Shown here piece by piece: positions 1 to 64,000 of a stretch of DNA of 64,000 bases. The first letter of the stretch is position 1. The number at the start of each line of letters is the position of its first letter. This DNA is from an uncultured Pelagibacteraceae bacterium. GTDB taxonomy: Bacteria; Pseudomonadota; Alphaproteobacteria; Pelagibacterales; Pelagibacteraceae. The stretch spans positions 1 to 64,000 of the forward strand of contig CACGAU010000008.1 of assembly GCA_902571135.1 (NCBI GenBank), read 5' to 3'. The notes beneath the pieces were generated by a model, which was not told where the DNA came from, did no database searches, and saw only the letters and a program-made list of their open reading frames with translations. Made by a program: the position numbers and the translations under genes.

Positions 1-648
1 AAACGATAAAATTAATTCATGTTCAAATTTTTTTAAAAATAATTTTGTTTCGATACTTCTGGTTGCTAGTTTCACTAAAGCTAGAGTATGTTGTTCTCTT
101 GACATATAGTCAGTTGAAGCATCTATAATTCCAATAGTTTTACCGTCATAATTTATTATTGGACTTGCGAAACAAGATATATTTTCATGTGCTATAAAAA
201 AATGTTCTTTACCAGATACAATTGTTGGTTTTTTTAATTCAACAGATAACCCCAAACCGTTTGTGCCACAAACCTTTTCAGTCCAAATAGATCCAGGTAT
301 CACACTTTTACCAACATCAGTTTGAAGACAAGTTTTGTCATAAATTGTATCAAGTACCAACCCATTCTCATCTGAATATGCGACCATAAAATTAGTTCCA
401 GCAATTTGTGAGTATAAAAGTTCCAATTCTGGGAGAACTATTTTTCTAAGAGCTTCATTTTTTTCTTTAATCTCTTTTAATTCAACAGATGATATTACGC
501 TTTGTTTTGGATCTTTAAATGGATCAAGACCCTCTGCAATACATCTCGACCAACTGTCTGAAATTTCTTTGCCCATCTCATAGGACATCATTCCTCTTTT
601 CCTAAGGATATTTTTAAATTCTATATTTTTCGAAGATAAGTTTCCCAT
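1..648 (-). CDS. AcoR-like GAF-domain transcriptional regulator (N-terminal part, runs off the left edge)
   Basis: An open frame starts with ATG at 648 and is still open at base 1, giving 216 residues. Near the N-terminus it reads SDSWSRC..GLDP, the usual opening of AcoR-type activators. A GAF-like sensory domain follows, with WTEKVCGTNG, SGKEHFF and CFASPI, all typical of this family. Relatives control acetoin, alcohol or ketone catabolism, often as sigma-54 activators. The output domain lies outside the window, so it could be AAA+ plus HTH or HTH only. The gene is divergent from the alcohol dehydrogenase at 793 with a 144 bp gap, so control of that gene is a reasonable inference. Confidence 0.75.
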   Translation of the reverse strand, partial: MGNLSSKNIEFKNILRKRGMMSYEMGKEISDSWSRCIAEGLDPFKDPKQSVISSVELKEIKEKNEALRKIVLPELELLYSQIAGTNFMVAYSDENGLVLDTIYDKTCLQTDVGKSVIPGSIWTEKVCGTNGLGLSVELKKPTIVSGKEHFFIAHENISCFASPIINYDGKTIGIIDASTDYMSREQHTLALVKLATRSIETKLFLKKFEHELILSF

Positions 649-792
649 ATCTAAAAGATAAATAAAAATGATGTATTCAACAACTAACCACAGGTTGTAT
701 TTGTAAACTAATTGGACACTTAAAAGCGACATTGACTCCATCTGACTTCAATTTTTTAATAGGATTTTAGAAATCAAAAGGGAGAGAAAACG

Positions 793-1854
793 ATGAAAGC
801 ACAAGTTTTGCATAAGTATGACCCAGAAATGAAAGAAAAAGTATGGGTTACAGGTGAAGAATTACCAAATCCAAAAATTGAAAAAGCATCAGATGTAATT
901 GTTAAGATTGGTGCTGCGGGAGTTTGCAGAACAGATTTACATATAATTGAAGGAGTATGGAAACACATTCAAGATCCAGATGGAACTTTGTTACCATGTG
1001 TAATGGGACATGAGAATGCAGGATGGGTAGAAGAAGTAGGTAAGGATGTTACTGAATATAAAAAAGGTGACCCAGTTATTTTACACCCATTAATTTCAGG
1101 AACAGGTGGTACCTGTTTAGATTGCAGGAGAGGAAACGATATGCATGCTGAAGCTGGAGCATTTCCTGGATTAAGTATTAAAGAGGGAGGATACTCTGAA
1201 CTATTAAAAACAAGTGTTAGAAATTTAATTAAGCTTCCAAAAGTGTTAGCACCTAAAGATGTTGCACCTTTTTCAGATGCAGGTCTTACAGCATACAGAG
1301 TTGTTAAAAAAGCAACTAGACATTTATTGCCAGGTCAAAGCTGTACAATAATTGGTGCTGGAGGTTTAGGACATATCGCTATTCAATGTTTGAAAGCAAT
1401 GTGTGCTGCTGACATTATTATAGTTGAGAAATCTGAAGCAGCTTTAAAACATGCAATGGAACTTGGTGGTGATCAAGGAGTTTTAATTGATGGAAATGAA
1501 ATCGAAAAAGTTCAAGAACTAACTAAAGGAAAAGGTTCAGAAGCGGTTATCGATTTCGTAGGTGAAAAAGGATCTACTGCCATGGGAATTCAAATGACTT
1601 CCAATGGTGGTTTTTACTACATTGTTGGATACGGGGAAGAAATTAAATCACTTGCAGTTGATTTGATTATTTCTGAGAAAACAATCGTAGGTAATTTAGT
1701 GGGAACGTGGTCTGAATTATATGAATTGATGGAGTTAGCTGATCGAGGAAAAGTTAAGCTATCCATGCAAGAATATAAATTGGACGATGCTAATAAAGCA
1801 CTTCATGATCTTAATGACGGTAAAGTTAAGGGACGAGCTGTTTTAGTTCCATAA
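793..1854 (+). CDS. Zinc-dependent medium-chain alcohol dehydrogenase
   Basis: This 353-residue protein should oxidise an alcohol with NAD(P). It has the catalytic-zinc pattern C45-RTDLH and GHE (72-74), and the Rossmann motif GAGGLG in the cofactor domain. The sequence recalls secondary-alcohol or propanol dehydrogenases of the MDR superfamily. The structural-zinc loop is incomplete: C108 and C111 remain, while the expected first and fourth cysteines are G105 and A119. AGGGAGA lies 7 bp before the ATG. The divergent AcoR-like regulator and the ABC importer 27 bp downstream suggest joint use of an imported alcohol or polyol, but the substrate is not determined. Confidence 0.85.
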   Translation: MKAQVLHKYDPEMKEKVWVTGEELPNPKIEKASDVIVKIGAAGVCRTDLHIIEGVWKHIQDPDGTLLPCVMGHENAGWVEEVGKDVTEYKKGDPVILHPLISGTGGTCLDCRRGNDMHAEAGAFPGLSIKEGGYSELLKTSVRNLIKLPKVLAPKDVAPFSDAGLTAYRVVKKATRHLLPGQSCTIIGAGGLGHIAIQCLKAMCAADIIIVEKSEAALKHAMELGGDQGVLIDGNEIEKVQELTKGKGSEAVIDFVGEKGSTAMGIQMTSNGGFYYIVGYGEEIKSLAVDLIISEKTIVGNLVGTWSELYELMELADRGKVKLSMQEYKLDDANKALHDLNDGKVKGRAVLVP

Positions 1855-1881
1855 TTTAAGTAAAGGAAGAGAGAGGTAATA

Positions 1882-3420
1882 ATGAAAATAATGAAAACTT
1901 GCTTGACGGCTATCATATCAAGTTTGATGATATTTAGTCCTATGGCATATGCTGATAAGTGGAGCGATCAGTTTCCACATATCAAAGCTACTGGAGATAT
2001 TCCTGGTGATTGTTCTTATGAGAAGATGTCTAAGAAAAATTATAAAGGAAAAACTCTTAAAATAAATACTCACGCAATTCCTGTAATGGGAGAGCCAACA
2101 GCTCTACATGCTGAGCAGTTTGAGAAATTAACTGGCGCAAAAGTTGAAGTTACACATACACCAGCAGGTGATTTGTATTCAAAAGCAATGGTTCCTTTTC
2201 AAGCTGGACAAGCACCTTACGATATTGTGTTTGGATTTTCTAACTTCATCAATGACTGGAAAAGATATTTAGCACCAGTTCCTAAGAAGTACATGAACTC
2301 ACCTGAGATGAAAGACGTAACTAAATCTCACATGGGTGTATCGTCTTGGGATGGAACTATGTACCAATACCCAGTTGATGGTGACAGACATTATCTAAAA
2401 TACAGAAAAGACGTAATAGATAATCCTGAAATGCAGAAAAAATATAAAGCAGATACAGGTAAAGAGCTAAAAGTTCCTACTACATGGAAAGAATATGGCG
2501 AAATGGCTAAATATTTCAATGGTTGGGACTGGGATGGAGACGGTGAAAAAGAATACGGTTCAGCTGAGGTTATGAAAAAAGATGACTTAATGTTTGCAGC
2601 TTTTTTCAGCAGATCAGTAGCGTACGCTAAAAACCCAAGAACTCCAGGTGGTTTCTTTTTTGATTTAGAAACTATGAAGCCAAATATCAATAACCCTGGG
2701 TTTGTAGAGGCATTAACTGATTGGGTTGAAGCTACTAAATATGTTCCTCCAGGAGGAACTAACTTTGGTCTGGGTGATGAAATCGGATCATTTGGTGGTG
2801 GACAAACTTTATTTAGTTTCTCTTGGGATGATGCATTTATTGCAGCGATGCAAGATGACAGCCCAATTAAAAATAAAGTTGGTGCAGCTCCACTTCCAGG
2901 TGCAAACAAAGTTTGGAATAGAGTATCTAATAGCTGGGAAAACCAATACAACCAAGCTCCTTACATTGTTTGGGGTTGGGCAGTAGGTGTTGCTAAGAAA
3001 AGTAAAGTAAAAGATATGGCGTTTGATTATCTTTGTTTCTTTTCTAACGGAGCAAACCACCAAGCAGACCTAGCAATTGGTAGATTTGGTGTTAACCCAT
3101 TTAAAAACTCAGACTTTGACCCTAACATTTACATTAATAGTATGGGTTGGGATCCAGAGATCGCTAACAGTTACACTAAAACACTTTTAGATATGGAAAA
3201 AAGTAATAATAGAGTTTTCCCTCTAAGAGTTCCAGGTGTATTTGAATTTACAAGTGCTGTTGCTACTGGAACTTCAAAAGCTTTAGCAGGACAATTATCT
3301 CCTCAAGAAGCTTTAGATGAAGTTGCTAAAGAGTGGGAAGCAATTGTAAGCAGAGTAGGTAAAAAAGCAGTTCAAGATGCCTATGCTGTTGGTGTCAAAA
3401 TGGAAGACAACAAACTATAA
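1882..3420 (+). CDS. ABC transporter extracellular solute-binding protein (sugar/polyol type)
   Basis: A 512-residue family-1 type binding protein. It begins with a Sec signal peptide (hydrophobic residues about 6-22, likely cleavage after AYA), and no lipobox cysteine is visible. It should capture a sugar, polyol or similar solute in the periplasm and deliver it to the permeases encoded downstream. GGAAGAGAGAGG sits just before the ATG and supports this start; an ATG three codons later is a possible alternative. It is longer than a typical family member of about 420 residues. A 12 bp perfect hairpin separates it from the permease genes, which would allow more binding protein than membrane subunits. 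The ligand is not recognisable. Confidence 0.85.
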   Translation: MKIMKTCLTAIISSLMIFSPMAYADKWSDQFPHIKATGDIPGDCSYEKMSKKNYKGKTLKINTHAIPVMGEPTALHAEQFEKLTGAKVEVTHTPAGDLYSKAMVPFQAGQAPYDIVFGFSNFINDWKRYLAPVPKKYMNSPEMKDVTKSHMGVSSWDGTMYQYPVDGDRHYLKYRKDVIDNPEMQKKYKADTGKELKVPTTWKEYGEMAKYFNGWDWDGDGEKEYGSAEVMKKDDLMFAAFFSRSVAYAKNPRTPGGFFFDLETMKPNINNPGFVEALTDWVEATKYVPPGGTNFGLGDEIGSFGGGQTLFSFSWDDAFIAAMQDDSPIKNKVGAAPLPGANKVWNRVSNSWENQYNQAPYIVWGWAVGVAKKSKVKDMAFDYLCFFSNGANHQADLAIGRFGVNPFKNSDFDPNIYINSMGWDPEIANSYTKTLLDMEKSNNRVFPLRVPGVFEFTSAVATGTSKALAGQLSPQEALDEVAKEWEAIVSRVGKKAVQDAYAVGVKMEDNKL

Positions 3421-3433
3421 TTTAAAAATACTT

Positions 3434-3463
3434 TATGTGGCCATTTATTTTAATGGCCACATA
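3434..3463 (+). terminator. Strong hairpin after the binding-protein gene
   Basis: TATGTGGCCATT (3434-3445) and AATGGCCACATA (3452-3463) are perfect inverted repeats around a 6 nt loop. There is no T-run afterwards, so it may stabilise the upstream mRNA or attenuate rather than act as a full intrinsic terminator. Confidence 0.7.
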
Positions 3464-3494
3464 TAATAAAAATAATATAATCCTTTATTTATAA

Positions 3495-4358
3495 ATGAAC
3501 TTTAAGCATAAATATTTCTTCCTGTTTCCAGGTTTATTTGTGTTGATAGGAATATTAATTTTTCCAATTATTTTCGTAGTTAGATTAAGTTTGTCAGGAT
3601 GGAATAGTTATAATCCTGGTTTAGATTACATAGGTTTAGAAAATTACATAAGATTATTTACTGATGACCCAAGATTCTGGGAATCATTTTTTAGATTGAG
3701 TTTTTTATCAGTCACAACAGTTATTTTGCAATATGTAATAGGTTTTGCTCTGGCGCATATGGTTTGGAAAGATATTAAATTTAAAAGATTTTTTAGGGTT
3801 TTATTTTTAGTTCCAATGATGACTACGCCGGTGATCATGACAGTTATTTGGAGAACTTTTTTCCATGAATCTTTAGGACCTGTAAATGACATGTTATCAA
3901 TTTTTGGTGTAGCTCCAAAGTGGTTGACTGATCCAGTTATTGCAAAATTTACGGTAATTATTGTTGAGGTATGGCAATGGACGCCTTTTATGTTTCTGCT
4001 TTTACTAGCAGGCTTATTATCATTGCCTAAAGAACCATTCTTGGCTGCTGCGATTGATGGTGCTAGTCCAGTCAGAAAATTCATTTATGTAACATTTCCA
4101 TTAATGGCTCCAATATCAATTGGAGCAATAATTATTAGGTTAATTGAGGCTTCAAAGATAATGGATACAGTTTACGTTTTAACTTCTGGAGGCCCAGGAA
4201 CTTCTACTGAAACTTCAAGTTTTTATATTTTTATAAAAGGGTTAAGAGAATTTCAGATGGGTTATGCAGCATCAATGTCATTCACCTATTTAATAATTAT
4301 GATCATAAGTTTAACAATAATAGCAAAGGTCTTAACTAAAGTTTTATTGAAAGAGTAG
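3495..4358 (+). CDS. ABC transporter permease, MalF/UgpA type
   Basis: This 287-residue integral membrane protein has about six transmembrane helices and the EAA-loop motif LAAAIDGASPVRKFIYVTFP, which docks onto the ATPase. It forms half of the membrane channel with the permease encoded 3 bp downstream. I see no clear ribosome binding site before the ATG. The gene starts 31 bp after the hairpin that follows the binding-protein gene. Family membership (carbohydrate-type importer) is clear but the substrate is not. Confidence 0.88.
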   Translation: MNFKHKYFFLFPGLFVLIGILIFPIIFVVRLSLSGWNSYNPGLDYIGLENYIRLFTDDPRFWESFFRLSFLSVTTVILQYVIGFALAHMVWKDIKFKRFFRVLFLVPMMTTPVIMTVIWRTFFHESLGPVNDMLSIFGVAPKWLTDPVIAKFTVIIVEVWQWTPFMFLLLLAGLLSLPKEPFLAAAIDGASPVRKFIYVTFPLMAPISIGAIIIRLIEASKIMDTVYVLTSGGPGTSTETSSFYIFIKGLREFQMGYAASMSFTYLIIMIISLTIIAKVLTKVLLKE

Positions 4359-4361
4359 AGT

Positions 4362-5210
4362 ATGAATAAATTATATATTTTTTTAAAATATTTCTTTATT
4401 GTTGTTTGGACAGTATTTGTCGTAGCGCCTTTTCTTTGGGCTTTAACAACATCCTTTAAAGACTTTCAGTCTGTTAATGGTGGGGTAACATACATTCCAT
4501 GGGTAGATTTTGAACCTAATTTAGAAGGGTGGAAGGTTTTAATTAAATCGCCAGCCAAAGGAGGGGTAGATATAATTGAACCTTATTTTAATAGTTTGTT
4601 TGTAACTTGTACCGCAAGTTTAATTAGTATTATTCTTGGAACATTATCTGCATATGCACTATCAAGATATACATTCAAGGCAGGTTTTGTAAAAAATAAT
4701 GACATTACTTTTTTCTTTATTTCCCAAAGAATTATGCCTCCAATTGTTTTATCAATTCCATTTTTTTTATTTTTAAGTTCGATAAATTTATTAGATAGTC
4801 TAACGGGGTTAATTGTAGTTTACATTGTTTTATTAATGCCAATAGCAGTTTGGATTATGGTCGACTTTTTTAATAAAGTACCAAGGGAAATTGACGAAAC
4901 AGCTCTGATTGATGGTTGTAATCCTTATCAAGCATTTTTAAAAGTGGTGTTACCAAATTCAATACCAGGATTAATTGTAGCTGGAATGTTTTGTATAATT
5001 TTTGGATGGATTGATTTCTTCTTTGCTTTTATTTTAACTTTCACTGAAGTTCAATTGTTACCAGTTAAGATTGTTGCATTAAATTCATCGGTAACTCCGT
5101 GGTGGAGTTTGTCAGCGTCAGCTTTAGTTTCAGTAGCACCATTAATTATTGTTGCGTTCATAGTTGAACGATATTTATCAAAAGGAAATTTATCAGGAGC
5201 TATTAAATAA
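4362..5210 (+). CDS. ABC transporter permease, MalG/UgpE type
   Basis: A 282-residue partner permease with about six membrane helices. The EAA loop is present as EIDETALIDGCNPYQAFLKV. The stop codon overlaps the start of the first ATPase gene by one base, so translation is probably coupled. The order binding protein, permease, permease, ATPase, ATPase resembles glycerol-type ABC importers with two distinct ATPases (GlpS/GlpT of rhizobia). That is family-level similarity, not proof of glycerol transport. Confidence 0.88.
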   Translation: MNKLYIFLKYFFIVVWTVFVVAPFLWALTTSFKDFQSVNGGVTYIPWVDFEPNLEGWKVLIKSPAKGGVDIIEPYFNSLFVTCTASLISIILGTLSAYALSRYTFKAGFVKNNDITFFFISQRIMPPIVLSIPFFLFLSSINLLDSLTGLIVVYIVLLMPIAVWIMVDFFNKVPREIDETALIDGCNPYQAFLKVVLPNSIPGLIVAGMFCIIFGWIDFFFAFILTFTEVQLLPVKIVALNSSVTPWWSLSASALVSVAPLIIVAFIVERYLSKGNLSGAIK

Positions 5211-6289
5211 TGGATTTAGTCGCTAACAATTTATCTTATAAACCTGATGATCAATATTATTTAAACGAAGTATCTTTTAATTTTAAAGAAGGAAATCTCT
5301 ATACAATTTTAGGAAGAACACTATCTGGAAAGACGACTTTATTAAAAACAATAGCTGGTCTTTTAACACCAGACAGTGGTGAAATTGAATTTGATGGTAA
5401 AAATTTTTTAAAAGTTCCAGTCTGGGAAAGAAATGTAGCAATGGTTTATCAACAATTTATAAACTATCCTCATTTAAATGTTTTCGAAAACATAGCCTTT
5501 CCTTTGAAACAAAGAAAAATAGATCAGAGCGTTATTAATGAAAAAGTAATGGATGCTTTAAAGTCTGTTGGGTTAGTAGGTTTTGAAAATAGAAAGATCC
5601 AAGAGCTTTCTGGAGGTCAACAACAAAGGGTTTCGCTTGCAAGATCCTTAGTAAAAAATGCAAAAATATTATTATTGGATGAGCCACTAGTAAACTTAGA
5701 CTACAAATTGAGAGAGCAACTTAGAGAGGAGTTTAAAAACCTATTTTCTAAAGGATTAGCAGATGAAACAATACTAATTTATTCAACCACAGATCCAAGA
5801 GAAACTATGGAATTAAATGGTGAAGTTATTGTTCTAGATGAGGGCAAAGTTTTACAAGTTGGTCCAGCAAAAGAAATATTTGAAAATCCAAACTCATTGA
5901 AAGTTGCAGAAATCTCTAATGACCCGCCAATGAACATAATAGAGGCCAAAATTTTAGATAATCATATTAAATTTGAAGGCATTGATGTAGAGGCTCCACA
6001 ACATTTATCTAAATTAACTGAAGATGGTTTAAAAATTGGATTAAGATCTTCTGATATCGAATTAAATGAAAATGGACATGAATTTGAAGTTGAGCTTGCA
6101 GAAATAAGTGGTTCAGAAACATTGCTGCACTTAAAAAGAGGAAATACAAAAATTATAGTTTCAATAGAGGAAGTTTTAAATTTTAAGATACACGATAAAG
6201 TAAAAATTAATTTTAAAATTAATAGAGCTTATGCGTTTCATGCTAATGGAAAATTAGCATCTTCGCCTTTTGGAGGTTTGAATGGCTAA
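5210..6289 (+). CDS. ABC transporter ATPase 1 (consensus signature, altered H-loop)
   Basis: A 359-residue ATPase of the MalK/UgpC class with a C-terminal OB-like regulatory domain (about 240-350). Walker A is G35-RTLSGKT, the signature is LSGGQQQ (133-139), and Walker B is ILLLDE (153-158). The H-loop reads YSTTDP, so the usual histidine is T194. It overlaps the next ATPase gene by 8 bp and the two presumably form a heterodimer. By the head-to-tail geometry of ABC dimers, its intact signature completes the site whose Walker motifs come from ATPase 2. Confidence 0.9.
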   Translation: MDLVANNLSYKPDDQYYLNEVSFNFKEGNLYTILGRTLSGKTTLLKTIAGLLTPDSGEIEFDGKNFLKVPVWERNVAMVYQQFINYPHLNVFENIAFPLKQRKIDQSVINEKVMDALKSVGLVGFENRKIQELSGGQQQRVSLARSLVKNAKILLLDEPLVNLDYKLREQLREEFKNLFSKGLADETILIYSTTDPRETMELNGEVIVLDEGKVLQVGPAKEIFENPNSLKVAEISNDPPMNIIEAKILDNHIKFEGIDVEAPQHLSKLTEDGLKIGLRSSDIELNENGHEFEVELAEISGSETLLHLKRGNTKIIVSIEEVLNFKIHDKVKINFKINRAYAFHANGKLASSPFGGLNG

Positions 6290-7355
6290 AATTGATTTAA
6301 GCAATATATCTCACTCGTATAATCCCAATGATCCAAATCCAGTCTATGCTTTAAATCCTTTCTCAATGACATGGGAAAATGGAAATCGATATGCAATCTT
6401 AGGACCTTCTGGATGTGGAAAAACTACAATGCTAAATATTGTATCTGGCTTAGTGAGACCCTCTGCTGGAAGAATATTGTTTGATGATAAAGATGTTACA
6501 GATTTAAAAACAGAAGATAGAAATATTGCTCAAGTTTTTCAATTTCCAGTTATTTATAATACAATGACTGTTTATGAAAATTTAGCATTTCCACTTAAAT
6601 GTAGAGATTTTTCTAAAAGTAAAACTGATGAAAGAGTTAATTCAGTTGCTGAAACTTTAAATTTAAAATCTTTTTTAAATTCTCCTGCAAGAAAATTAAC
6701 AGCAGATCAAAAGCAATTAATATCTTTAGGAAGAGGCCTTGTGAGAGAGGACGTAGCTGCTGTTTTAATGGATGAGCCTCTAACTGTTATCGATCCAGAT
6801 TTAAAATTTAGATTGAGAAGAAATCTTAAAGAAATTAATGAGCAATATAAAACAACATTAGTTTATGTAACTCATGATCAAAACGAAGCGATGACTTTTG
6901 CGGATAACATAATAGTAATGAGTGAAGGAGAGGTGGTTCAAACCGGTTCCCCTAAAGAACTTTTTGAAAGACCTAATACAACATTTGTTGGATACTTTAT
7001 TGGATCTCCAGCCATGAACTTGTTTGAAAGTGAAATCTCTTCGAATGATAGTGTAAAAATAAATAACACTTTAATTAAAACCCATACAAATTTATCTAAT
7101 TTAAAAACAAAAAATATTAAATTAGGAATAAGATCAGAATTTATTAAAATTGCACAAAACCAAAATGAGAACTTAATTGATGTTAATGTTCAAAAGGTTG
7201 AAGACCTAGGAAACTATAAATTGATCACTGCTAAAATGGGAGATTTTACAATTAAATCAAAAGTTACAAGAGAAACCGAAATACCTAATCAGAATGTTAA
7301 ACTTCACATACCTGCCGAAAAATGTTGTGTGTATGAGGACAATAAATTAATTTAA
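6282..7355 (+). CDS. ABC transporter ATPase 2 (intact Walker/H-loop, degenerate signature)
   Basis: A 357-residue ATPase paired with the preceding gene. Walker A is GPSGCGKTT (41-49), Walker B is VLMDE (161-165) and the H-loop is THDQ with H198. The signature motif is degenerate: LTADQ (139-143) replaces LSGGQ. A C-terminal regulatory domain follows from about residue 240. The combination of losses in the two ATPases predicts one working and one degenerate nucleotide site. Its stop ends the ABC operon, and the next gene starts 126 bp further on. Confidence 0.9.
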   Translation: MAKIDLSNISHSYNPNDPNPVYALNPFSMTWENGNRYAILGPSGCGKTTMLNIVSGLVRPSAGRILFDDKDVTDLKTEDRNIAQVFQFPVIYNTMTVYENLAFPLKCRDFSKSKTDERVNSVAETLNLKSFLNSPARKLTADQKQLISLGRGLVREDVAAVLMDEPLTVIDPDLKFRLRRNLKEINEQYKTTLVYVTHDQNEAMTFADNIIVMSEGEVVQTGSPKELFERPNTTFVGYFIGSPAMNLFESEISSNDSVKINNTLIKTHTNLSNLKTKNIKLGIRSEFIKIAQNQNENLIDVNVQKVEDLGNYKLITAKMGDFTIKSKVTRETEIPNQNVKLHIPAEKCCVYEDNKLI

Positions 7356-7450
7356 ACACAACCAAAAATAGAAAAGTTCTATCTATGGTTTTATTGTGAC
7401 AATCTGTACTTCTTTTTAGAAAGACTCTAATCTAAATCTATGTTTTATTT

Positions 7451-7481
7451 CTGACCAGTTAATTAACTAGAGGAGAATATA
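7451..7481 (+). promoter_or_regulatory. Conserved leader block before TRAP binding-protein gene 1
   Basis: CTGACCAGTTAATTAAC (7451-7467) contains the palindrome GTTAATTAAC and is followed by the ribosome binding site GAGGAGA. Nearly the same block precedes the second TRAP binding-protein gene at 12255. The rest of the 7356-7481 gap holds a weak hairpin (ATAGAA/TTCTAT, 7368-7382) and no clear promoter that I can assign. Confidence 0.55.
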
Positions 7482-8639
7482 ATGATTAAAAATAAAAAAT
7501 CATTGAAGGGTTCTAAAACTCCTTCAAGAAGAAAGTTCTTCAAAGCAGCGGCAGCAACGGGAGCGGCAGCAGCTACAGCAGTAGCAATGCCAAATGTTGC
7601 ATTTGGTGCACCACTAACATTAAAGATGCAAGCAGCTTGGCCATCAGGCGCTAATATCTTTTTTGAAATGGCGGGAGATTACGCAAAAATGGTTAGCGAC
7701 ATGTCAGCTGGAGAACTTAAAATTGATGTTCAACCAGTTGGAGCTGTTGTTAAAACTTCAGAAATTGGACAAGCAGTAAGTTCAGGTGTAGTTGATATGG
7801 GTCACTGGGTGACTGCATATTGGTACGGTAAAAATGCAGCTGCGTCTCTTTTCGGAACTGGACCATCATACGGAATGTCATCTCAAGAAGTTATGGGATG
7901 GATGGAGTACGGTGGAGGAAGAGCATTATACGAAGAAGCAGTTAAAAGTGTTGGATTTAATTACACTGGTTTCTTTCATATGCCAATGCCAGCTCAACCA
8001 TTTGGTTGGTTTAAAAAGAATGTAACAAAAGTATCTGATGTTAAAGGTATGAAGTATAGAACAGTTGGTCTAGCGACTAACGTTCTAACTGCTATGGGAA
8101 TGGTCGTAAGACAATTACCAGGTGGTGAAATCCAACCAGCAATGAAAACTGGTTTGATTGATGCTGCAGAGTTTAACAACCCTACATCAGACTCACAGTT
8201 TGGAATGCAGGATGTCTCTAAACACTATCACTTAGGAAGTTTCCACCAATCTCAGGAAATGTTTGAAATTCCAGTGAATACAAAGAGACTAAATAGTTTA
8301 TCACCTGCTCATCAAGCTATCTTGAAAAATGCTGCTTATGCTGCAAACTCAGATAACTACTTTAAAGCATTAGTTAGATATTCAACTGACTTAGCTAAAT
8401 TGATGAACGAGCATAAAGTTAATGTTTACCAAACATCAGACGCTATCCTTGCAGAGCAATTAAAAGGTTGGGATAAAGTTATTGGTGAGTTTGCTGCAAA
8501 AGATGCTTTCTTTAAGAAAGTGGTAGACTCTCAAAAAGCATACGCTAAGAGAACTATGAAGTATCTGTTGATGAATCAACCGAACTACAAATTAGCTTAT
8601 GAAAATGAGTTTGGACCAATTGAGAAAGTTAAAATCTAA
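7482..8639 (+). CDS. TRAP transporter substrate-binding protein 1 (Tat-exported)
   Basis: A 385-residue DctP-type periplasmic protein. The N-terminus has a twin-arginine signal (SRRKFF at 15-20, followed by an Ala-rich hydrophobic stretch to about 42). It belongs to the mannitol/chloroaromatic or 2-oxoacid branch. R193 in KYRTVG is at the position expected for the carboxylate-binding arginine of TRAP binding proteins. Where the second paralog has Glu-Trp, this one has E230-Phe, so the ligand probably differs. GAGGAGA precedes the ATG. A strong terminator separates it from its permease genes. Confidence 0.9.
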   Translation: MIKNKKSLKGSKTPSRRKFFKAAAATGAAAATAVAMPNVAFGAPLTLKMQAAWPSGANIFFEMAGDYAKMVSDMSAGELKIDVQPVGAVVKTSEIGQAVSSGVVDMGHWVTAYWYGKNAAASLFGTGPSYGMSSQEVMGWMEYGGGRALYEEAVKSVGFNYTGFFHMPMPAQPFGWFKKNVTKVSDVKGMKYRTVGLATNVLTAMGMVVRQLPGGEIQPAMKTGLIDAAEFNNPTSDSQFGMQDVSKHYHLGSFHQSQEMFEIPVNTKRLNSLSPAHQAILKNAAYAANSDNYFKALVRYSTDLAKLMNEHKVNVYQTSDAILAEQLKGWDKVIGEFAAKDAFFKKVVDSQKAYAKRTMKYLLMNQPNYKLAYENEFGPIEKVKI

Positions 8640-8656
8640 TTAACTTTAGTAAATTC

Positions 8657-8689
8657 AAAAAAGGGGGTTTAAAAACCCCCTTTTTTTTT
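8657..8689 (+). terminator. Intrinsic terminator after TRAP binding-protein gene 1
   Basis: GGGGG (8663-8667) pairs with CCCCC (8676-8680), flanked by an A-run and a run of nine T's. It lies inside the transporter operon, between binding-protein and permease genes, so it probably cuts down transcription of the permeases. Confidence 0.85.
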
Positions 8690-8715
8690 AGTTTAATTTA
8701 TTATATTTTTTACTG

Positions 8716-9300
8716 ATGGAAACTTTCATTAAATTTGCGGATACACTTAGCACCTCAATGGGTAAAGCATTTTCTTGGTGTATTGTGATTTTAATGGGCG
8801 GAACAGTATACGAAGTTGTTATGGCTTATGTTTTTAACAAGCCAACTTTATGGAATTTTGATTTTAGTATGCAAATGTACGGGGCAATACTAATGATGTC
8901 AGGTGCATACTGTTTAGCGACCGAAGCCCATGTAAGAGGTGATGTAATTTACCGATTATTTAAACAAAGAACTCAAGCTTGGATAGATTTAGTCCTTTAT
9001 TTTATTTTCTTTTTTCCAGGCGTCGTTGCTTTAGCATTTTACGGATATGAATACGCTGCAATAGCTTGGAAAATAAAAGAAACAAGTTGGAGTAGTCCAG
9101 CTCAAATACAAATTTATATGGTTAAATCAATGATACCTGCTGCAGGTACATTGTTAATTATTCAAGGAATTGCAGAAGTTTTTAGATCAATCATTTGCAT
9201 TAAAACAGGGCAATGGCCTATGCGAATGGTAGTTGCTGAGGAAACAGAACAAATGTTGATGAGAACATCACAAGAGGAAGATAAATCAAATGTTATTTAG
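8716..9300 (+). CDS. dctQ: TRAP transporter small permease subunit 1 (DctQ)
   Basis: A 194-residue membrane protein with four predicted helices. It carries the family motif around AHVRGDVIYRLF, close to the HVRVDVLY consensus. It assembles with the large subunit to move the ligand of the upstream binding protein using an ion gradient. There is no clear ribosome binding site. The reading frame overlaps the large-subunit gene by 11 bp, which suggests coupled translation. Confidence 0.9.
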   Translation: METFIKFADTLSTSMGKAFSWCIVILMGGTVYEVVMAYVFNKPTLWNFDFSMQMYGAILMMSGAYCLATEAHVRGDVIYRLFKQRTQAWIDLVLYFIFFFPGVVALAFYGYEYAAIAWKIKETSWSSPAQIQIYMVKSMIPAAGTLLIIQGIAEVFRSIICIKTGQWPMRMVVAEETEQMLMRTSQEEDKSNVI

Positions 9301-10651
9301 TCTTTCAAATCCAGAAGTTGCAATTTTGATGATGGGTATATTTCTATTTGCAGTTCTTTTAGGTTTTCCAATTGCATTTACATTGATGGCAATGGGTATC
9401 GCGTTTGGATATTACGCTTACTACGACGCGACTATGATGGAACACATTTTTGATAATAGAATTTTTCAATTATTTGTTCAAAACACTTACACTGTTATGG
9501 ATAATAATGTTCTGACAGCTGTACCATTGTTTTTGTTTATGGGTTATTTAGTTGAAAGAGCAGGAATTGTTGCAAAATTGTTTTTTGCCATAAGATTAGC
9601 TGCACACAGACTTCCAGCATCAATGGCTGTTGCTGCATTAATTACTTGTACACTGTTTTCTACAGCAACAGGAATTATTGGTGCAGTAGTGACGTTGATG
9701 GGATTATTAGCTTGGCCAGCAATGGTAAAAGCTGGCTACGATAAAAAATTTGCATCAGGAATAATATGTTCTGGAGGATGTTTGGGTATTCTAATACCAC
9801 CAAGCATTATGTTGATTGTTTACTCTGTTATTGCTCAATTATCACCTCTTAGACTTTTTGCAGCTGCTATCTTTCCAGGCTTACTTTTGGCAGGATTGTA
9901 CATTGGCTACGCGGTTATAAGAGCATGGCTGAATCCCTCCATTGCACCTAGACCTCCAAAAGAAGACATCCCACCTCGTGCAGAAATTTTAAAAGAGGTA
10001 TTAGTTTCTTTTGTACCTCTCTTCGGATTAATTATGTTAGTGCTTGGAACAATTTTAGCTGGAATAGCAACACCAGCAGAGGCCGCAGCAGCAGGAGCCT
10101 TTGGAGCATTGATTTTATCTTGGTTCTACAAAACCCTTAAATGGCAAAACTTTAAAGAGTCTGTTTTTTTAACCGCTAAAACAACAGCTATGATTATGTG
10201 GTTATTTATTGGATCTTGGACTTTTTCTTCAGTATTTTCTTACCTAGGTGGACATGAAGTTTTCGAGCATTTTTTTACTTCTATAAATATTTCAACTTGG
10301 CAATTTCTAGTAATTACACAAATTATAATTTTCCTTTTAGGGTGGCCATTAGAGTGGACTGAAATTTTAATTATTTTTGTTCCAATCTTTTTACCCCTAT
10401 TAGAAATTTTTGGAGTTAACCCATATTTTTTTGCAATGTTAATTGCTTTAAATTTGCAAACCTCTTTTTTAACGCCGCCAATGGCAATGTCAGCTTATTA
10501 TTTAAAAGGAGTTCAAAAAACTAACGTTGAATTAATGGATATTTTTAGAGGTATTATGCCGTTTTTAGCAATTGTGATTTTTGCTATGTTTTTAATGTAC
10601 ATGTTTCCTGCAATTGCTTTATGGTTACCAGAAACATTATTTGCTAACTAA
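9290..10651 (+). CDS. dctM: TRAP transporter large permease subunit 1 (DctM)
   Basis: A 453-residue protein of the normal size for DctM, with about 12 membrane segments and the typical motifs AVPLFLFMGYL, TGIIGAVVTLMG, SGGCLGILIPPS and NLQTSFLTPPMAM. It forms the ion-coupled translocation unit with the small subunit encoded before it. The amidase gene follows after 5 bp, implying co-transcription. Confidence 0.93.
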   Translation: MLFSLSNPEVAILMMGIFLFAVLLGFPIAFTLMAMGIAFGYYAYYDATMMEHIFDNRIFQLFVQNTYTVMDNNVLTAVPLFLFMGYLVERAGIVAKLFFAIRLAAHRLPASMAVAALITCTLFSTATGIIGAVVTLMGLLAWPAMVKAGYDKKFASGIICSGGCLGILIPPSIMLIVYSVIAQLSPLRLFAAAIFPGLLLAGLYIGYAVIRAWLNPSIAPRPPKEDIPPRAEILKEVLVSFVPLFGLIMLVLGTILAGIATPAEAAAAGAFGALILSWFYKTLKWQNFKESVFLTAKTTAMIMWLFIGSWTFSSVFSYLGGHEVFEHFFTSINISTWQFLVITQIIIFLLGWPLEWTEILIIFVPIFLPLLEIFGVNPYFFAMLIALNLQTSFLTPPMAMSAYYLKGVQKTNVELMDIFRGIMPFLAIVIFAMFLMYMFPAIALWLPETLFAN

Positions 10652-10656
10652 AAAAA

Positions 10657-11985
10657 ATGATAGATATTTTTACTCTTAAAGCTGAAGAGCTTGCTTTGAA
10701 AATAAAAGACGCTCAATTAACATCAGTAGAAATATGTGAAAAGTATATAGAAAGAATTAATAAATTTGAAAAAGATGTAAAGGCTTGGGCACACTTTGAT
10801 AAAAAACTTCTACTAGAAAAAGCAGCAGAAGCTGACGAATATAGAAGATCAGGTAAACCTTTAGGACCATTACACGGTGTTCCTGTAGCTGTGAAAGATA
10901 TTGTTGGAACTCTTGATATGCCAACCGAATGTGGAACTGTAATTAGAAAGGGCAAATCTTATTCACAAAATGCAGAAATAGTTGATTTATTATTAGCAGC
11001 TGGCGCAATCGTAATGGGTAAAACAGCTACAGCTGAATTAGCATATCTTGGCCCTCCTAAAACAACTAACCCACATGATTATTCAAGAACTCCAGGCGGT
11101 TCTTCAAGTGGATCTGCAGCAGCTGTTGCTTCGTTTATGGCACCTTTATCAATTGGTTCACAAACAGGTGGTTCAATAATAAGACCAGCATCATATTGTG
11201 GAGTTGTAGGTTACAAACCAACTTATGGGTTAATTTCAAGAAATGGTGTACTTAAAACTTCAGAAAAATTAGATCACATAGGTGTATTTGGAAGATCAGT
11301 AGAAGATGTTGCATTACTTTCAAAAGTTTTAATTAAAAAAGATAATTTTGACCCTGCAACCGTTCATTATTCAGCTGAGAATATACTTGCGGAAACAAAA
11401 AAAGGTCCCTTGTTTGAACCTAAATTTATTTTTTATAAAACAGATTATTGGAAAAATATTGAAAAAAAATCCAGAGAAGCTTTTGAATATTTTATAAAAT
11501 CTTTTAAAAAAAATATTGAGGTTTTTGATAACCCTTCTTATTTTAAAGATATTCATAAATATCATCAAATTATGTATGAAACTGATTTAGCAAATAATTT
11601 TGGATTATATTATAAAAAGTATAAAAAAAAATTATCTAAGCCAATGCAAGATGCAATTGTTAAAGGCAATAAACATTCAGCAAAAGAGTATGCTGAGGCC
11701 CTGGATTTCATGAAAAGAAGTTACGAGTCTTATGAAGAAGTATTTGAAGATTATCATGGAGTTTTATCGCCTGCTAGTCCTGGTGTTGCCCCCAAAAGTT
11801 TAAAAACAACTGGTTCTGCAGAATTTAATAAAGTTTGGTCTTATCTCGGAACTCCATGTATATCACTCCCATTGTTACAAGGTGATGCAAATATGCCATT
11901 AGGGGTCCAGTTAACTGGTGCTAAGTACGATGATCATAGATTTTTAGGTATTGCTAATTGGTTAGAAAAGGAATGTAATAATTAA
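10657..11985 (+). CDS. Amidase-signature family hydrolase
   Basis: A 442-residue amidase with the Lys/cis-Ser/Ser catalytic set: K80 in AVKDI, S149 in GGSSSGSAAAV and S173 in GSQTGGSIIRPAS. Such enzymes hydrolyse a C-N amide bond. The name GatA is not justified because no gatB or gatC lies nearby and the gene is in a transporter operon. The likely role is cleaving an amide brought in by one of the flanking TRAP systems, which is inference. It ends directly at the start codon of the small membrane protein. Confidence 0.88.
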   Translation: MIDIFTLKAEELALKIKDAQLTSVEICEKYIERINKFEKDVKAWAHFDKKLLLEKAAEADEYRRSGKPLGPLHGVPVAVKDIVGTLDMPTECGTVIRKGKSYSQNAEIVDLLLAAGAIVMGKTATAELAYLGPPKTTNPHDYSRTPGGSSSGSAAAVASFMAPLSIGSQTGGSIIRPASYCGVVGYKPTYGLISRNGVLKTSEKLDHIGVFGRSVEDVALLSKVLIKKDNFDPATVHYSAENILAETKKGPLFEPKFIFYKTDYWKNIEKKSREAFEYFIKSFKKNIEVFDNPSYFKDIHKYHQIMYETDLANNFGLYYKKYKKKLSKPMQDAIVKGNKHSAKEYAEALDFMKRSYESYEEVFEDYHGVLSPASPGVAPKSLKTTGSAEFNKVWSYLGTPCISLPLLQGDANMPLGVQLTGAKYDDHRFLGIANWLEKECNN

Positions 11986-12162
11986 ATGCAAAAATTAACA
12001 ACATTTTTAGGAACTTTACTTGCAACAGCTTTTTTAGTTGGTTTAGCAACTACGTTAACAAGATCAACCATGATTGGTTTTTTTGATGTCTTGCCGGTTT
12101 ATATATTGATGGCAATTGCAATCTTCATGATGGTGTATGAAGCATTTTTTGACAAAAAATAA
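11986..12162 (+). CDS. Small two-helix membrane protein, unknown function
   Basis: The ATG follows the amidase stop codon with no gap and encodes 58 residues (MQKLTTFLGT... ending FFDKK). Two hydrophobic stretches (about 5-22 and 35-52) surround a short loop with one arginine, and the end is charged, so it looks like a small integral membrane protein. It could be an accessory to the TRAP transporters or the amidase. I do not recognise a family. Its exact abutment to the amidase and its clean hydrophobic pattern support it being real. Confidence 0.65.
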   Translation: MQKLTTFLGTLLATAFLVGLATTLTRSTMIGFFDVLPVYILMAIAIFMMVYEAFFDKK

Positions 12163-12190
12163 TTTTAATTAATCTCTTATTTACTACCTC

Positions 12191-12210
12191 AGATTGTAAT
12201 ACAATCTTTT
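12191..12210 (+). terminator. Possible weak terminator
   Basis: AGATTGT (12191-12197) and ACAATCT (12201-12207) form a 7 bp stem with a 3 nt loop and a short T-run. It lies 28 bp after the small membrane-protein gene and may end the first TRAP/amidase transcript. Confidence 0.4.
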
Positions 12211-12254
12211 AAAGTTATTTTACTCTAGACTTAAATGCACAATTGTAATTTACT

Positions 12255-12289
12255 CTGAACAGTTAATTAACAAAGAAGAGGAGATACTA
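12255..12289 (+). promoter_or_regulatory. Conserved leader block before TRAP binding-protein gene 2
   Basis: CTGAACAGTTAATTAAC (12255-12271) differs by one base from the block at 7451 and holds the same GTTAATTAAC palindrome. The ribosome binding site GAGGAGA follows. It is either a retained piece of a duplicated leader or an operator shared by both TRAP systems. Confidence 0.55.
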
Positions 12290-13414
12290 ATGATTAAAGA
12301 AAAAAAATCATTGAAGGTTTCTAGATCACCTTCAAGACGTAAGTTCTTTAAAACTGCAGCTGCAACTGGTGTTGCTGCTGTTGCTTTATCTGCTCCAGCA
12401 GTTGCCAAAGAAAGAGTTGAAGCTTCTATGGTGGCTACTTGGCCTAGAGATTTTCCAGGTCTAGGAACTGGTGCACAAAGACTTGCTCAAAGATTAAGCG
12501 ATATGAGTGACGGTAGAATTCAAGTTACTTATTACGCTGCTAACGAGAGGGTAAAAGCATTTGACTCGTTTGACGAAGTTGCTTCAGGTAACTCTCAAAT
12601 GTATCACGGTGCTGATTACTACTGGGTTAAAAAACACCCTGCATTTGGATATTTTACTGCCGTTCCATTTGGTTTCACATATGCTGAAATGAATGCGTGG
12701 TTAAAATTTGCTGGTGGACAAGAGTTGTGGGATGAATTGACTGATGATTTTGGAACACAAAGTTTTGCTGCTGGTAACACTGGAGTGCAAATGGGTGGTT
12801 GGTTTAACAAAAAAATTAGATCAGCTAATGACTTTAAAGGTTTAAAAATGCGTATGCCTGGTTTAGGTGGACAAGTTCTTGGAAAACTTGGTGGTTCTCC
12901 AATTTCACTTCCTGGTGGACAAATTTATGAAAACCTTGTGTCTGGTGCAATTGATGCAACTGAATGGGTAGGACCTTGGAACGATGAAGCTATGAAGTTC
13001 CAGGAAGCTGCTAAGTATTATTACTATCCAGGAATGCATGAACCAGGATCTACACTAGCTTGTGGAGTTAACAAATCTTGGTTTACTAGTTTGTCAAAAT
13101 CAGATCAGTTAATTATTAAAACTGCATGTGATTGGGCTGATACAACTACAATGGCTGAATACAATGCTAAAAACGGAGCTGCACTAGCACGATTAGTTAA
13201 CGAAAGTGGAGTTAAACTAGAGAAGTTTAACGATAAAGTTTACGATGCTTTCGCTAAAGGTGCTGCTGAAGTTTTCGATGAAGTTCAACAACATAGTGCT
13301 CTTGCTAAGAAAGTACATGCTGCCTTTGTTAAAGGTCGTAAGGAAATTGGTGCTTGGACTAACTTGTCTGACGGGCCATATGTTGCTCAAAGAAATAGAG
13401 CATTAGGAGTATAA
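12290..13414 (+). CDS. TRAP transporter substrate-binding protein 2 (TakP-like, Tat-exported)
   Basis: A 374-residue paralog of the protein at 7482 with an almost identical twin-arginine signal (SRRKFF at 15-20). It resembles TakP and lactate-type TRAP proteins that bind 2-oxo or 2-hydroxy acids: AGNTGVQMGGWFN, KMRMPGLGG with R188, and ATEWVGP with E225-W226, the Glu-Trp pair that in TakP helps hold a cation (recalled from memory). The ligand class (small oxo/hydroxy acid) is inferred from that similarity. A hairpin terminator follows the gene. Confidence 0.9.
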   Translation: MIKEKKSLKVSRSPSRRKFFKTAAATGVAAVALSAPAVAKERVEASMVATWPRDFPGLGTGAQRLAQRLSDMSDGRIQVTYYAANERVKAFDSFDEVASGNSQMYHGADYYWVKKHPAFGYFTAVPFGFTYAEMNAWLKFAGGQELWDELTDDFGTQSFAAGNTGVQMGGWFNKKIRSANDFKGLKMRMPGLGGQVLGKLGGSPISLPGGQIYENLVSGAIDATEWVGPWNDEAMKFQEAAKYYYYPGMHEPGSTLACGVNKSWFTSLSKSDQLIIKTACDWADTTTMAEYNAKNGAALARLVNESGVKLEKFNDKVYDAFAKGAAEVFDEVQQHSALAKKVHAAFVKGRKEIGAWTNLSDGPYVAQRNRALGV

Positions 13415-13432
13415 TTAATTCTAATTATTACT

Positions 13433-13460
13433 AGAGGGCCCTTAAATGGGCCCTCTTTTT
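13433..13460 (+). terminator. Intrinsic terminator after TRAP binding-protein gene 2
   Basis: AGAGGGCCC (13433-13441) and GGGCCCTCT (13448-13456) form a perfect 9 bp stem with a 6 nt loop, followed by T's. Like the hairpins at 3434 and 8657, it lies between a binding-protein gene and its permease genes. Confidence 0.85.
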
Positions 13461-13484
13461 ATATATCATTAAAAGATTTTTAAT

Positions 13485-14468
13485 ATGATGGCGAAAAATA
13501 ACTTATCTATTTTAATAAGAATATTTAGTTATTCTATTTTAGCCTTAACATTAGTTTTTCTAATTAATAATGTTTTAACAGTTTGGTTTGATTGGCCAGG
13601 AGTTAAAAAACTTTTTGCTCATTACGAATTATTTGGTTTTAAAAAATTAAATAAGCCTTTAGAGGGACTAGCAATAAACTTATCATATATTCAATTACTA
13701 TTTTATTTTATATCTCTCATAGGAGTTATATTTTTTGTTTTGAAATCTATAAAACAAACATTACAGACAGACTCTGAGATCTTAACAAAAATTACAGCTT
13801 ACGTTGTGAGATCTTCTTTCTGGGCTGTATTAATTGTTGGAGTAGCAGATTTTTTAATCTCATTTATGGTTGTAGAGAAACTAGTTGAGCCAATTTTTGG
13901 TGAACAACTTAAAATTAATTTAGTAATACCTGCCTTTAGAATTACATATATACATTTTCCTTTAATATTGGCTTCTTTTGTAATTGGTTATTTTACAAGA
14001 TCTGTAGGGTTTATTTGGTTAGCAGTTTTAGTAGTTGGAAGTGAATTTTTAATTGTATTATCAAGATTTATTTTTCAATATGAACAAGCATTCCAAGGTG
14101 ACTTAGTTCGTTTTTGGTATGCAGCCCTTTATTTATTTGCAAGCGCTTATGCATTAATTCACGAGGGCCATGTAAGAGTTGATGTTCTTTATACTGGTTT
14201 TAGTGAGCGTAAAAAAGCATGGACTAATGCAATTGGGTCATTAATTCTAGGAATTCCTTTATGTTTGATTGTAATATTTTTAGGCATGGGGGGCAAAGCT
14301 AGTATCATCAATGGTCCTGTAATTTCATTTGAAATTACGCAGCAAGGTTCAAACGGATTATATTTACTTTATCTAATGGCAGTTTATTTAGCTGTGTTTG
14401 CAGTAAGTATGTTAACTCAATTCACTAGCTACTTTATGAGTAGCAGTCATAAACTTTTGAAGAATTAA
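13485..14468 (+). CDS. dctQ: TRAP transporter small permease subunit 2, enlarged
   Basis: At 327 residues this is much longer than a usual DctQ of about 160-200. The family core is in the C-terminal half, with the motif EGHVRVDVLY and its four helices. The N-terminal half (about 1-150) adds several more hydrophobic segments. Extended small subunits are known from the mannitol/chloroaromatic TRAP branch, so this is probably a family feature. The start could be either of two consecutive ATGs (13485 or 13488). The large subunit begins 3 bp downstream. Confidence 0.85.
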   Translation: MMAKNNLSILIRIFSYSILALTLVFLINNVLTVWFDWPGVKKLFAHYELFGFKKLNKPLEGLAINLSYIQLLFYFISLIGVIFFVLKSIKQTLQTDSEILTKITAYVVRSSFWAVLIVGVADFLISFMVVEKLVEPIFGEQLKINLVIPAFRITYIHFPLILASFVIGYFTRSVGFIWLAVLVVGSEFLIVLSRFIFQYEQAFQGDLVRFWYAALYLFASAYALIHEGHVRVDVLYTGFSERKKAWTNAIGSLILGIPLCLIVIFLGMGGKASIINGPVISFEITQQGSNGLYLLYLMAVYLAVFAVSMLTQFTSYFMSSSHKLLKN

Positions 14469-14471
14469 ATA

Positions 14472-17123
14472 ATGGAACATTTATTTTTAGCTTTACTTGT
14501 AATTATAATGATTGGAGCATTAGCTTCTGGTTTTCCAGTAGCTTTTGCATTACCTGGATCAGCAATAATTTCAATCGGGCTTGCTGCTTTTTTTGGTTAC
14601 TTATTTGCAGGAGATAGTAGTGCTTATTTTGCTGTTGATGGCCCCAAAGAATGGTTAACCGCCGGTATTACAAACTTTAGGAGTAACTACTGGGATGTAG
14701 AAACTGATACTTTAATTGCAATTCCTTTATTTATTTTCATGGGGATCATGCTGCAAAAATCAAAAATTGCGGAAGATCTTTTAGTTACAATGGGGCAGCT
14801 GTTTGGACCTATCCCAGGAGGTTTAGGAATATCAGTAATTTTTGTTGGGGCGTTACTTGCAGCTACCACGGGTATTGTTGGCGCAACAGTAATAGCAATG
14901 GGATTAATATCATTACCCACAATGCTTAATAATAAATACGATAAAAGTTTAGCAAGTGGTATTGTTTGTTCATCAGGAACTCTTGGGCAAATCATACCTC
15001 CTTCAATTGTATTAATTATTATAGCAGATCAATTAGCTAGCGCAGCAGACGTTGCAAATACTATGCGTCAGACTGATTACAAAATTTTAACTGGTGAATT
15101 TAATATGCCTGGAGAATTTAGAGTGGGATCTACCTCTGCAGGAGATATGTTTTTGGGGGCATTATTACCTGGTTTAGTATTGGTTGGTTTATATATGATT
15201 TATGTATTTGTGTACGCAAGACTAAATCCCAAGGCAGCTCCTCCCGTTCCATTTAAAGGAAATTTTGACTCAAAATTTTGGATTAAGGTTTTAATAGTAA
15301 TTATTCCTCCCCTTGCTTTAATTTTTGCAGTTTTAGGATCTATACTTTTAGGTATTGCAACCGTTAATCAAGCCGGATCAATTGGAGCAATAGGTGCAAC
15401 CATGATGGCTGGTTATCGTTTACATAAAGGTAAAAAAGATGCTTACTATCCAATTATAATTGCAATTTTATCTGTTATTCCAATTTATATTTTGTCTAAG
15501 AATTATAATTTAAATATTAAGGCTGTAGAAACTAGAGATCTTACAGCAATTTTTATCACAGGATTTTTTACAATTACTTTTTTAATTGGAATTGTTTGGA
15601 GTTTTTGGAGAGCATACAAAATTGAGAATGTTTTAAGAGAGGTTGTTACAGAAACATGTGTAACAACTTCAATGGTTTTTATAATTTTATTAGGTGCAGC
15701 AATGTTAACCTCTGGATTTAGAGCATTTGGAGGTGAAGAGCTAGTAAGAGATTTTCTTCAAGATTTGCCAGGGGGATTTTGGACACAGTTTATTGTTGTA
15801 ATGGCAGTGATTTTTTTACTAGGTTTCTTTCTTGATTTTATAGAAATAGCCGTTGTTGTTGTTCCTATCATTGCTCCGATATTATTAGCTGAACCAGGAG
15901 CTAATGTAAGTGCAATTTGGCTTGGTGTAATGATTGGGGTGAATTTACAAACCTCCTTTTTAACACCACCGTTTGGTTTTGCATTATTTTACTTAAAAGG
16001 TGTAGCTTCAAAACTTGTTACTACTTTAAATATCTGGAAAGGTGTTGTTCCATTCATTATTTTACAATTAATAGGTCTTGGAATTGTCGGTTTCTATCCA
16101 TCATTAGTAAACTATCTACCAGCAAGAACATATTTAACATCGAACGTTGCTCCACCGCCGATGAATCCAAAGTTACAATATTGCTTACAAGAGTATAAAT
16201 TTGCGATTTACAACACTGAAGAACAAAGAATTACTAATGCAATAAAAGACATGCAGAAATTAACTCCCACAAATCTTCCAATGGATAAACTAGATATTTT
16301 TGAAGAGCATTTTGATAATGCGTTGGGGACTTTTGCTATTGTTAAAAAACTTCAAAAAACGGAGCAAGAATATGAATTATTTACAAAAGATTATAGGGAC
16401 TTGCATTTCAATGTAAGAAAAATTGAGAAAAAAATTAGAAAAATAGACCAGAAAATTAAAAAAACAAAAGCTGAAATTAGAAATTTAGATGATGATAATT
16501 TATCAGATAAAAATAAATTAGAATTAAAGATCGAGAATTACGAGTTAGAAATTAAAGAACTTCAAAATAAAGTTCCTGAAAATTGGAAAGCTAAAAATGG
16601 AGAGTTTGAAATATTGCACAAAGCAAAAAACACAAGAACTAAAAGATATAGAAAAAACGTTGATGAAGCTTATGAAACTCTGGATCAAATAGTAATGTTT
16701 ATAAACGATAATGAAAAATTAAAAGAACTTTCACCAGAAATAAAAGAATTAAAATATAATATTGATAATAAAAATTACGAAAACACAATATCAATAATTG
16801 ATAATCTTTTTGAAAAACTAGGAGAAATTTCTGGAACCGAAGAATTTGCAAATAAATTAGATGACCTAATATCTGTTATAGATAATGATGAGGTAGATGA
16901 GCAAAAATTGTCTGAAGTAAGTTCAGAGACTTTTGATCTTTTTAATTTAGAAGTTTCATGGAGAGATGATGCTAATAAGAATTTGATGCCTGAATTAATT
17001 AAATATAATGATGTTATTAAACATAATATTGGTCTTAGACTTCAAAACAGATTAACTAAAGAACAAGCTAAATTTGTTGCAAGGTGTAACTCAGTTCATA
17101 GAGATATATCTTTAAACTTTTAA
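14472..17123 (+). CDS. dctM: TRAP transporter large permease subunit 2 with C-terminal coiled-coil extension
   Basis: 883 residues, about twice the normal size. Residues 1 to about 555 form the DctM membrane domain (IAIPLFIFMG, TGIVGATVIAMG, SGTLGQIIPPS, NLQTSFLTPPFG). It has extra segments at about 185-225 and 300-390, the second hydrophobic. From about 556 the protein becomes soluble, highly charged and rich in Lys/Glu, with coiled-coil character strongest at about 630-700. No domain was recognised in this tail of about 330 residues. The frame is continuous across the junction. The tail could link the transporter to a cytoplasmic partner, which is speculation. Confidence 0.88.
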   Translation: MEHLFLALLVIIMIGALASGFPVAFALPGSAIISIGLAAFFGYLFAGDSSAYFAVDGPKEWLTAGITNFRSNYWDVETDTLIAIPLFIFMGIMLQKSKIAEDLLVTMGQLFGPIPGGLGISVIFVGALLAATTGIVGATVIAMGLISLPTMLNNKYDKSLASGIVCSSGTLGQIIPPSIVLIIIADQLASAADVANTMRQTDYKILTGEFNMPGEFRVGSTSAGDMFLGALLPGLVLVGLYMIYVFVYARLNPKAAPPVPFKGNFDSKFWIKVLIVIIPPLALIFAVLGSILLGIATVNQAGSIGAIGATMMAGYRLHKGKKDAYYPIIIAILSVIPIYILSKNYNLNIKAVETRDLTAIFITGFFTITFLIGIVWSFWRAYKIENVLREVVTETCVTTSMVFIILLGAAMLTSGFRAFGGEELVRDFLQDLPGGFWTQFIVVMAVIFLLGFFLDFIEIAVVVVPIIAPILLAEPGANVSAIWLGVMIGVNLQTSFLTPPFGFALFYLKGVASKLVTTLNIWKGVVPFIILQLIGLGIVGFYPSLVNYLPARTYLTSNVAPPPMNPKLQYCLQEYKFAIYNTEEQRITNAIKDMQKLTPTNLPMDKLDIFEEHFDNALGTFAIVKKLQKTEQEYELFTKDYRDLHFNVRKIEKKIRKIDQKIKKTKAEIRNLDDDNLSDKNKLELKIENYELEIKELQNKVPENWKAKNGEFEILHKAKNTRTKRYRKNVDEAYETLDQIVMFINDNEKLKELSPEIKELKYNIDNKNYENTISIIDNLFEKLGEISGTEEFANKLDDLISVIDNDEVDEQKLSEVSSETFDLFNLEVSWRDDANKNLMPELIKYNDVIKHNIGLRLQNRLTKEQAKFVARCNSVHRDISLNF

Positions 17124-17126
17124 TTA

Positions 17127-18365
17127 ATGGAAAATTATATTTTACCAAAAAAACAGGCTATTGTTGTTTTTTTTGTATTTGCATTTGGTTATTTTTTATC
17201 ATGTTTATTACGTGCAATTACCGCAACACTTTCACCAGTATTAACCTCAGAATTTAATTTATTAGCAGCTGATTTAGGATTATTAGCTGGAGGTTATTTT
17301 TTAGGTTTTGCTTGTATGCAAATACCGCTTGGATATTTGTTAGATAAATATGGACCAAAAAAAATTGTCTCTTCTTTTTTATTAATTGCATTGGTTGGAA
17401 CAGGATCATTTGCTTTAGCTGAAAGCTTTTCAGGATTGTTAGTTTCACGAATTCTAATTGGTGTAGGTGTAAGTGCTTGTTTGATGGCTCCGTTAACGGG
17501 TTACAGAATATGGTATGCAGAAAATCAGCAACAAAGAGCAAACTCATGGATGCTAATGATTGCATCATTAGGTTTTTTGTCATCCACATTGCCTGTACAA
17601 CTTTTATTGCCTAGTTTTGGATGGAGATGGATATTTGGAGGTATCGCTATCTTAATTTTAATTAGTATTTTTTTAATGTTAGTTTTCATTCCAAAATGGA
17701 ATTTAACTAAAAATAAAGAGTTGGAAGAGCCAAGTAATACTGGAACTTTATCTGAAGTTTGGAAAAATAGATTTTTTATAAGTGTAATTCCAATGGGTTT
17801 ATTTAATTATGGGGGATTAATGGCTATACAAACTTTATGGGCTGGCCCATGGATGACTAGAGTTGCTGGTTATACACCACTTCAGAGCGCTACAGGATTA
17901 TTTTGGATCAATGTAACTATGTTGATATCCTTTTTTTTGTGGGGTTATTTTTTACCAAAAATTTCAGCTATAGGTTTTACTGCAAAAAGAATACTTAAAT
18001 TAGGTTTGCCAATTAGTTTTTCTGTAATGTTTGTGATTATATTGTTAGGCCCAAAAGCGGGTGCATTCTACATAACTTTATTTATTTTAAGTTCAATTTT
18101 TTTATCAGTTACACAGCCAGCTGTGGGCCTTTCTTTTTCAGGTTATTCTGCTGGTAAAGCACTAACTTCATTTAATTTATTAATATTTGCAGGAACATTC
18201 ATAATGCAATGGCTAATGGGCTTAGTGATAGATATTGTTAAAGGCATGGGTCACACAGAAATATTTGCTTTTAAATCAGCTTTTTCAGTTTTCTTAATCT
18301 TAAGTATTATTTCTTATATATTTTTTTTAATATTAAATAGAAAAAAATATGAAAATAAAACGTAG
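17127..18365 (+). CDS. Major facilitator superfamily transporter
   Basis: A 412-residue protein with about 12 membrane helices. The loop after helix 2 has GYLLDKYGPKK, the MFS A-motif equivalent. The N-terminal half has paired helices typical of the fold. The substrate is not recognisable. It starts 3 bp after the TRAP large-subunit gene, so it is probably co-transcribed and may export or import a related metabolite. Its end overlaps the hydrolase gene by 17 bp. Confidence 0.85.
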   Translation: MENYILPKKQAIVVFFVFAFGYFLSCLLRAITATLSPVLTSEFNLLAADLGLLAGGYFLGFACMQIPLGYLLDKYGPKKIVSSFLLIALVGTGSFALAESFSGLLVSRILIGVGVSACLMAPLTGYRIWYAENQQQRANSWMLMIASLGFLSSTLPVQLLLPSFGWRWIFGGIAILILISIFLMLVFIPKWNLTKNKELEEPSNTGTLSEVWKNRFFISVIPMGLFNYGGLMAIQTLWAGPWMTRVAGYTPLQSATGLFWINVTMLISFFLWGYFLPKISAIGFTAKRILKLGLPISFSVMFVIILLGPKAGAFYITLFILSSIFLSVTQPAVGLSFSGYSAGKALTSFNLLIFAGTFIMQWLMGLVIDIVKGMGHTEIFAFKSAFSVFLILSIISYIFFLILNRKKYENKT

Positions 18366-19167
18366 GAATTTTTTTTTGGAATTATTTATTGGTATTGTTG
18401 CAATTTACTTAATTATATTAATTTTCTTATTCTTTTTTCAAAGAAATTTAATGTATCATCCTAATGAGAATAATTATTCTGGAGATAATTTAGAAGTTGA
18501 CATTGAAAAAGTTACCATCAAAACAACTGATAATATTAATCTTTTAGGCTGGTTTCATAATAAAAATTTAAAAAGTTATAAAACAATAGTTTATTTTCAC
18601 GGAAATGCAGGGACACTTGAAAACAGAATCCATAAGTTAAATCATTTTAAAGACATGGATGTTAATTTTTTAATTATTGCATGGAGAGGGTTTAGCGGTA
18701 ATAAAGGAAAACCAAGTGAGGAGGGTCTTTATACAGATGGTGTTAGTGCAATAAACTGGCTTAAAGAAAAAGGTCTAAATGAAGAAGATATAATTATTTA
18801 TGGAGAGTCATTAGGAACTGGCATTGCCACTGAAATTACTCAGAATAAAAATTTTGCAGGATTAATATTAGAAACGCCCTTCACATCAATGATAGAGGCT
18901 GCGAAAAATTTTTATCCATATATTCCAGTAGGTTTAATTTTAAAAGATAAGTATGAAAATAATGAAAAAATTAAAAATATTAATATTCCAGTATTAGTAA
19001 TGCATGGTGAGGCTGACCAAATAGTTCCATTTTGGATGGGTAAAAAAATTTTTAATTTAGCAAGTGAACCCAAATATTCATATTTTACAAAATATGACGA
19101 TCATATGATGGAATATGATGATAAACTTGTATTAGCTCTTAAATCATTTGTTGATAGTTTAAATTAA
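18349..19167 (+). CDS. Membrane-anchored alpha/beta hydrolase (Bem46-like)
   Basis: 272 residues with an N-terminal membrane anchor (about 8-28) and then an alpha/beta hydrolase domain: oxyanion segment FHGNAGT, nucleophile elbow GESLGTG, acidic residue in HGEADQIVP and the catalytic histidine in DDHMMEY. It resembles Bem46/YfhR-type hydrolases, whose substrates are mostly unknown. The start ATG lies inside the end of the MFS gene, which implies translational coupling. No specific reaction can be assigned. Confidence 0.82.
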   Translation: MKIKRRNFFLELFIGIVAIYLIILIFLFFFQRNLMYHPNENNYSGDNLEVDIEKVTIKTTDNINLLGWFHNKNLKSYKTIVYFHGNAGTLENRIHKLNHFKDMDVNFLIIAWRGFSGNKGKPSEEGLYTDGVSAINWLKEKGLNEEDIIIYGESLGTGIATEITQNKNFAGLILETPFTSMIEAAKNFYPYIPVGLILKDKYENNEKIKNINIPVLVMHGEADQIVPFWMGKKIFNLASEPKYSYFTKYDDHMMEYDDKLVLALKSFVDSLN

Positions 19168-19215
19168 GCCACAATCTAAACAAATATAACTCAAATTTTT
19201 TTTTTAAGTTACATT

Positions 19216-19779
19216 ATGAAAAATCTTTTCATATTTTTTATTATCTTGTTTTCTTTAAGTAATTTATCAAATGCTAAAGAAAATTTAGCATCTGTAGATA
19301 GCCTTTTTCATATAGATCAAATGAATTCGCACGATGAAAATTTTGCATTATATTTTAAAACCCGCGAAAAAGCTGTCTTGGCTCGGGGAGAAAATTCAAA
19401 TTATATTAATGATTTTCCAAAAGATCTTTATATTTATAACTATAAAACAAAAGAGTCTTTGCCATTAATCTCTTATGAATGGTTTCCCAAAACTGCAAAA
19501 TATTTTTTGCAAGAGTATGATTTCCCAGTTTTCCCAGATGATTTTGCATATTATCTTTTAAAAGATAACAAAACTCTGGTGATGATTAGTGCTGTAAAAA
19601 GTTTAAAGGCTAATTTTAAATTTGATATTGTTGAAAAAAAGTTAGAGCTTTATCCTGTAAATGGAAAATTTGATTTTATTATTTCTTCCATAGCTAAAAA
19701 TTGCGGACATTATGAATTTAGAGAAAATTATAAGTGTAGTTTTTATAAACCTTTAATTTCTAGTACCTTAATTAATTAA
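19216..19779 (+). CDS. Secreted protein of unknown function
   Basis: 187 residues with a Sec signal peptide (hydrophobic 4-17, likely cleavage after SNA at about 18-20). The mature part is rich in aromatic and charged residues (for example YEWFPKTAKYF) and has two cysteines near the end (in AKNCGHYEF and NYKCSFYK) that could form a disulfide. I recognise no family. Its 3-prime end overlaps convergent ftsY by 8 bp. The 48 bp before it contain a T-rich stretch with an imperfect inverted repeat but no clear promoter. Confidence 0.7.
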   Translation: MKNLFIFFIILFSLSNLSNAKENLASVDSLFHIDQMNSHDENFALYFKTREKAVLARGENSNYINDFPKDLYIYNYKTKESLPLISYEWFPKTAKYFLQEYDFPVFPDDFAYYLLKDNKTLVMISAVKSLKANFKFDIVEKKLELYPVNGKFDFIISSIAKNCGHYEFRENYKCSFYKPLISSTLIN

Positions 19780-20689
19780 TTTGAGTAAATGCTTCTGCGA
19801 ATTTTTCGGCCTCAAAAATTTGCAAATCATCTTCTTTTTCACCTAATCCAAGGGCAATAATTGGTAGTTTATATTTTTTAGCAACTGCTAAAAGGATACC
19901 TCCTTTTGCCGTACCATCTAACTTTGTCATAATAAGACCAGTTATTGGAATAATTTTATTAAATTCTTCAACTTGATTAATTACATTTTGACCTGAAGTT
20001 GCGTCCAAAACCAAAACAACATCATGTGGAGCATCAGGATCAATTTTTTTAGTAACGTTTGCAATTTTTTTATATTCTTCCATCAAATTTTTTTTATTTT
20101 GCAATCTCCCAGCTGTATCAATTAAAACTTGATTGAAATCATTATTTAATGCCTCTTCAATAGCCTTGTAGGCAACTGATGCAGGATCAGAGCCTTGAGA
20201 TGATTTTGTAATTTTAACATCAACTTTGTTTGCCCAATTTTCTAACTGCTCTATGGCTGCCGCTCTAAAAGTATCTGATGCAGCTAGCATTACTTTATTT
20301 CCATTACCTTTTAATATTTTACTTATTTTTCCAATAGTAGTTGTTTTTCCAACACCATTGACACCTGAAATTAATGTTGCATTTAATTTTTCTTTTTTTT
20401 TGAAGAATTCAATATTTTCTAAAGGTTTCATTATTGAAATAATATAATTTTTTAAAATATTATTTATTTCGTCTGTTAAATCTTTATTGGGATCAATTTT
20501 TGTTTGAGAAATTATTTCTCTTATTTCTGAAGCCGAAACAATACCAACATCTGATTGAATTAAGTAATCTTCAATTTTGTCTAATGTTTTGTCATCAATC
20601 TCTTTTTTTACAACTATATCTCTTAAACCCGTTGTAAAAGCTGATGCACTTTTTTTAAAACCTGATTTAAATTTTTCAAAAATTCCCAT
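19772..20689 (-). CDS. ftsY: Signal recognition particle receptor FtsY
   Basis: A 305-residue SRP receptor GTPase consisting of the NG domain only. It has GVNGVGKTTTIGKI, DTFRAAAIEQL, DTAGR and TKLDGTAKGG. It docks the ribosome-SRP complex at the membrane together with Ffh, encoded just beyond dapF on the other strand. The long acidic A domain of enterobacterial FtsY is absent, as in many alphaproteobacteria. Its ATG overlaps the dapF stop by one base (TAATG), so the two genes form an operon. Confidence 0.96.
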   Translation of the reverse strand: MGIFEKFKSGFKKSASAFTTGLRDIVVKKEIDDKTLDKIEDYLIQSDVGIVSASEIREIISQTKIDPNKDLTDEINNILKNYIISIMKPLENIEFFKKKEKLNATLISGVNGVGKTTTIGKISKILKGNGNKVMLAASDTFRAAAIEQLENWANKVDVKITKSSQGSDPASVAYKAIEEALNNDFNQVLIDTAGRLQNKKNLMEEYKKIANVTKKIDPDAPHDVVLVLDATSGQNVINQVEEFNKIIPITGLIMTKLDGTAKGGILLAVAKKYKLPIIALGLGEKEDDLQIFEAEKFAEAFTQIN

Positions 20690-21513
20690 TAAATTTTAAA
20701 ATTTATCTCCTCAATATCTGAAACTGGTCCTTTCATATGAATACTATTGTTTTCATCAATTGAAATTGTCAATCTACCTGTAGAAAATTCAATATCAACT
20801 TTATCATTTACCAGTCCGTTTTGTTTTGCAGCAAAAGCTGTTGCGCAAGCTGCAGTTCCACAAGCTTTGGTAAGCCCAGCTCCTCTTTCCCACACTCTAA
20901 CTTTTATCAATTCTTTGTTAACAACAGTTGCTAAAGTAACATTACATTTCTCTGGAAATAGAGAGTGGGTTTCAATTTTTGGTCCAATTTTTTCAATTTC
21001 AAAATTTTCGTTATTATCAACAAAAAAAACCACATGTGGATTTCCAACATTTACAGCAGTTCCGCCAGAAAAATCGTTATTATTTTTGTCGTTAATTTTA
21101 ATTCCTAAATTATTCGTATTTAATTCTTTAGACAATGGAATCTCATCCCATTTTGTTTTTGCAATACCTATTTCTGTTGAAACCATTTTTTCTCCAACAA
21201 TATTTGATTTTAATTTGCCAGATAAAGTTGTTAGGACAATTTCTTTTTTGTTATTTTCTTTGCCTAATAAATCAGCAATACATCTTGTACCATTTCCACA
21301 CGCACCAGACATTCCTCCATCTGAATTATAAAATTCTAGTGAAGCATCTGAAATATCATTTTTTTTAATCAATATTAGTTGGTCACAACCAATAAATTTT
21401 CTGTCACAAATCTTTATTATTTGCTCTTTCGTCAAATTTGTAATTGTTTGCCTATTATCTATGATGACAAAATCATTACCTAAACCGTCCATTTTAAAAG
21501 CTTTAATATCCAT
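20689..21513 (-). CDS. dapF: Diaminopimelate epimerase
   Basis: This 274-residue enzyme converts LL- to meso-diaminopimelate for lysine and peptidoglycan synthesis. Both catalytic cysteines are visible, in ACGNGTRC and in KACGTAACATA. The start ATG sits 40 bp downstream of a consensus TATAAT box on the same strand. It is followed without a gap by ftsY. Confidence 0.96.
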   Translation of the reverse strand: MDIKAFKMDGLGNDFVIIDNRQTITNLTKEQIIKICDRKFIGCDQLILIKKNDISDASLEFYNSDGGMSGACGNGTRCIADLLGKENNKKEIVLTTLSGKLKSNIVGEKMVSTEIGIAKTKWDEIPLSKELNTNNLGIKINDKNNNDFSGGTAVNVGNPHVVFFVDNNENFEIEKIGPKIETHSLFPEKCNVTLATVVNKELIKVRVWERGAGLTKACGTAACATAFAAKQNGLVNDKVDIEFSTGRLTISIDENNSIHMKGPVSDIEEINFKI

Positions 21514-21553
21514 ATATAGATATTTAACTTATTTATTGACTTTTTGAACCTCT

Positions 21554-21559
21554 ATTATA
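21554..21559 (-). promoter_or_regulatory. Candidate -10 box for dapF-ftsY
   Basis: TATAAT on the minus strand is a perfect -10 hexamer. The -35 region 17 bp away is only TTTTTG, so the promoter is plausible but one-sided. Transcription would start near 21547, about 33 nt before the dapF ATG. Confidence 0.4.
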
Positions 21560-21589
21560 GGTTGTTGCCGTTTCCGCAAAAACATTAAC

Positions 21590-21673
21590 TTTGTGGTGTC
21601 TTTGGAAACAAAGAGATCGACACTAGTCAGCGAGGGTTCGCCCACTAGTGCGTTACTGCTATGCGTAATTAAT
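21590..21673 (+). ncRNA. Structured leader RNA of ffh (candidate)
   Basis: The untranslated stretch before ffh folds into several strong elements. One is a GAAA-tetraloop hairpin, CTTTG/CAAAG (21600-21613). A second is a long hairpin CACTAGT/ACTAGTG (21621-21650) with an inner GCGA/TCGC stem. A third is a hairpin GTTAC/GTAAT (21652-21669) ending just before the ATG. GTGTC (21596-21600) can also pair with GACAC (21619-21623), which competes with the second hairpin. There is no ribosome binding site. It lacks the GGAAG core of SRP RNA, so it is not 4.5S RNA. It is GC-richer than nearby gaps. Confidence 0.55.
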
Positions 21674-23032
21674 ATGTTTGAAAATTTAACAAATAAATTT
21701 GAAGAAATTTTTTCTTCTCTGAAAAAGGCACCTTCACTTGATGAAGCTCAAGTAGATGAAGGTTTAAGAGGCATTAGGCAAGCCTTACTTGAAGCAGATG
21801 TCTCATTGGATGTTGCAAAAGATTTTATTGAAAGAGTTAAACCAAAAGCTTTAGGCCAAGAGATAATAAGATCTACCTCTCCTGGGGATATGGTTGTTAA
21901 AATTGTTTATGATGAGCTTGTAGACTTATTAGGTGCAACAAATAATGAGATAAACTTAAACGCAGTACCGCCTGTGCCAATGATGTTAGTTGGATTACAA
22001 GGTTCTGGTAAAACAACAACAACAGCAAAATTAGCAAAATTTTTAGAAAATAATAAAAAGAAAAAAGTAATGATGGTCAGTCTAGATATTTACAGACCAG
22101 CTGCACAAGAACAACTTAGATCTTTAGGAGAACAAAATAATATTTTAACTTTACCTATTATAGAAGGTCAGCAACCTGCTGATATTTGTAGAAGAGCAAT
22201 AAGTGCTGCTAATTTAAATGGAGCTGAAATAATTTTATTTGATACTGCTGGTAGAACTCAAATCGATTTACAAATGATGAGTGAGATTAAGCAAATTGAA
22301 GCTGTCATTAATCCAACAGAAACTTTCTTAGTTGCAGACTCTTTAACAGGTCAAGTTGCAGCCTCAGTGGCAAAAGAATTTAAAAATACAGTTAATTTAT
22401 CTGGAATCATTTTAACTAGGGCTGATGGTGATGCAAGAGGTGGTGCCGCAGTGAGTATGAAATATGTTTCAAACGTTCCAATTAAATTTTTAGGGATAGG
22501 AGAAAAAATAGATAATCTTGAAGTATTCCATCCAGATAGAATTGCAAACAGAATACTAGGTATGGGGGACATCGTATCCCTTGTAGAAAAGGCGGCTCAA
22601 GATTTAGGAGAAGAAAATCTTAAAAAAGCAGAGGAAAATTTAAAAAAAGGTCAATTCTCTATGGAAGATTATTTATCTCAATTAAGACAAATGAAAAAAA
22701 TGGGTGGCATTGAGGGAATTATGTCTTTTATGCCCGGAGTTTCTAAAATTAAATCCCAAATGGATTCAGCGGGAATTGATGAAAGTATAATTACTAAAAA
22801 TGAAGCTGTTATTTTATCAATGACAAAAAAAGAAAGAGAGAACCCAAAAATAATAGATGGTTCTAGAAAAAAAAGAATTGCTAATGGCTCTGGCACAGAT
22901 CCGGCCACTATCAATAAATTGCTTAAGCAATTTAAAATGATGTCTGAAATGATGAAAAAGATGTCAAAAGGAAATCTGAAAGGTATGTCAGATAAAGGTA
23001 TACCGCCAGAGCTATTTAACCAATTAAAGTAA
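21674..23032 (+). CDS. ffh: Signal recognition particle protein Ffh
   Basis: 452 residues from ATG 21674, which gives the normal Ffh N-terminus MFENLTNKF. The GTPase domain has GLQGSGKTTTTAKLA, DIYRPAAQEQL, DTAGR and TRADGDARGG. The methionine-rich M domain (about 330-452) binds SRP RNA and signal peptides. An upstream GTG would add 27 residues encoded by the structured leader and is not credible. It is first in a run with rpsP, trmD, rplS and leuCDB. Confidence 0.96.
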   Translation: MFENLTNKFEEIFSSLKKAPSLDEAQVDEGLRGIRQALLEADVSLDVAKDFIERVKPKALGQEIIRSTSPGDMVVKIVYDELVDLLGATNNEINLNAVPPVPMMLVGLQGSGKTTTTAKLAKFLENNKKKKVMMVSLDIYRPAAQEQLRSLGEQNNILTLPIIEGQQPADICRRAISAANLNGAEIILFDTAGRTQIDLQMMSEIKQIEAVINPTETFLVADSLTGQVAASVAKEFKNTVNLSGIILTRADGDARGGAAVSMKYVSNVPIKFLGIGEKIDNLEVFHPDRIANRILGMGDIVSLVEKAAQDLGEENLKKAEENLKKGQFSMEDYLSQLRQMKKMGGIEGIMSFMPGVSKIKSQMDSAGIDESIITKNEAVILSMTKKERENPKIIDGSRKKRIANGSGTDPATINKLLKQFKMMSEMMKKMSKGNLKGMSDKGIPPELFNQLK

Positions 23033-23044
23033 AAAGGAGAAGAA

Positions 23045-23461
23045 ATGTTAAAATTAAGATTATCAAGAGGTGGAACAAAAAAACGTCCTGTTTATAAAGT
23101 TGTTGTTGCCGACAGTCGTTTTGCAAGAGATGGAAGATTTATAGAAAAGGTTGGTTTCTTTAATCCTCTATTACCAAAAGAGAAAAAAGAAAGAGTGGGC
23201 CTAGAAGCTGAGAGAATTAAATATTGGCTTGGTCAAGGAGCTCAACCAACAACTAGAGTAGCAAGAATTTTAGGTGAGAACGAACTAATGCCTATGCCTG
23301 CAAATGGAAATAATCCAAATAAAGCAGTGCCAAAAAAAGAGAGAAATAAAAAAGAAGAGGATAATAAAGAAGCTCCAAAAGCAGAAGCAGCTCCAGCAGC
23401 AGAAGCTCCTAAGGAAGAAGCTCCAAAAGCAGAAGCAGCTCCAGCAGAGGAAAAAAAATAA
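23045..23461 (+). CDS. rpsP: 30S ribosomal protein bS16 with Ala/Glu/Pro/Lys-rich tail
   Basis: The first ~80 residues are a normal bS16 ([43 protein letters not shown]). A low-complexity tail from about residue 95 to 138 is rich in Ala, Glu, Lys and Pro and includes [14 protein letters not shown]. That 14-residue string also occurs in the bL19 tail at 24179-24721. The strong ribosome binding site AAGGAGA precedes the ATG. Confidence 0.95.
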
Positions 23462-23475
23462 TTTAAAGATTATTT

Positions 23476-24162
23476 ATGTGGCAAGCTCAAGTGTTTACAC
23501 TTTATCCAGAGGTTTTTCCTGGTCCTTTATCTAAAGGACTTTATGGAAAAGCTTTATCAAATAATTTATGGAAACTTAAAGTTGTAAACATAAGAGATGC
23601 AGCTGATGACAAACATAAAACAGTAGATGACACACCTTATGGGGGTGGTTCAGGGATGTTGTTAAAAGCAGATGTTCTTGCAAAGTCTTTAGATGAAAAC
23701 AAAAATGAGAGTGAGAGAATTTTATACTTATCACCAAAAGGAAAAAAATTTGATCAAAATTTAGCAAAAGAGCTAGCTAATGAAAAATCTCTGTCTTTAA
23801 TTTGTGGTCATTTTGAAGGTGTGGATGAAAGAATACTTTCAACAAGAAATATTGAAGAAATTAGTATCGGAGATTATGTTTTGTCAGGCGGGGAGTCGGC
23901 GGCATATGTAGTTATAGATAGTATTTTAAGATTGCTGCCAGGTGTATTAGGAAATGAAAACTCTAAATTAGATGAAACCTTTGAAAATGGTCTTTTAGAG
24001 TACCCTCAGTATACAAAACCTCAAATTTGGGAGGAAAAAGCTGTGCCAGACGTACTATTATCAGGTGATCATAATAAAATTAAACACTGGCGTTTATCTC
24101 AATCTGAGGCTATAACACGCGTCCGAAGACCAGATTTATGGGAAAAATATAAGAAGAATTGA
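23476..24162 (+). CDS. trmD: tRNA (guanine37-N1)-methyltransferase TrmD
   Basis: A 228-residue SPOUT methyltransferase that modifies G37 of tRNAs to prevent frameshifting. It has [22 protein letters not shown] and [14 protein letters not shown], the knot region that binds SAM. It follows rpsP directly. The rimM gene that usually lies between rpsP and trmD is absent here. Confidence 0.96.
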
Positions 24163-24178
24163 CTTGATAAATATTAAC

Positions 24179-24721
24179 ATGAAAACAATTGAAGAAATAA
24201 ACCAGCATAACGTTAACAAAATTCTTTCAGAGAAAAAAATTCCAGAATTTTATCCTGGAGATGTTGTTAAGGTTGGTGTGAGAATTACCGAGGGTAAAAA
24301 AGAAAGAATTCAGTATTTTGAGGGAGTATGTATTGCTAAAAAAAGCAGAGACCTAAACTCATCTTTTACAGTTAGAAAAATTTCCTTTGGAGAGGGTGTT
24401 GAGAGAACTTTTCCATTATTTGGAACTTTAATTGATTCAATTAAGGTTATTAGATCAGGTAAAGTAAGAAGAGCAAAACTTTACTATCTAAGAGACAGAA
24501 CTGGTAAATCAGCAAGGATTGCTGAAAAAATTAGAAAAAAAATTGGTATTGATATAGAGGCAAAACCAGAAACAGTTACAGAGGAAAATGTAGCTCCTGC
24601 AGTAGAAGCACCAAAAGAAGAAGCCCCTAAAGCAGAAGCAGCACCTAAAGAAGAGGCGGCTCCATTAGCAGAGGCTCCTAAAGAAGAACAAAAATCAGAA
24701 AGCTCTACAGAAAAAAAATAA
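24179..24721 (+). CDS. rplS: 50S ribosomal protein bL19 with Ala/Glu/Pro/Lys-rich tail
   Basis: 180 residues from ATG 24179. The core bL19 (about 1-115) shows [22 protein letters not shown] and [17 protein letters not shown] tail of about 55 residues rich in Ala, Pro, Glu and Lys follows and contains [14 protein letters not shown], exactly as in bS16 of the same operon, but with different synonymous codons. A TTG at 24164 would add five residues and overlap the trmD stop region less naturally. The tail is longer than in most bL19. Confidence 0.95.
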
Positions 24722-24732
24722 TTTTTTTTTCA

Positions 24733-26136
24733 ATGTCTACAACATTATACGATAAAATTTGGAACGATCATCTAGTTGATCAACAAGATGATGGTACATC
24801 TTTACTTTTTGTAGATAGACATTTAATTCATGAGGTGACAAGCCCCCAAGCTTTTGAAGGATTAAGAAATTCTAATAGAAAAGTTAGACACCCAAATTTA
24901 ACTTTAGCAGTTGCAGATCATAATGTTCCAACAACTGACAGATCAAAAGGTATTTCAGATCAAGAGTCAAAAATTCAAGTAGATACTTTAGAGGCAAATT
25001 GCAAAGAATTTGGTGTTCAGTTATTTGGTATGGATGATAAGAGGCAAGGTATCGTTCATATCATAGGACCTGAACAAGGTTTTACTCAGCCAGGTACAGT
25101 TATTGTTTGTGGAGACAGCCACACCGCAACGCATGGAGCATTTGGTGCTTTAGCATTTGGAATAGGAACTTCAGAAGTTGAACATGTTTTAGCAACCCAA
25201 ACACTAGTTCAGAAGAAAGCTAAAAATTTTAGAATTAATGTTAATGGTGAACTTCCTTTAGGAGTTACCTCTAAAGATGTAATACTTCAAATAATTGGAA
25301 AAATAGGTACAGCAGGTGGTACAGGATCAGTTGTGGAATATGCTGGAGATTTAATAAGATCTTTAAGTGTTGAGCAAAGAATGACTATTTGCAATATGAC
25401 AATTGAAGGTGGCGCAAGAGCAGGATTAATTGCACCAGATGAAAAAATTTTTGAATATTTAAAAGGAAAACCAATGTCACCAAAAAGTGAAAATTGGGAT
25501 AAAGCTTTGAACTATTGGGAAACTTTAAAAACAGACTCTGATGCTAGTTTTGATAAAGAAATTAGCCTTAACGCAAATGAAATTTTACCCATGATTACAT
25601 GGGGTACGTCACCACAAGATGTAATAACAATTGATGAAAAAGTTCCAAATCCAAATAATGAGACTGATGAAGATAAAAAAAATTCAATTGAAAGAGCTTT
25701 AAAGTATATGGGTTTAAAACCTGACATGGCAGCCACAGATATAAAAATAGATAAAGTATTTATTGGTAGTTGTACTAATGGCAGAATTGAAGATTTGAGA
25801 GAAGCAGCAAAAATCGTAAAAGATAAAAAAGTATCATCGCATGTTAATGCCATAGTAGTTCCAGGCTCAGGCTTAGTTAAAGAACAAGCAGAGCAAGAAG
25901 GACTAGATAAAATTTTTGTTAGCTCAGGGTTTGAATGGAGAGAACCAGGTTGCTCTATGTGTTTAGCGATGAATGCCGATAAATTAAAGCCAGAAGAAAG
26001 ATGCGCCTCTACATCAAATAGAAATTTTGAGGGAAGACAAGGTAGAGGTGGTAGAACCCATCTAGTTAGTCCAGGAATGGCTGCAGCAGCTGCAATTTCA
26101 GGTAATTTAGATGATGTCAGAAAGTATCAAAATTAA
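24733..26136 (+). CDS. leuC: 3-isopropylmalate dehydratase large subunit
   Basis: This 467-residue aconitase-family subunit holds the [4Fe-4S] cluster. The cluster cysteines are visible in [10 protein letters not shown] and GCSMCLAMN, along with the motif [14 protein letters not shown]. With LeuD it isomerises 2- to 3-isopropylmalate in leucine synthesis. It starts 11 bp after rplS and ends directly at the leuD ATG. Confidence 0.97.
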
Positions 26137-26742
26137 ATGCAAAAATTTAATAAATTAAAAAGTATCCCAGCTTATTTACCAATTGTAAATATTGATACAG
26201 ACATGATAATTCCAAAACAGTTTTTAAAAACTATCAAAAGAACCGGTCTTGGAAAAAATTTATTTTTTGAAATGAGATATGATGATCAAGGCAAAGAAAT
26301 AAATGATTTTGTATTAAATAAAGATCCATTTAATAAATCTAAAATTTTAATTGCTGGAAAAAACTTTGGGTGTGGTTCATCAAGAGAACATGCTCCATGG
26401 GCTTTATTAGATTTTGGAATTACTTGTGTAATAAGTTCAAGCTATGCAGATATTTTTTTTAGTAATTGTTTTAAAAATGGAATTTTGCCAATAATCCTTG
26501 AAGAAGAAAAAATCAAAGAGCTATCTGAATACGCAAATAGACAAGAAGAAATTTCTATTGATTTGCAAGAGGAAAAAATAGTTTATGGAAATAATGAGCT
26601 GAAATTTGAAGTTGATCCATTTAAGAAAAAATGTTTGTTAGAAGGGCTTGATGATATCGCTTTATCACTAAAAAAATCAGAAAAAATAGAAAAGTTTGAA
26701 ACAAATTTAAAAAACGAAAAGCCTTGGGTATTTAATGATTAA
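26137..26742 (+). CDS. leuD: 3-isopropylmalate dehydratase small subunit
   Basis: A 201-residue swivel-domain partner of LeuC, with [13 protein letters not shown] and [17 protein letters not shown] typical of the family. It begins immediately after leuC and its end overlaps leuB by 8 bp, so the three leu genes are translated as a unit. Confidence 0.97.
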
Positions 26743-27841
26743 AGTAAAAAAAAGAAAAATACTTTTACTTCCTGGTGATGGTATTGGTCCAGAGGTAATA
26801 GCTGAGGTAAAAAAAATTATTAACTGGTTTAATGATAAAAAATCTTTAGATTTTGAAATTGATCAGGAGCTAGTTGGTGGTTGTTCTTATGATAAACATG
26901 GTACCCCAATTACTGATGAGGTTTTTTACAAAGCACTAGAAAGTGAAGTAATTATGCTTGGAGCAGTTGGTGGTCCTACATGGGATAACCTAGAATTTTC
27001 CAAAAAACCAGAAAGAGCATTATTAAAACTTAGAAAAGAATTAAAGCTTTTTGCTAACTTAAGGCCTGCAATTTGTTTTAAACAATTAGTCGATGCTTCA
27101 ACTCTAAAGCCAGAAGTAGTTTCAGGACTAGATATAATGATAGTAAGAGAGTTAACGGGTGGTATATATTTTGGTGAACCTAGAGGAATTAAGCCAATTG
27201 AAAATGGAGAAAGAAAAGGAATTAATACGCACACTTATACGACTAGTGAAATTACTAGAGTAGCTAGGATTGCTTTTGATTTAGCTAGAAAAAGATCAAA
27301 CAAGGTTACTTCGTGTGAAAAATCAAATGTGATGGAAGCAGGACAATTGTGGAAAGAAGAAGTCCAAGAACTTCATGAAAAAGAATTCAAAGATGTAGAA
27401 TTAAGTCATATGTTAGCAGACAATTGTGCTATGCAGCTTTTAAGAAATCCAAAACAATTTGATGTAATTGTAACAGATAATTTGTTTGGAGATATGTTGT
27501 CAGACCAAGCTTCAATGTTAACGGGATCTTTAGGTCTTTTACCATCAGCATCTTTAGGCGCAAAAAATAAAGATGGTGAGATGAGAGCGATGTACGAGCC
27601 TATACACGGGTCAGCTCCAGATATAGCTGGTAAAGGGATAGCAAATCCAATCGCTTCTATTTTGAGCTTTGCTATGGCACTAAGATATTCTTTAGATCTT
27701 GATAAAGAAGCAGATATTTTAGAAAAAGCAGTTCAAGATGTTTTAAATGATGGGTTAAGAACTAAAGATATAATGTCAGAGGGCATGAAAGAGACTTCCA
27801 CGTCAGCAATGGGTGATGCGATAATTTCAAAATTGCAATAA
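26735..27841 (+). CDS. leuB: 3-isopropylmalate dehydrogenase
   Basis: This 368-residue NAD-dependent decarboxylating dehydrogenase produces 2-ketoisocaproate. Visible motifs are [11 protein letters not shown], the substrate-binding [29 protein letters not shown] with the metal-binding aspartates, and [18 protein letters not shown] for NAD. It ends the leucine genes. The DMSP cluster begins 26 bp later on the same strand. Confidence 0.97.
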
Positions 27842-27867
27842 AACTAGAATTATTCTAAGCTTTAAAT

Positions 27868-29631
27868 ATGCCAAGTTACACCGCACCAGTAAAAGATATG
27901 ATGTTTCTCTTTGAAAAATTAAGAGATAATAAGAATTATAATGAGCTTGAAAAATATAATGAGGTGAGTGCTGATCTTGTTAAAGATATTTTAGAAGAAG
28001 CAGCTAAAATAAATCAAAATTTAATTTTACCTCTTGCTAAAGCAGGTGATGAAAATCCAGCAATTTTAGAAAATGGTGTTGTCAGAACACCACCGGGTTA
28101 CAAAGAGGCATATCAGAAATATATTGAAGATGGTTGGACATCATTGTCTTGTGATCCTAAATATGGAGGCCAAGGAATGCCAAAAACAGTAAGTGCATTC
28201 TTTGATGAAATGCTTTCCTCAGCTAGTTTGTCATTTAAATTATATAGTGAACTTAGTATTGGTGCCTATAATTGTATTAATCATCATGCTTCAGATGAAA
28301 TAAAAGATAAATATTTACCAAAGATTGTTGAGGGTAAATGGAGTGGCACTATGTGTTTAACAGAACCAGTCTGTGGTACAGATTTAGGTTTGTTAAAAAC
28401 CAAAGCCATCAAACAATCTGATGACACCTATAAAATTAGTGGTCAAAAGATTTTTATAACTTCTGGTGACCATGACTTAACTGAAAATATTATTCATTTA
28501 GTTTTAGCAAGATCAACGGACTCTCCTGCGGGCACTAAAGGAATTAGTTTATTTTTAGTACCAAAATTTATTGTAAATGAAGATGGTAGTGTTGGTCAAA
28601 GAAATGGAATTTCGACAGGATCTATAGAGAGTAAAATGGGAATAAAGGGATCAGCAACATGTGTGTTAAATTTTGATGAAGCAACTGGTTATATGATTGG
28701 TAACAAAGACAAAGGTCTTAGTGCCATGTTTACCATGATGAACCTTGAGAGAATAGTGGTAGGCATTCAAGGTTTAGGAATTTCTGAAATTGCGTATCAA
28801 AACTCACTTGCTTATGCAAAAGAGAGAAAGCAAGGAAAAACAAATAATTCAAAATCTACAAATGGTGCAGACTTTATAATTGATCATGCGGATATTAGAA
28901 GATCTTTACTTAATATGAAGTCAATTATTGAGGGAGAAAGAGCTTTATGTTTTTGGTTATCACAACAAACTGAAGTGAGTCTTTATCATCCTGATGAAAA
29001 GATTAAACAAGAAGCTTTGGATTATGTTTCATTGATGACACCAGTTGTTAAATCATTATTTACAGATTTAGCTATGGAAATTACGAATGACGCGATGCAA
29101 ATACATGGCGGATATGGTTATACTAAAGACCAAGGAATAGAGCAGTTATATAGAGATAATCGTATTACCCCAATCTATGAAGGTACAAATTCTGTTCAGG
29201 CAGCAGATTTAGTGTTTAGGAAACTATCTAATAAAAATGGTGATGTTATCAATAAGTTTTTAGATATGGTTAAATCTGAATGCGATAGTAAGAATGAAAA
29301 AGTAAAAACATTTTCAAAAGAATTAAATTATTATTTAGATATTTTGTTTAAGTTTACAGATTGGGTTAAGGATAAACATAAAATAGAAAAAGACGATGTA
29401 AGTGCTGCAGCAAATGATTACTTGAGAAGTCTGGGATACGTTTCAATTGCTTATGCTTGGATCAAAATTTTAGATGTAAGTTTTAATGATTTTGATAAAA
29501 ATAAAGAATTTTATAGCGATAAAATAAATACCGCAAAATTTTATTTCGATAAGGTATTGCCTAGAGCTGAGTATCATTACAAATCTGCTATTTCAGGAAG
29601 CTCTAACATAATGAATTTTAAGTTTAATTAA
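27868..29631 (+). CDS. dmdC: 3-methylmercaptopropionyl-CoA dehydrogenase
   Basis: A 587-residue member of the long acyl-CoA dehydrogenase subfamily, the usual size of DmdC (about 590). It should oxidise methylmercaptopropionyl-CoA to methylthioacryloyl-CoA with FAD. It shows CLTEPVCGTDLG, the FAD/substrate segment KISGQKIFITSGDHD, and the catalytic base E438 in IYEGTNSVQ. The assignment to DmdC rather than a general acyl-CoA dehydrogenase rests on length and on dmdB and dmdA downstream. Confidence 0.88.
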   Translation: MPSYTAPVKDMMFLFEKLRDNKNYNELEKYNEVSADLVKDILEEAAKINQNLILPLAKAGDENPAILENGVVRTPPGYKEAYQKYIEDGWTSLSCDPKYGGQGMPKTVSAFFDEMLSSASLSFKLYSELSIGAYNCINHHASDEIKDKYLPKIVEGKWSGTMCLTEPVCGTDLGLLKTKAIKQSDDTYKISGQKIFITSGDHDLTENIIHLVLARSTDSPAGTKGISLFLVPKFIVNEDGSVGQRNGISTGSIESKMGIKGSATCVLNFDEATGYMIGNKDKGLSAMFTMMNLERIVVGIQGLGISEIAYQNSLAYAKERKQGKTNNSKSTNGADFIIDHADIRRSLLNMKSIIEGERALCFWLSQQTEVSLYHPDEKIKQEALDYVSLMTPVVKSLFTDLAMEITNDAMQIHGGYGYTKDQGIEQLYRDNRITPIYEGTNSVQAADLVFRKLSNKNGDVINKFLDMVKSECDSKNEKVKTFSKELNYYLDILFKFTDWVKDKHKIEKDDVSAAANDYLRSLGYVSIAYAWIKILDVSFNDFDKNKEFYSDKINTAKFYFDKVLPRAEYHYKSAISGSSNIMNFKFN

Positions 29632-29633
29632 TA

Positions 29634-31250
29634 ATGAATCATTACGAGACAAATTTAGATAAAAATAAAGCGAACTACGTTCCACTTACCCCACTAACGT
29701 TTCTTAAAAGAGCAAGGGAAATTTATCCAAATTATGAAGCTATAATTTATGAAGATAGGAAATATACTTGGGAGGAAGTTTACAAAAGAGCTGTAAAATT
29801 TGCTAGCGCACTGTCAAAAATTGGAATTAAAAAAGGAGATACAGTTTCGTTTTTGGCCTTCAATACACCTGAGATTTTCGAAGGACATTACTCAGTACCT
29901 ATGGCAGGTGCAGTATTGAATACAATTAATATAAGACTAGATGCAAATACAATTTCATATATTTTAGATCACAGCGATGCAAAGGTGCTAGTAGTTGATA
30001 GACAATTGCATGGAGAAGTTAAGAAAGCATTAAAAACTTTAAATAAGAAAATTACAATAATTGATATAGATGATAAAAATGCTGATCAATCGAAATTAGA
30101 AAAAATTGGCGATTTAGAATATGAAAGTTTTTTAAATACAGGTGATGAAAATTTCGATTGGCAAATGCCAGAGGATGAATGGCAAGCAATATCATTAAGC
30201 TATACGTCAGGTACTACAGGAAATCCCAAAGGAGTAGTTTATCATCATAGAGGTGCATATTTAATGTCTACAGGAAGTTCGGTAGCTTGGAACATGCCAA
30301 ATAGATTAAATTTTTTAACAGTGGTTCCAATGTTTCATTGTAACGGTTGGTGTTATCCATGGACAGTTCCAATGTTAAATGGAAGGACAATTTGTTTAAG
30401 AAATATTGATATAAAAAAAATTTTTGAATTAATCGATAAATATGAAGTAACTCATTTTGGTGGTGCCCCAATAGTATTAAATATGATTACAGGAGCTCCT
30501 GAAAGTGACAAAAAAAAATTAAAACAAAAAGTTTATGTTTTGACTGCTGGAGCGCCTCCACCGAGTATAATTTTCAAAAAAATGAGAGCATTAGGTTTTG
30601 AAGTTATGCATGTATACGGCTTAACAGAAACTTATGGACATGTTACTCAGTGTGCGTGGAATGATGAATGGAACAATTTCGATGAGGAAAAACAAAATGA
30701 AATTAAGGCTAGGCAAGGTGTAAGATATCCAAATACCGAAGGTGTAGTTGTTTTGGATCCAGAAACAATGAAAGAAGTTCCTAAAGATGGAAAAACAATT
30801 GGTGAAATTATGATTAGAGGGAATGTCGTAATGAAAGGTTACTTTAAAGACAAAGATGCTACCGATAAAGCTATGAAAGATGGATGGTTTCATAGTGGTG
30901 ATTTAGCTGTAATGCATCCTGATGGGTATGTAAAAATACAAGATAGATCAAAAGATATAATTATTTCCGGAGGTGAAAATATTTCCTCAATTGAAATAGA
31001 AAATACACTTTCTAAACATCCATCAGTTTCTATTGCGGCAGTTGTTGCTAAACCTGACGAAAAATGGGGAGAAGTTCCTTGTGCATTTATTGAAATGGTT
31101 AAAGATAAGCCGGTATCAGAAAAAGAATTAATTGATTTTTGTAAAGAAACTTTAGCGGGATTTAAAGTTCCCAAGAAAGTTGTCTTCTGTGAGTTGCCAA
31201 AAACTTCGACAGGAAAAATACAAAAGTTTGAATTAAGAAAACAAGTTTAG
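29634..31250 (+). CDS. dmdB: 3-methylmercaptopropionate-CoA ligase
   Basis: A 538-residue adenylate-forming enzyme that activates methylmercaptopropionate to its CoA thioester. It has the P-loop SYTSGTTGNPKGVVYHH, HVYGLTETYG, the hinge region HSGDLAVMHPDGYVKIQDRSKD (split here: DLAVMHPDGY and DRSKD) and the catalytic lysine K528 in STGKIQKFELRK. It starts 2 bp after dmdC. Related medium-chain acyl-CoA ligases share these motifs; the cluster decides the name. Confidence 0.88.
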   Translation: MNHYETNLDKNKANYVPLTPLTFLKRAREIYPNYEAIIYEDRKYTWEEVYKRAVKFASALSKIGIKKGDTVSFLAFNTPEIFEGHYSVPMAGAVLNTINIRLDANTISYILDHSDAKVLVVDRQLHGEVKKALKTLNKKITIIDIDDKNADQSKLEKIGDLEYESFLNTGDENFDWQMPEDEWQAISLSYTSGTTGNPKGVVYHHRGAYLMSTGSSVAWNMPNRLNFLTVVPMFHCNGWCYPWTVPMLNGRTICLRNIDIKKIFELIDKYEVTHFGGAPIVLNMITGAPESDKKKLKQKVYVLTAGAPPPSIIFKKMRALGFEVMHVYGLTETYGHVTQCAWNDEWNNFDEEKQNEIKARQGVRYPNTEGVVVLDPETMKEVPKDGKTIGEIMIRGNVVMKGYFKDKDATDKAMKDGWFHSGDLAVMHPDGYVKIQDRSKDIIISGGENISSIEIENTLSKHPSVSIAAVVAKPDEKWGEVPCAFIEMVKDKPVSEKELIDFCKETLAGFKVPKKVVFCELPKTSTGKIQKFELRKQV

Positions 31251-31257
31251 GTAATTT

Positions 31258-32034
31258 TTGAATTTTCAATTGGAAAATAAAAATGTCTATGCGTCTGATG
31301 CAGGACAGGGTATTGATCAAAATAAAGAAACAATAGTATTTCTTCATGGAAGTGGTCTTTCGCATATTGTTTGGTCTCTAACTGAACAGTTTTTTTCAAA
31401 TAATAATTTTAACGTATTATCTATAGATTTACCCGGTCATGGTAATTCAGATGGCCCTTGCTTAGATAGTATTGAAAAAATAGCTGATTGGTTAGAACGG
31501 GTTTTTAACGAACTAAATCTAAATAATTTAACTTTAATTGGTCATTCCCAAGGTTGCTTGGAGATACTTGAATATGCTCACAAATATAAAGATAGATTAA
31601 AAAAATTAGTCTTTATTGGAGGCTCAAATAAAATGCCAGTACATCCAGATTTAATTGATCTAGCAAAAAATGGGGACTCCGATGCAGTTAAATTAATGAT
31701 GAAGTGGGGTTATGAGGGTTCAAAAAGATTTATTGGAGGTAACCCAGTAGAAAAAATAATACAATCACCTCGAGATATAAGAGACATACTGGCGGTAGAC
31801 CTTGTTGCATGCAATAATTACAAAAATGGTTCTGATGCTGCTAAATTAATACAACTCCCATCAATGTTTATTTTTGGTTCTTTAGATAAGATGGTAAATC
31901 TAGAAGCAGGAAAAAAATTTTCTAGTCTAATTAACAACTCATCTACACACATAATCGAGGGTTGTGGTCATATGATTATGATTGAAAAAGCATTTGAAAT
32001 GAGAGACAAAGTTTTAGAATTTTTGAAAAAATGA
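31258..32034 (+). CDS. Alpha/beta hydrolase of the DMSP cluster, unassigned
   Basis: 258 residues from a TTG start at 31258. The full triad is visible: S97 in GHSQG, D210 in FGSLDKMV and H238 in [18 protein letters not shown] provides the oxyanion region. It starts 7 bp after dmdB and shares a 4 bp ATGA overlap with dmdA, so it is translated with the pathway. I see no crotonase-type DmdD in the window. A thioesterase or hydrolase role on a pathway intermediate is an inference. Other possibilities are an esterase or a repair enzyme for side products. Confidence 0.8.
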
Positions 32035-33140
32035 AAAACTTTTTAATTGCAAAATCAAGAAGACTTAGAGGTACTCCATATACTTCTCGAATTGAAGAAC
32101 AAGGTGTTACAGCTTATACAATTTATAACCATATGTTGCTTCCAGCTGCCTTTGGTTCAATTGAAGAATCTTACCATCATTTAAAAGAGCATGTTCAGAT
32201 CTGGGATGTAGCAGCTGAAAGACAGGTAGAAATTTCAGGAAAAGATTCTTCAAAACTAGTTCAGCTAATGACTTGTAGAGATTTATCAAAGTCTAAAGAT
32301 GGAAGATGTTATTATTGTCCGATTATAGATGATAATGCTGGATTAATTAATGATCCAGTTGTTTTAAGAATTAATGAAAATAAATGGTGGATTTCTATTG
32401 CAGATACGGACGTAATATTATTTGCAAAAGGATTAGCAATTGGAAATAAATTTGATGTTGAAATCATAGAGCCAAAAGTTGATATCATGGCTGTACAAGG
32501 TCCAAAATCATTTAAATTGATGGAAAAAGTATTTGGAGAACAGATTACAAAATTAAAATTTTTTGGTTTTGATTATTTTGAATTTGGAGGTGCAAAACAC
32601 CTTATCGCACAATCTGGATGGTCTAAACAAGGAGGCTATGAAGTGTATGTTCAAAATACAGAAGCAGGCTTAAAACTGTATGATCATTTATTTGAAATTG
32701 GAAAAGAATTAAATGTTAAACCAGGATGTCCTAATTTGATTGAACGAATAGAAAGTGGACTGTTATCTCATGGTAATGATATGGATAATGGAGATAATCC
32801 TTATGAATGTGGTTTCGATAAATATATTAACATAGATAGTGATGTTATCTTTTTAGGAAAAGAAAAACTAAAGATAATTAAATCTGAGGGAATAAATAAA
32901 AAATTAATGGGAGTTAAATTTGATATAGAGAAAATAAGTTTAACAGGATCTTTAGATCTTACTGATGATCAGAACAACATCGTTGGAGAATTACGGTCAG
33001 CATGCTATTCACCACATTTTAAAAAAGTGATTGGTATTGCTATGATGAAAAAATCACATTGGAATGTAGACCAGAAGGTAAAAGCAAGCATAAATGGTGA
33101 TATTTGCAGTGGTAAAGTTTGCGATTTACCTTTTATTTAG
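32031..33140 (+). CDS. dmdA: DMSP demethylase DmdA
   Basis: A 369-residue protein of the GcvT/aminomethyltransferase fold that moves a methyl group from dimethylsulfoniopropionate to tetrahydrofolate, leaving methylmercaptopropionate. The N-terminus ([18 protein letters not shown]), [26 protein letters not shown] and the C-terminus GKVCDLPFI match, from memory, the characterised SAR11 DmdA, which has the same length. It ends the four-gene cluster; asd follows after 15 bp. Confidence 0.97.
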
Positions 33141-33155
33141 TATAACAGCTTTAAA

Positions 33156-34151
33156 ATGAACATAGCTATAGTAGGTGCAACAGGAAATGTTGGTAGAAAA
33201 ACTCTTGAAGTATTTGATAAAAAAAACTTCAAGTTTGATGATCTATATTTAGTTGCCTCAGAAAAAAGTGCGGGAAAAAAAATCTCTTTTAGAGATAAAG
33301 AGTATGTTATTGAAAATTTAGAGACATATGATTTTTCAAAAGCAGATATAACTTTTTTTGCAGCTGGAGGAAAAATTGCTGAAAAATATGCAGAAAAAGC
33401 TGCCAAGCACACAATTGTAATTGATAATTCGAGTTTTTTTAGAATGGATCCAGATGTTCCATTGATCGTCCCACAAGTGAATGCAGCTGAAATTAAAAAT
33501 ATGAAAAAAAATATTATTGCAAATCCAAATTGTTCTACAGCACAACTTGTTATAGCACTTAAACCACTACATAATTTGTTCAAAATTAAAAGAGTTGTAG
33601 TTTCAACTTACCAATCTGTTTCAGGTGGTGGCAAAAGTCCAATGGACGAATTAATAGATCAAACTAAACAATATTTAGATGGAAAAAAAATAGAGTCAAA
33701 AAATTTTACTAAACAAATCGCTTTTAATGTTATTCCACATATCGATGTTTTTGCTGATGATGGATATACAAAAGAAGAATTAAAAATGACAAATGAAACA
33801 AAAAAAATATTAGATGATACAATAGAACTTACAGCTACATGTGTAAGAATTCCTGTTTTAGTTTCTCATTCAGAGTCTGTTAATATAGAATTTGAAAAAC
33901 CATATACTTTAGAAAAAGTGAGAGATGTTTTAAGTAAAGCAGATGGTTGTGAGGTTATTGATAAAAGAGAAAATGGAGGTTATAGCACACCATTTGAAGC
34001 AGCTGGGAGTGATGAGACATATATATCTAGAATTAGAGAAGACAAAACTAAAAAAAATTCATTAAATTTGTGGATTGTATCAGATAACTTACTTAGAGGT
34101 GCAGCACTTAATTCCGTTGAAATTGCTGAAACAATTATTAACTCAAAATAA
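33156..34151 (+). CDS. asd: Aspartate-semialdehyde dehydrogenase
   Basis: This 331-residue enzyme reduces aspartyl phosphate to the semialdehyde, the branch point for lysine, threonine and methionine. It shows GATGNVGRKTLEV for NADPH and the nucleophile C126 in NPNCSTAQ. YQSVSGGGKSPMDEL belongs to the active site. It lies between dmdA and sdhC with short gaps on both sides. Confidence 0.96.
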   Translation: MNIAIVGATGNVGRKTLEVFDKKNFKFDDLYLVASEKSAGKKISFRDKEYVIENLETYDFSKADITFFAAGGKIAEKYAEKAAKHTIVIDNSSFFRMDPDVPLIVPQVNAAEIKNMKKNIIANPNCSTAQLVIALKPLHNLFKIKRVVVSTYQSVSGGGKSPMDELIDQTKQYLDGKKIESKNFTKQIAFNVIPHIDVFADDGYTKEELKMTNETKKILDDTIELTATCVRIPVLVSHSESVNIEFEKPYTLEKVRDVLSKADGCEVIDKRENGGYSTPFEAAGSDETYISRIREDKTKKNSLNLWIVSDNLLRGAALNSVEIAETIINSK

Positions 34152-34154
34152 AAT

Positions 34155-34535
34155 ATGGAAGACAGACCTTTATCACCACACATACAGATTTATAAATGGC
34201 ATATTTCTTCATTAGTATCTATTTCACATAGAATTACAGGAATAATTAATTTTTTTGCAATTACTTTAATTTGTATTTGGTTTGCATTAATGCTTCTAGG
34301 AGAAAGTAATTATCAAACTATTAAAATTTTTTTAGAAACTTTTTTAGGTAAATTTATTTTAATTGGAATAACTTGGTCATTTAGTTTTCAAATGTTAAGT
34401 GAAGTAAGACACTTGATTATGGATTTGGGTTATGGATTTGAATTACAAACAACAAAAATTACAGGTTTGTTAGTTATTTTTGGTTCGATTGTTGTAACTA
34501 TCTTAATTTATTTAATTGGCAGAGGATTAATATAA
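34155..34535 (+). CDS. sdhC: Succinate dehydrogenase cytochrome b subunit SdhC, without the usual heme histidine
   Basis: A 126-residue membrane anchor with three helices. The quinone-site signature SISHR (S22, H25, R26) is intact, and RHLIMDLG (R85, H86) is present. The axial heme ligand, a histidine seven residues before that His (His84 in E. coli), is Q79 here, within SFQMLSEVRH. It overlaps sdhD by one base. Family identity is firm from the motifs and from the sdhCDAB order. Confidence 0.92.
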   Translation: MEDRPLSPHIQIYKWHISSLVSISHRITGIINFFAITLICIWFALMLLGESNYQTIKIFLETFLGKFILIGITWSFSFQMLSEVRHLIMDLGYGFELQTTKITGLLVIFGSIVVTILIYLIGRGLI

Positions 34536-34864
34536 TGCTTCCAGTAACAAAAAAATGGTTATTCTTAAAAATTAGTTCTGCAATCTTATTACCTTTAATG
34601 CTTTGGTTTATTATAAATTTAGTGAATATCTATGATAAAAGTTATTTTGAAATAGTGAATTTTTTAACAACACAACCATCTAAATTCCTAATTGGATTAT
34701 TTTTAGTTATTGCTTATTTTTTTTCAGCTTTAACTATAAGTGAGGTTTTTGAAGACTATATTAACGATAAAAAAACCAAAAATGCCGCAAACAAAGTCCT
34801 AAATTTTTTTGCTATAACAATCCCAGTAATTACAATAATTGTAATTTTTAACTTAAATACATGA
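34535..34864 (+). CDS. sdhD: Succinate dehydrogenase membrane anchor SdhD, without any histidine
   Basis: A 109-residue anchor with three hydrophobic helices. The family motif ends in DY (D74-Y75, the quinone-site tyrosine of E. coli Y83). Eleven residues before that Asp, where E. coli has the heme ligand His71, this protein has F63. There is no histidine in the whole protein. It overlaps sdhA by 4 bp (ATGA). The assignment rests on position, size, hydrophobicity and the EDY motif. Confidence 0.88.
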
Positions 34865-36636
34865 AAGCATATAATATTATAGACCATGAGTACGATGTTG
34901 TTGTACTTGGTGCAGGTGGATCAGGTTTAAGAGCGGCAGTAGGGCTCAGCGAAGCTGGCTTAAAAACAGCTTGTATCTCAAAAGTATTTCCTACCAGAAG
35001 TCATACATCAGCTGCACAAGGCGGAATATCAGCAGCACTAGGAAACATGGGAGAAGATGATTGGAGATGGCACATGTATGACACTGTAAAAGGTGCAGAT
35101 TGGTTAGGTGATCAAGATAGTATTGAATATCTTTGTAAAGAAGCACCTAAAGCAGTTTTAGAATTAGAGAAATATGGAGTTCCATTTAGCAGAACTGAAG
35201 AAGGAAAAATTTATCAAAGACCATTTGGTGGAATGACAAAAAATTATGGAAATGGAATAGTTCAAAGAACTTGTGCGGCAGCTGATAGAACAGGACATGC
35301 TATTTTACACACATTATATGGACAAGCGTTAAAGCATAATACAGAATTTTTTATAGAATATTTTGCATTAGATTTGTTGATGAAGAATGGCGAATGCAAA
35401 GGTCTAATTGCTTGGAATTTGAATGATGGCACAATTCACAGATTTAGAGCGCACACAGTAATTATTGCTACAGGTGGTTATGGAAAAGTTTATTATTCAG
35501 CAACATCAGCACATACTTGCACTGGTGATGGTAATGCAATGGTTTTAAGAGCTGGACTGCCGCTTCAGGATATGGAGTTTGTTCAATTTCACCCAACAGG
35601 AATTTATGGCCACGGCACATTAATAACAGAAGGTGCGCGAGGAGAAGGGGGTTATCTTACAAATTCTAAAGGTGAAAGATTTATGGAAAGATATGCTCCA
35701 AATGCAAAAGATTTAGCATCAAGAGATGTTGTTAGCAGATCTATGTCTATTGAGATTAATGAGGGAAGAGGTGTTGGAAAAGATCAAGACCATGTTCATT
35801 TGAACCTAAGTCACTTAGATAAAGATATTATTGAAAGCAGGCTTCCTGGAATTACTGATGCAGCGAGATTATTTGCAAATGTAGATGTAACTAAAGAACC
35901 AATTCCTGTTGTGCCAACAGTTCATTATAATATGGGTGGTATTCCAACAAACTATAAAGCAGAAGTATTGACTGTAAATGGCTCAGAAAAAACTGTTCCA
36001 GGTTTAATGGCTATAGGAGAAGCGGCATGTGTCTCTGTTCACGGAGCAAATAGACTTGGTTCTAATTCTTTAATTGATTTAGTAGTATTTGGAAGAGCAG
36101 CAGCAAAAAGAGCAGCTGAATTAGTTAAGCCAGGAACACCTCATGAAGAAATTCCAGAGTCAGAAACACAAAAATGTTTAGATAGATTTGATAAACTTAG
36201 AAATGCACAAGGAAATAATAGTACTGCAGAACTTAGACTTTCAATGCAAAAAACCATGCAGTCGAAATGTGCAGTTTTTAGAACTGAAAAAAATCTTAAA
36301 GAAGGTGTTGATGAGATTAAAAAAACCTATGATGGTATGGACTCAATTTCAGTCAAAGATAGGTCTTTAGTATTTAATACTGATTTAGTTGAAACATTAG
36401 AATTTGATAATTTAATAAGACAAGCAGTAACTACTGTAGAATCTGCATATCATAGAAAAGAGAGCAGAGGTGCTCACGCGAGAGACGACTATCCAAAAAG
36501 AGATGATGAAAAGTTTATGCAACACACTCTTGCTTGGTGTGATGGAAAAAATACAAAGATTAGTTACAGAGCAGTACACAAATCAACTTTAACAAACGAA
36601 GTTCAATATTTTCCACCACAAGAGCGAGTATATTAA
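34861..36636 (+). CDS. sdhA: Succinate dehydrogenase flavoprotein subunit
   Basis: A 591-residue subunit with covalent FAD that oxidises succinate to fumarate. It has [10 protein letters not shown] for FAD, the flavin-linking histidine in [17 protein letters not shown] and GARGEGGYL at the active site, and [11 protein letters not shown] near the C-terminal domain. The sequence is complete and ordinary, unlike the membrane anchors. It overlaps sdhB by one base. Confidence 0.98.
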
Positions 36637-37415
36637 TGGTTCAGCTAAGCTTACCTAAAAATTCAGAGGTTAAAAAAGGCAAATATTTTAAAGACAAAAC
36701 TGGATCTAAAAATTTAAGAAAAGTAAATATTTATAGATGGGATCCATCGACAGAGGAAAATCCTAGGATTGATACATACGAAGTTGATATGAATAATTGT
36801 CCATCTAAGGTGCTAGATATTTTAAATAAAATTAAAAACGAAATTGATCCTACATTGGCCTATAGACGGTCTTGTGCTCACGGTGTTTGTGGTTCTTGTG
36901 CTATGAATATGGGAGGAAAAAATGGACTAGCCTGCACGACTCCTCATGCAGAGATAAACGGTGACATCGATATTTATCCTCTACCTCATTTAAAAGTTAA
37001 AAGAGATTTGATTGGTGATTTAGATGGCTTATACAAACAATATCAATCTATTGAACCTTGGTTAAAAAATAACTCAACAAAACAGACAACAGAAATTTAT
37101 CAGTCTAAAGAAGACAGAGCAAAACTTGATGGTGCTTACGAATGCATTATGTGTGCTTGCTGTTCTACATCTTGCCCAAGTTATTGGTGGAATGGAGATA
37201 AATATTTAGGTCCAGCAGTTCTGCTACAAGCTTATAGATGGATTATTGATAGTAGAGATGAAGAGAGAAAAGCTAGATTAAAAAAAGTTTCAGATGAATT
37301 AAAATTATATAGATGCCATACAATATTAAATTGTACAAATGCATGTCCTAAGGGCTTGAATCCAGCAAAAGCTATAGCTGAAATAAAAAAAATGTTAGCA
37401 ACAGCTAATGTTTAA
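36636..37415 (+). CDS. sdhB: Succinate dehydrogenase iron-sulfur subunit
   Basis: A 259-residue subunit with all three Fe-S cluster motifs: [12 protein letters not shown] plus C later for [2Fe-2S], [12 protein letters not shown] for [4Fe-4S], and [17 protein letters not shown] for [3Fe-4S]. It relays electrons from FAD to quinone at the SdhC/D interface. It ends the sdhCDAB operon, with mmsA 39 bp downstream. Confidence 0.98.
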
Positions 37416-37454
37416 ATAGACTATTCGATATTTTTGATCTAAAACACCGTATTC

Positions 37455-38948
37455 ATGAAATTAATAGAACACTTCGTAAACGGTAAAATAATTCCGGGAT
37501 CTTCAGATAAAAAAGGGAAAGTTTTTAATCCAGCAACTGGCGAACAAGAGTCAGAGGTAAGACTTGCCTCAAAATCTGATCTAGACAGTGCTGTTGAGGT
37601 AGCAAAAAAAGCATTTGAAACTTGGTCTTTAAAACCTGCCCTACAAAGAGCTAGAATAATATTTAAATTTAAAGAATTAATTGAAAAAAATTCTGATGAA
37701 TTAACGAAGTTAATAGTTTCAGAACATGGAAAAGTTTATGAAGATGCAAGAGGCTCTTTAACCAGAGGACTTGAGGTGGTAGAATTTGCTTGTGGAATAC
37801 CACATTTATTAAAAGGTGAGTTTTCAGAAAATGTTGGTACCAATGTTGATAGTTGGTCAATCAGACAACCATTAGGAGTTGTTGCGGGTATCACACCTTT
37901 TAATTTTCCTGCTATGGTACCAATGTGGATGTTTCCAATAGCAATAGCTTGTGGAAACACTTTTATTCTTAAACCATCAGAAAAAGACCCTTCTTGCGCA
38001 ATAAGATTGGCAGAACTACTTACTGAGGCTGGTCTTCCAGAAGGAGTATTTAATGTAATAAATGGAGATAAAGAAGCTGTTGATGCAATTTTAGAAAATA
38101 AAGATATCAAAGCTGTTAGTTTCGTAGGATCTACTCCTATTGCAAAATATATTTATGAAAATTCAGCTAAAAATGAAAAAAGAGTTCAAGCTTTGGGTGG
38201 AGCAAAAAACCATTTAGTTGTTATGCCAGATTGTGATTTGGATGGTGCAGTAAATGGTTTAATGGGTGCTGCTTATGGTTCAGCTGGAGAAAGATGTATG
38301 GCTCAATCAGTTGCGGTTGCGGTTGGAGACATCGGCGATGAACTTGTATCAAGATTATCAAAAAAAGCTGAAGCTTTAAAAGTTGGTCCTGGAATGGATA
38401 AAGCATCAGAAATGGGACCTTTAGTTACAAAAGAACATTTAGAAAAAGTTACAAGCTACGTTGATTTAGGTGTCGAGGAAGGCGCTAAGCTAGTGGTTGA
38501 TGGTAGAGGTTTAAAACTCCAAGGCTATGAAAATGGTTTCTATATAGGTGGATGTTTATTTGATCATGTAAATAAAGATATGAGAATTTACAAAGAAGAA
38601 ATATTTGGTCCAGTCTTATCAGTTGTTCGAGTAAAAACTTTTGAAGAAGCTACAAAATTAATTAACGACCATGAGTATGGAAATGGAGTTAGTATTTATA
38701 CAAGAGACGGTGATGCAGGCAGAACTTTTGCAAGTAAAATTCAAGTAGGTATGGTTGGTATTAACGTACCTATCCCAGTTCCAATGGCATTTCATAGTTT
38801 TGGTGGTTGGAAAAGATCATTATTCGGAGATAGCGGAATGCATGGTATGGAAGGAATAAAATTTTACACTAAACTTAAAACAGTAACATCTAGATGGCCT
38901 TCAGGTGTCCGATCAAATGCGGAATTTGTTATGCCAACAATGAAATAA
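37455..38948 (+). CDS. mmsA: Methylmalonate-semialdehyde dehydrogenase (CoA-acylating)
   Basis: A 497-residue aldehyde dehydrogenase of the MmsA type that makes propionyl- or acetyl-CoA from methylmalonate or malonate semialdehyde. It shows GITPFNFPAMVPMWMFPIA, typical of MmsA, the NAD motif FVGSTPIA and the catalytic C281 in GSAGERCMAQS. It could also handle malonate semialdehyde from three-carbon skeletons such as those of DMSP cleavage, which is inference. Confidence 0.92.
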   Translation: MKLIEHFVNGKIIPGSSDKKGKVFNPATGEQESEVRLASKSDLDSAVEVAKKAFETWSLKPALQRARIIFKFKELIEKNSDELTKLIVSEHGKVYEDARGSLTRGLEVVEFACGIPHLLKGEFSENVGTNVDSWSIRQPLGVVAGITPFNFPAMVPMWMFPIAIACGNTFILKPSEKDPSCAIRLAELLTEAGLPEGVFNVINGDKEAVDAILENKDIKAVSFVGSTPIAKYIYENSAKNEKRVQALGGAKNHLVVMPDCDLDGAVNGLMGAAYGSAGERCMAQSVAVAVGDIGDELVSRLSKKAEALKVGPGMDKASEMGPLVTKEHLEKVTSYVDLGVEEGAKLVVDGRGLKLQGYENGFYIGGCLFDHVNKDMRIYKEEIFGPVLSVVRVKTFEEATKLINDHEYGNGVSIYTRDGDAGRTFASKIQVGMVGINVPIPVPMAFHSFGGWKRSLFGDSGMHGMEGIKFYTKLKTVTSRWPSGVRSNAEFVMPTMK

Positions 38949-38957
38949 AGGAAATAA

Positions 38958-39920
38958 ATGACAAAAATATCTTTAATTGGTGCAGGCCAAATAGGTGGAA
39001 CTCTTGCACATTTAATAGGAACAAAAGAATTAGTTGATGAAGTAGTTTTATTTGACGTAGCTAGCGGTATTGCAAAAGGAAAAGCATTAGATATTGCACA
39101 ATCTTCATCTGTAGATGGTTTCAATGTTAGGTTTTCAGGAACTGATAACTATGAGGATATAAAAGATTCAGATGTAATAATAATTACAGCAGGTGTTCCA
39201 AGAAAACCTGGAATGAGCCGAGATGACCTTCTTGGAATAAATTTAAAAATTATTAAACAAGTTGCTGAAGGGGTAAAGAAAAATGCTCCTAACGCTTTTG
39301 TGATCTGCATCACCAATCCTTTAGATGTCATGGTTATGGCATTTCAAAAATTTTCAGGTTTGCCATCAAATAAAGTTGTTGGTATGGCAGGTATCTTAGA
39401 TAGTTCGAGATTTAAATTATTTTTATCACTAGAACTAAATGTGCCAGTAAGAGAAATTGAGGCAATGGTTATGGGTGGTCATGGTGACACTATGGTTCCT
39501 ATGCCAAGATTTACAAAAATTTCAGGTAAACCATTGTTGGATCTTGTAAAGGATGGAAAGATTTCTTCAGAAAGAGTTGAGGAAATTAATCAAAGAACAC
39601 GAGATGGTGGTGCGGAAATAGTTAAATATTTAGAAAAAGGATCAGCCTTTTATGCACCAGCAGCTTCAGGTGTTCAAATGGCAGAAGCATATTTAAATGA
39701 TCAGAAAAAATTATTACCCTGCGCTGTACAATTAAATGGAGAATATGGTGTGAAAAATGTTTATGCAGGTGTTCCTGTTGTCATTGGAAAAGATGGTGTA
39801 GAAAAAATTGAAGAGATTGATTTAGATGAAAAAGAAAAAAAAGAATTTATGCATTCAATAGATGCTGTAAAAGCTTTATGGGAAGCTGCATCTAAAATAG
39901 ATCCTGATTTATCTAAATAA
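38958..39920 (+). CDS. mdh: Malate dehydrogenase
   Basis: This 320-residue NAD-dependent enzyme of the LDH-like class makes oxaloacetate. It has [13 protein letters not shown], the substrate arginines in [13 protein letters not shown], and the catalytic histidine in [17 protein letters not shown] lies before the ATG. It sits between mmsA and sucC in a TCA-cycle block, as in many alphaproteobacteria. Confidence 0.97.
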
Positions 39921-39922
39921 TA

Positions 39923-41083
39923 ATGAATATTCACGAGCATCAAGCTAAACAAATATTAAAAAAATATGGAGCTGTAGTTCCCGAAGGAGTATTTGCGCTT
40001 AATGTTGATGAACTTGTTGAAAAAGCAAAATCACTCAAAACTGAGAAATATGTGCTTAAAGCACAAATCCATGCTGGAGGTAGAGGAAAAGCTGGTGGTG
40101 TTAAAATTCTAAACTCTATTGAGGAACTAACGGTAGCAGCTAAAGAATTACTTGGAAAAACACTAGTTACTCATCAAACTGGCCCTGAAGGTAGAGAGGT
40201 AAAAAGATTATACGTAGAAGAATCATCAAATATAGATAAAGAATTTTACTTATCGTGCCTGGTTGATCGGGCAAGTTCTAAAATTGCATTTATATCAAGT
40301 GACCAAGGAGGGATGGACATTGAAGAAGTTGCAAGCAGTTCACCTGAAAAAATTATAACTACAAAAGTTGATATGGGTGATGAAATTTCTGATTCAGATT
40401 GTGAAAAAATAATTAATATTTTTAATTTAAATGAAGACGCAAAAAGACAAGCAATAACATTAATTAAATCAATATATAAAATGTTTGTAGGTACTGACGC
40501 AAACATGGTTGAAGTAAATCCGTTAATTTTGACAAAAGAGGAAAAAATTGTTTGTTTAGATGCAAAAGTTAATTTCGACTCAAACGCTTTATTCAGGCAT
40601 CCAGAAATTGTTGAATTAAGAGATTTAAATGAGGAAGATCCTACTGAGATAGAAGCTAGCAAGCATGATCTTGCGTATATCAAGCTAGATGGAAGTATTG
40701 GCTGTATGGTGAATGGGGCAGGATTAGCAATGGCAACAATGGATATAATTAAATTATATGGTAAAGAGCCAGCAAATTTTTTAGATGTAGGTGGTGGTGC
40801 ATCCAAAGAAAAAGTATCTGCTGCATTAAAGATAATTCTCTCAGATAAAAATGTTAAAGGTATTTTAATTAATATTTTTGGAGGAATAATGAGATGTGAT
40901 GTTCTTGCTCAAGGAGTAGTTGATGCGGCTAAAGAAATTAATATTAGCGTACCTTTGGTTGTAAGATTAGCAGGCACAAATTTCAAAGAAGGAAAAAAAA
41001 TTCTTGATAATTCTGGATTAAAATTAATTTCTGCAGAAAATTTAGATGACGCTGCTAAGAAAATTGTTGAGGCGATAGAATAA
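39923..41083 (+). CDS. sucC: Succinyl-CoA synthetase beta subunit
   Basis: A 386-residue ATP-grasp subunit. It begins [16 protein letters not shown] as usual, with GGRGKAGGV, a metal-binding VEVNPLI segment and [10 protein letters not shown]. With SucD it interconverts succinyl-CoA and succinate with ATP formation. It starts 2 bp after mdh and sucD starts 1 bp after it ends. Confidence 0.97.
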
Positions 41084-41084
41084 A

Positions 41085-41960
41085 ATGTCGGTTTTGGTAA
41101 ATAAAAATACTAAAGTAATTTGTCAGGGATTTACTGGCTCACATGGAACATTTCATTCAGAGCAGGCTATAAAATATGGAACCAATCTTGTTGGTGGAGT
41201 TACGCCAAAGAAAGGTGGACAAAAACATTTAGACAGACCAGTTTTTAATAGCGTATTAGAGGCAAAAAATGAAGTAGGAGCAGATGCAACTATGATTTAT
41301 GTGCCTGCTAAATTTGCAGCAGCAGCAATCATTGAAGCTATTGATTCATCAGTTGAACTTATTGTTTGTATTACAGAGGGTATTCCAATTCAGGATATGC
41401 TTAAGGTCAGACAAAAATTAAGTGGATCTAGTAGCAGATTAATTGGACCTAATTGTCCAGGAATAATCACACCAGATGAATGTAAAATTGGGATTATGCC
41501 CGGAAGTATTCACAAAAGAGGAAGTGTTGGAATTGTATCAAGGTCAGGAACATTGACATATGAAGCAGTAGCCCAAACAACTGAAAATGGACTTGGTCAA
41601 TCAACTTGTATTGGTATTGGTGGTGATCCAATTAATGGAACAAATTTTATAGATTGTTTAGATTTATTTTTAAATGACTCTGAAACAGAATCTATTTTAA
41701 TGATAGGTGAAATTGGTGGAACAGCTGAAGAAGAAGCGGCTGACTTTATAAAAAATCATAAGATTAAAAAACCAATAGTTGGATTTATTGCTGGAATTAC
41801 TGCTCCTCCAGGAAGGAGAATGGGGCATGCTGGTGCCATTATATCAGGTGGAAAGGGTGGAGCTGAAGATAAAATTAAAAAAATGGAAGAATGTGGTATT
41901 ACAGTTGCCAAATCACCATCAATTATTGGAAAAACTTTATTTGATAAACTGTCTAATTGA
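41085..41960 (+). CDS. sucD: Succinyl-CoA synthetase alpha subunit
   Basis: A 291-residue CoA-binding subunit carrying the phosphorylated active-site histidine H248 in [10 protein letters not shown]. It also has [14 protein letters not shown] and [10 protein letters not shown]. The 34 bp gap to sucA holds an AGAGGGA sequence too far from the sucA start to be a normal ribosome binding site. Confidence 0.97.
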
Positions 41961-41994
41961 AAAAAAATATTAGAGGGATATATTAAATAAAAAG

Positions 41995-44913
41995 ATGTCT
42001 TCATCAAAAAATCTTGATTTCGAAAAAACTTCATTTTTAAACAAATCTAATAGTGCATTTATAGAAGAAATGTATTTAAAGTTTGTAAATAAAGATGCTG
42101 ATCTTCCAGAAAGTTGGGCAAATTATTTTGAGGGAATTGGTGAAGAATTAAATGTTATAGCAAAAGAAATTAATGGTCCATCATGGGGACCTACTAAAAA
42201 AAAGATTGATATAGATGAATTACAAAAAAAAATAGAAGAACAAGATAAAAATGATTTTGATAATGTCAAATTAGACACCTCAGAAAAATTTAATTTTCAA
42301 TTACTTGCTGATTCAAATAAAGATTCTATCAGTGCTGTAGCATTAATTAGAGCATATAGACTAAGAGGACATTTATTAGCAGATCTTGATCCTCTGGAAA
42401 TGAGAGAGTCGGAATATTTAGATGAGCTCCATCCAGATTTTTATGGTTTTAAAAAAGAAAATTACGATAAGAAAATTTTTCTAAACGGGGTAATTAATCG
42501 TAAATATGCAAATATAAGAGAAATACTTAAGTTTATGAAGAAGACCTATTGTGGAAAAATAGGTTATGAGTTCATGCATATCTCAAACCCAGTCGAAAGA
42601 AAGTGGTTTAGAGACAGGATAGAGCAAGATAAAAATGCACTTCAATTTACAAAAAATGGTAAAGAAGCAATTTTAAATAAATTAGTGCAGGCAGAAGGAT
42701 TTGAAAAATTTTTAGCTACAAAGTATGTGGGAACAAAAAGATTTGGTTTAGACGGTGGTGAAAGTTTAATACCTGCTCTTGAACAAATAATAAAAATTGG
42801 TGGTCAAAATAATATAAAAGAAGTTAAAATAGGCATGTCTCATAGAGGCAGACTTAACGTTTTGGCAAACGTTTTACAAAAATCTTACAAAAAAATTTTT
42901 AATGAGTTTGCTGGTGAGTTTAGTACCGACTCTGAAGATAGTGCTGGAGATGTAAAATATCATCTTGGAGCGTCGTCTGATAGAGAATTTGATGGAAATT
43001 TAGTACATGTAAGTTTAACGGATAATCCTTCACATTTAGAAGCAGTTAACCCAGTTGTTTTAGGACAAACAAGAGCCAAACAATTTTTTCACAAAGACCG
43101 TGAAAGAAATAAAGTTATACCAATTCTCATTCATGGGGATGCAGCTTTTGCTGGACAAGGAGTTGTAGCAGAATGTTTTGCAATGTCTGGACTACCAGGA
43201 CACAACACTGGAGGAACAATTCATATTATTGTTAATAATCAGATAGGATTTACTACTAGTCCAAGATTTGCAAGGTCTTCACCTTATCCATCTGATGTTG
43301 CAAAAATGGTAGAGGCACCGATCCTTCACGTTAATGGTGATGATCCAGAAGCAGTTGTTTATGCAACCAGAATAGCAACAGAATTTCGATTAAAATTTAA
43401 TAGAGACGTTGTAGTAGATTTAATTTGTTATAGAAGATTTGGACATAATGAGGGAGATGAGCCTTCATTTACTCAACCTTTAATGTATAAAAAAATTAGA
43501 TCTCATCCCAGTGTTTACAAAATTTATGGAAATAAATTAGTAAACGAAAAATCTATAACCGAAGAATTATTAAATCAAAACGTTAAATCATTTAAAGATT
43601 TACTTGATGAACAATACAAAAGTGCAAAAGATTATAAACCTAAGATAGAATGGTTTGAGGGCACATGGTCAAGATATAAACCTGAAAGAGGTAAAGATAA
43701 AAGGGGCATAACAGGTTTTGACGAAAATAAATTAAAAATAATTTCAGATAAAATAAATGGTATTCCTGAGGAAAAAAATATCCATAAGACTATCTCTAAA
43801 ATATTTAATGCCAGAAAAGAAAGTATCGAAAAAGGCACTGGAATCGATTGGTCTTCAGCTGAATCTTTAGCGTTTGGATCTTTGCTAGAAGAGGGATATC
43901 CAGTTAGACTTGTAGGACAAGACTCTGGAAGAGGAACATTCAGTCAACGACATTCTGTTTTAAGAAATCAAATAGATAATTCCAGGTACATTCCTCTTAA
44001 TAATATTTCTAAAAATCAAAAGCAATTTGAAGTAGTAGATAGTTTTTTATCTGAACTTGCAGTTTTGGGCTTTGAATATGGTTACAGTTTAGTAGAGCCA
44101 AACACACTCACTCTTTGGGAAGCTCAATTCGGTGACTTTGCTAATGGAGCTCAAGTAGTAATTGATCAATTTATTGCATCTGGTGAGAGAAAATGGAATA
44201 GAGCATCTGGTATAGTAATGTTATTACCTCACGGATATGAAGGACAAGGACCAGAACATTCTTCAGCAAGATTAGAAAGATTTTTACAACTATGCTCAAA
44301 CGATAATATGCAAGTAATGAACTGCACAACTCCAGCAAATTATTTTCATGCTTTAAGAAGACAAATGCATAGGAGTTTTAGAAAGCCACTAATCATAATG
44401 ACACCAAAATCATTATTAAGAAATAAGTATTGTGTTTCAAATTTAGAGGATTTTAACAAAAAAAATACTTTTCACAGAGTGCTGTGGGATCATGCTATAG
44501 ATCCTAAGTCTAAAGGATTTATTAAACTAAAAGAAAGTTCTAAAATAAGAAAAGTAATTCTTTGTTCTGGAAAAGTATATTTTGATTTGTTAGATGCCAG
44601 AGAAAAGCTTAAAAGAGATGATGTAGTGATGTATAGAATTGAACAATTGTATCCATTTCCAGCAAAAGCTTTGGTTAAGGAGTTAAAACCATATGCTGAA
44701 AATGCTAAATTCTTTTGGTGCCAAGAAGAACCAAAAAATATGGGTGCTTGGTTTTCAGTTAGAGATTATATCCAATGGACATTAGACACTTTAAAGGCTA
44801 ATAATAATAAAATTTCTTATATAGGAAGAAGCCCAGACGCAACTCCTGCAACAGGATATGCCAAAAGGCATAATTCTCAACAACAAGAAATAATTAACAA
44901 GGTATTTGATTAA
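41995..44913 (+). CDS. sucA: 2-oxoglutarate dehydrogenase E1 component
   Basis: This 972-residue thiamine diphosphate enzyme decarboxylates 2-oxoglutarate and transfers the succinyl group to SucB. Recognisable parts are the N-terminal docking segment ([16 protein letters not shown]), [56 protein letters not shown] and [13 protein letters not shown]. Its length matches the family (about 930-990). Confidence 0.98.
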
Positions 44914-44918
44914 TTTTA

Positions 44919-46217
44919 ATGAGTGAAAAAATAGTAGTCCCAGTTCTAGGTGAAAGTATAACAGAAGCGACTGTTGCAAAATGGTTGAAAAACGCAGGTG
45001 ATACAGTCGAAGCAGATGAACCAATTGTAGAACTTGAGACAGACAAAGTAAACTTAGAAGTGCCATCCCCAATTTCTGGTGTGTTAACAGAGATAAATTC
45101 ACAAGATGGATCAGTCGTTGAAGTAGGAGCATTATTAGGTTCTGTATCAGCAGAAGGTGGAGCAGCTAAATCTGCACCAAAAAACCAAAAAGAAATCAAG
45201 CAAGAGAAAATACTTCCTGTAGAGAGCAATGTGATAAAATTAGATGCAAATAAAAAAGAACCAAAGGTATTTGAAGAAAAAGATATAGAAAAACCCAAAG
45301 ATAAACCATTGGTTTTAACTGAGGAAGTAAAACCAGATGTTGCTCTAAAAAGAAATGTTAATCCAACCTTGTCTCCAGCAGTGAGAAAAATAGTAACTGA
45401 AAATAACATCGATATTAATTCAATTCAAGGTTCAGGAAAAGATGGGAGAGTTTTAAAAGGAGATTTAATAAGTTTGATGGGTGCAAATCCAAAACCATCT
45501 GAAAGAAAAATTCAATATGGTGAAGAAGAACGAATTAAGATGACAAGGTTGAGACAAACTATTGCAAAAAGATTAAAGCAAGCTCAAGAGAATGCCGCTC
45601 TTTTAACAACATTTAACGAGGTTGATATGAGCAGTGTGATGGAAATGAGGAAAGAAAATCAAGAGGATTTCCAATCTCGTTATGGGATAAAATTAGGATT
45701 TATGTCCTTCTTTGTAAAAGCATGTGTAGTTGCTTTAAAAAATTTCCCTGCAGTGAATGCTGAAATAGATGGAGATGAGATTATCTATAAGAACTATTAC
45801 AATATTAGCTTTGCTGTCGGAACAGATAAGGGTTTGGTTGTTCCAGTTTTGAGAAATGCAGATGAATTATCCTTTGCAGATATTGAAAAAAATATTAAAG
45901 AAATTTCAGAAAAAGCGCGAGATGGAAAGCTAACGATTGAAGATCTTCAGGGAGGAACATTTACAATAAGTAATGGAGGTGTGTATGGGTCTATGCTTTC
46001 AACCCCAATACTAAATTTACCTCAATCTGGAGTGTTGGGCATGCATAATATAGTGGAAAGACCTGTTGTTGTAGAAGGTGAAATCAGAATAAGACCAATT
46101 ATGTATTTAGCATTATCATATGATCACAGAATTATTGATGGAAAAGAATCTGTATCTTTCCTTAAAATGATTAAAGAAAACTTAGAAGACCCTAGAAGGT
46201 TGTTTTTAGATATTTAA
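44919..46217 (+). CDS. sucB: 2-oxoglutarate dehydrogenase E2 (dihydrolipoyl succinyltransferase)
   Basis: 432 residues: one lipoyl domain with K43 in [12 protein letters not shown], a linker, a peripheral-subunit-binding domain (about 145-185, [12 protein letters not shown]) and the catalytic domain ending in [16 protein letters not shown] with the active-site histidine. It forms the core of the complex with sucA (5 bp upstream) and lpd (directly downstream). Confidence 0.97.
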
Positions 46218-47618
46218 ATGTCAGAAAAATTTCAAGCTGTAGTTATTGGAGGTGGACCGGGTGGTTATGTCTGTGCAATCAGACTTGCTCAATTAGGATT
46301 AAAAACTGCATGTATAGAGTCTAGAGGGTCTTTGGGAGGTACTTGTTTAAACGTTGGTTGTATCCCATCAAAAAGCTTACTTAATCTGTCTGAAGAATTT
46401 CATAAAGTAAAAAGTTTAGCAAACAAAGGTATTGAAGTTGGAGAAGTAAAATTAAATTTAGACAAAATGATGAAAAGTAAAGATAAAGCTGTAACTGTAC
46501 TTACAAAAGGTGTTGAATTTCTTTTAAAAAAAAACAAAGTTACTTATTTTAAAGGACACGGAAGTTTTAAATCTAAAAATGAAATTTTAATAAAGGATGA
46601 TAAAAATAAAGAAACTGTCATCCAATCAGAAAAAACAGTTATTGCAACAGGGTCAGTTCCAGTTTCATTACCAGGAATAGAAATAGATGAGAAAACAATT
46701 GTCTCATCAACAGGTGCCTTAAAGTTAGAAAAGGTACCTAAGAAAATGGTTGTAGTAGGAGGAGGCTATATAGGATTGGAGATGGGATCTGTATGGTCTA
46801 GACTTGGAGCAGAGGTGCAAGTTGTTGAATTTTTAGATCATATTACACCTGGAATGGATAAAGAAATTTCTTCAGAATTTATGAAAATTTTAAAAAAACA
46901 GGGTATGAAATTTAATATGCAAAATAAAGTTGAAACAATTAAAAAAAATGCAGCAGGTGCAGTGGTTTCAACAGTAGATAAAGATGGTAATAAAAATAAT
47001 TTTGAGTGTGATGTTGTTTTAATCTCTGTTGGCAGAAAACCCAATACAGATGGTTTAAATTTAGAATCTGTAGGAGTAGATCTTGACGAAAGAAATAGAA
47101 TTAAAACTGATAAAATTTTTAAGACTAACGTTGAAAATATTTATGCAATAGGAGATGTAATTGTTGGTCCAATGCTTGCACATAAAGCTGAGGACGAAGG
47201 TATAGCAGTTGCAGAAAACATAGTTGGTCAATCTGGACATGTAAATTATGATACAATCCCTGGAGTAGTTTATACAACACCAGAAGTAGCATCAATCGGT
47301 AAAACTGAGGAACAATTAAAAGAATTAAATAAAAAATATAAAGTAGGGAAATTTTCGTTTATGGCTAATTCAAGAGCTAAGGCCATAGATGATGCGGAAG
47401 GTTTTGTTAAAATTTTAGCTGATGAGCAAACAGATAAAGTATTAGGTGCACATATAATTGGACCTCATGCAGGAGAATTAATTGCAGAGATCGGTGTAGC
47501 AATGGAATTTGGCGCAAGTGCAGAAGATATCGCCCGAACTTGTCATGCTCATCCAACGTTTTCTGAAGCAGTTAAAGAAGCTGCTTTATCAGTAGATAAA
47601 AGAGCAATACACTCTTAA
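46218..47618 (+). CDS. lpd: Dihydrolipoyl dehydrogenase (E3)
   Basis: This 466-residue flavoenzyme reoxidises lipoamide. It has the FAD motif [17 protein letters not shown], the redox disulfide [13 protein letters not shown], the NAD motif [17 protein letters not shown], and HAHPTFSEA at the interface with the catalytic histidine. It starts one base after sucB ends. Any pyruvate dehydrogenase elsewhere may share it. Confidence 0.97.
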
Positions 47619-47640
47619 TTTTTTTTCATATTATAAAAAT

Positions 47641-49596
47641 ATGAAATATCCGATTCTCGTACCAAATATTTTTAATCATCCATTTACTTATGAAAGTAAT
47701 TTAACTCTTAAAGTTGGAGATTATGTAATGGTACCTTTTGGAAAATCAAAAATTACTGGTGTTGTTTGGGACGAATTTGAAAAAAATAATAATAAAAATT
47801 TTAAGATTAAAAAGGTAATCAAGAAATTAGACGTTACTCCATTAAAAAAAAATACAATTAATTTTTTAAATTGGTTTGCAAAATATAATCTTATCCCAAA
47901 AGGTATGGCATTAAAGTTAGTGCTCTTAAGTAGTGATGCGGTAGAGAACAAAGAAACTCAACTTTATCAAATATTTGATAGCAAAATTAAGCAAAACTTA
48001 ATCAAGCTATCTAGTGATCAAAATAAATCTCTAAAAAAAATGAATGTTTCAAATAAAAAATTTAGAGTTCATGTTTTACAAGGCACAACTGGATCAGGAA
48101 AAACTTTAGTTTATTTTGAAGCATTAAAACCACTGATAGAGAAGGGTTTTCAAGGATTAATTTTATTACCGGAAATAGGTTTAACTAGTCAGTTTGAACA
48201 AAAATTTTTAGAATATTTTGGTTTTAAGCCCGCGGTTTGGCACTCAGGTATTTCAAAAAAAAAGAAAGAATTAATTTGGAGTGGCGTTTCTAATGGTAAA
48301 ATAAAAATAATTATTGGTGCAAGGTCTTCATTATTTTTACCATTTAAAAAATTAGGAATGATAATTGTTGATGAGGAACATGATCAATCATTTAAACAAG
48401 ATGAAGGCATAACCTACAATGCTCGTGATATGGCAATTTCTAGAGCATCTTTTGAAAATATTCCAATAAATTTGATTACTGCTGTTCCTTCAATAGAAAC
48501 TTTTGAAAATATTAAAAAGGGTAAATACGAGGTTTCTAGATTAAATGAAAGATATCAAAACGCAGCTTTACCTAATTATGAAATTATTAATTTAAATAAT
48601 ACCAAACTTGAAAAACAATCATGGCTATCAAATAAAATTATTGAAAAAGTTAATTTACATTTGGAAAAAAAAGATCAAGTTCTGTTTTTTTTAAACAGAA
48701 GAGGTTTTTCTCCAAATGCTTTATGTAATAAGTGTTTTACAAGTTATACATGTCCAAATTGTAGTATCAATTTAGTTTATCATAAAAATAAAAATAACTT
48801 ATTATGTCATTATTGTGGATACAAATCCGATCTTAAAAGGGACTGTACAAAAGAAGGCAATTGTGAATTTATTTTTAGTGGCCCTGGTGTTGAGAGAATT
48901 TCAGAAGAGGTAAAAAGAAAATTCCCTGGAAAAAAAATAGATATTTTTTCAAGTGACACAATGAATAAAAAAGATTCTAAAGAAAAAATAGTTAAAATTA
49001 TTAATAATGAAACGCATATTTTAGTTGGAACTCAATTAATTTCAAAAGGTTTTCATTTTCCAAGCTTAAATTGCATTGTAGTTGTTGATATCGATCTTTC
49101 ATCTCAAGGACATGATTTAAGAGGTGCAGAAAAAAATTTGCAGCTCTATCATCAACTTTCAGGACGTGCAGGAAGAACAGGAAAGCCAGCAACGGTATAT
49201 TTTCAAACTTATGAAAATAATACTAAGATGATTTCAGAAATTACAAGTAAAAATCCAGATATTTTTTTAGAAAGAGAACTAGAGATAAGAAAAAAAAATA
49301 AACTACCTCCATTTCAAAGGTTTATTTCTTTAATCTTATCAGGAGACAATGAAATTAAATTAGAAAAAGAAGCTATTAATTTTAAAAATTTCATTGAAAA
49401 TAAAATTGAAGGAAAAATATTAGGGCCTGTAAATGCCCCATTATTTAGATTAAAGAGAAAATTTAGAATTAGATTTTTAATCAGAGGCTTAAAATCCATG
49501 AAACTACAAAGCTCTCTTGCAAAAATTATTCCAAAATATAAATTTTCTTCTGGAATAAAACTTTCAGTTGATGTTGATCCAATTAACTTCAATTAA
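47641..49596 (+). CDS. priA: Primosomal replication restart helicase PriA
   Basis: This 651-residue DEAH helicase reloads the replisome at stalled forks. It has Walker A GTTGSGKT, Walker B VDEEHD, and zinc-binding cysteines CNKCFTSYTCPNC and CHYCG. The last cysteine pair is spaced C-x5-C (CTKEGNC) instead of the usual C-x2-C. It is shorter than the E. coli protein (732). It often lies upstream of atpH in alphaproteobacteria, as here. Confidence 0.94.
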   Translation: MKYPILVPNIFNHPFTYESNLTLKVGDYVMVPFGKSKITGVVWDEFEKNNNKNFKIKKVIKKLDVTPLKKNTINFLNWFAKYNLIPKGMALKLVLLSSDAVENKETQLYQIFDSKIKQNLIKLSSDQNKSLKKMNVSNKKFRVHVLQGTTGSGKTLVYFEALKPLIEKGFQGLILLPEIGLTSQFEQKFLEYFGFKPAVWHSGISKKKKELIWSGVSNGKIKIIIGARSSLFLPFKKLGMIIVDEEHDQSFKQDEGITYNARDMAISRASFENIPINLITAVPSIETFENIKKGKYEVSRLNERYQNAALPNYEIINLNNTKLEKQSWLSNKIIEKVNLHLEKKDQVLFFLNRRGFSPNALCNKCFTSYTCPNCSINLVYHKNKNNLLCHYCGYKSDLKRDCTKEGNCEFIFSGPGVERISEEVKRKFPGKKIDIFSSDTMNKKDSKEKIVKIINNETHILVGTQLISKGFHFPSLNCIVVVDIDLSSQGHDLRGAEKNLQLYHQLSGRAGRTGKPATVYFQTYENNTKMISEITSKNPDIFLERELEIRKKNKLPPFQRFISLILSGDNEIKLEKEAINFKNFIENKIEGKILGPVNAPLFRLKRKFRIRFLIRGLKSMKLQSSLAKIIPKYKFSSGIKLSVDVDPINFN

Positions 49597-49600
49597 CCGC

Positions 49601-49618
49601 AAAAAAGAGGCCTTTTTT
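49601..49618 (+). terminator. Possible terminator after priA
   Basis: AAAAAAG (49601-49607) and CTTTTTT (49612-49618) pair around a 4 nt loop. The stem is almost all A-T, so it is weak, but its place 5 bp after priA and its T-rich end fit a terminator. Confidence 0.45.
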
Positions 49619-49704
49619 ACGAATCCGCTACTTGAAGACATAAGGGTCATATGCTATTTAGGGCGTGATTTTTAAATAATCTTCAACATTATAGAGGAAC
49701 CAAG
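49619..49704 (+). promoter_or_regulatory. Leader/promoter region of the atp operon
   Basis: The gap before atpH has TTGAAG (49632-49637) 17 bp from a poor TATTTA box, giving only a weak promoter match. TTGAAGA (49632-49638) and TCTTCAA (49680-49686) form an inverted repeat with a 41 nt loop. AGAGGA lies about 5 nt before the TTG start of atpH and serves as the ribosome binding site. Confidence 0.35.
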
Positions 49705-50262
49705 TTGAGTAAAGACACCGGATTTTCAATAACTTCAGCTGAAAGGTATTCTCTTGCGCTTTTTGAACTTTCAGAAGAAAACAATCTTTTAAGTCAGATC
49801 GAAGATCAGTCTTCATCTATTCTTAATTTAATTGATCAAAGTGAAGATTTTTCTAATTTGATTAAAGATCCAACTACAAGCCAAGAAGATTTACTGAAAG
49901 TAATAAATACAATCTCTGAAAATAATAAATTTGAGTCTTTATTTAAAAATTTTTTAAGTTTTTTAATCCAAAAAAGACGTTTCTTTTTTATTGAACGTAT
50001 CCTTAAAAGCTTTATTGAAATTTGTTCAAGAAAAAGAGGTGAACTTAAGGCAGAATTAAAATCAGCAAAAGAATTATCTAATGAAGAAATTGCAAAAATT
50101 ACAGAGGAGTTAACAAAAAATTTTAGCTCAAAAATAAAATTAAACTACAAACATGATGAAAGTTTAATAGGAGGTTTGGTAGTACAAGTAGGAAGTACTA
50201 TGGTCGATACCTCAATTAAAAATAAATTACAACAAATCGAAAATAGAATGATAGAGGCATAA
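49705..50262 (+). CDS. atpH: ATP synthase F1 delta subunit
   Basis: A 185-residue peripheral-stalk protein linking F1 to the b subunits. It has RYSLALFELSEENN near the N-terminus and the conserved C-terminal DESLIGGLVVQVGSTMVDTS. It starts with TTG, chosen because the AGAGGA site is upstream and the family N-terminus fits. The F0 genes are not in the window, as is usual for alphaproteobacteria, where F0 lies elsewhere. Confidence 0.94.
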   Translation: MSKDTGFSITSAERYSLALFELSEENNLLSQIEDQSSSILNLIDQSEDFSNLIKDPTTSQEDLLKVINTISENNKFESLFKNFLSFLIQKRRFFFIERILKSFIEICSRKRGELKAELKSAKELSNEEIAKITEELTKNFSSKIKLNYKHDESLIGGLVVQVGSTMVDTSIKNKLQQIENRMIEA

Positions 50263-51798
50263 ATGGAAATAAATCCTTCAGAAGTTACAAAAATATTAAA
50301 AGAACAAATTAAAAATTTTGGTGATAAAGCAGAAGTTACAGAAGTTGGTCAAGTTTTATCAGTTGGAGACGGTATTGCTAGGATTTATGGTTTGGATAAT
50401 GTTCAAGCTGGTGAAATGGTAGAGTTTGCAGATGGTTCAAAAGGTATGGCTCTAAACTTAGAAAGTGAAAACGTTGGTGTCGTAATTTTTGGTGATGACA
50501 GAAATGTTAAAGAAGGGGATGTAGTAAAAAGAACTGGTAATATTGTTGATACTCCAGTTGGAAAAGAATTATTAGGAAGAGTAGTGGATGGTTTAGGAAA
50601 TCCTATCGATGGAAAAGGACCATTAGATAAAGGAATTAAAAAAAGCAGGGTTGAAGTAAAAGCTCCTGGTATTATTCCACGACAATCAGTAAGTGAACCA
50701 ATGCAAACTGGTCTCAAGTCAATTGATAGTCTAGTTCCAATTGGACGAGGGCAAAGGGAATTAATTATTGGTGATAGACAAACTGGTAAAACAGCAGTTG
50801 CAGTAGATGCAATTATTAATCAAAAAAAAATCAATGAATCTGGTGATGAAAAACAAAAACTGTATTGTATATACGTTGCAGTTGGACAAAAAAGATCAAC
50901 AGTAAGACAAATTCAAAAAACATTAGAAGAAGCTGGAGCTATGGAGTACACAACAATCGTTGCTGCTACTGCATCTGACTCTGCTCCTTTACAATTCTTA
51001 GCACCGTATACAGGTTGTACGATGGGTGAGTATTTTAGAGATAATGGAATGCATGCGTTAATAATTTATGATGATTTGTCTAAACAAGCAGTTGCTTATA
51101 GACAAATGTCATTGCTATTAAGAAGACCCCCAGGACGTGAAGCTTATCCTGGAGATGTATTTTATCTTCATAGTAGATTACTTGAAAGAGCAGCTAAATT
51201 AAGTGACGAACATGGTGGTGGATCACTTACTGCACTGCCAATTATTGAAACACAAGGTGGAGACGTATCTGCGTTCATTCCAACTAACGTTATTTCAATT
51301 ACAGACGGACAAATTTTCCTTGAAACAGAACTATTTAACCAAGGTATAAGACCTGCAATTAACGTAGGTTTATCAGTATCTAGGGTTGGTTCATCAGCTC
51401 AAACTAAAGCGATGAAAAAAGTTTCTGGTTCAATGAAACTAGAGTTAGCACAATATAGAGAAATGGCAGCTTTTGCTCAATTTGGATCTGATTTAGATGC
51501 ATCTACTCAGCAACTTTTAAATAGAGGCTCTAAACTAACTGAACTTTTAAAACAAAAACAATATTCACCTATGACTGTTGCAGAACAAGTTATTTCAGTA
51601 TTTTGCGGAGTTAAAGGTTATCTGGACGATATAGATCTAAAAGATGTTGCTGAATTTGAGAGCAAGATTATTGAAAAATGTAAATCAGATAAGCCTGAAA
51701 TTATAGAGTCAATTTTAACTTCAGGAAAACTTGAGGAAGATAAAGAAAAATTACTTGTTGAGGTAATCACTCAATTAAAAGGAAATTTTAAATCTTAA
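50263..51798 (+). CDS. atpA: ATP synthase F1 alpha subunit
   Basis: A 511-residue noncatalytic nucleotide-binding subunit with P-loop [24 protein letters not shown] and the signature [17 protein letters not shown]. It starts immediately after the atpH stop, with atpG 6 bp downstream. Confidence 0.98.
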
Positions 51799-51804
51799 TA
51801 ATTT

Positions 51805-54097
<2,293 letters not shown>

Positions 54098-54098
<1 letters not shown>

Positions 54099-54490
54099 TG
54101 AGCGAAGAGTTTAAAGTTGAAATAGTAAATCCTGAAAAATCTTTTTTAGTAAAAGATGATGTTTCAGAAGTTGTGGTCCCTGCTTTTGAAGGAGAGATGG
54201 GAATATTAAAGGATCATATTTCTATTATTTCCTTTTTGAAACCTGGGATAATTAAGATTTTATCTAAATCAGGAGATGAAAATTACTATGTTGAAGATGG
54301 AATCGTTGAGTTTAAAAATAACAATCTATCTATTTTAACAAGTACAATTTTTAATCTTGCTGATATGGACAAATCAAAGCAACAAGATTTACTTAAAGAG
54401 GCAGAAGAAGAGGCTAATAAAACTGATATTAATGATCAATCTAAATATTTAGCAGATCAAAAAGTTGAAGTTTTAAAAACTCTAAATTAA
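54098..54490 (+). CDS. atpC: ATP synthase F1 epsilon subunit
   Basis: A 130-residue subunit of the rotor that can inhibit ATP hydrolysis. The beta-sandwich domain is typical (VVVPAFEGEMGILKDHISIIS) and a short helical C-terminus follows. Its 3-prime end overlaps the convergent rppH gene by 9 bp, with no terminator hairpin visible between them. Confidence 0.94.
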
Positions 54491-54955
54491 TTTTTTTACT
54501 TTTTCTTTCAGTTCTTTATAAACATGATGTTTAAAATCAACCACAACATCAGTAATTAAATCTAGGTCAATCCACTTCCAATCTAAAAACTCTGGATTAG
54601 TTGTGTTAATATTTATTTCACTATCATTTCCAATAAATCGCATTAAAAACCATTTTTGCTTTTGACCTTTGTATTTACCTTTCCATATAATACCTAGTAA
54701 TCTATCAGGCAAATCATAGGTTAATGTACCATCTAATTCTTTCATAAGTTCTACGCTTTTGATACTTGTTTCTTCCTCCAGTTCTCTAAATGCAGCTTTT
54801 AAATTATCCTCTCCCTCATCAACACCACCCTGAGGCATTTGCCAAAAATTTTTAGGATTATCTATTCTTTTTGCTACGAATACTTTATTTTCTTTATTCA
54901 ATAACACAATTCCGACCCCACTTCTCAGTGGTAAATCTTTAAAATTTTTATTCAT
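54482..54955 (-). CDS. rppH: RNA pyrophosphohydrolase (Nudix)
   Basis: A 157-residue Nudix hydrolase that removes pyrophosphate from mRNA 5-prime ends or cleaves dinucleoside polyphosphates. It starts LPLRSGVGIVLLNKE and has WQMPQGGVDEGED. The Nudix box is GGVDEGEDNLKAAFRELEEE followed by TSI, so the usual final glycine is serine. It follows ctpA after 1 bp. Confidence 0.92.
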   Translation of the reverse strand: MNKNFKDLPLRSGVGIVLLNKENKVFVAKRIDNPKNFWQMPQGGVDEGEDNLKAAFRELEEETSIKSVELMKELDGTLTYDLPDRLLGIIWKGKYKGQKQKWFLMRFIGNDSEININTTNPEFLDWKWIDLDLITDVVVDFKHHVYKELKEKVKKLI

Positions 54956-54956
54956 A

Positions 54957-56096
54957 TTATCCGTTAAGTAATTTAATAGCGTAGTTTAATTGATTATCAG
55001 TATCAGTTTTTATTCTAAAATCATCCCCTTCTTCATTTACTTCAATATCTGGTCTAACACCTACTTCAGAAATAGATTTTCCAGAGGGAAGATAATATTT
55101 TGCGACAGTTAATCTGATAGCTCCACGATTTTTTAAAGGAATAATTGATTGCACAGAACCTTTACCAAAGCTATTTTCACCAACGATGATTGCTCTTTTG
55201 TGATCCTTTAAAGCTCCAGCAACAATTTCAGATGCAGATGCTGAACCATAGTTAATTAAAACCAATAGTGTTTTTCCATCGGTAATATCCCCTTTTTTTG
55301 CAAACCATTTTCTATTTTCAGATTTTTTTCTGCTTTTTGTTGAAACTATCTCTCCATTTTCCAGAAAAAAATCTGTTATCTTTATTGCTTGAGACAAAAG
55401 ACCCCCAGGATTATTTCTTAAATCTAAAATAAATGAATTTAAGTTTTTATCTTTTCTAAGTTTTTTAATTTGTTTTTCTATTTGATCACTACTGTTATCA
55501 TTAAATGAAGTAAGCCTGATGTATCCAATATTTTCATCTATAATTTCAGATTTTACAGATTGAACCTGAATAACTTCTCTTATGATATTAAATGTTAACG
55601 CTTTTCTTTCACCTCTTCGCCTTACTGTTAACTCTATTCCAGAACCTACAGATCCTCTCATTAAATCAACAGCTTCACTTAATGATTTTCCTTGAACCTG
55701 AACATCATTTATTTTTACTATGTAGTCACCAGCTTTTAATCCAGCTCTGGATGCAGGTGTATCATCTATTGGTGAAATTACTTTTACCACACCAGCCTCC
55801 ATGCTAACTTCAATTCCTAGTCCACCAAACTCACCACTGGTTTCTGTTTGCATTTCATCAAAAATTTTAGGGGACATGTAGGATGAATAAGGATCTAAGG
55901 ATTGTAAAAGTCCATTAATCGCAGAATCCATGCTTTCAGATTGATTGAACTCATCAACATATTCTTTATTAATTTTTTCTAGAACCTCACCGAAGAGATC
56001 GATTTTTTTATAAATATCAATTTCGGCTGAAATAACTGTTTTATTTAAATAAAAAACACAGAAAAGAATTAATAATAAAAATTTAATTTTTTTCAT
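54957..56096 (-). CDS. ctpA: Carboxy-terminal processing protease (S41 family)
   Basis: 379 residues from ATG 56096, which places a Sec signal (FLLLILFCVFYLNKTVISA) at the N-terminus. The longer frame from 56132 would put 12 charged residues before it and overlap rsfS by 40 bp. A PDZ domain follows (about 75-165, GEFGGLGIEVS and GDYIVKINDV), then the peptidase domain with the Ser in NYGSASASE and the Lys in SFGKGSVQ. It is a periplasmic tail-specific protease. ATGA overlap with rsfS. Confidence 0.93.
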   Translation of the reverse strand: MKKIKFLLLILFCVFYLNKTVISAEIDIYKKIDLFGEVLEKINKEYVDEFNQSESMDSAINGLLQSLDPYSSYMSPKIFDEMQTETSGEFGGLGIEVSMEAGVVKVISPIDDTPASRAGLKAGDYIVKINDVQVQGKSLSEAVDLMRGSVGSGIELTVRRRGERKALTFNIIREVIQVQSVKSEIIDENIGYIRLTSFNDNSSDQIEKQIKKLRKDKNLNSFILDLRNNPGGLLSQAIKITDFFLENGEIVSTKSRKKSENRKWFAKKGDITDGKTLLVLINYGSASASEIVAGALKDHKRAIIVGENSFGKGSVQSIIPLKNRGAIRLTVAKYYLPSGKSISEVGVRPDIEVNEEGDDFRIKTDTDNQLNYAIKLLNG

Positions 56097-56443
56097 ATCA
56101 TCACTTTTTCTTTTGGAATTAGCTCTGACCAAATTTTCTCTAATTCATAAAATTTTCTTTTTTCTGGGTGAAAAATATGAACAATCAAATCAATTCCATC
56201 AACAAGTTTCCATTCTCCACTTTCTTTACCTTCAATTTTTGAGTCTTTTACACCGTTATTTTTAAGTTTTTCTAAAACTTGTTCTGATAAAGATTGGATA
56301 TGTCTAGATGAAGTTCCACTTGCTATGATCATGTAATCAGCCATAGAACTTTTGTCTTTAAGATCAATAGTTACGATGTCTTGAGCTTTATTGAGATCTA
56401 GTGTGTTGATTACAATTTCTTTTAAGTCTGAAATTTTGTCCAT
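56093..56443 (-). CDS. rsfS: Ribosomal silencing factor RsfS
   Basis: A 116-residue protein that binds uL14 and keeps ribosomal subunits apart in poor conditions. It has DKSSMADYMIIASGTSSRHIQSL and GEWKLVDGIDLIVHIF, characteristic of the family. It lies between nadD and ctpA, the common alphaproteobacterial order. Confidence 0.94.
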   Translation of the reverse strand: MDKISDLKEIVINTLDLNKAQDIVTIDLKDKSSMADYMIIASGTSSRHIQSLSEQVLEKLKNNGVKDSKIEGKESGEWKLVDGIDLIVHIFHPEKRKFYELEKIWSELIPKEKVMI

Positions 56444-56460
56444 TAATTGATTTTAGATTA

Positions 56461-56982
56461 TCAAATTTTTCTTAATTGAGAAGATGAAATGTTGACTTTA
56501 TTAAACTCAATAAACTCTAGATTGGCCTTACTAAGTTGCTTAAATGTCTTTGATTTTAAAGAATTTTTTTTATACCCATGTCTATCAAAAACTAGAATGT
56601 TACATTTTTGTGAAATTAATTTAGATTTATGCCATTTATGAAAATTAATAAGGTTGTCGGCACCCATTAAAAAATAAATTTCAATGTTTTTATCTTTTTT
56701 TAAATGATTGATTAAATTTATAGTTTTATTTGATTTAATAATTTTTTCATAAAATTTAACCTTAATAAATGAATTTGTACTAATTATTTTTTTACAATAT
56801 TTAATTCTGTCAGCAACAGATGTCTTGCTCTCTATTTTAAATGGATTTTTTTTTGTAATTGCCCAAATAATTTTTTTGAGTTTAAATCTTTTTTTTGCTT
56901 CCTTAGAAATTGCTAAATGTCCTTTGTGAGCAGGATCAAACGATCCGCCCAATACACCAATTTTTATTTTTGTGTTATTCAA
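56461..56982 (-). CDS. nadD: Nicotinate-nucleotide adenylyltransferase
   Basis: This 173-residue enzyme is somewhat short for NadD (usually 190-215). It makes deamido-NAD. It has the nucleotidyltransferase motif GGSFDPAHKGHLAIS, LMGADNLINFHKWH, and the C-terminal ISSSQLRK. It starts 1 bp after proA ends. Confidence 0.92.
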   Translation of the reverse strand: MNNTKIKIGVLGGSFDPAHKGHLAISKEAKKRFKLKKIIWAITKKNPFKIESKTSVADRIKYCKKIISTNSFIKVKFYEKIIKSNKTINLINHLKKDKNIEIYFLMGADNLINFHKWHKSKLISQKCNILVFDRHGYKKNSLKSKTFKQLSKANLEFIEFNKVNISSSQLRKI

Positions 56983-56983
56983 T

Positions 56984-58234
56984 TTAATTTCTTATTTTAC
57001 CATTACTAGTAATTTCATATTTATATGAAATCAATTGATTTAAACCCACAGGACCTCTCGGTGGTAGTGTATTAGTAGAAATACCAACTTCTCCACCAAA
57101 TCCAAATTCACCACCATCAGCAAATTGAGTTGAGGTATTATGCATTGCAATTGAGCTTTTAACATTTTTTAAGAAATATTTTGCTGTTTTTTTATTTTTT
57201 GTAATGATGGAGTCTGTGTGCATAGTTCCGTATTTATTAACATGCTTAATTGCCTCTTCAGAATTTTGAACAACTTTAACAGATATTATTGATGCTAAAT
57301 ATTCAGTTGACCAATCTTTTTCTTTTGCAGGATATACTTGGCCTTTGTAATAACTCTTCAAAATCTTATCGCCAATTATTTTACAACCACTATTTTCAAG
57401 TGCCTGCAAAATAGGATTACTAAATTTTTTGACTATATTTTTATGAATAAGAATAGTTTCAGTCGCGCCACAAATACTTGTATTTCTTAATTTAGCGTTA
57501 TAGACAACTTCTTTAGCCATTTTTAATTCTGCATCTTTATCTATATAAGTATGACAAAGCCCCTCTAAGTGGCCAATTATAGGTACTTTGGATAATTCTA
57601 AAACTTTTTTAACTAAATTTTTTCCACCACGAGGTATGATGACATCGATATATTTTTTCATTTTAGAAAGCATAATATCCACAAGCCTTCTTTGTTTTGA
57701 ATCGATAAATTGTATAAAGTTTTCATCAACTTTATTTTTTTTAAGTGCTTTTCTAAACAACTTAGCTAAAGCTTTATTTGAATTTATGGCCTCAGAGCCT
57801 CCTTTCAAAATCACTACATTTCCAGATTTAAAACAAAGACTAGCAACATCTGAAGTTACATTTGGTCTACTTTCATAAATAACACCAATAACTCCAATTG
57901 GTATTGAAACTCTTTTAATATTCAAACCATTTGGTCTTTTCCATTTTTCTAAAGTGCTATCTATAGGGTCCCTTAATTTAGCTATTTTTAAAATAGAATT
58001 TATAATTCCATCTAATTTATTTTCATTTAAATGAAGTCTTTTGATTAAGTTTTCTTTTAAACCTTTTTTTCTTGCGTAATTAATATCTTTTGAATTTTGA
58101 TTAATAATAAATTTTTTTTCATTCTTAATTAATTTCGCGTAATCATTTAAGACTTTATTTTTTACTTCAGTTGTAACTTTATACTCACTAGCTTTTCGAG
58201 CTTTTATTCCAATTAAATTCATATATTTAATCAT
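56984..58234 (-). CDS. proA: Gamma-glutamyl phosphate reductase
   Basis: A 416-residue aldehyde-dehydrogenase-like enzyme, the second step of proline synthesis. It shows IGVIYESRPNVTSDVA, LKGGSEAINSN, IPRGGKNLV and FGFGGEVGISTN. The active-site cysteine lies in SICGATETILIH. It follows proB directly. The start could be at 58234 or at the ATG four codons later. Confidence 0.96.
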   Translation of the reverse strand: MIKYMNLIGIKARKASEYKVTTEVKNKVLNDYAKLIKNEKKFIINQNSKDINYARKKGLKENLIKRLHLNENKLDGIINSILKIAKLRDPIDSTLEKWKRPNGLNIKRVSIPIGVIGVIYESRPNVTSDVASLCFKSGNVVILKGGSEAINSNKALAKLFRKALKKNKVDENFIQFIDSKQRRLVDIMLSKMKKYIDVIIPRGGKNLVKKVLELSKVPIIGHLEGLCHTYIDKDAELKMAKEVVYNAKLRNTSICGATETILIHKNIVKKFSNPILQALENSGCKIIGDKILKSYYKGQVYPAKEKDWSTEYLASIISVKVVQNSEEAIKHVNKYGTMHTDSIITKNKKTAKYFLKNVKSSIAMHNTSTQFADGGEFGFGGEVGISTNTLPPRGPVGLNQLISYKYEITSNGKIRN

Positions 58235-60329
<2,095 letters not shown>

Positions 60330-60345
60330 TTAATTGGTTGTACTA

Positions 60346-60600
60346 TTAATTGGGCTTTACAGAAACGAAAGTTCTATCTGATTTAGATTTTTTGAAAACA
60401 ACTTTCCCTTTAACAACTGAAAATATTGAATGATCTTTACCCATACCAACATTTTCACCTGGAAAAATCTTAGTTCCTCTTTGTCTAACAATTATGTTTC
60501 CAGGAATTACTGTTTCACCACCATACTTTTTTACACCAAGTCTTCTACCGGCACTATCTCGTCCGTTTCGTGATGATCCACCTGCTTTTTTTGTTGCCAT
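60346..60600 (-). CDS. rpmA: 50S ribosomal protein bL27
   Basis: 84 residues starting [20 protein letters not shown], the canonical bL27 N-terminus that reaches the peptidyl transferase centre. [21 protein letters not shown] (split here as [11 protein letters not shown] and FPGENVG) confirms it. It lies 14 bp after rplU. Confidence 0.98.
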
Positions 60601-60614
60601 AATTTACCTAATAA

Positions 60615-61013
60615 CTATTTGCTTACTGCTTCCTTAACTTCTTCTTTTTTTGAAGTTTTGGAAATTTTTTCAGCTTCTGATAACACTTTACCATCTTTTG
60701 AAAAAATTTTGTTAATTCTTATCATAGAATATTGTTGTCTATGCCCATTTTTTCTTCTTGAATTTTGTCTTCTTCTTTTTTTAAAAATTAAAATAGTTCT
60801 ATTTTTGCTATTTTTTATTAAATCAGCCTCTACTTTTGCGCCCTCAACATTTGGAGTTCCAATTTCAATTGATTTATCATCACCGTATGCCAAGATTTCA
60901 TTAAACTCTATTTTAGTCTCAGGCTTAGAGTCTGGTAGTTTTTCAATCTTTAGAATTTCTCCAGATTTTACTTTATACTGTTTTCCACCTGTTTTTATTA
61001 TTGCGTATGACAT
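60615..61013 (-). CDS. rplU: 50S ribosomal protein bL21 with Lys/Glu tail
   Basis: 132 residues from ATG 61013, which gives the normal N-terminus MSYAIIKTGGKQYKV. A longer frame from 61067 begins inside the promoter -35 box and is rejected. The C-terminal part ends with a charged tail (SEAEKISKTSKKEEVKEAVSK, split here as SEAEKISK and KKEEVKEAVSK) beyond the core. It leads the rplU-rpmA-obgE-proBA-nadD-rsfS-ctpA-rppH run. Confidence 0.96.
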   Translation of the reverse strand: MSYAIIKTGGKQYKVKSGEILKIEKLPDSKPETKIEFNEILAYGDDKSIEIGTPNVEGAKVEADLIKNSKNRTILIFKKRRRQNSRRKNGHRQQYSMIRINKIFSKDGKVLSEAEKISKTSKKEEVKEAVSK

Positions 61014-61039
61014 AGTATGATTTAATTTAAAGTTACCGC

Positions 61040-61067
61040 AATATAGTTGTAGCCAGCCTTTAGTCAA
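61040..61067 (-). promoter_or_regulatory. Promoter of the rplU operon
   Basis: On the minus strand TTGACT (61067-61062) is separated by 16 bp from TATATT (61045-61040). Each matches five of six consensus bases. Transcription would start near 61033, about 20 nt before the rplU ATG. Confidence 0.75.
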
Positions 61068-61077
61068 GCCGAATTAA

Positions 61078-61797
61078 TTAGAAATTATCCTTAAAATCTC
61101 TTAATTTTGAAAAGGTTTTAACATCTTTTGCTCTTAAAAATATATTACACTCCAATTCCTCTTTTAAAGTTGAGGGTATCGTAGGAATTCCATTTTCTCT
61201 TAATTTTTCTATTTTTTCTATTTTTTTTTGTAAATCTTTGTTTTCGGAATCATATTTTTTGCAAAATTTTGCATTGTTAAGAGTGTATTCATGACCACAA
61301 TAAATTTTTGTGTCTTTTGGTAATAATTTAATTTTGTTTAAAGATTCAAACATTTCATCATAAGAACCTTCGAATATTCTTCCACAACCAAGTGAGAAAA
61401 GTGTATCTCCGGTAAAAACTATTTTTTCTTTAAAAAAATTAAAACAAATATGGCCTGAAGTATGTCCAGGTATATGCATAATTTTAGCTTCAAAGTTTTC
61501 GGCTTTCCATATTTGATTATCTTCTAACAATATGTCTATCTCTGGTATTCTTTTCGAGTCTCCTTTAAAACCCACAACAACTGATCCATATTTTTTTTTT
61601 AATTCTTGATTTCCTCCAATATGATCATGGTGATGATGAGTATTAAGAATGTATTTTAATTTTATATTTTTATTCTTTAGGAAATTTATTATTGGCTCAG
61701 CCTCACTGGGATCTACAATACACGCAGAATTGTTACTTTCGTCTATAATTAAATAGCTATAGTTGTCTTGAAGACAAGGTATAATTTCAATACGCAT
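61078..61797 (-). CDS. gloB: Hydroxyacylglutathione hydrolase (glyoxalase II)
   Basis: A 239-residue metallo-beta-lactamase-fold thioesterase with the metal-binding THHHHDHIGG (H54-H59 region), HIPGHTSGH, FTGDTLF and YCGHEYT. It splits S-lactoylglutathione to D-lactate and glutathione. It begins 1 bp after the metW region ends. Confidence 0.93.
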   Translation of the reverse strand: MRIEIIPCLQDNYSYLIIDESNNSACIVDPSEAEPIINFLKNKNIKLKYILNTHHHHDHIGGNQELKKKYGSVVVGFKGDSKRIPEIDILLEDNQIWKAENFEAKIMHIPGHTSGHICFNFFKEKIVFTGDTLFSLGCGRIFEGSYDEMFESLNKIKLLPKDTKIYCGHEYTLNNAKFCKKYDSENKDLQKKIEKIEKLRENGIPTIPSTLKEELECNIFLRAKDVKTFSKLRDFKDNF

Positions 61798-61798
61798 T

Positions 61799-62395
61799 TT
61801 ATTTTTCTATCAAAAATATACCAAGATCTGCAAACAAATTTTTAACGCCTAAATTACTCTTATTTATTGTTGATTTATTAAGATTGTTTAAAGCGAGCGA
61901 TTTAAAAATCTTTATATCTTTTGATTTTACAAAATGAAAAAAATCTTTGATTGTACACATGTGTAAATTTGGAGTGTTATACCATTCATCTGGTAATGTT
62001 TTTGTAATTGGCATTGTACCTTTAAATAATAAATGAAATCTTACTTTCCATTATCCAAAATTAGGAATCGTAACTATTGCCTTTTTTCCAACTCTTAAAA
62101 GTTCATCTAAAACTAATTCAGGATTAAGAAAAGCTTGAAGGGTTTGACTTAAAACAACATAATCAAATGATTTGTCTGGAAATTGCTTTAAATCTTTTTC
62201 AGCATTTCCTTCAATTACAGTTAAACCTTTAGCAATACATTCTTGCACTTTTTCTTTTGAAATCTCTAATCCTCTTATATTTATGTTTTTATTATCCTTT
62301 AAAAATTTCATCAAAGTTCCATCAGCACAACCTACATCTAGGACTTTCTTATCTTTTTCAATTAAATCTGCTATTACCTGAAATTCATTTTTCAT
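61799..62395 (-). pseudogene. metW: metW interrupted by an in-frame TAA
   Basis: The frame from ATG 62395 encodes a SAM-methyltransferase-like MetW (LDVGCADGTLMKFL, DYVVLSQTLQAF, AIVTIPNFG). A TAA at 62053-62051 replaces the residue between NFG and W (usually His). The same frame then continues as WKVRFHLLFKGT and MPITKTLPDEWYNTPN to 61799, matching the MetW C-terminus; total length about 198 codons is normal. ATG 62014 has AAAGG four bases upstream and could restart translation. MetW acts with MetX (gene 2 bp upstream). It may be a true nonsense mutation, two translated parts, or a sequence error. Confidence 0.85.
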
Positions 62396-62397
62396 AA

Positions 62398-63513
62398 TTA
62401 ATTTTCTTCGTAAGATTTATCTAAAAAGTTTTTAAGTGCACTCAAGAAATCAGGAACATCTAGTAAAAAGGAGTCGTGACCTTTATCTGACTCAATTTCT
62501 ACAAATCCAACATCAGCTCCTATTGAGTTTAAGGCAATCACAATATCTTTGTTTTCTTGGGTTGGATAAAGCCAATCTGAAGTAAAAGAAATTATAAAAA
62601 ATTTCGCGTTTGTATTTATAAATGCTTCTGAAAGATTACCATTGAATTGCTTAGCTAAATCAAAATAATCCATAGCTCTAGTAATATAAAGATAACTATT
62701 TGCATCAAATCTATCTACGAAAACTGAGCCCTGATATCTTAAATAACTTTCTATTTGAAAATCAGCGTCAAATCCAAATTTAAGATCTTCTCTTTCTTGT
62801 AACTTTCTTCCAAATTTTTCCTGCAAACCTTTTTTAGATAAATAAGTAATATGAGCTGCCATTCTAGCTACTGCCAATCCTTTTCCAGGACTAGTATCGT
62901 TTGATGTATAATTCCCATCTTTCCAGTTACTATCAGCTGCAATAGCTTGTCTACCTAGCTCGTTAAAAGCAATATTTTGAGCTGAATGACTAGATGTGGT
63001 TGCTATCGGTATAACTGTTTTGGATTTATCAGGAAAGTTGCTAATAAACTGAAGGACCTGCATACCCCCCATTGAACCACCAGTTATAGAAAACAGTTTA
63101 TCAATACCAAAATGATCAAGTAAATTATATTGAGCATTCACCATATCATTAATTGTAATAACGGGAAAATTTGTTCCAAAAATTTTTTGATCAGGATCTT
63201 TATGACTTGGTCCGTATGATCCCATACATCCACCAATTACGTTAGAGCAAATAACAAAATATTTATTCGTATCGATAGCTTTATCAGGACCTACTGCATA
63301 ACTCCACCAACCCTCTTTGTTAGTTACAGGGTTTATTCCGGTTACAAATTGATCTCCTGTTAGAGCATGAAAAACTAATATTGCATTATCTTTTTTTGAA
63401 TTAAGTGAACCGTAAGTTTCATAGGCTATCGGAAAATCTTGTATAGTCTTTCCACAGTCTAATTTTAGCGGTTTCTTTACAATTAAAGTTTTTATGTTTT
63501 TATCAGTATTCAT
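62398..63513 (-). CDS. metX: Homoserine O-acyltransferase MetX
   Basis: A 371-residue alpha/beta-hydrolase-fold enzyme that acylates homoserine for methionine synthesis. The nucleophile is S147 in GGSMGGMQVLQF. The acid is in SDWLYPT and the base in KGHDSFLLD. Whether acetyl- or succinyl-CoA is used cannot be told by eye. A SAM-II riboswitch lies 34 bp upstream, so expression should fall when SAM is high. Confidence 0.95.
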   Translation of the reverse strand: MNTDKNIKTLIVKKPLKLDCGKTIQDFPIAYETYGSLNSKKDNAILVFHALTGDQFVTGINPVTNKEGWWSYAVGPDKAIDTNKYFVICSNVIGGCMGSYGPSHKDPDQKIFGTNFPVITINDMVNAQYNLLDHFGIDKLFSITGGSMGGMQVLQFISNFPDKSKTVIPIATTSSHSAQNIAFNELGRQAIAADSNWKDGNYTSNDTSPGKGLAVARMAAHITYLSKKGLQEKFGRKLQEREDLKFGFDADFQIESYLRYQGSVFVDRFDANSYLYITRAMDYFDLAKQFNGNLSEAFINTNAKFFIISFTSDWLYPTQENKDIVIALNSIGADVGFVEIESDKGHDSFLLDVPDFLSALKNFLDKSYEEN

Positions 63514-63547
63514 AGTTTTTGACTGTTTCGAATTGTGAGAAAAAAAA

Positions 63548-63598
63548 CTATTTTAGCGGTTTTTTTTAAGCGCTCGCAATTCAGTTAAATCAGCGCAT
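63548..63598 (-). ncRNA. SAM-II riboswitch upstream of metX
   Basis: The minus strand reads GCGCTGATTTAAC (from 63596), ATTGCGAGCGC, an A-rich linker and GCTAAAA (63557-63551). This is the SAM-II core, a pseudoknot with GCGC/GCGC P1. It is followed by U8 (63547-63540), which can pair with A8 (63567-63560) to form an A-U hairpin enclosing the GCTAAA segment, a possible off switch. Confidence 0.92.
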
Positions 63599-63602
63599 AA
63601 TT

Positions 63603-63631
63603 TTTTTACTAGAACTTATTTATTATGTCAA
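63603..63631 (-). promoter_or_regulatory. Promoter of metX-metW
   Basis: On the minus strand a perfect -35 TTGACA (63631-63626) is followed after 17 bp by TAAAAA (63608-63603, four of six). Transcription would begin at or just before the riboswitch, as expected for this short aptamer. Confidence 0.65.
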
Positions 63632-63704
63632 TTTTTTAAAAAATCCTCTTATTCTCTATAAAATTTTGTAATTTTATCTATAAAGAGCACATAAATTAAA
63701 AAAA
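63632..63704 (+). promoter_or_regulatory. hisC upstream region
   Basis: This AT-rich stretch contains a perfect hairpin ATAAAATT/AATTTTAT (63658-63677) with a TTGT loop. It presumably holds the hisC promoter, but I cannot assign boxes with confidence. Confidence 0.3.
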
Positions 63705-64000
63705 ATGATAACTCCAAATTTCAAAAAATTTAAAATTGATGCTTATAAGCCTGGTAAATCAAAAGTTAGGAAACTTAAGAACGTAATTAAGCTTTCTGCA
63801 AATGAGTCTGCTTTAGGTATGAGCCCTAAAGCAAAGAAAATAATATCAAATAAAAATCTGAATTTAGATAAATATCCTGATGGAAAATCTCAAAATTTAA
63901 GAAAAGCAATATCTAAAGCATATAAATGTAATTCTGAGAAAATTATTTGTGGAGCTGGTTCAGATGAAGTTATTCAAATGCTATGCCAGTTGTTTTTAAA
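63705..64000 (+). CDS. hisC: Histidinol-phosphate aminotransferase (5-prime part)
   Basis: ATG 63705 opens a frame of 98 codons that runs off the right edge. KLSANESALGMSPKAKK, LDKYPDG and ICGAGSDEVIQML are the N-terminal signatures of the HisC family of PLP aminotransferases. The PLP lysine lies beyond the window. HisC-like enzymes can also serve aromatic amino acids, so the exact substrate is open. Confidence 0.88.
   Translation, partial: MITPNFKKFKIDAYKPGKSKVRKLKNVIKLSANESALGMSPKAKKIISNKNLNLDKYPDGKSQNLRKAISKAYKCNSEKIICGAGSDEVIQMLCQLFL

Follow-up and report, generated by a model that had tools for sequence, protein, structure and literature searches.

Whether the complex II encoded at this locus binds heme b is the question raised by its two membrane anchor subunits. 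The positions of SdhC H84 and SdhD H71 in E. coli, which we take from established knowledge to be those of the axial heme b ligands, had been assigned in a preliminary description of this DNA to Q79 of SdhC and F63 of SdhD, the latter subunit being devoid of histidine; with the quinone-site residues retained, a heme-less but quinone-reactive enzyme had been predicted, with iron scarcity as a plausible cause. What heme b does in this complex is a long-standing question. Here, the locus was analyzed within the whole stretch of DNA (the window, 64,000 nucleotides, genus Pelagibacter) and against its relatives, and we conclude that it very probably encodes a heme-less, quinone-reactive type C succinate:ubiquinone oxidoreductase, as judged from protein sequences.

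The genes are arranged in the order sdhCDAB on the plus strand, with sdhC and sdhD directly 5′ of sdhA and sdhB (Table 1), and all four pass curated family cut-offs. A PF01127 search of the window's own assembly (1.16 Mb, 25 contigs, 87% complete) revealed no anchor genes beyond sdhC and sdhD. Both anchors fall into the SdhC/SdhD families of type C (TIGR02970 and TIGR02968, above cut-off), and the SdhC structure model matches E. coli SdhC best; type D is not indicated, with the FrdD model reaching 11.8 bits on SdhC against a cut-off of 60, and PF02313 reaching 18 against 25. The type C ubiquinone site is present: Ser and Arg (S22 and R26) in SdhC, Asp and Tyr (D74 and Y75) in SdhD, and Trp/His/Ile in SdhB, whose quinone-site motifs Pro-Ser-Tyr-Trp-Trp and Arg-Cys-His-Thr-Ile are evident in the alignment with avian SdhB. 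The upstream neighborhood contains dmdA (dimethylsulfoniopropionate demethylase; NF009133, 578 bits, above cut-off; 32031-33140), two genes upstream of sdhC, and a gene for an acyl-CoA synthetase (above the PRK08162 cut-off; 29634-31250), two genes before dmdA.

Table 1 Genes of the sdhCDAB locus and codons at the former heme pocket (positions in the window)
Feature	Position	Strand	Description	Evidence
sdhC	34155..34535	+	type C membrane anchor subunit, 126 aa	intact ORF; TIGR02970 129.2 bits (cut-off 52.3), PF01127 97 bits
sdhD	34535..34864	+	membrane anchor subunit, 109 aa, no His	intact ORF; TIGR02968 46.4 bits (cut-off 41.8); profile alignment to 1nek_D
sdhA	34861..36636	+	flavoprotein subunit	TIGR01816 962 bits
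sdhB	36636..37415	+	iron-sulfur subunit	NF004616 355.8 bits; alignment with avian SdhB
SdhC Q79 codon CAA	34389..34391	+	heme ligand His position (E. coli SdhC H84)	
SdhC E83 codon GAA	34401..34403	+	replaces Gly of HxxxG (E. coli G88)	
SdhD K12 codon AAA	34568..34570	+	equivalent to E. coli R20, a heme propionate partner, and to yeast Sdh4 Lys73	
SdhD F63 codon TTT	34721..34723	+	heme ligand His position (E. coli SdhD H71)	
SdhD T67 codon ACT	34733..34735	+	replaces Gly of HxxxG (E. coli G75)	

The one feature of type C that is absent is the axial histidine in each anchor subunit. E. coli residue numbers were assigned from the spacing to conserved motifs and compared with the profile alignment of SdhD. 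SdhC Q79, seven residues before the His of RH, aligns to the conserved histidine of mitochondrial SdhC in PDB-chain alignments, and SdhD F63 shares its column with His H71 of the E. coli subunit (1nek_D, residues 11-112 aligned to profile 6-107), found by a profile search after a single-sequence search of SdhD against the PDB gave no match. The assignment of both residues to the ligand positions, the lack of any histidine in the translated SdhD and the retention of the quinone-site residues, to which D74 can be added, were thus borne out. An AlphaFold2 model of SdhC alone (pLDDT 82) comprises helices 8-46, 50-61, 63-90 and 97-125, with Q79 and the residue four positions on, E83, on the same helix. 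Structurally it is closest to entries for E. coli SdhC (Z 12.2 to 11.8), and yeast Sdh3 scores 9.7; as unrelated receptors reach Z values of up to 9.3, the fold match by itself is modest.

To define the states of the two ligand positions within SAR11, 147 genomes of the order were searched, 128 of which yielded an sdhC match (two rows were left out: L002, the window's sdhD match, and L120, on the wrong side, with L130 standing for G057; the truncated SdhD of L008 was scored as a gap). In Pelagibacter (g1), SdhC Q79 is present in 71/71 genomes, and SdhD position 63 is occupied by Phe (62), Tyr (6) or His (3); both ligands are absent in 68/71, with the other three lacking the SdhC ligand only. 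These three (L078, L085 and L125) have SdhD His63, either kept or regained, in a context devoid of the HxxxG glycines. The other genera of the family differ: with states written as SdhC79/SdhD63, g5 contains seven H/F and two Q/F genomes and g6 one H/F genome, whereas g2, g3 and g4 are H/H throughout (7/7). Searching a further 61 genomes of the sister genus g5 gave 46 matches (15 without), of which five had already been counted; the 41 added have SdhC His in 38, Gln in two and Phe in one case, and SdhD Phe in 41/41. A family-level search around G093 returned no additional genomes. Both ligands are kept in HIMB114 (L320), in the AG-464 single cells L312 and L314, and in LD12 (L311). Among the best 80 of 583 relatives at named loci, 44 are Q/F, including Candidatus Pelagibacter ubique HTCC9565 (L380), 21 are H/F and 15 are H/H, the last being over-represented because the ranking was by closeness to an H/H query. 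With Q79 in 71/71 genus genomes and Q/F at 44/80 named loci, Q79 and F63 are due neither to chance nor to an error in a single assembly. Alignment with characterized subunits and other SAR11 genomes, proposed earlier as a check, therefore confirmed the loss, and loss of both heme ligands is lineage-wide in the genus.

The second SAR11 family shows another pattern, with Y/H in g7 (31 genomes) and g9 (3), N/H in g10 (1), and H/H in four g8 genomes besides one with a truncated SdhD. SdhD position 11, beside the propionate Arg, is His instead of the usual Gln in 34/35 genomes of g7, g9 and g10 without the SdhC ligand; pairing of position 11 with SdhD His63 was also sought within Pelagibacter, and not found. 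Regarding the 19 genomes of the order without an sdhC match, 16 also lack an sdhA match at E 1e-150, so in these it is the locus that is absent or disrupted, and not just its anchor genes. These 16 (G105, G038, G008 and 13 others) include one that is 98% complete (G038), reflecting either an assembly gap or real complex II loss.

Outside the order, the ligand pair is nearly universal among the alphaproteobacteria sampled. A survey of the class covered 133 genomes (25 without a match; 106 of the 108 matched after removal of the order members G000 and G001; best sdhC match per genome), and 103/106 are H/H, with two Y/H (L235 and L238) and one Y/V (L239). The loss in Pelagibacter is therefore real and specific. 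In several small-genome alphaproteobacteria (L235, L238, L239 and L385-L387), the SdhC His is replaced by Tyr and the SdhD HxxxG Gly by Glu, the residue that yeast has there; in L239 the SdhD His is gone too, and the order of L238 displays SdhC Tyr and SdhD HxxxE in 3/3 genomes. These are possibly independent heme losses.

The order of events was mapped on a quick tree (61 rows, SH-aLRT only) built from SdhA, SdhC and SdhD after removal of the trait columns, alongside a second quick tree of 72 rows; both cover subsets. On the 61-row tree, the H/H rows of the window's family fall into g2 (with HIMB114), g3, g4 and a clade containing the AG-464 single cells, which is sister to Pelagibacter plus g5/g6. 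Glu83 of SdhC is placed on the stem leading to Pelagibacter and g5/g6 (support 99), and parsimony puts loss of the SdhD His on the same stem, with four changes in all. This loss is not firmly dated, because an alternative in which the Pelagibacter ancestor still had the SdhD His costs about one change more (hand count), given that one Pelagibacter subgroup holds both Tyr and His; the exact sequence of changes within the genus is best regarded as provisional. SdhC His79 was lost four times by parsimony: to Gln in Pelagibacter, in L084/L095 and in L319, and to Phe in L296. Since L084/L095, L319 and L296 sit among rows that all have SdhD Phe, the SdhC His in g5/g6 was lost after the SdhD His. A separate loss of the SdhC His (to Tyr or Asn) took place in the second SAR11 family, whose g8 keeps both ligands. 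These trees thus give a minimum of two origins for ligand loss in SAR11.

The ligand positions did not change in isolation. The motif HxxxG occurs on both heme helices, and its glycine is almost invariant in the 103 H/H sequences of the class (SdhC, 101 Gly and 2 Asp; SdhD, 101 Gly, 1 Ser and 1 Asp). In 222 unique SAR11 SdhC/SdhD pairs, drawn from 249 loci, SdhC position 83 is Gly in 21/21 pairs with both ligands and Glu in 105/105 pairs with neither; it is Glu in 60 of the 61 pairs with the SdhC His only (the other being L008), and Cys (29), Glu (3), Ser (2) or Asp (1) in the 35 with the SdhD His only. Each of these 105 no-ligand pairs likewise has Ser, Thr or Asn instead of the SdhD glycine. 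SdhC position 83 and SdhD position 12 changed jointly, with the combinations Glu/Lys (163), Gly/Arg (17), Glu/Arg (4) and Glu/gap (1) in unique Pelagibacteraceae-like pairs, and K12 in 101/105 no-ligand pairs. Lys12 is compatible with both ligands (5/12 rows from H/H SAR11 genera) and hence no marker alone. Nor does a glycine change by itself prove heme loss, as L312 and L314 (SdhD Gly to Ser) and a few H/H sequences of the class show it with both ligands in place. By contrast, S22, R26, D74 and Y75 are all kept in 221/222 pairs, the exception being the truncated SdhD of L008, and SdhC D90 is kept in 222/222.

These pocket changes bear on the possibility that heme b is still bound, either by recruitment of other ligands (SdhC H25, H86 or possibly H16) or as a loose five-coordinate heme. 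H25 and H86 are still near the old heme site and are each kept in 70/71 genus genomes, as is H16. E. coli ligand mutants have been reported to retain heme, according to a title cited in PMC13066397, and the crystal entries 2wu2 and 2wu5 are His84Met and His71Met mutants. Yet H25 and H86 are not new spare ligands: they are shared with heme-type enzymes (98/103 and 100/103 class sequences, respectively), and their E. coli equivalents H30 and H91 already touch a pyrrole ring and a propionate, respectively, as described in PMC3290573, such that an axial role would require movement. H16 is erratic, changing 11 times on the 61-row tree and occurring with both ligands in L312 and L314. The concern raised in the preliminary description, that one of these three histidines might serve as ligand, is answered in part by these observations; together with the replacement of both HxxxG glycines in every no-ligand pair, they make retention of heme b improbable. 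A tight pairing of H16 with Q79, apparent in the first 128 genomes (72/73 with Q79, 0/55 others), was rejected when more genomes broke it: H16 accompanies His79 in 4/41 further sister-genus genomes as well as in L312 and L314, while L319 and L350 have Q79 but lack H16.

If heme is absent, the ligands of a dispensable cofactor might simply have drifted away in streamlined genomes, with no replacement contacts. The repeated loss of SdhC His79 within the group that lacks the SdhD His would be in keeping with such neutral decay, as would ligand losses in a few small-genome alphaproteobacteria outside SAR11. Against this, the replacements are specific and nearly fixed (E83 and K12, as above). Q79, S82 and E83 are invariant in 71/71 genus members at a mean SdhC identity of 71% and a median silent difference of about 0.6, and are thus themselves under selection. 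Both genes are under purifying selection, with a median dN/dS of 0.18 for sdhC (141 unsaturated pairs) and 0.25 for sdhD (211), from 400 sampled pairs each. We consider neutral decay rather unlikely.

A further question is why heme would have been abandoned. Adaptation to iron scarcity in the open ocean agrees with the contrast between LD12, which keeps both ligands and is presumably freshwater, and Pelagibacter, which we take to be an open-ocean group. However, HIMB114, L312 and L314, all presumably marine, keep both ligands too, and the saving would be small: complex II contains ten iron atoms, in three Fe-S clusters and the heme, and the heme accounts for one. Ferrochelatase and a heme-copper oxidase are retained in the window's genome, which shows that the cell still produces heme and employs it in other enzymes; moreover, one or both ligands were also lost in a few small-genome alphaproteobacteria outside SAR11, and yeast complex II is heme-less as well (PMC13066397). 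Iron saving as the cause, as initially suggested, is therefore not supported and appears quite unlikely, even if it may have contributed. The other half of that prediction, an enzyme that lacks heme but reacts with quinone, draws good support from sequence and phylogeny and from the example of yeast.

The enzyme would then function as follows. Electrons would pass from succinate via FAD and three Fe-S clusters to ubiquinone at the SdhB/C/D interface, a route for which heme would not be needed; normal activity may be expected. The space and the cross-link formerly provided by heme would be taken over by protein. The Glu that replaced SdhC Gly83 would stand in for a heme propionate and pair with SdhD Lys12, which replaced the propionate-binding Arg12 in a joint change. 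The pocket would be filled by SdhD Phe or Tyr in place of His63 and Ser or Thr in place of Gly67, and SdhC His79, its role lost, would have been free to become Gln (in all sampled Pelagibacter genomes and two other lineages) or Phe (in one genome). This scheme is compatible with what is described for E. coli in PMC3290573, where heme lies outside the direct FAD-to-quinone route and growth on succinate is supported by a heme-free variant, although heme stabilizes the isolated enzyme and is needed for this; there, SdhD R20, together with SdhC H91 and SdhB H207, binds the distal heme propionate. Confidence in the heme-less reading is tempered by the E. coli ligand mutants that can retain heme, the three genus members with SdhD His63 and the sister-genus genomes that mostly have SdhC His79 (38/41), both odd for a pocket that has long been dead, and the glycine changes that are possible with both ligands.

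Pelagibacter, an abundant marine microbe, thus probably runs its succinate dehydrogenase without heme. SAR11 constitutes a natural experiment, with close relatives that have both ligands, one or none at a constant quinone site, and whose enzymes lend themselves to direct comparison of stability, turnover and radical leak. Were heme absence confirmed, a dominant ocean heterotroph would lack a textbook cofactor of this enzyme, for which the model name 'cytochrome b556 subunit' would be wrong. No spectroscopy or structure of a SAR11 complex II was found in the literature, and titles and abstract openings listed from an open-licence library, in which subscription journals are mostly absent, revealed no report of heme loss from a type C complex II of SAR11 or of another bacterium. 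Already known, from PMC13066397, are a heme-less type C enzyme in yeast and heme-less complex II in some protists, to which the SAR11 case is an addition.

Compared with E. coli SdhCDAB (1NEK), the Pelagibacter enzyme has the same gene order, SdhC fold, and quinone-site and propionate-network residues (S, R, H, D and Y), but both ligands and both HxxxG glycines are replaced, and R20 is Lys. E. coli fumarate reductase, a type D enzyme, has two small hydrophobic subunits and no heme (PMC10238741). The Pelagibacter enzyme resembles it in its two small hydrophobic anchors and, presumably, in the absence of heme; it differs in that the anchors belong to the SdhC/SdhD rather than the FrdC/FrdD families. 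The complex II of Tetrahymena and Perkinsus is reported to be heme-less in PMC13066397, where it is called divergent.

The closest parallel is S. cerevisiae, whose complex II, according to the same source, is heme-less, with SdhC His156 bonded to SdhD Tyr108, and with Arg97-Glu112, Asp167-Lys73 and Tyr157-Thr84 replacing the propionate contacts. By residue count, Glu112 corresponds to the SdhD HxxxG Gly, and Asp167, at His156+11, to D90 of the window; Lys73 corresponds to E. coli R20 and to K12 through a weak match of equal lengths (Sdh4 62-88 on SdhD profile 4-30, E 1.4). On these correspondences, Pelagibacter has both the Lys and the Asp that yeast uses. The two enzymes have homologous type C anchors, and in both the SdhD His is replaced (by F63 in the window), Lys occupies the R20 position, Glu occupies an HxxxG Gly, and the quinone site is kept. 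However, the yeast Glu is in SdhD, bonded to SdhC Arg97, whereas that of Pelagibacter is in SdhC (E83), with T67 at the SdhD site; and yeast keeps SdhC His156 bonded to SdhD Tyr108, whereas Pelagibacter has SdhC Gln and mostly SdhD Phe. In the second SAR11 family, SdhC Tyr79 and SdhD His63 resemble the His/Tyr pair of yeast in exchanged subunits, although an enzyme with one His left could still hold heme. Taken together, there is about an even chance that type C complex II has repeatedly given up its heme b along a predictable route, in which an acidic residue at an HxxxG Gly replaces a propionate (in SdhC in the first SAR11 family, in SdhD in yeast and small-genome alphaproteobacteria), and the ligand pair becomes a direct contact (SdhC His/SdhD Tyr in yeast, SdhC Tyr/SdhD His in the second SAR11 family). 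If so, most ocean SAR11 would respire succinate without complex II heme, and the cofactor would be dispensable in nature. For Pelagibacter itself, the best reading by analogy is a mirror image of the yeast solution, its Glu occupying the symmetry-related glycine position on the SdhC side rather than that on the SdhD side.
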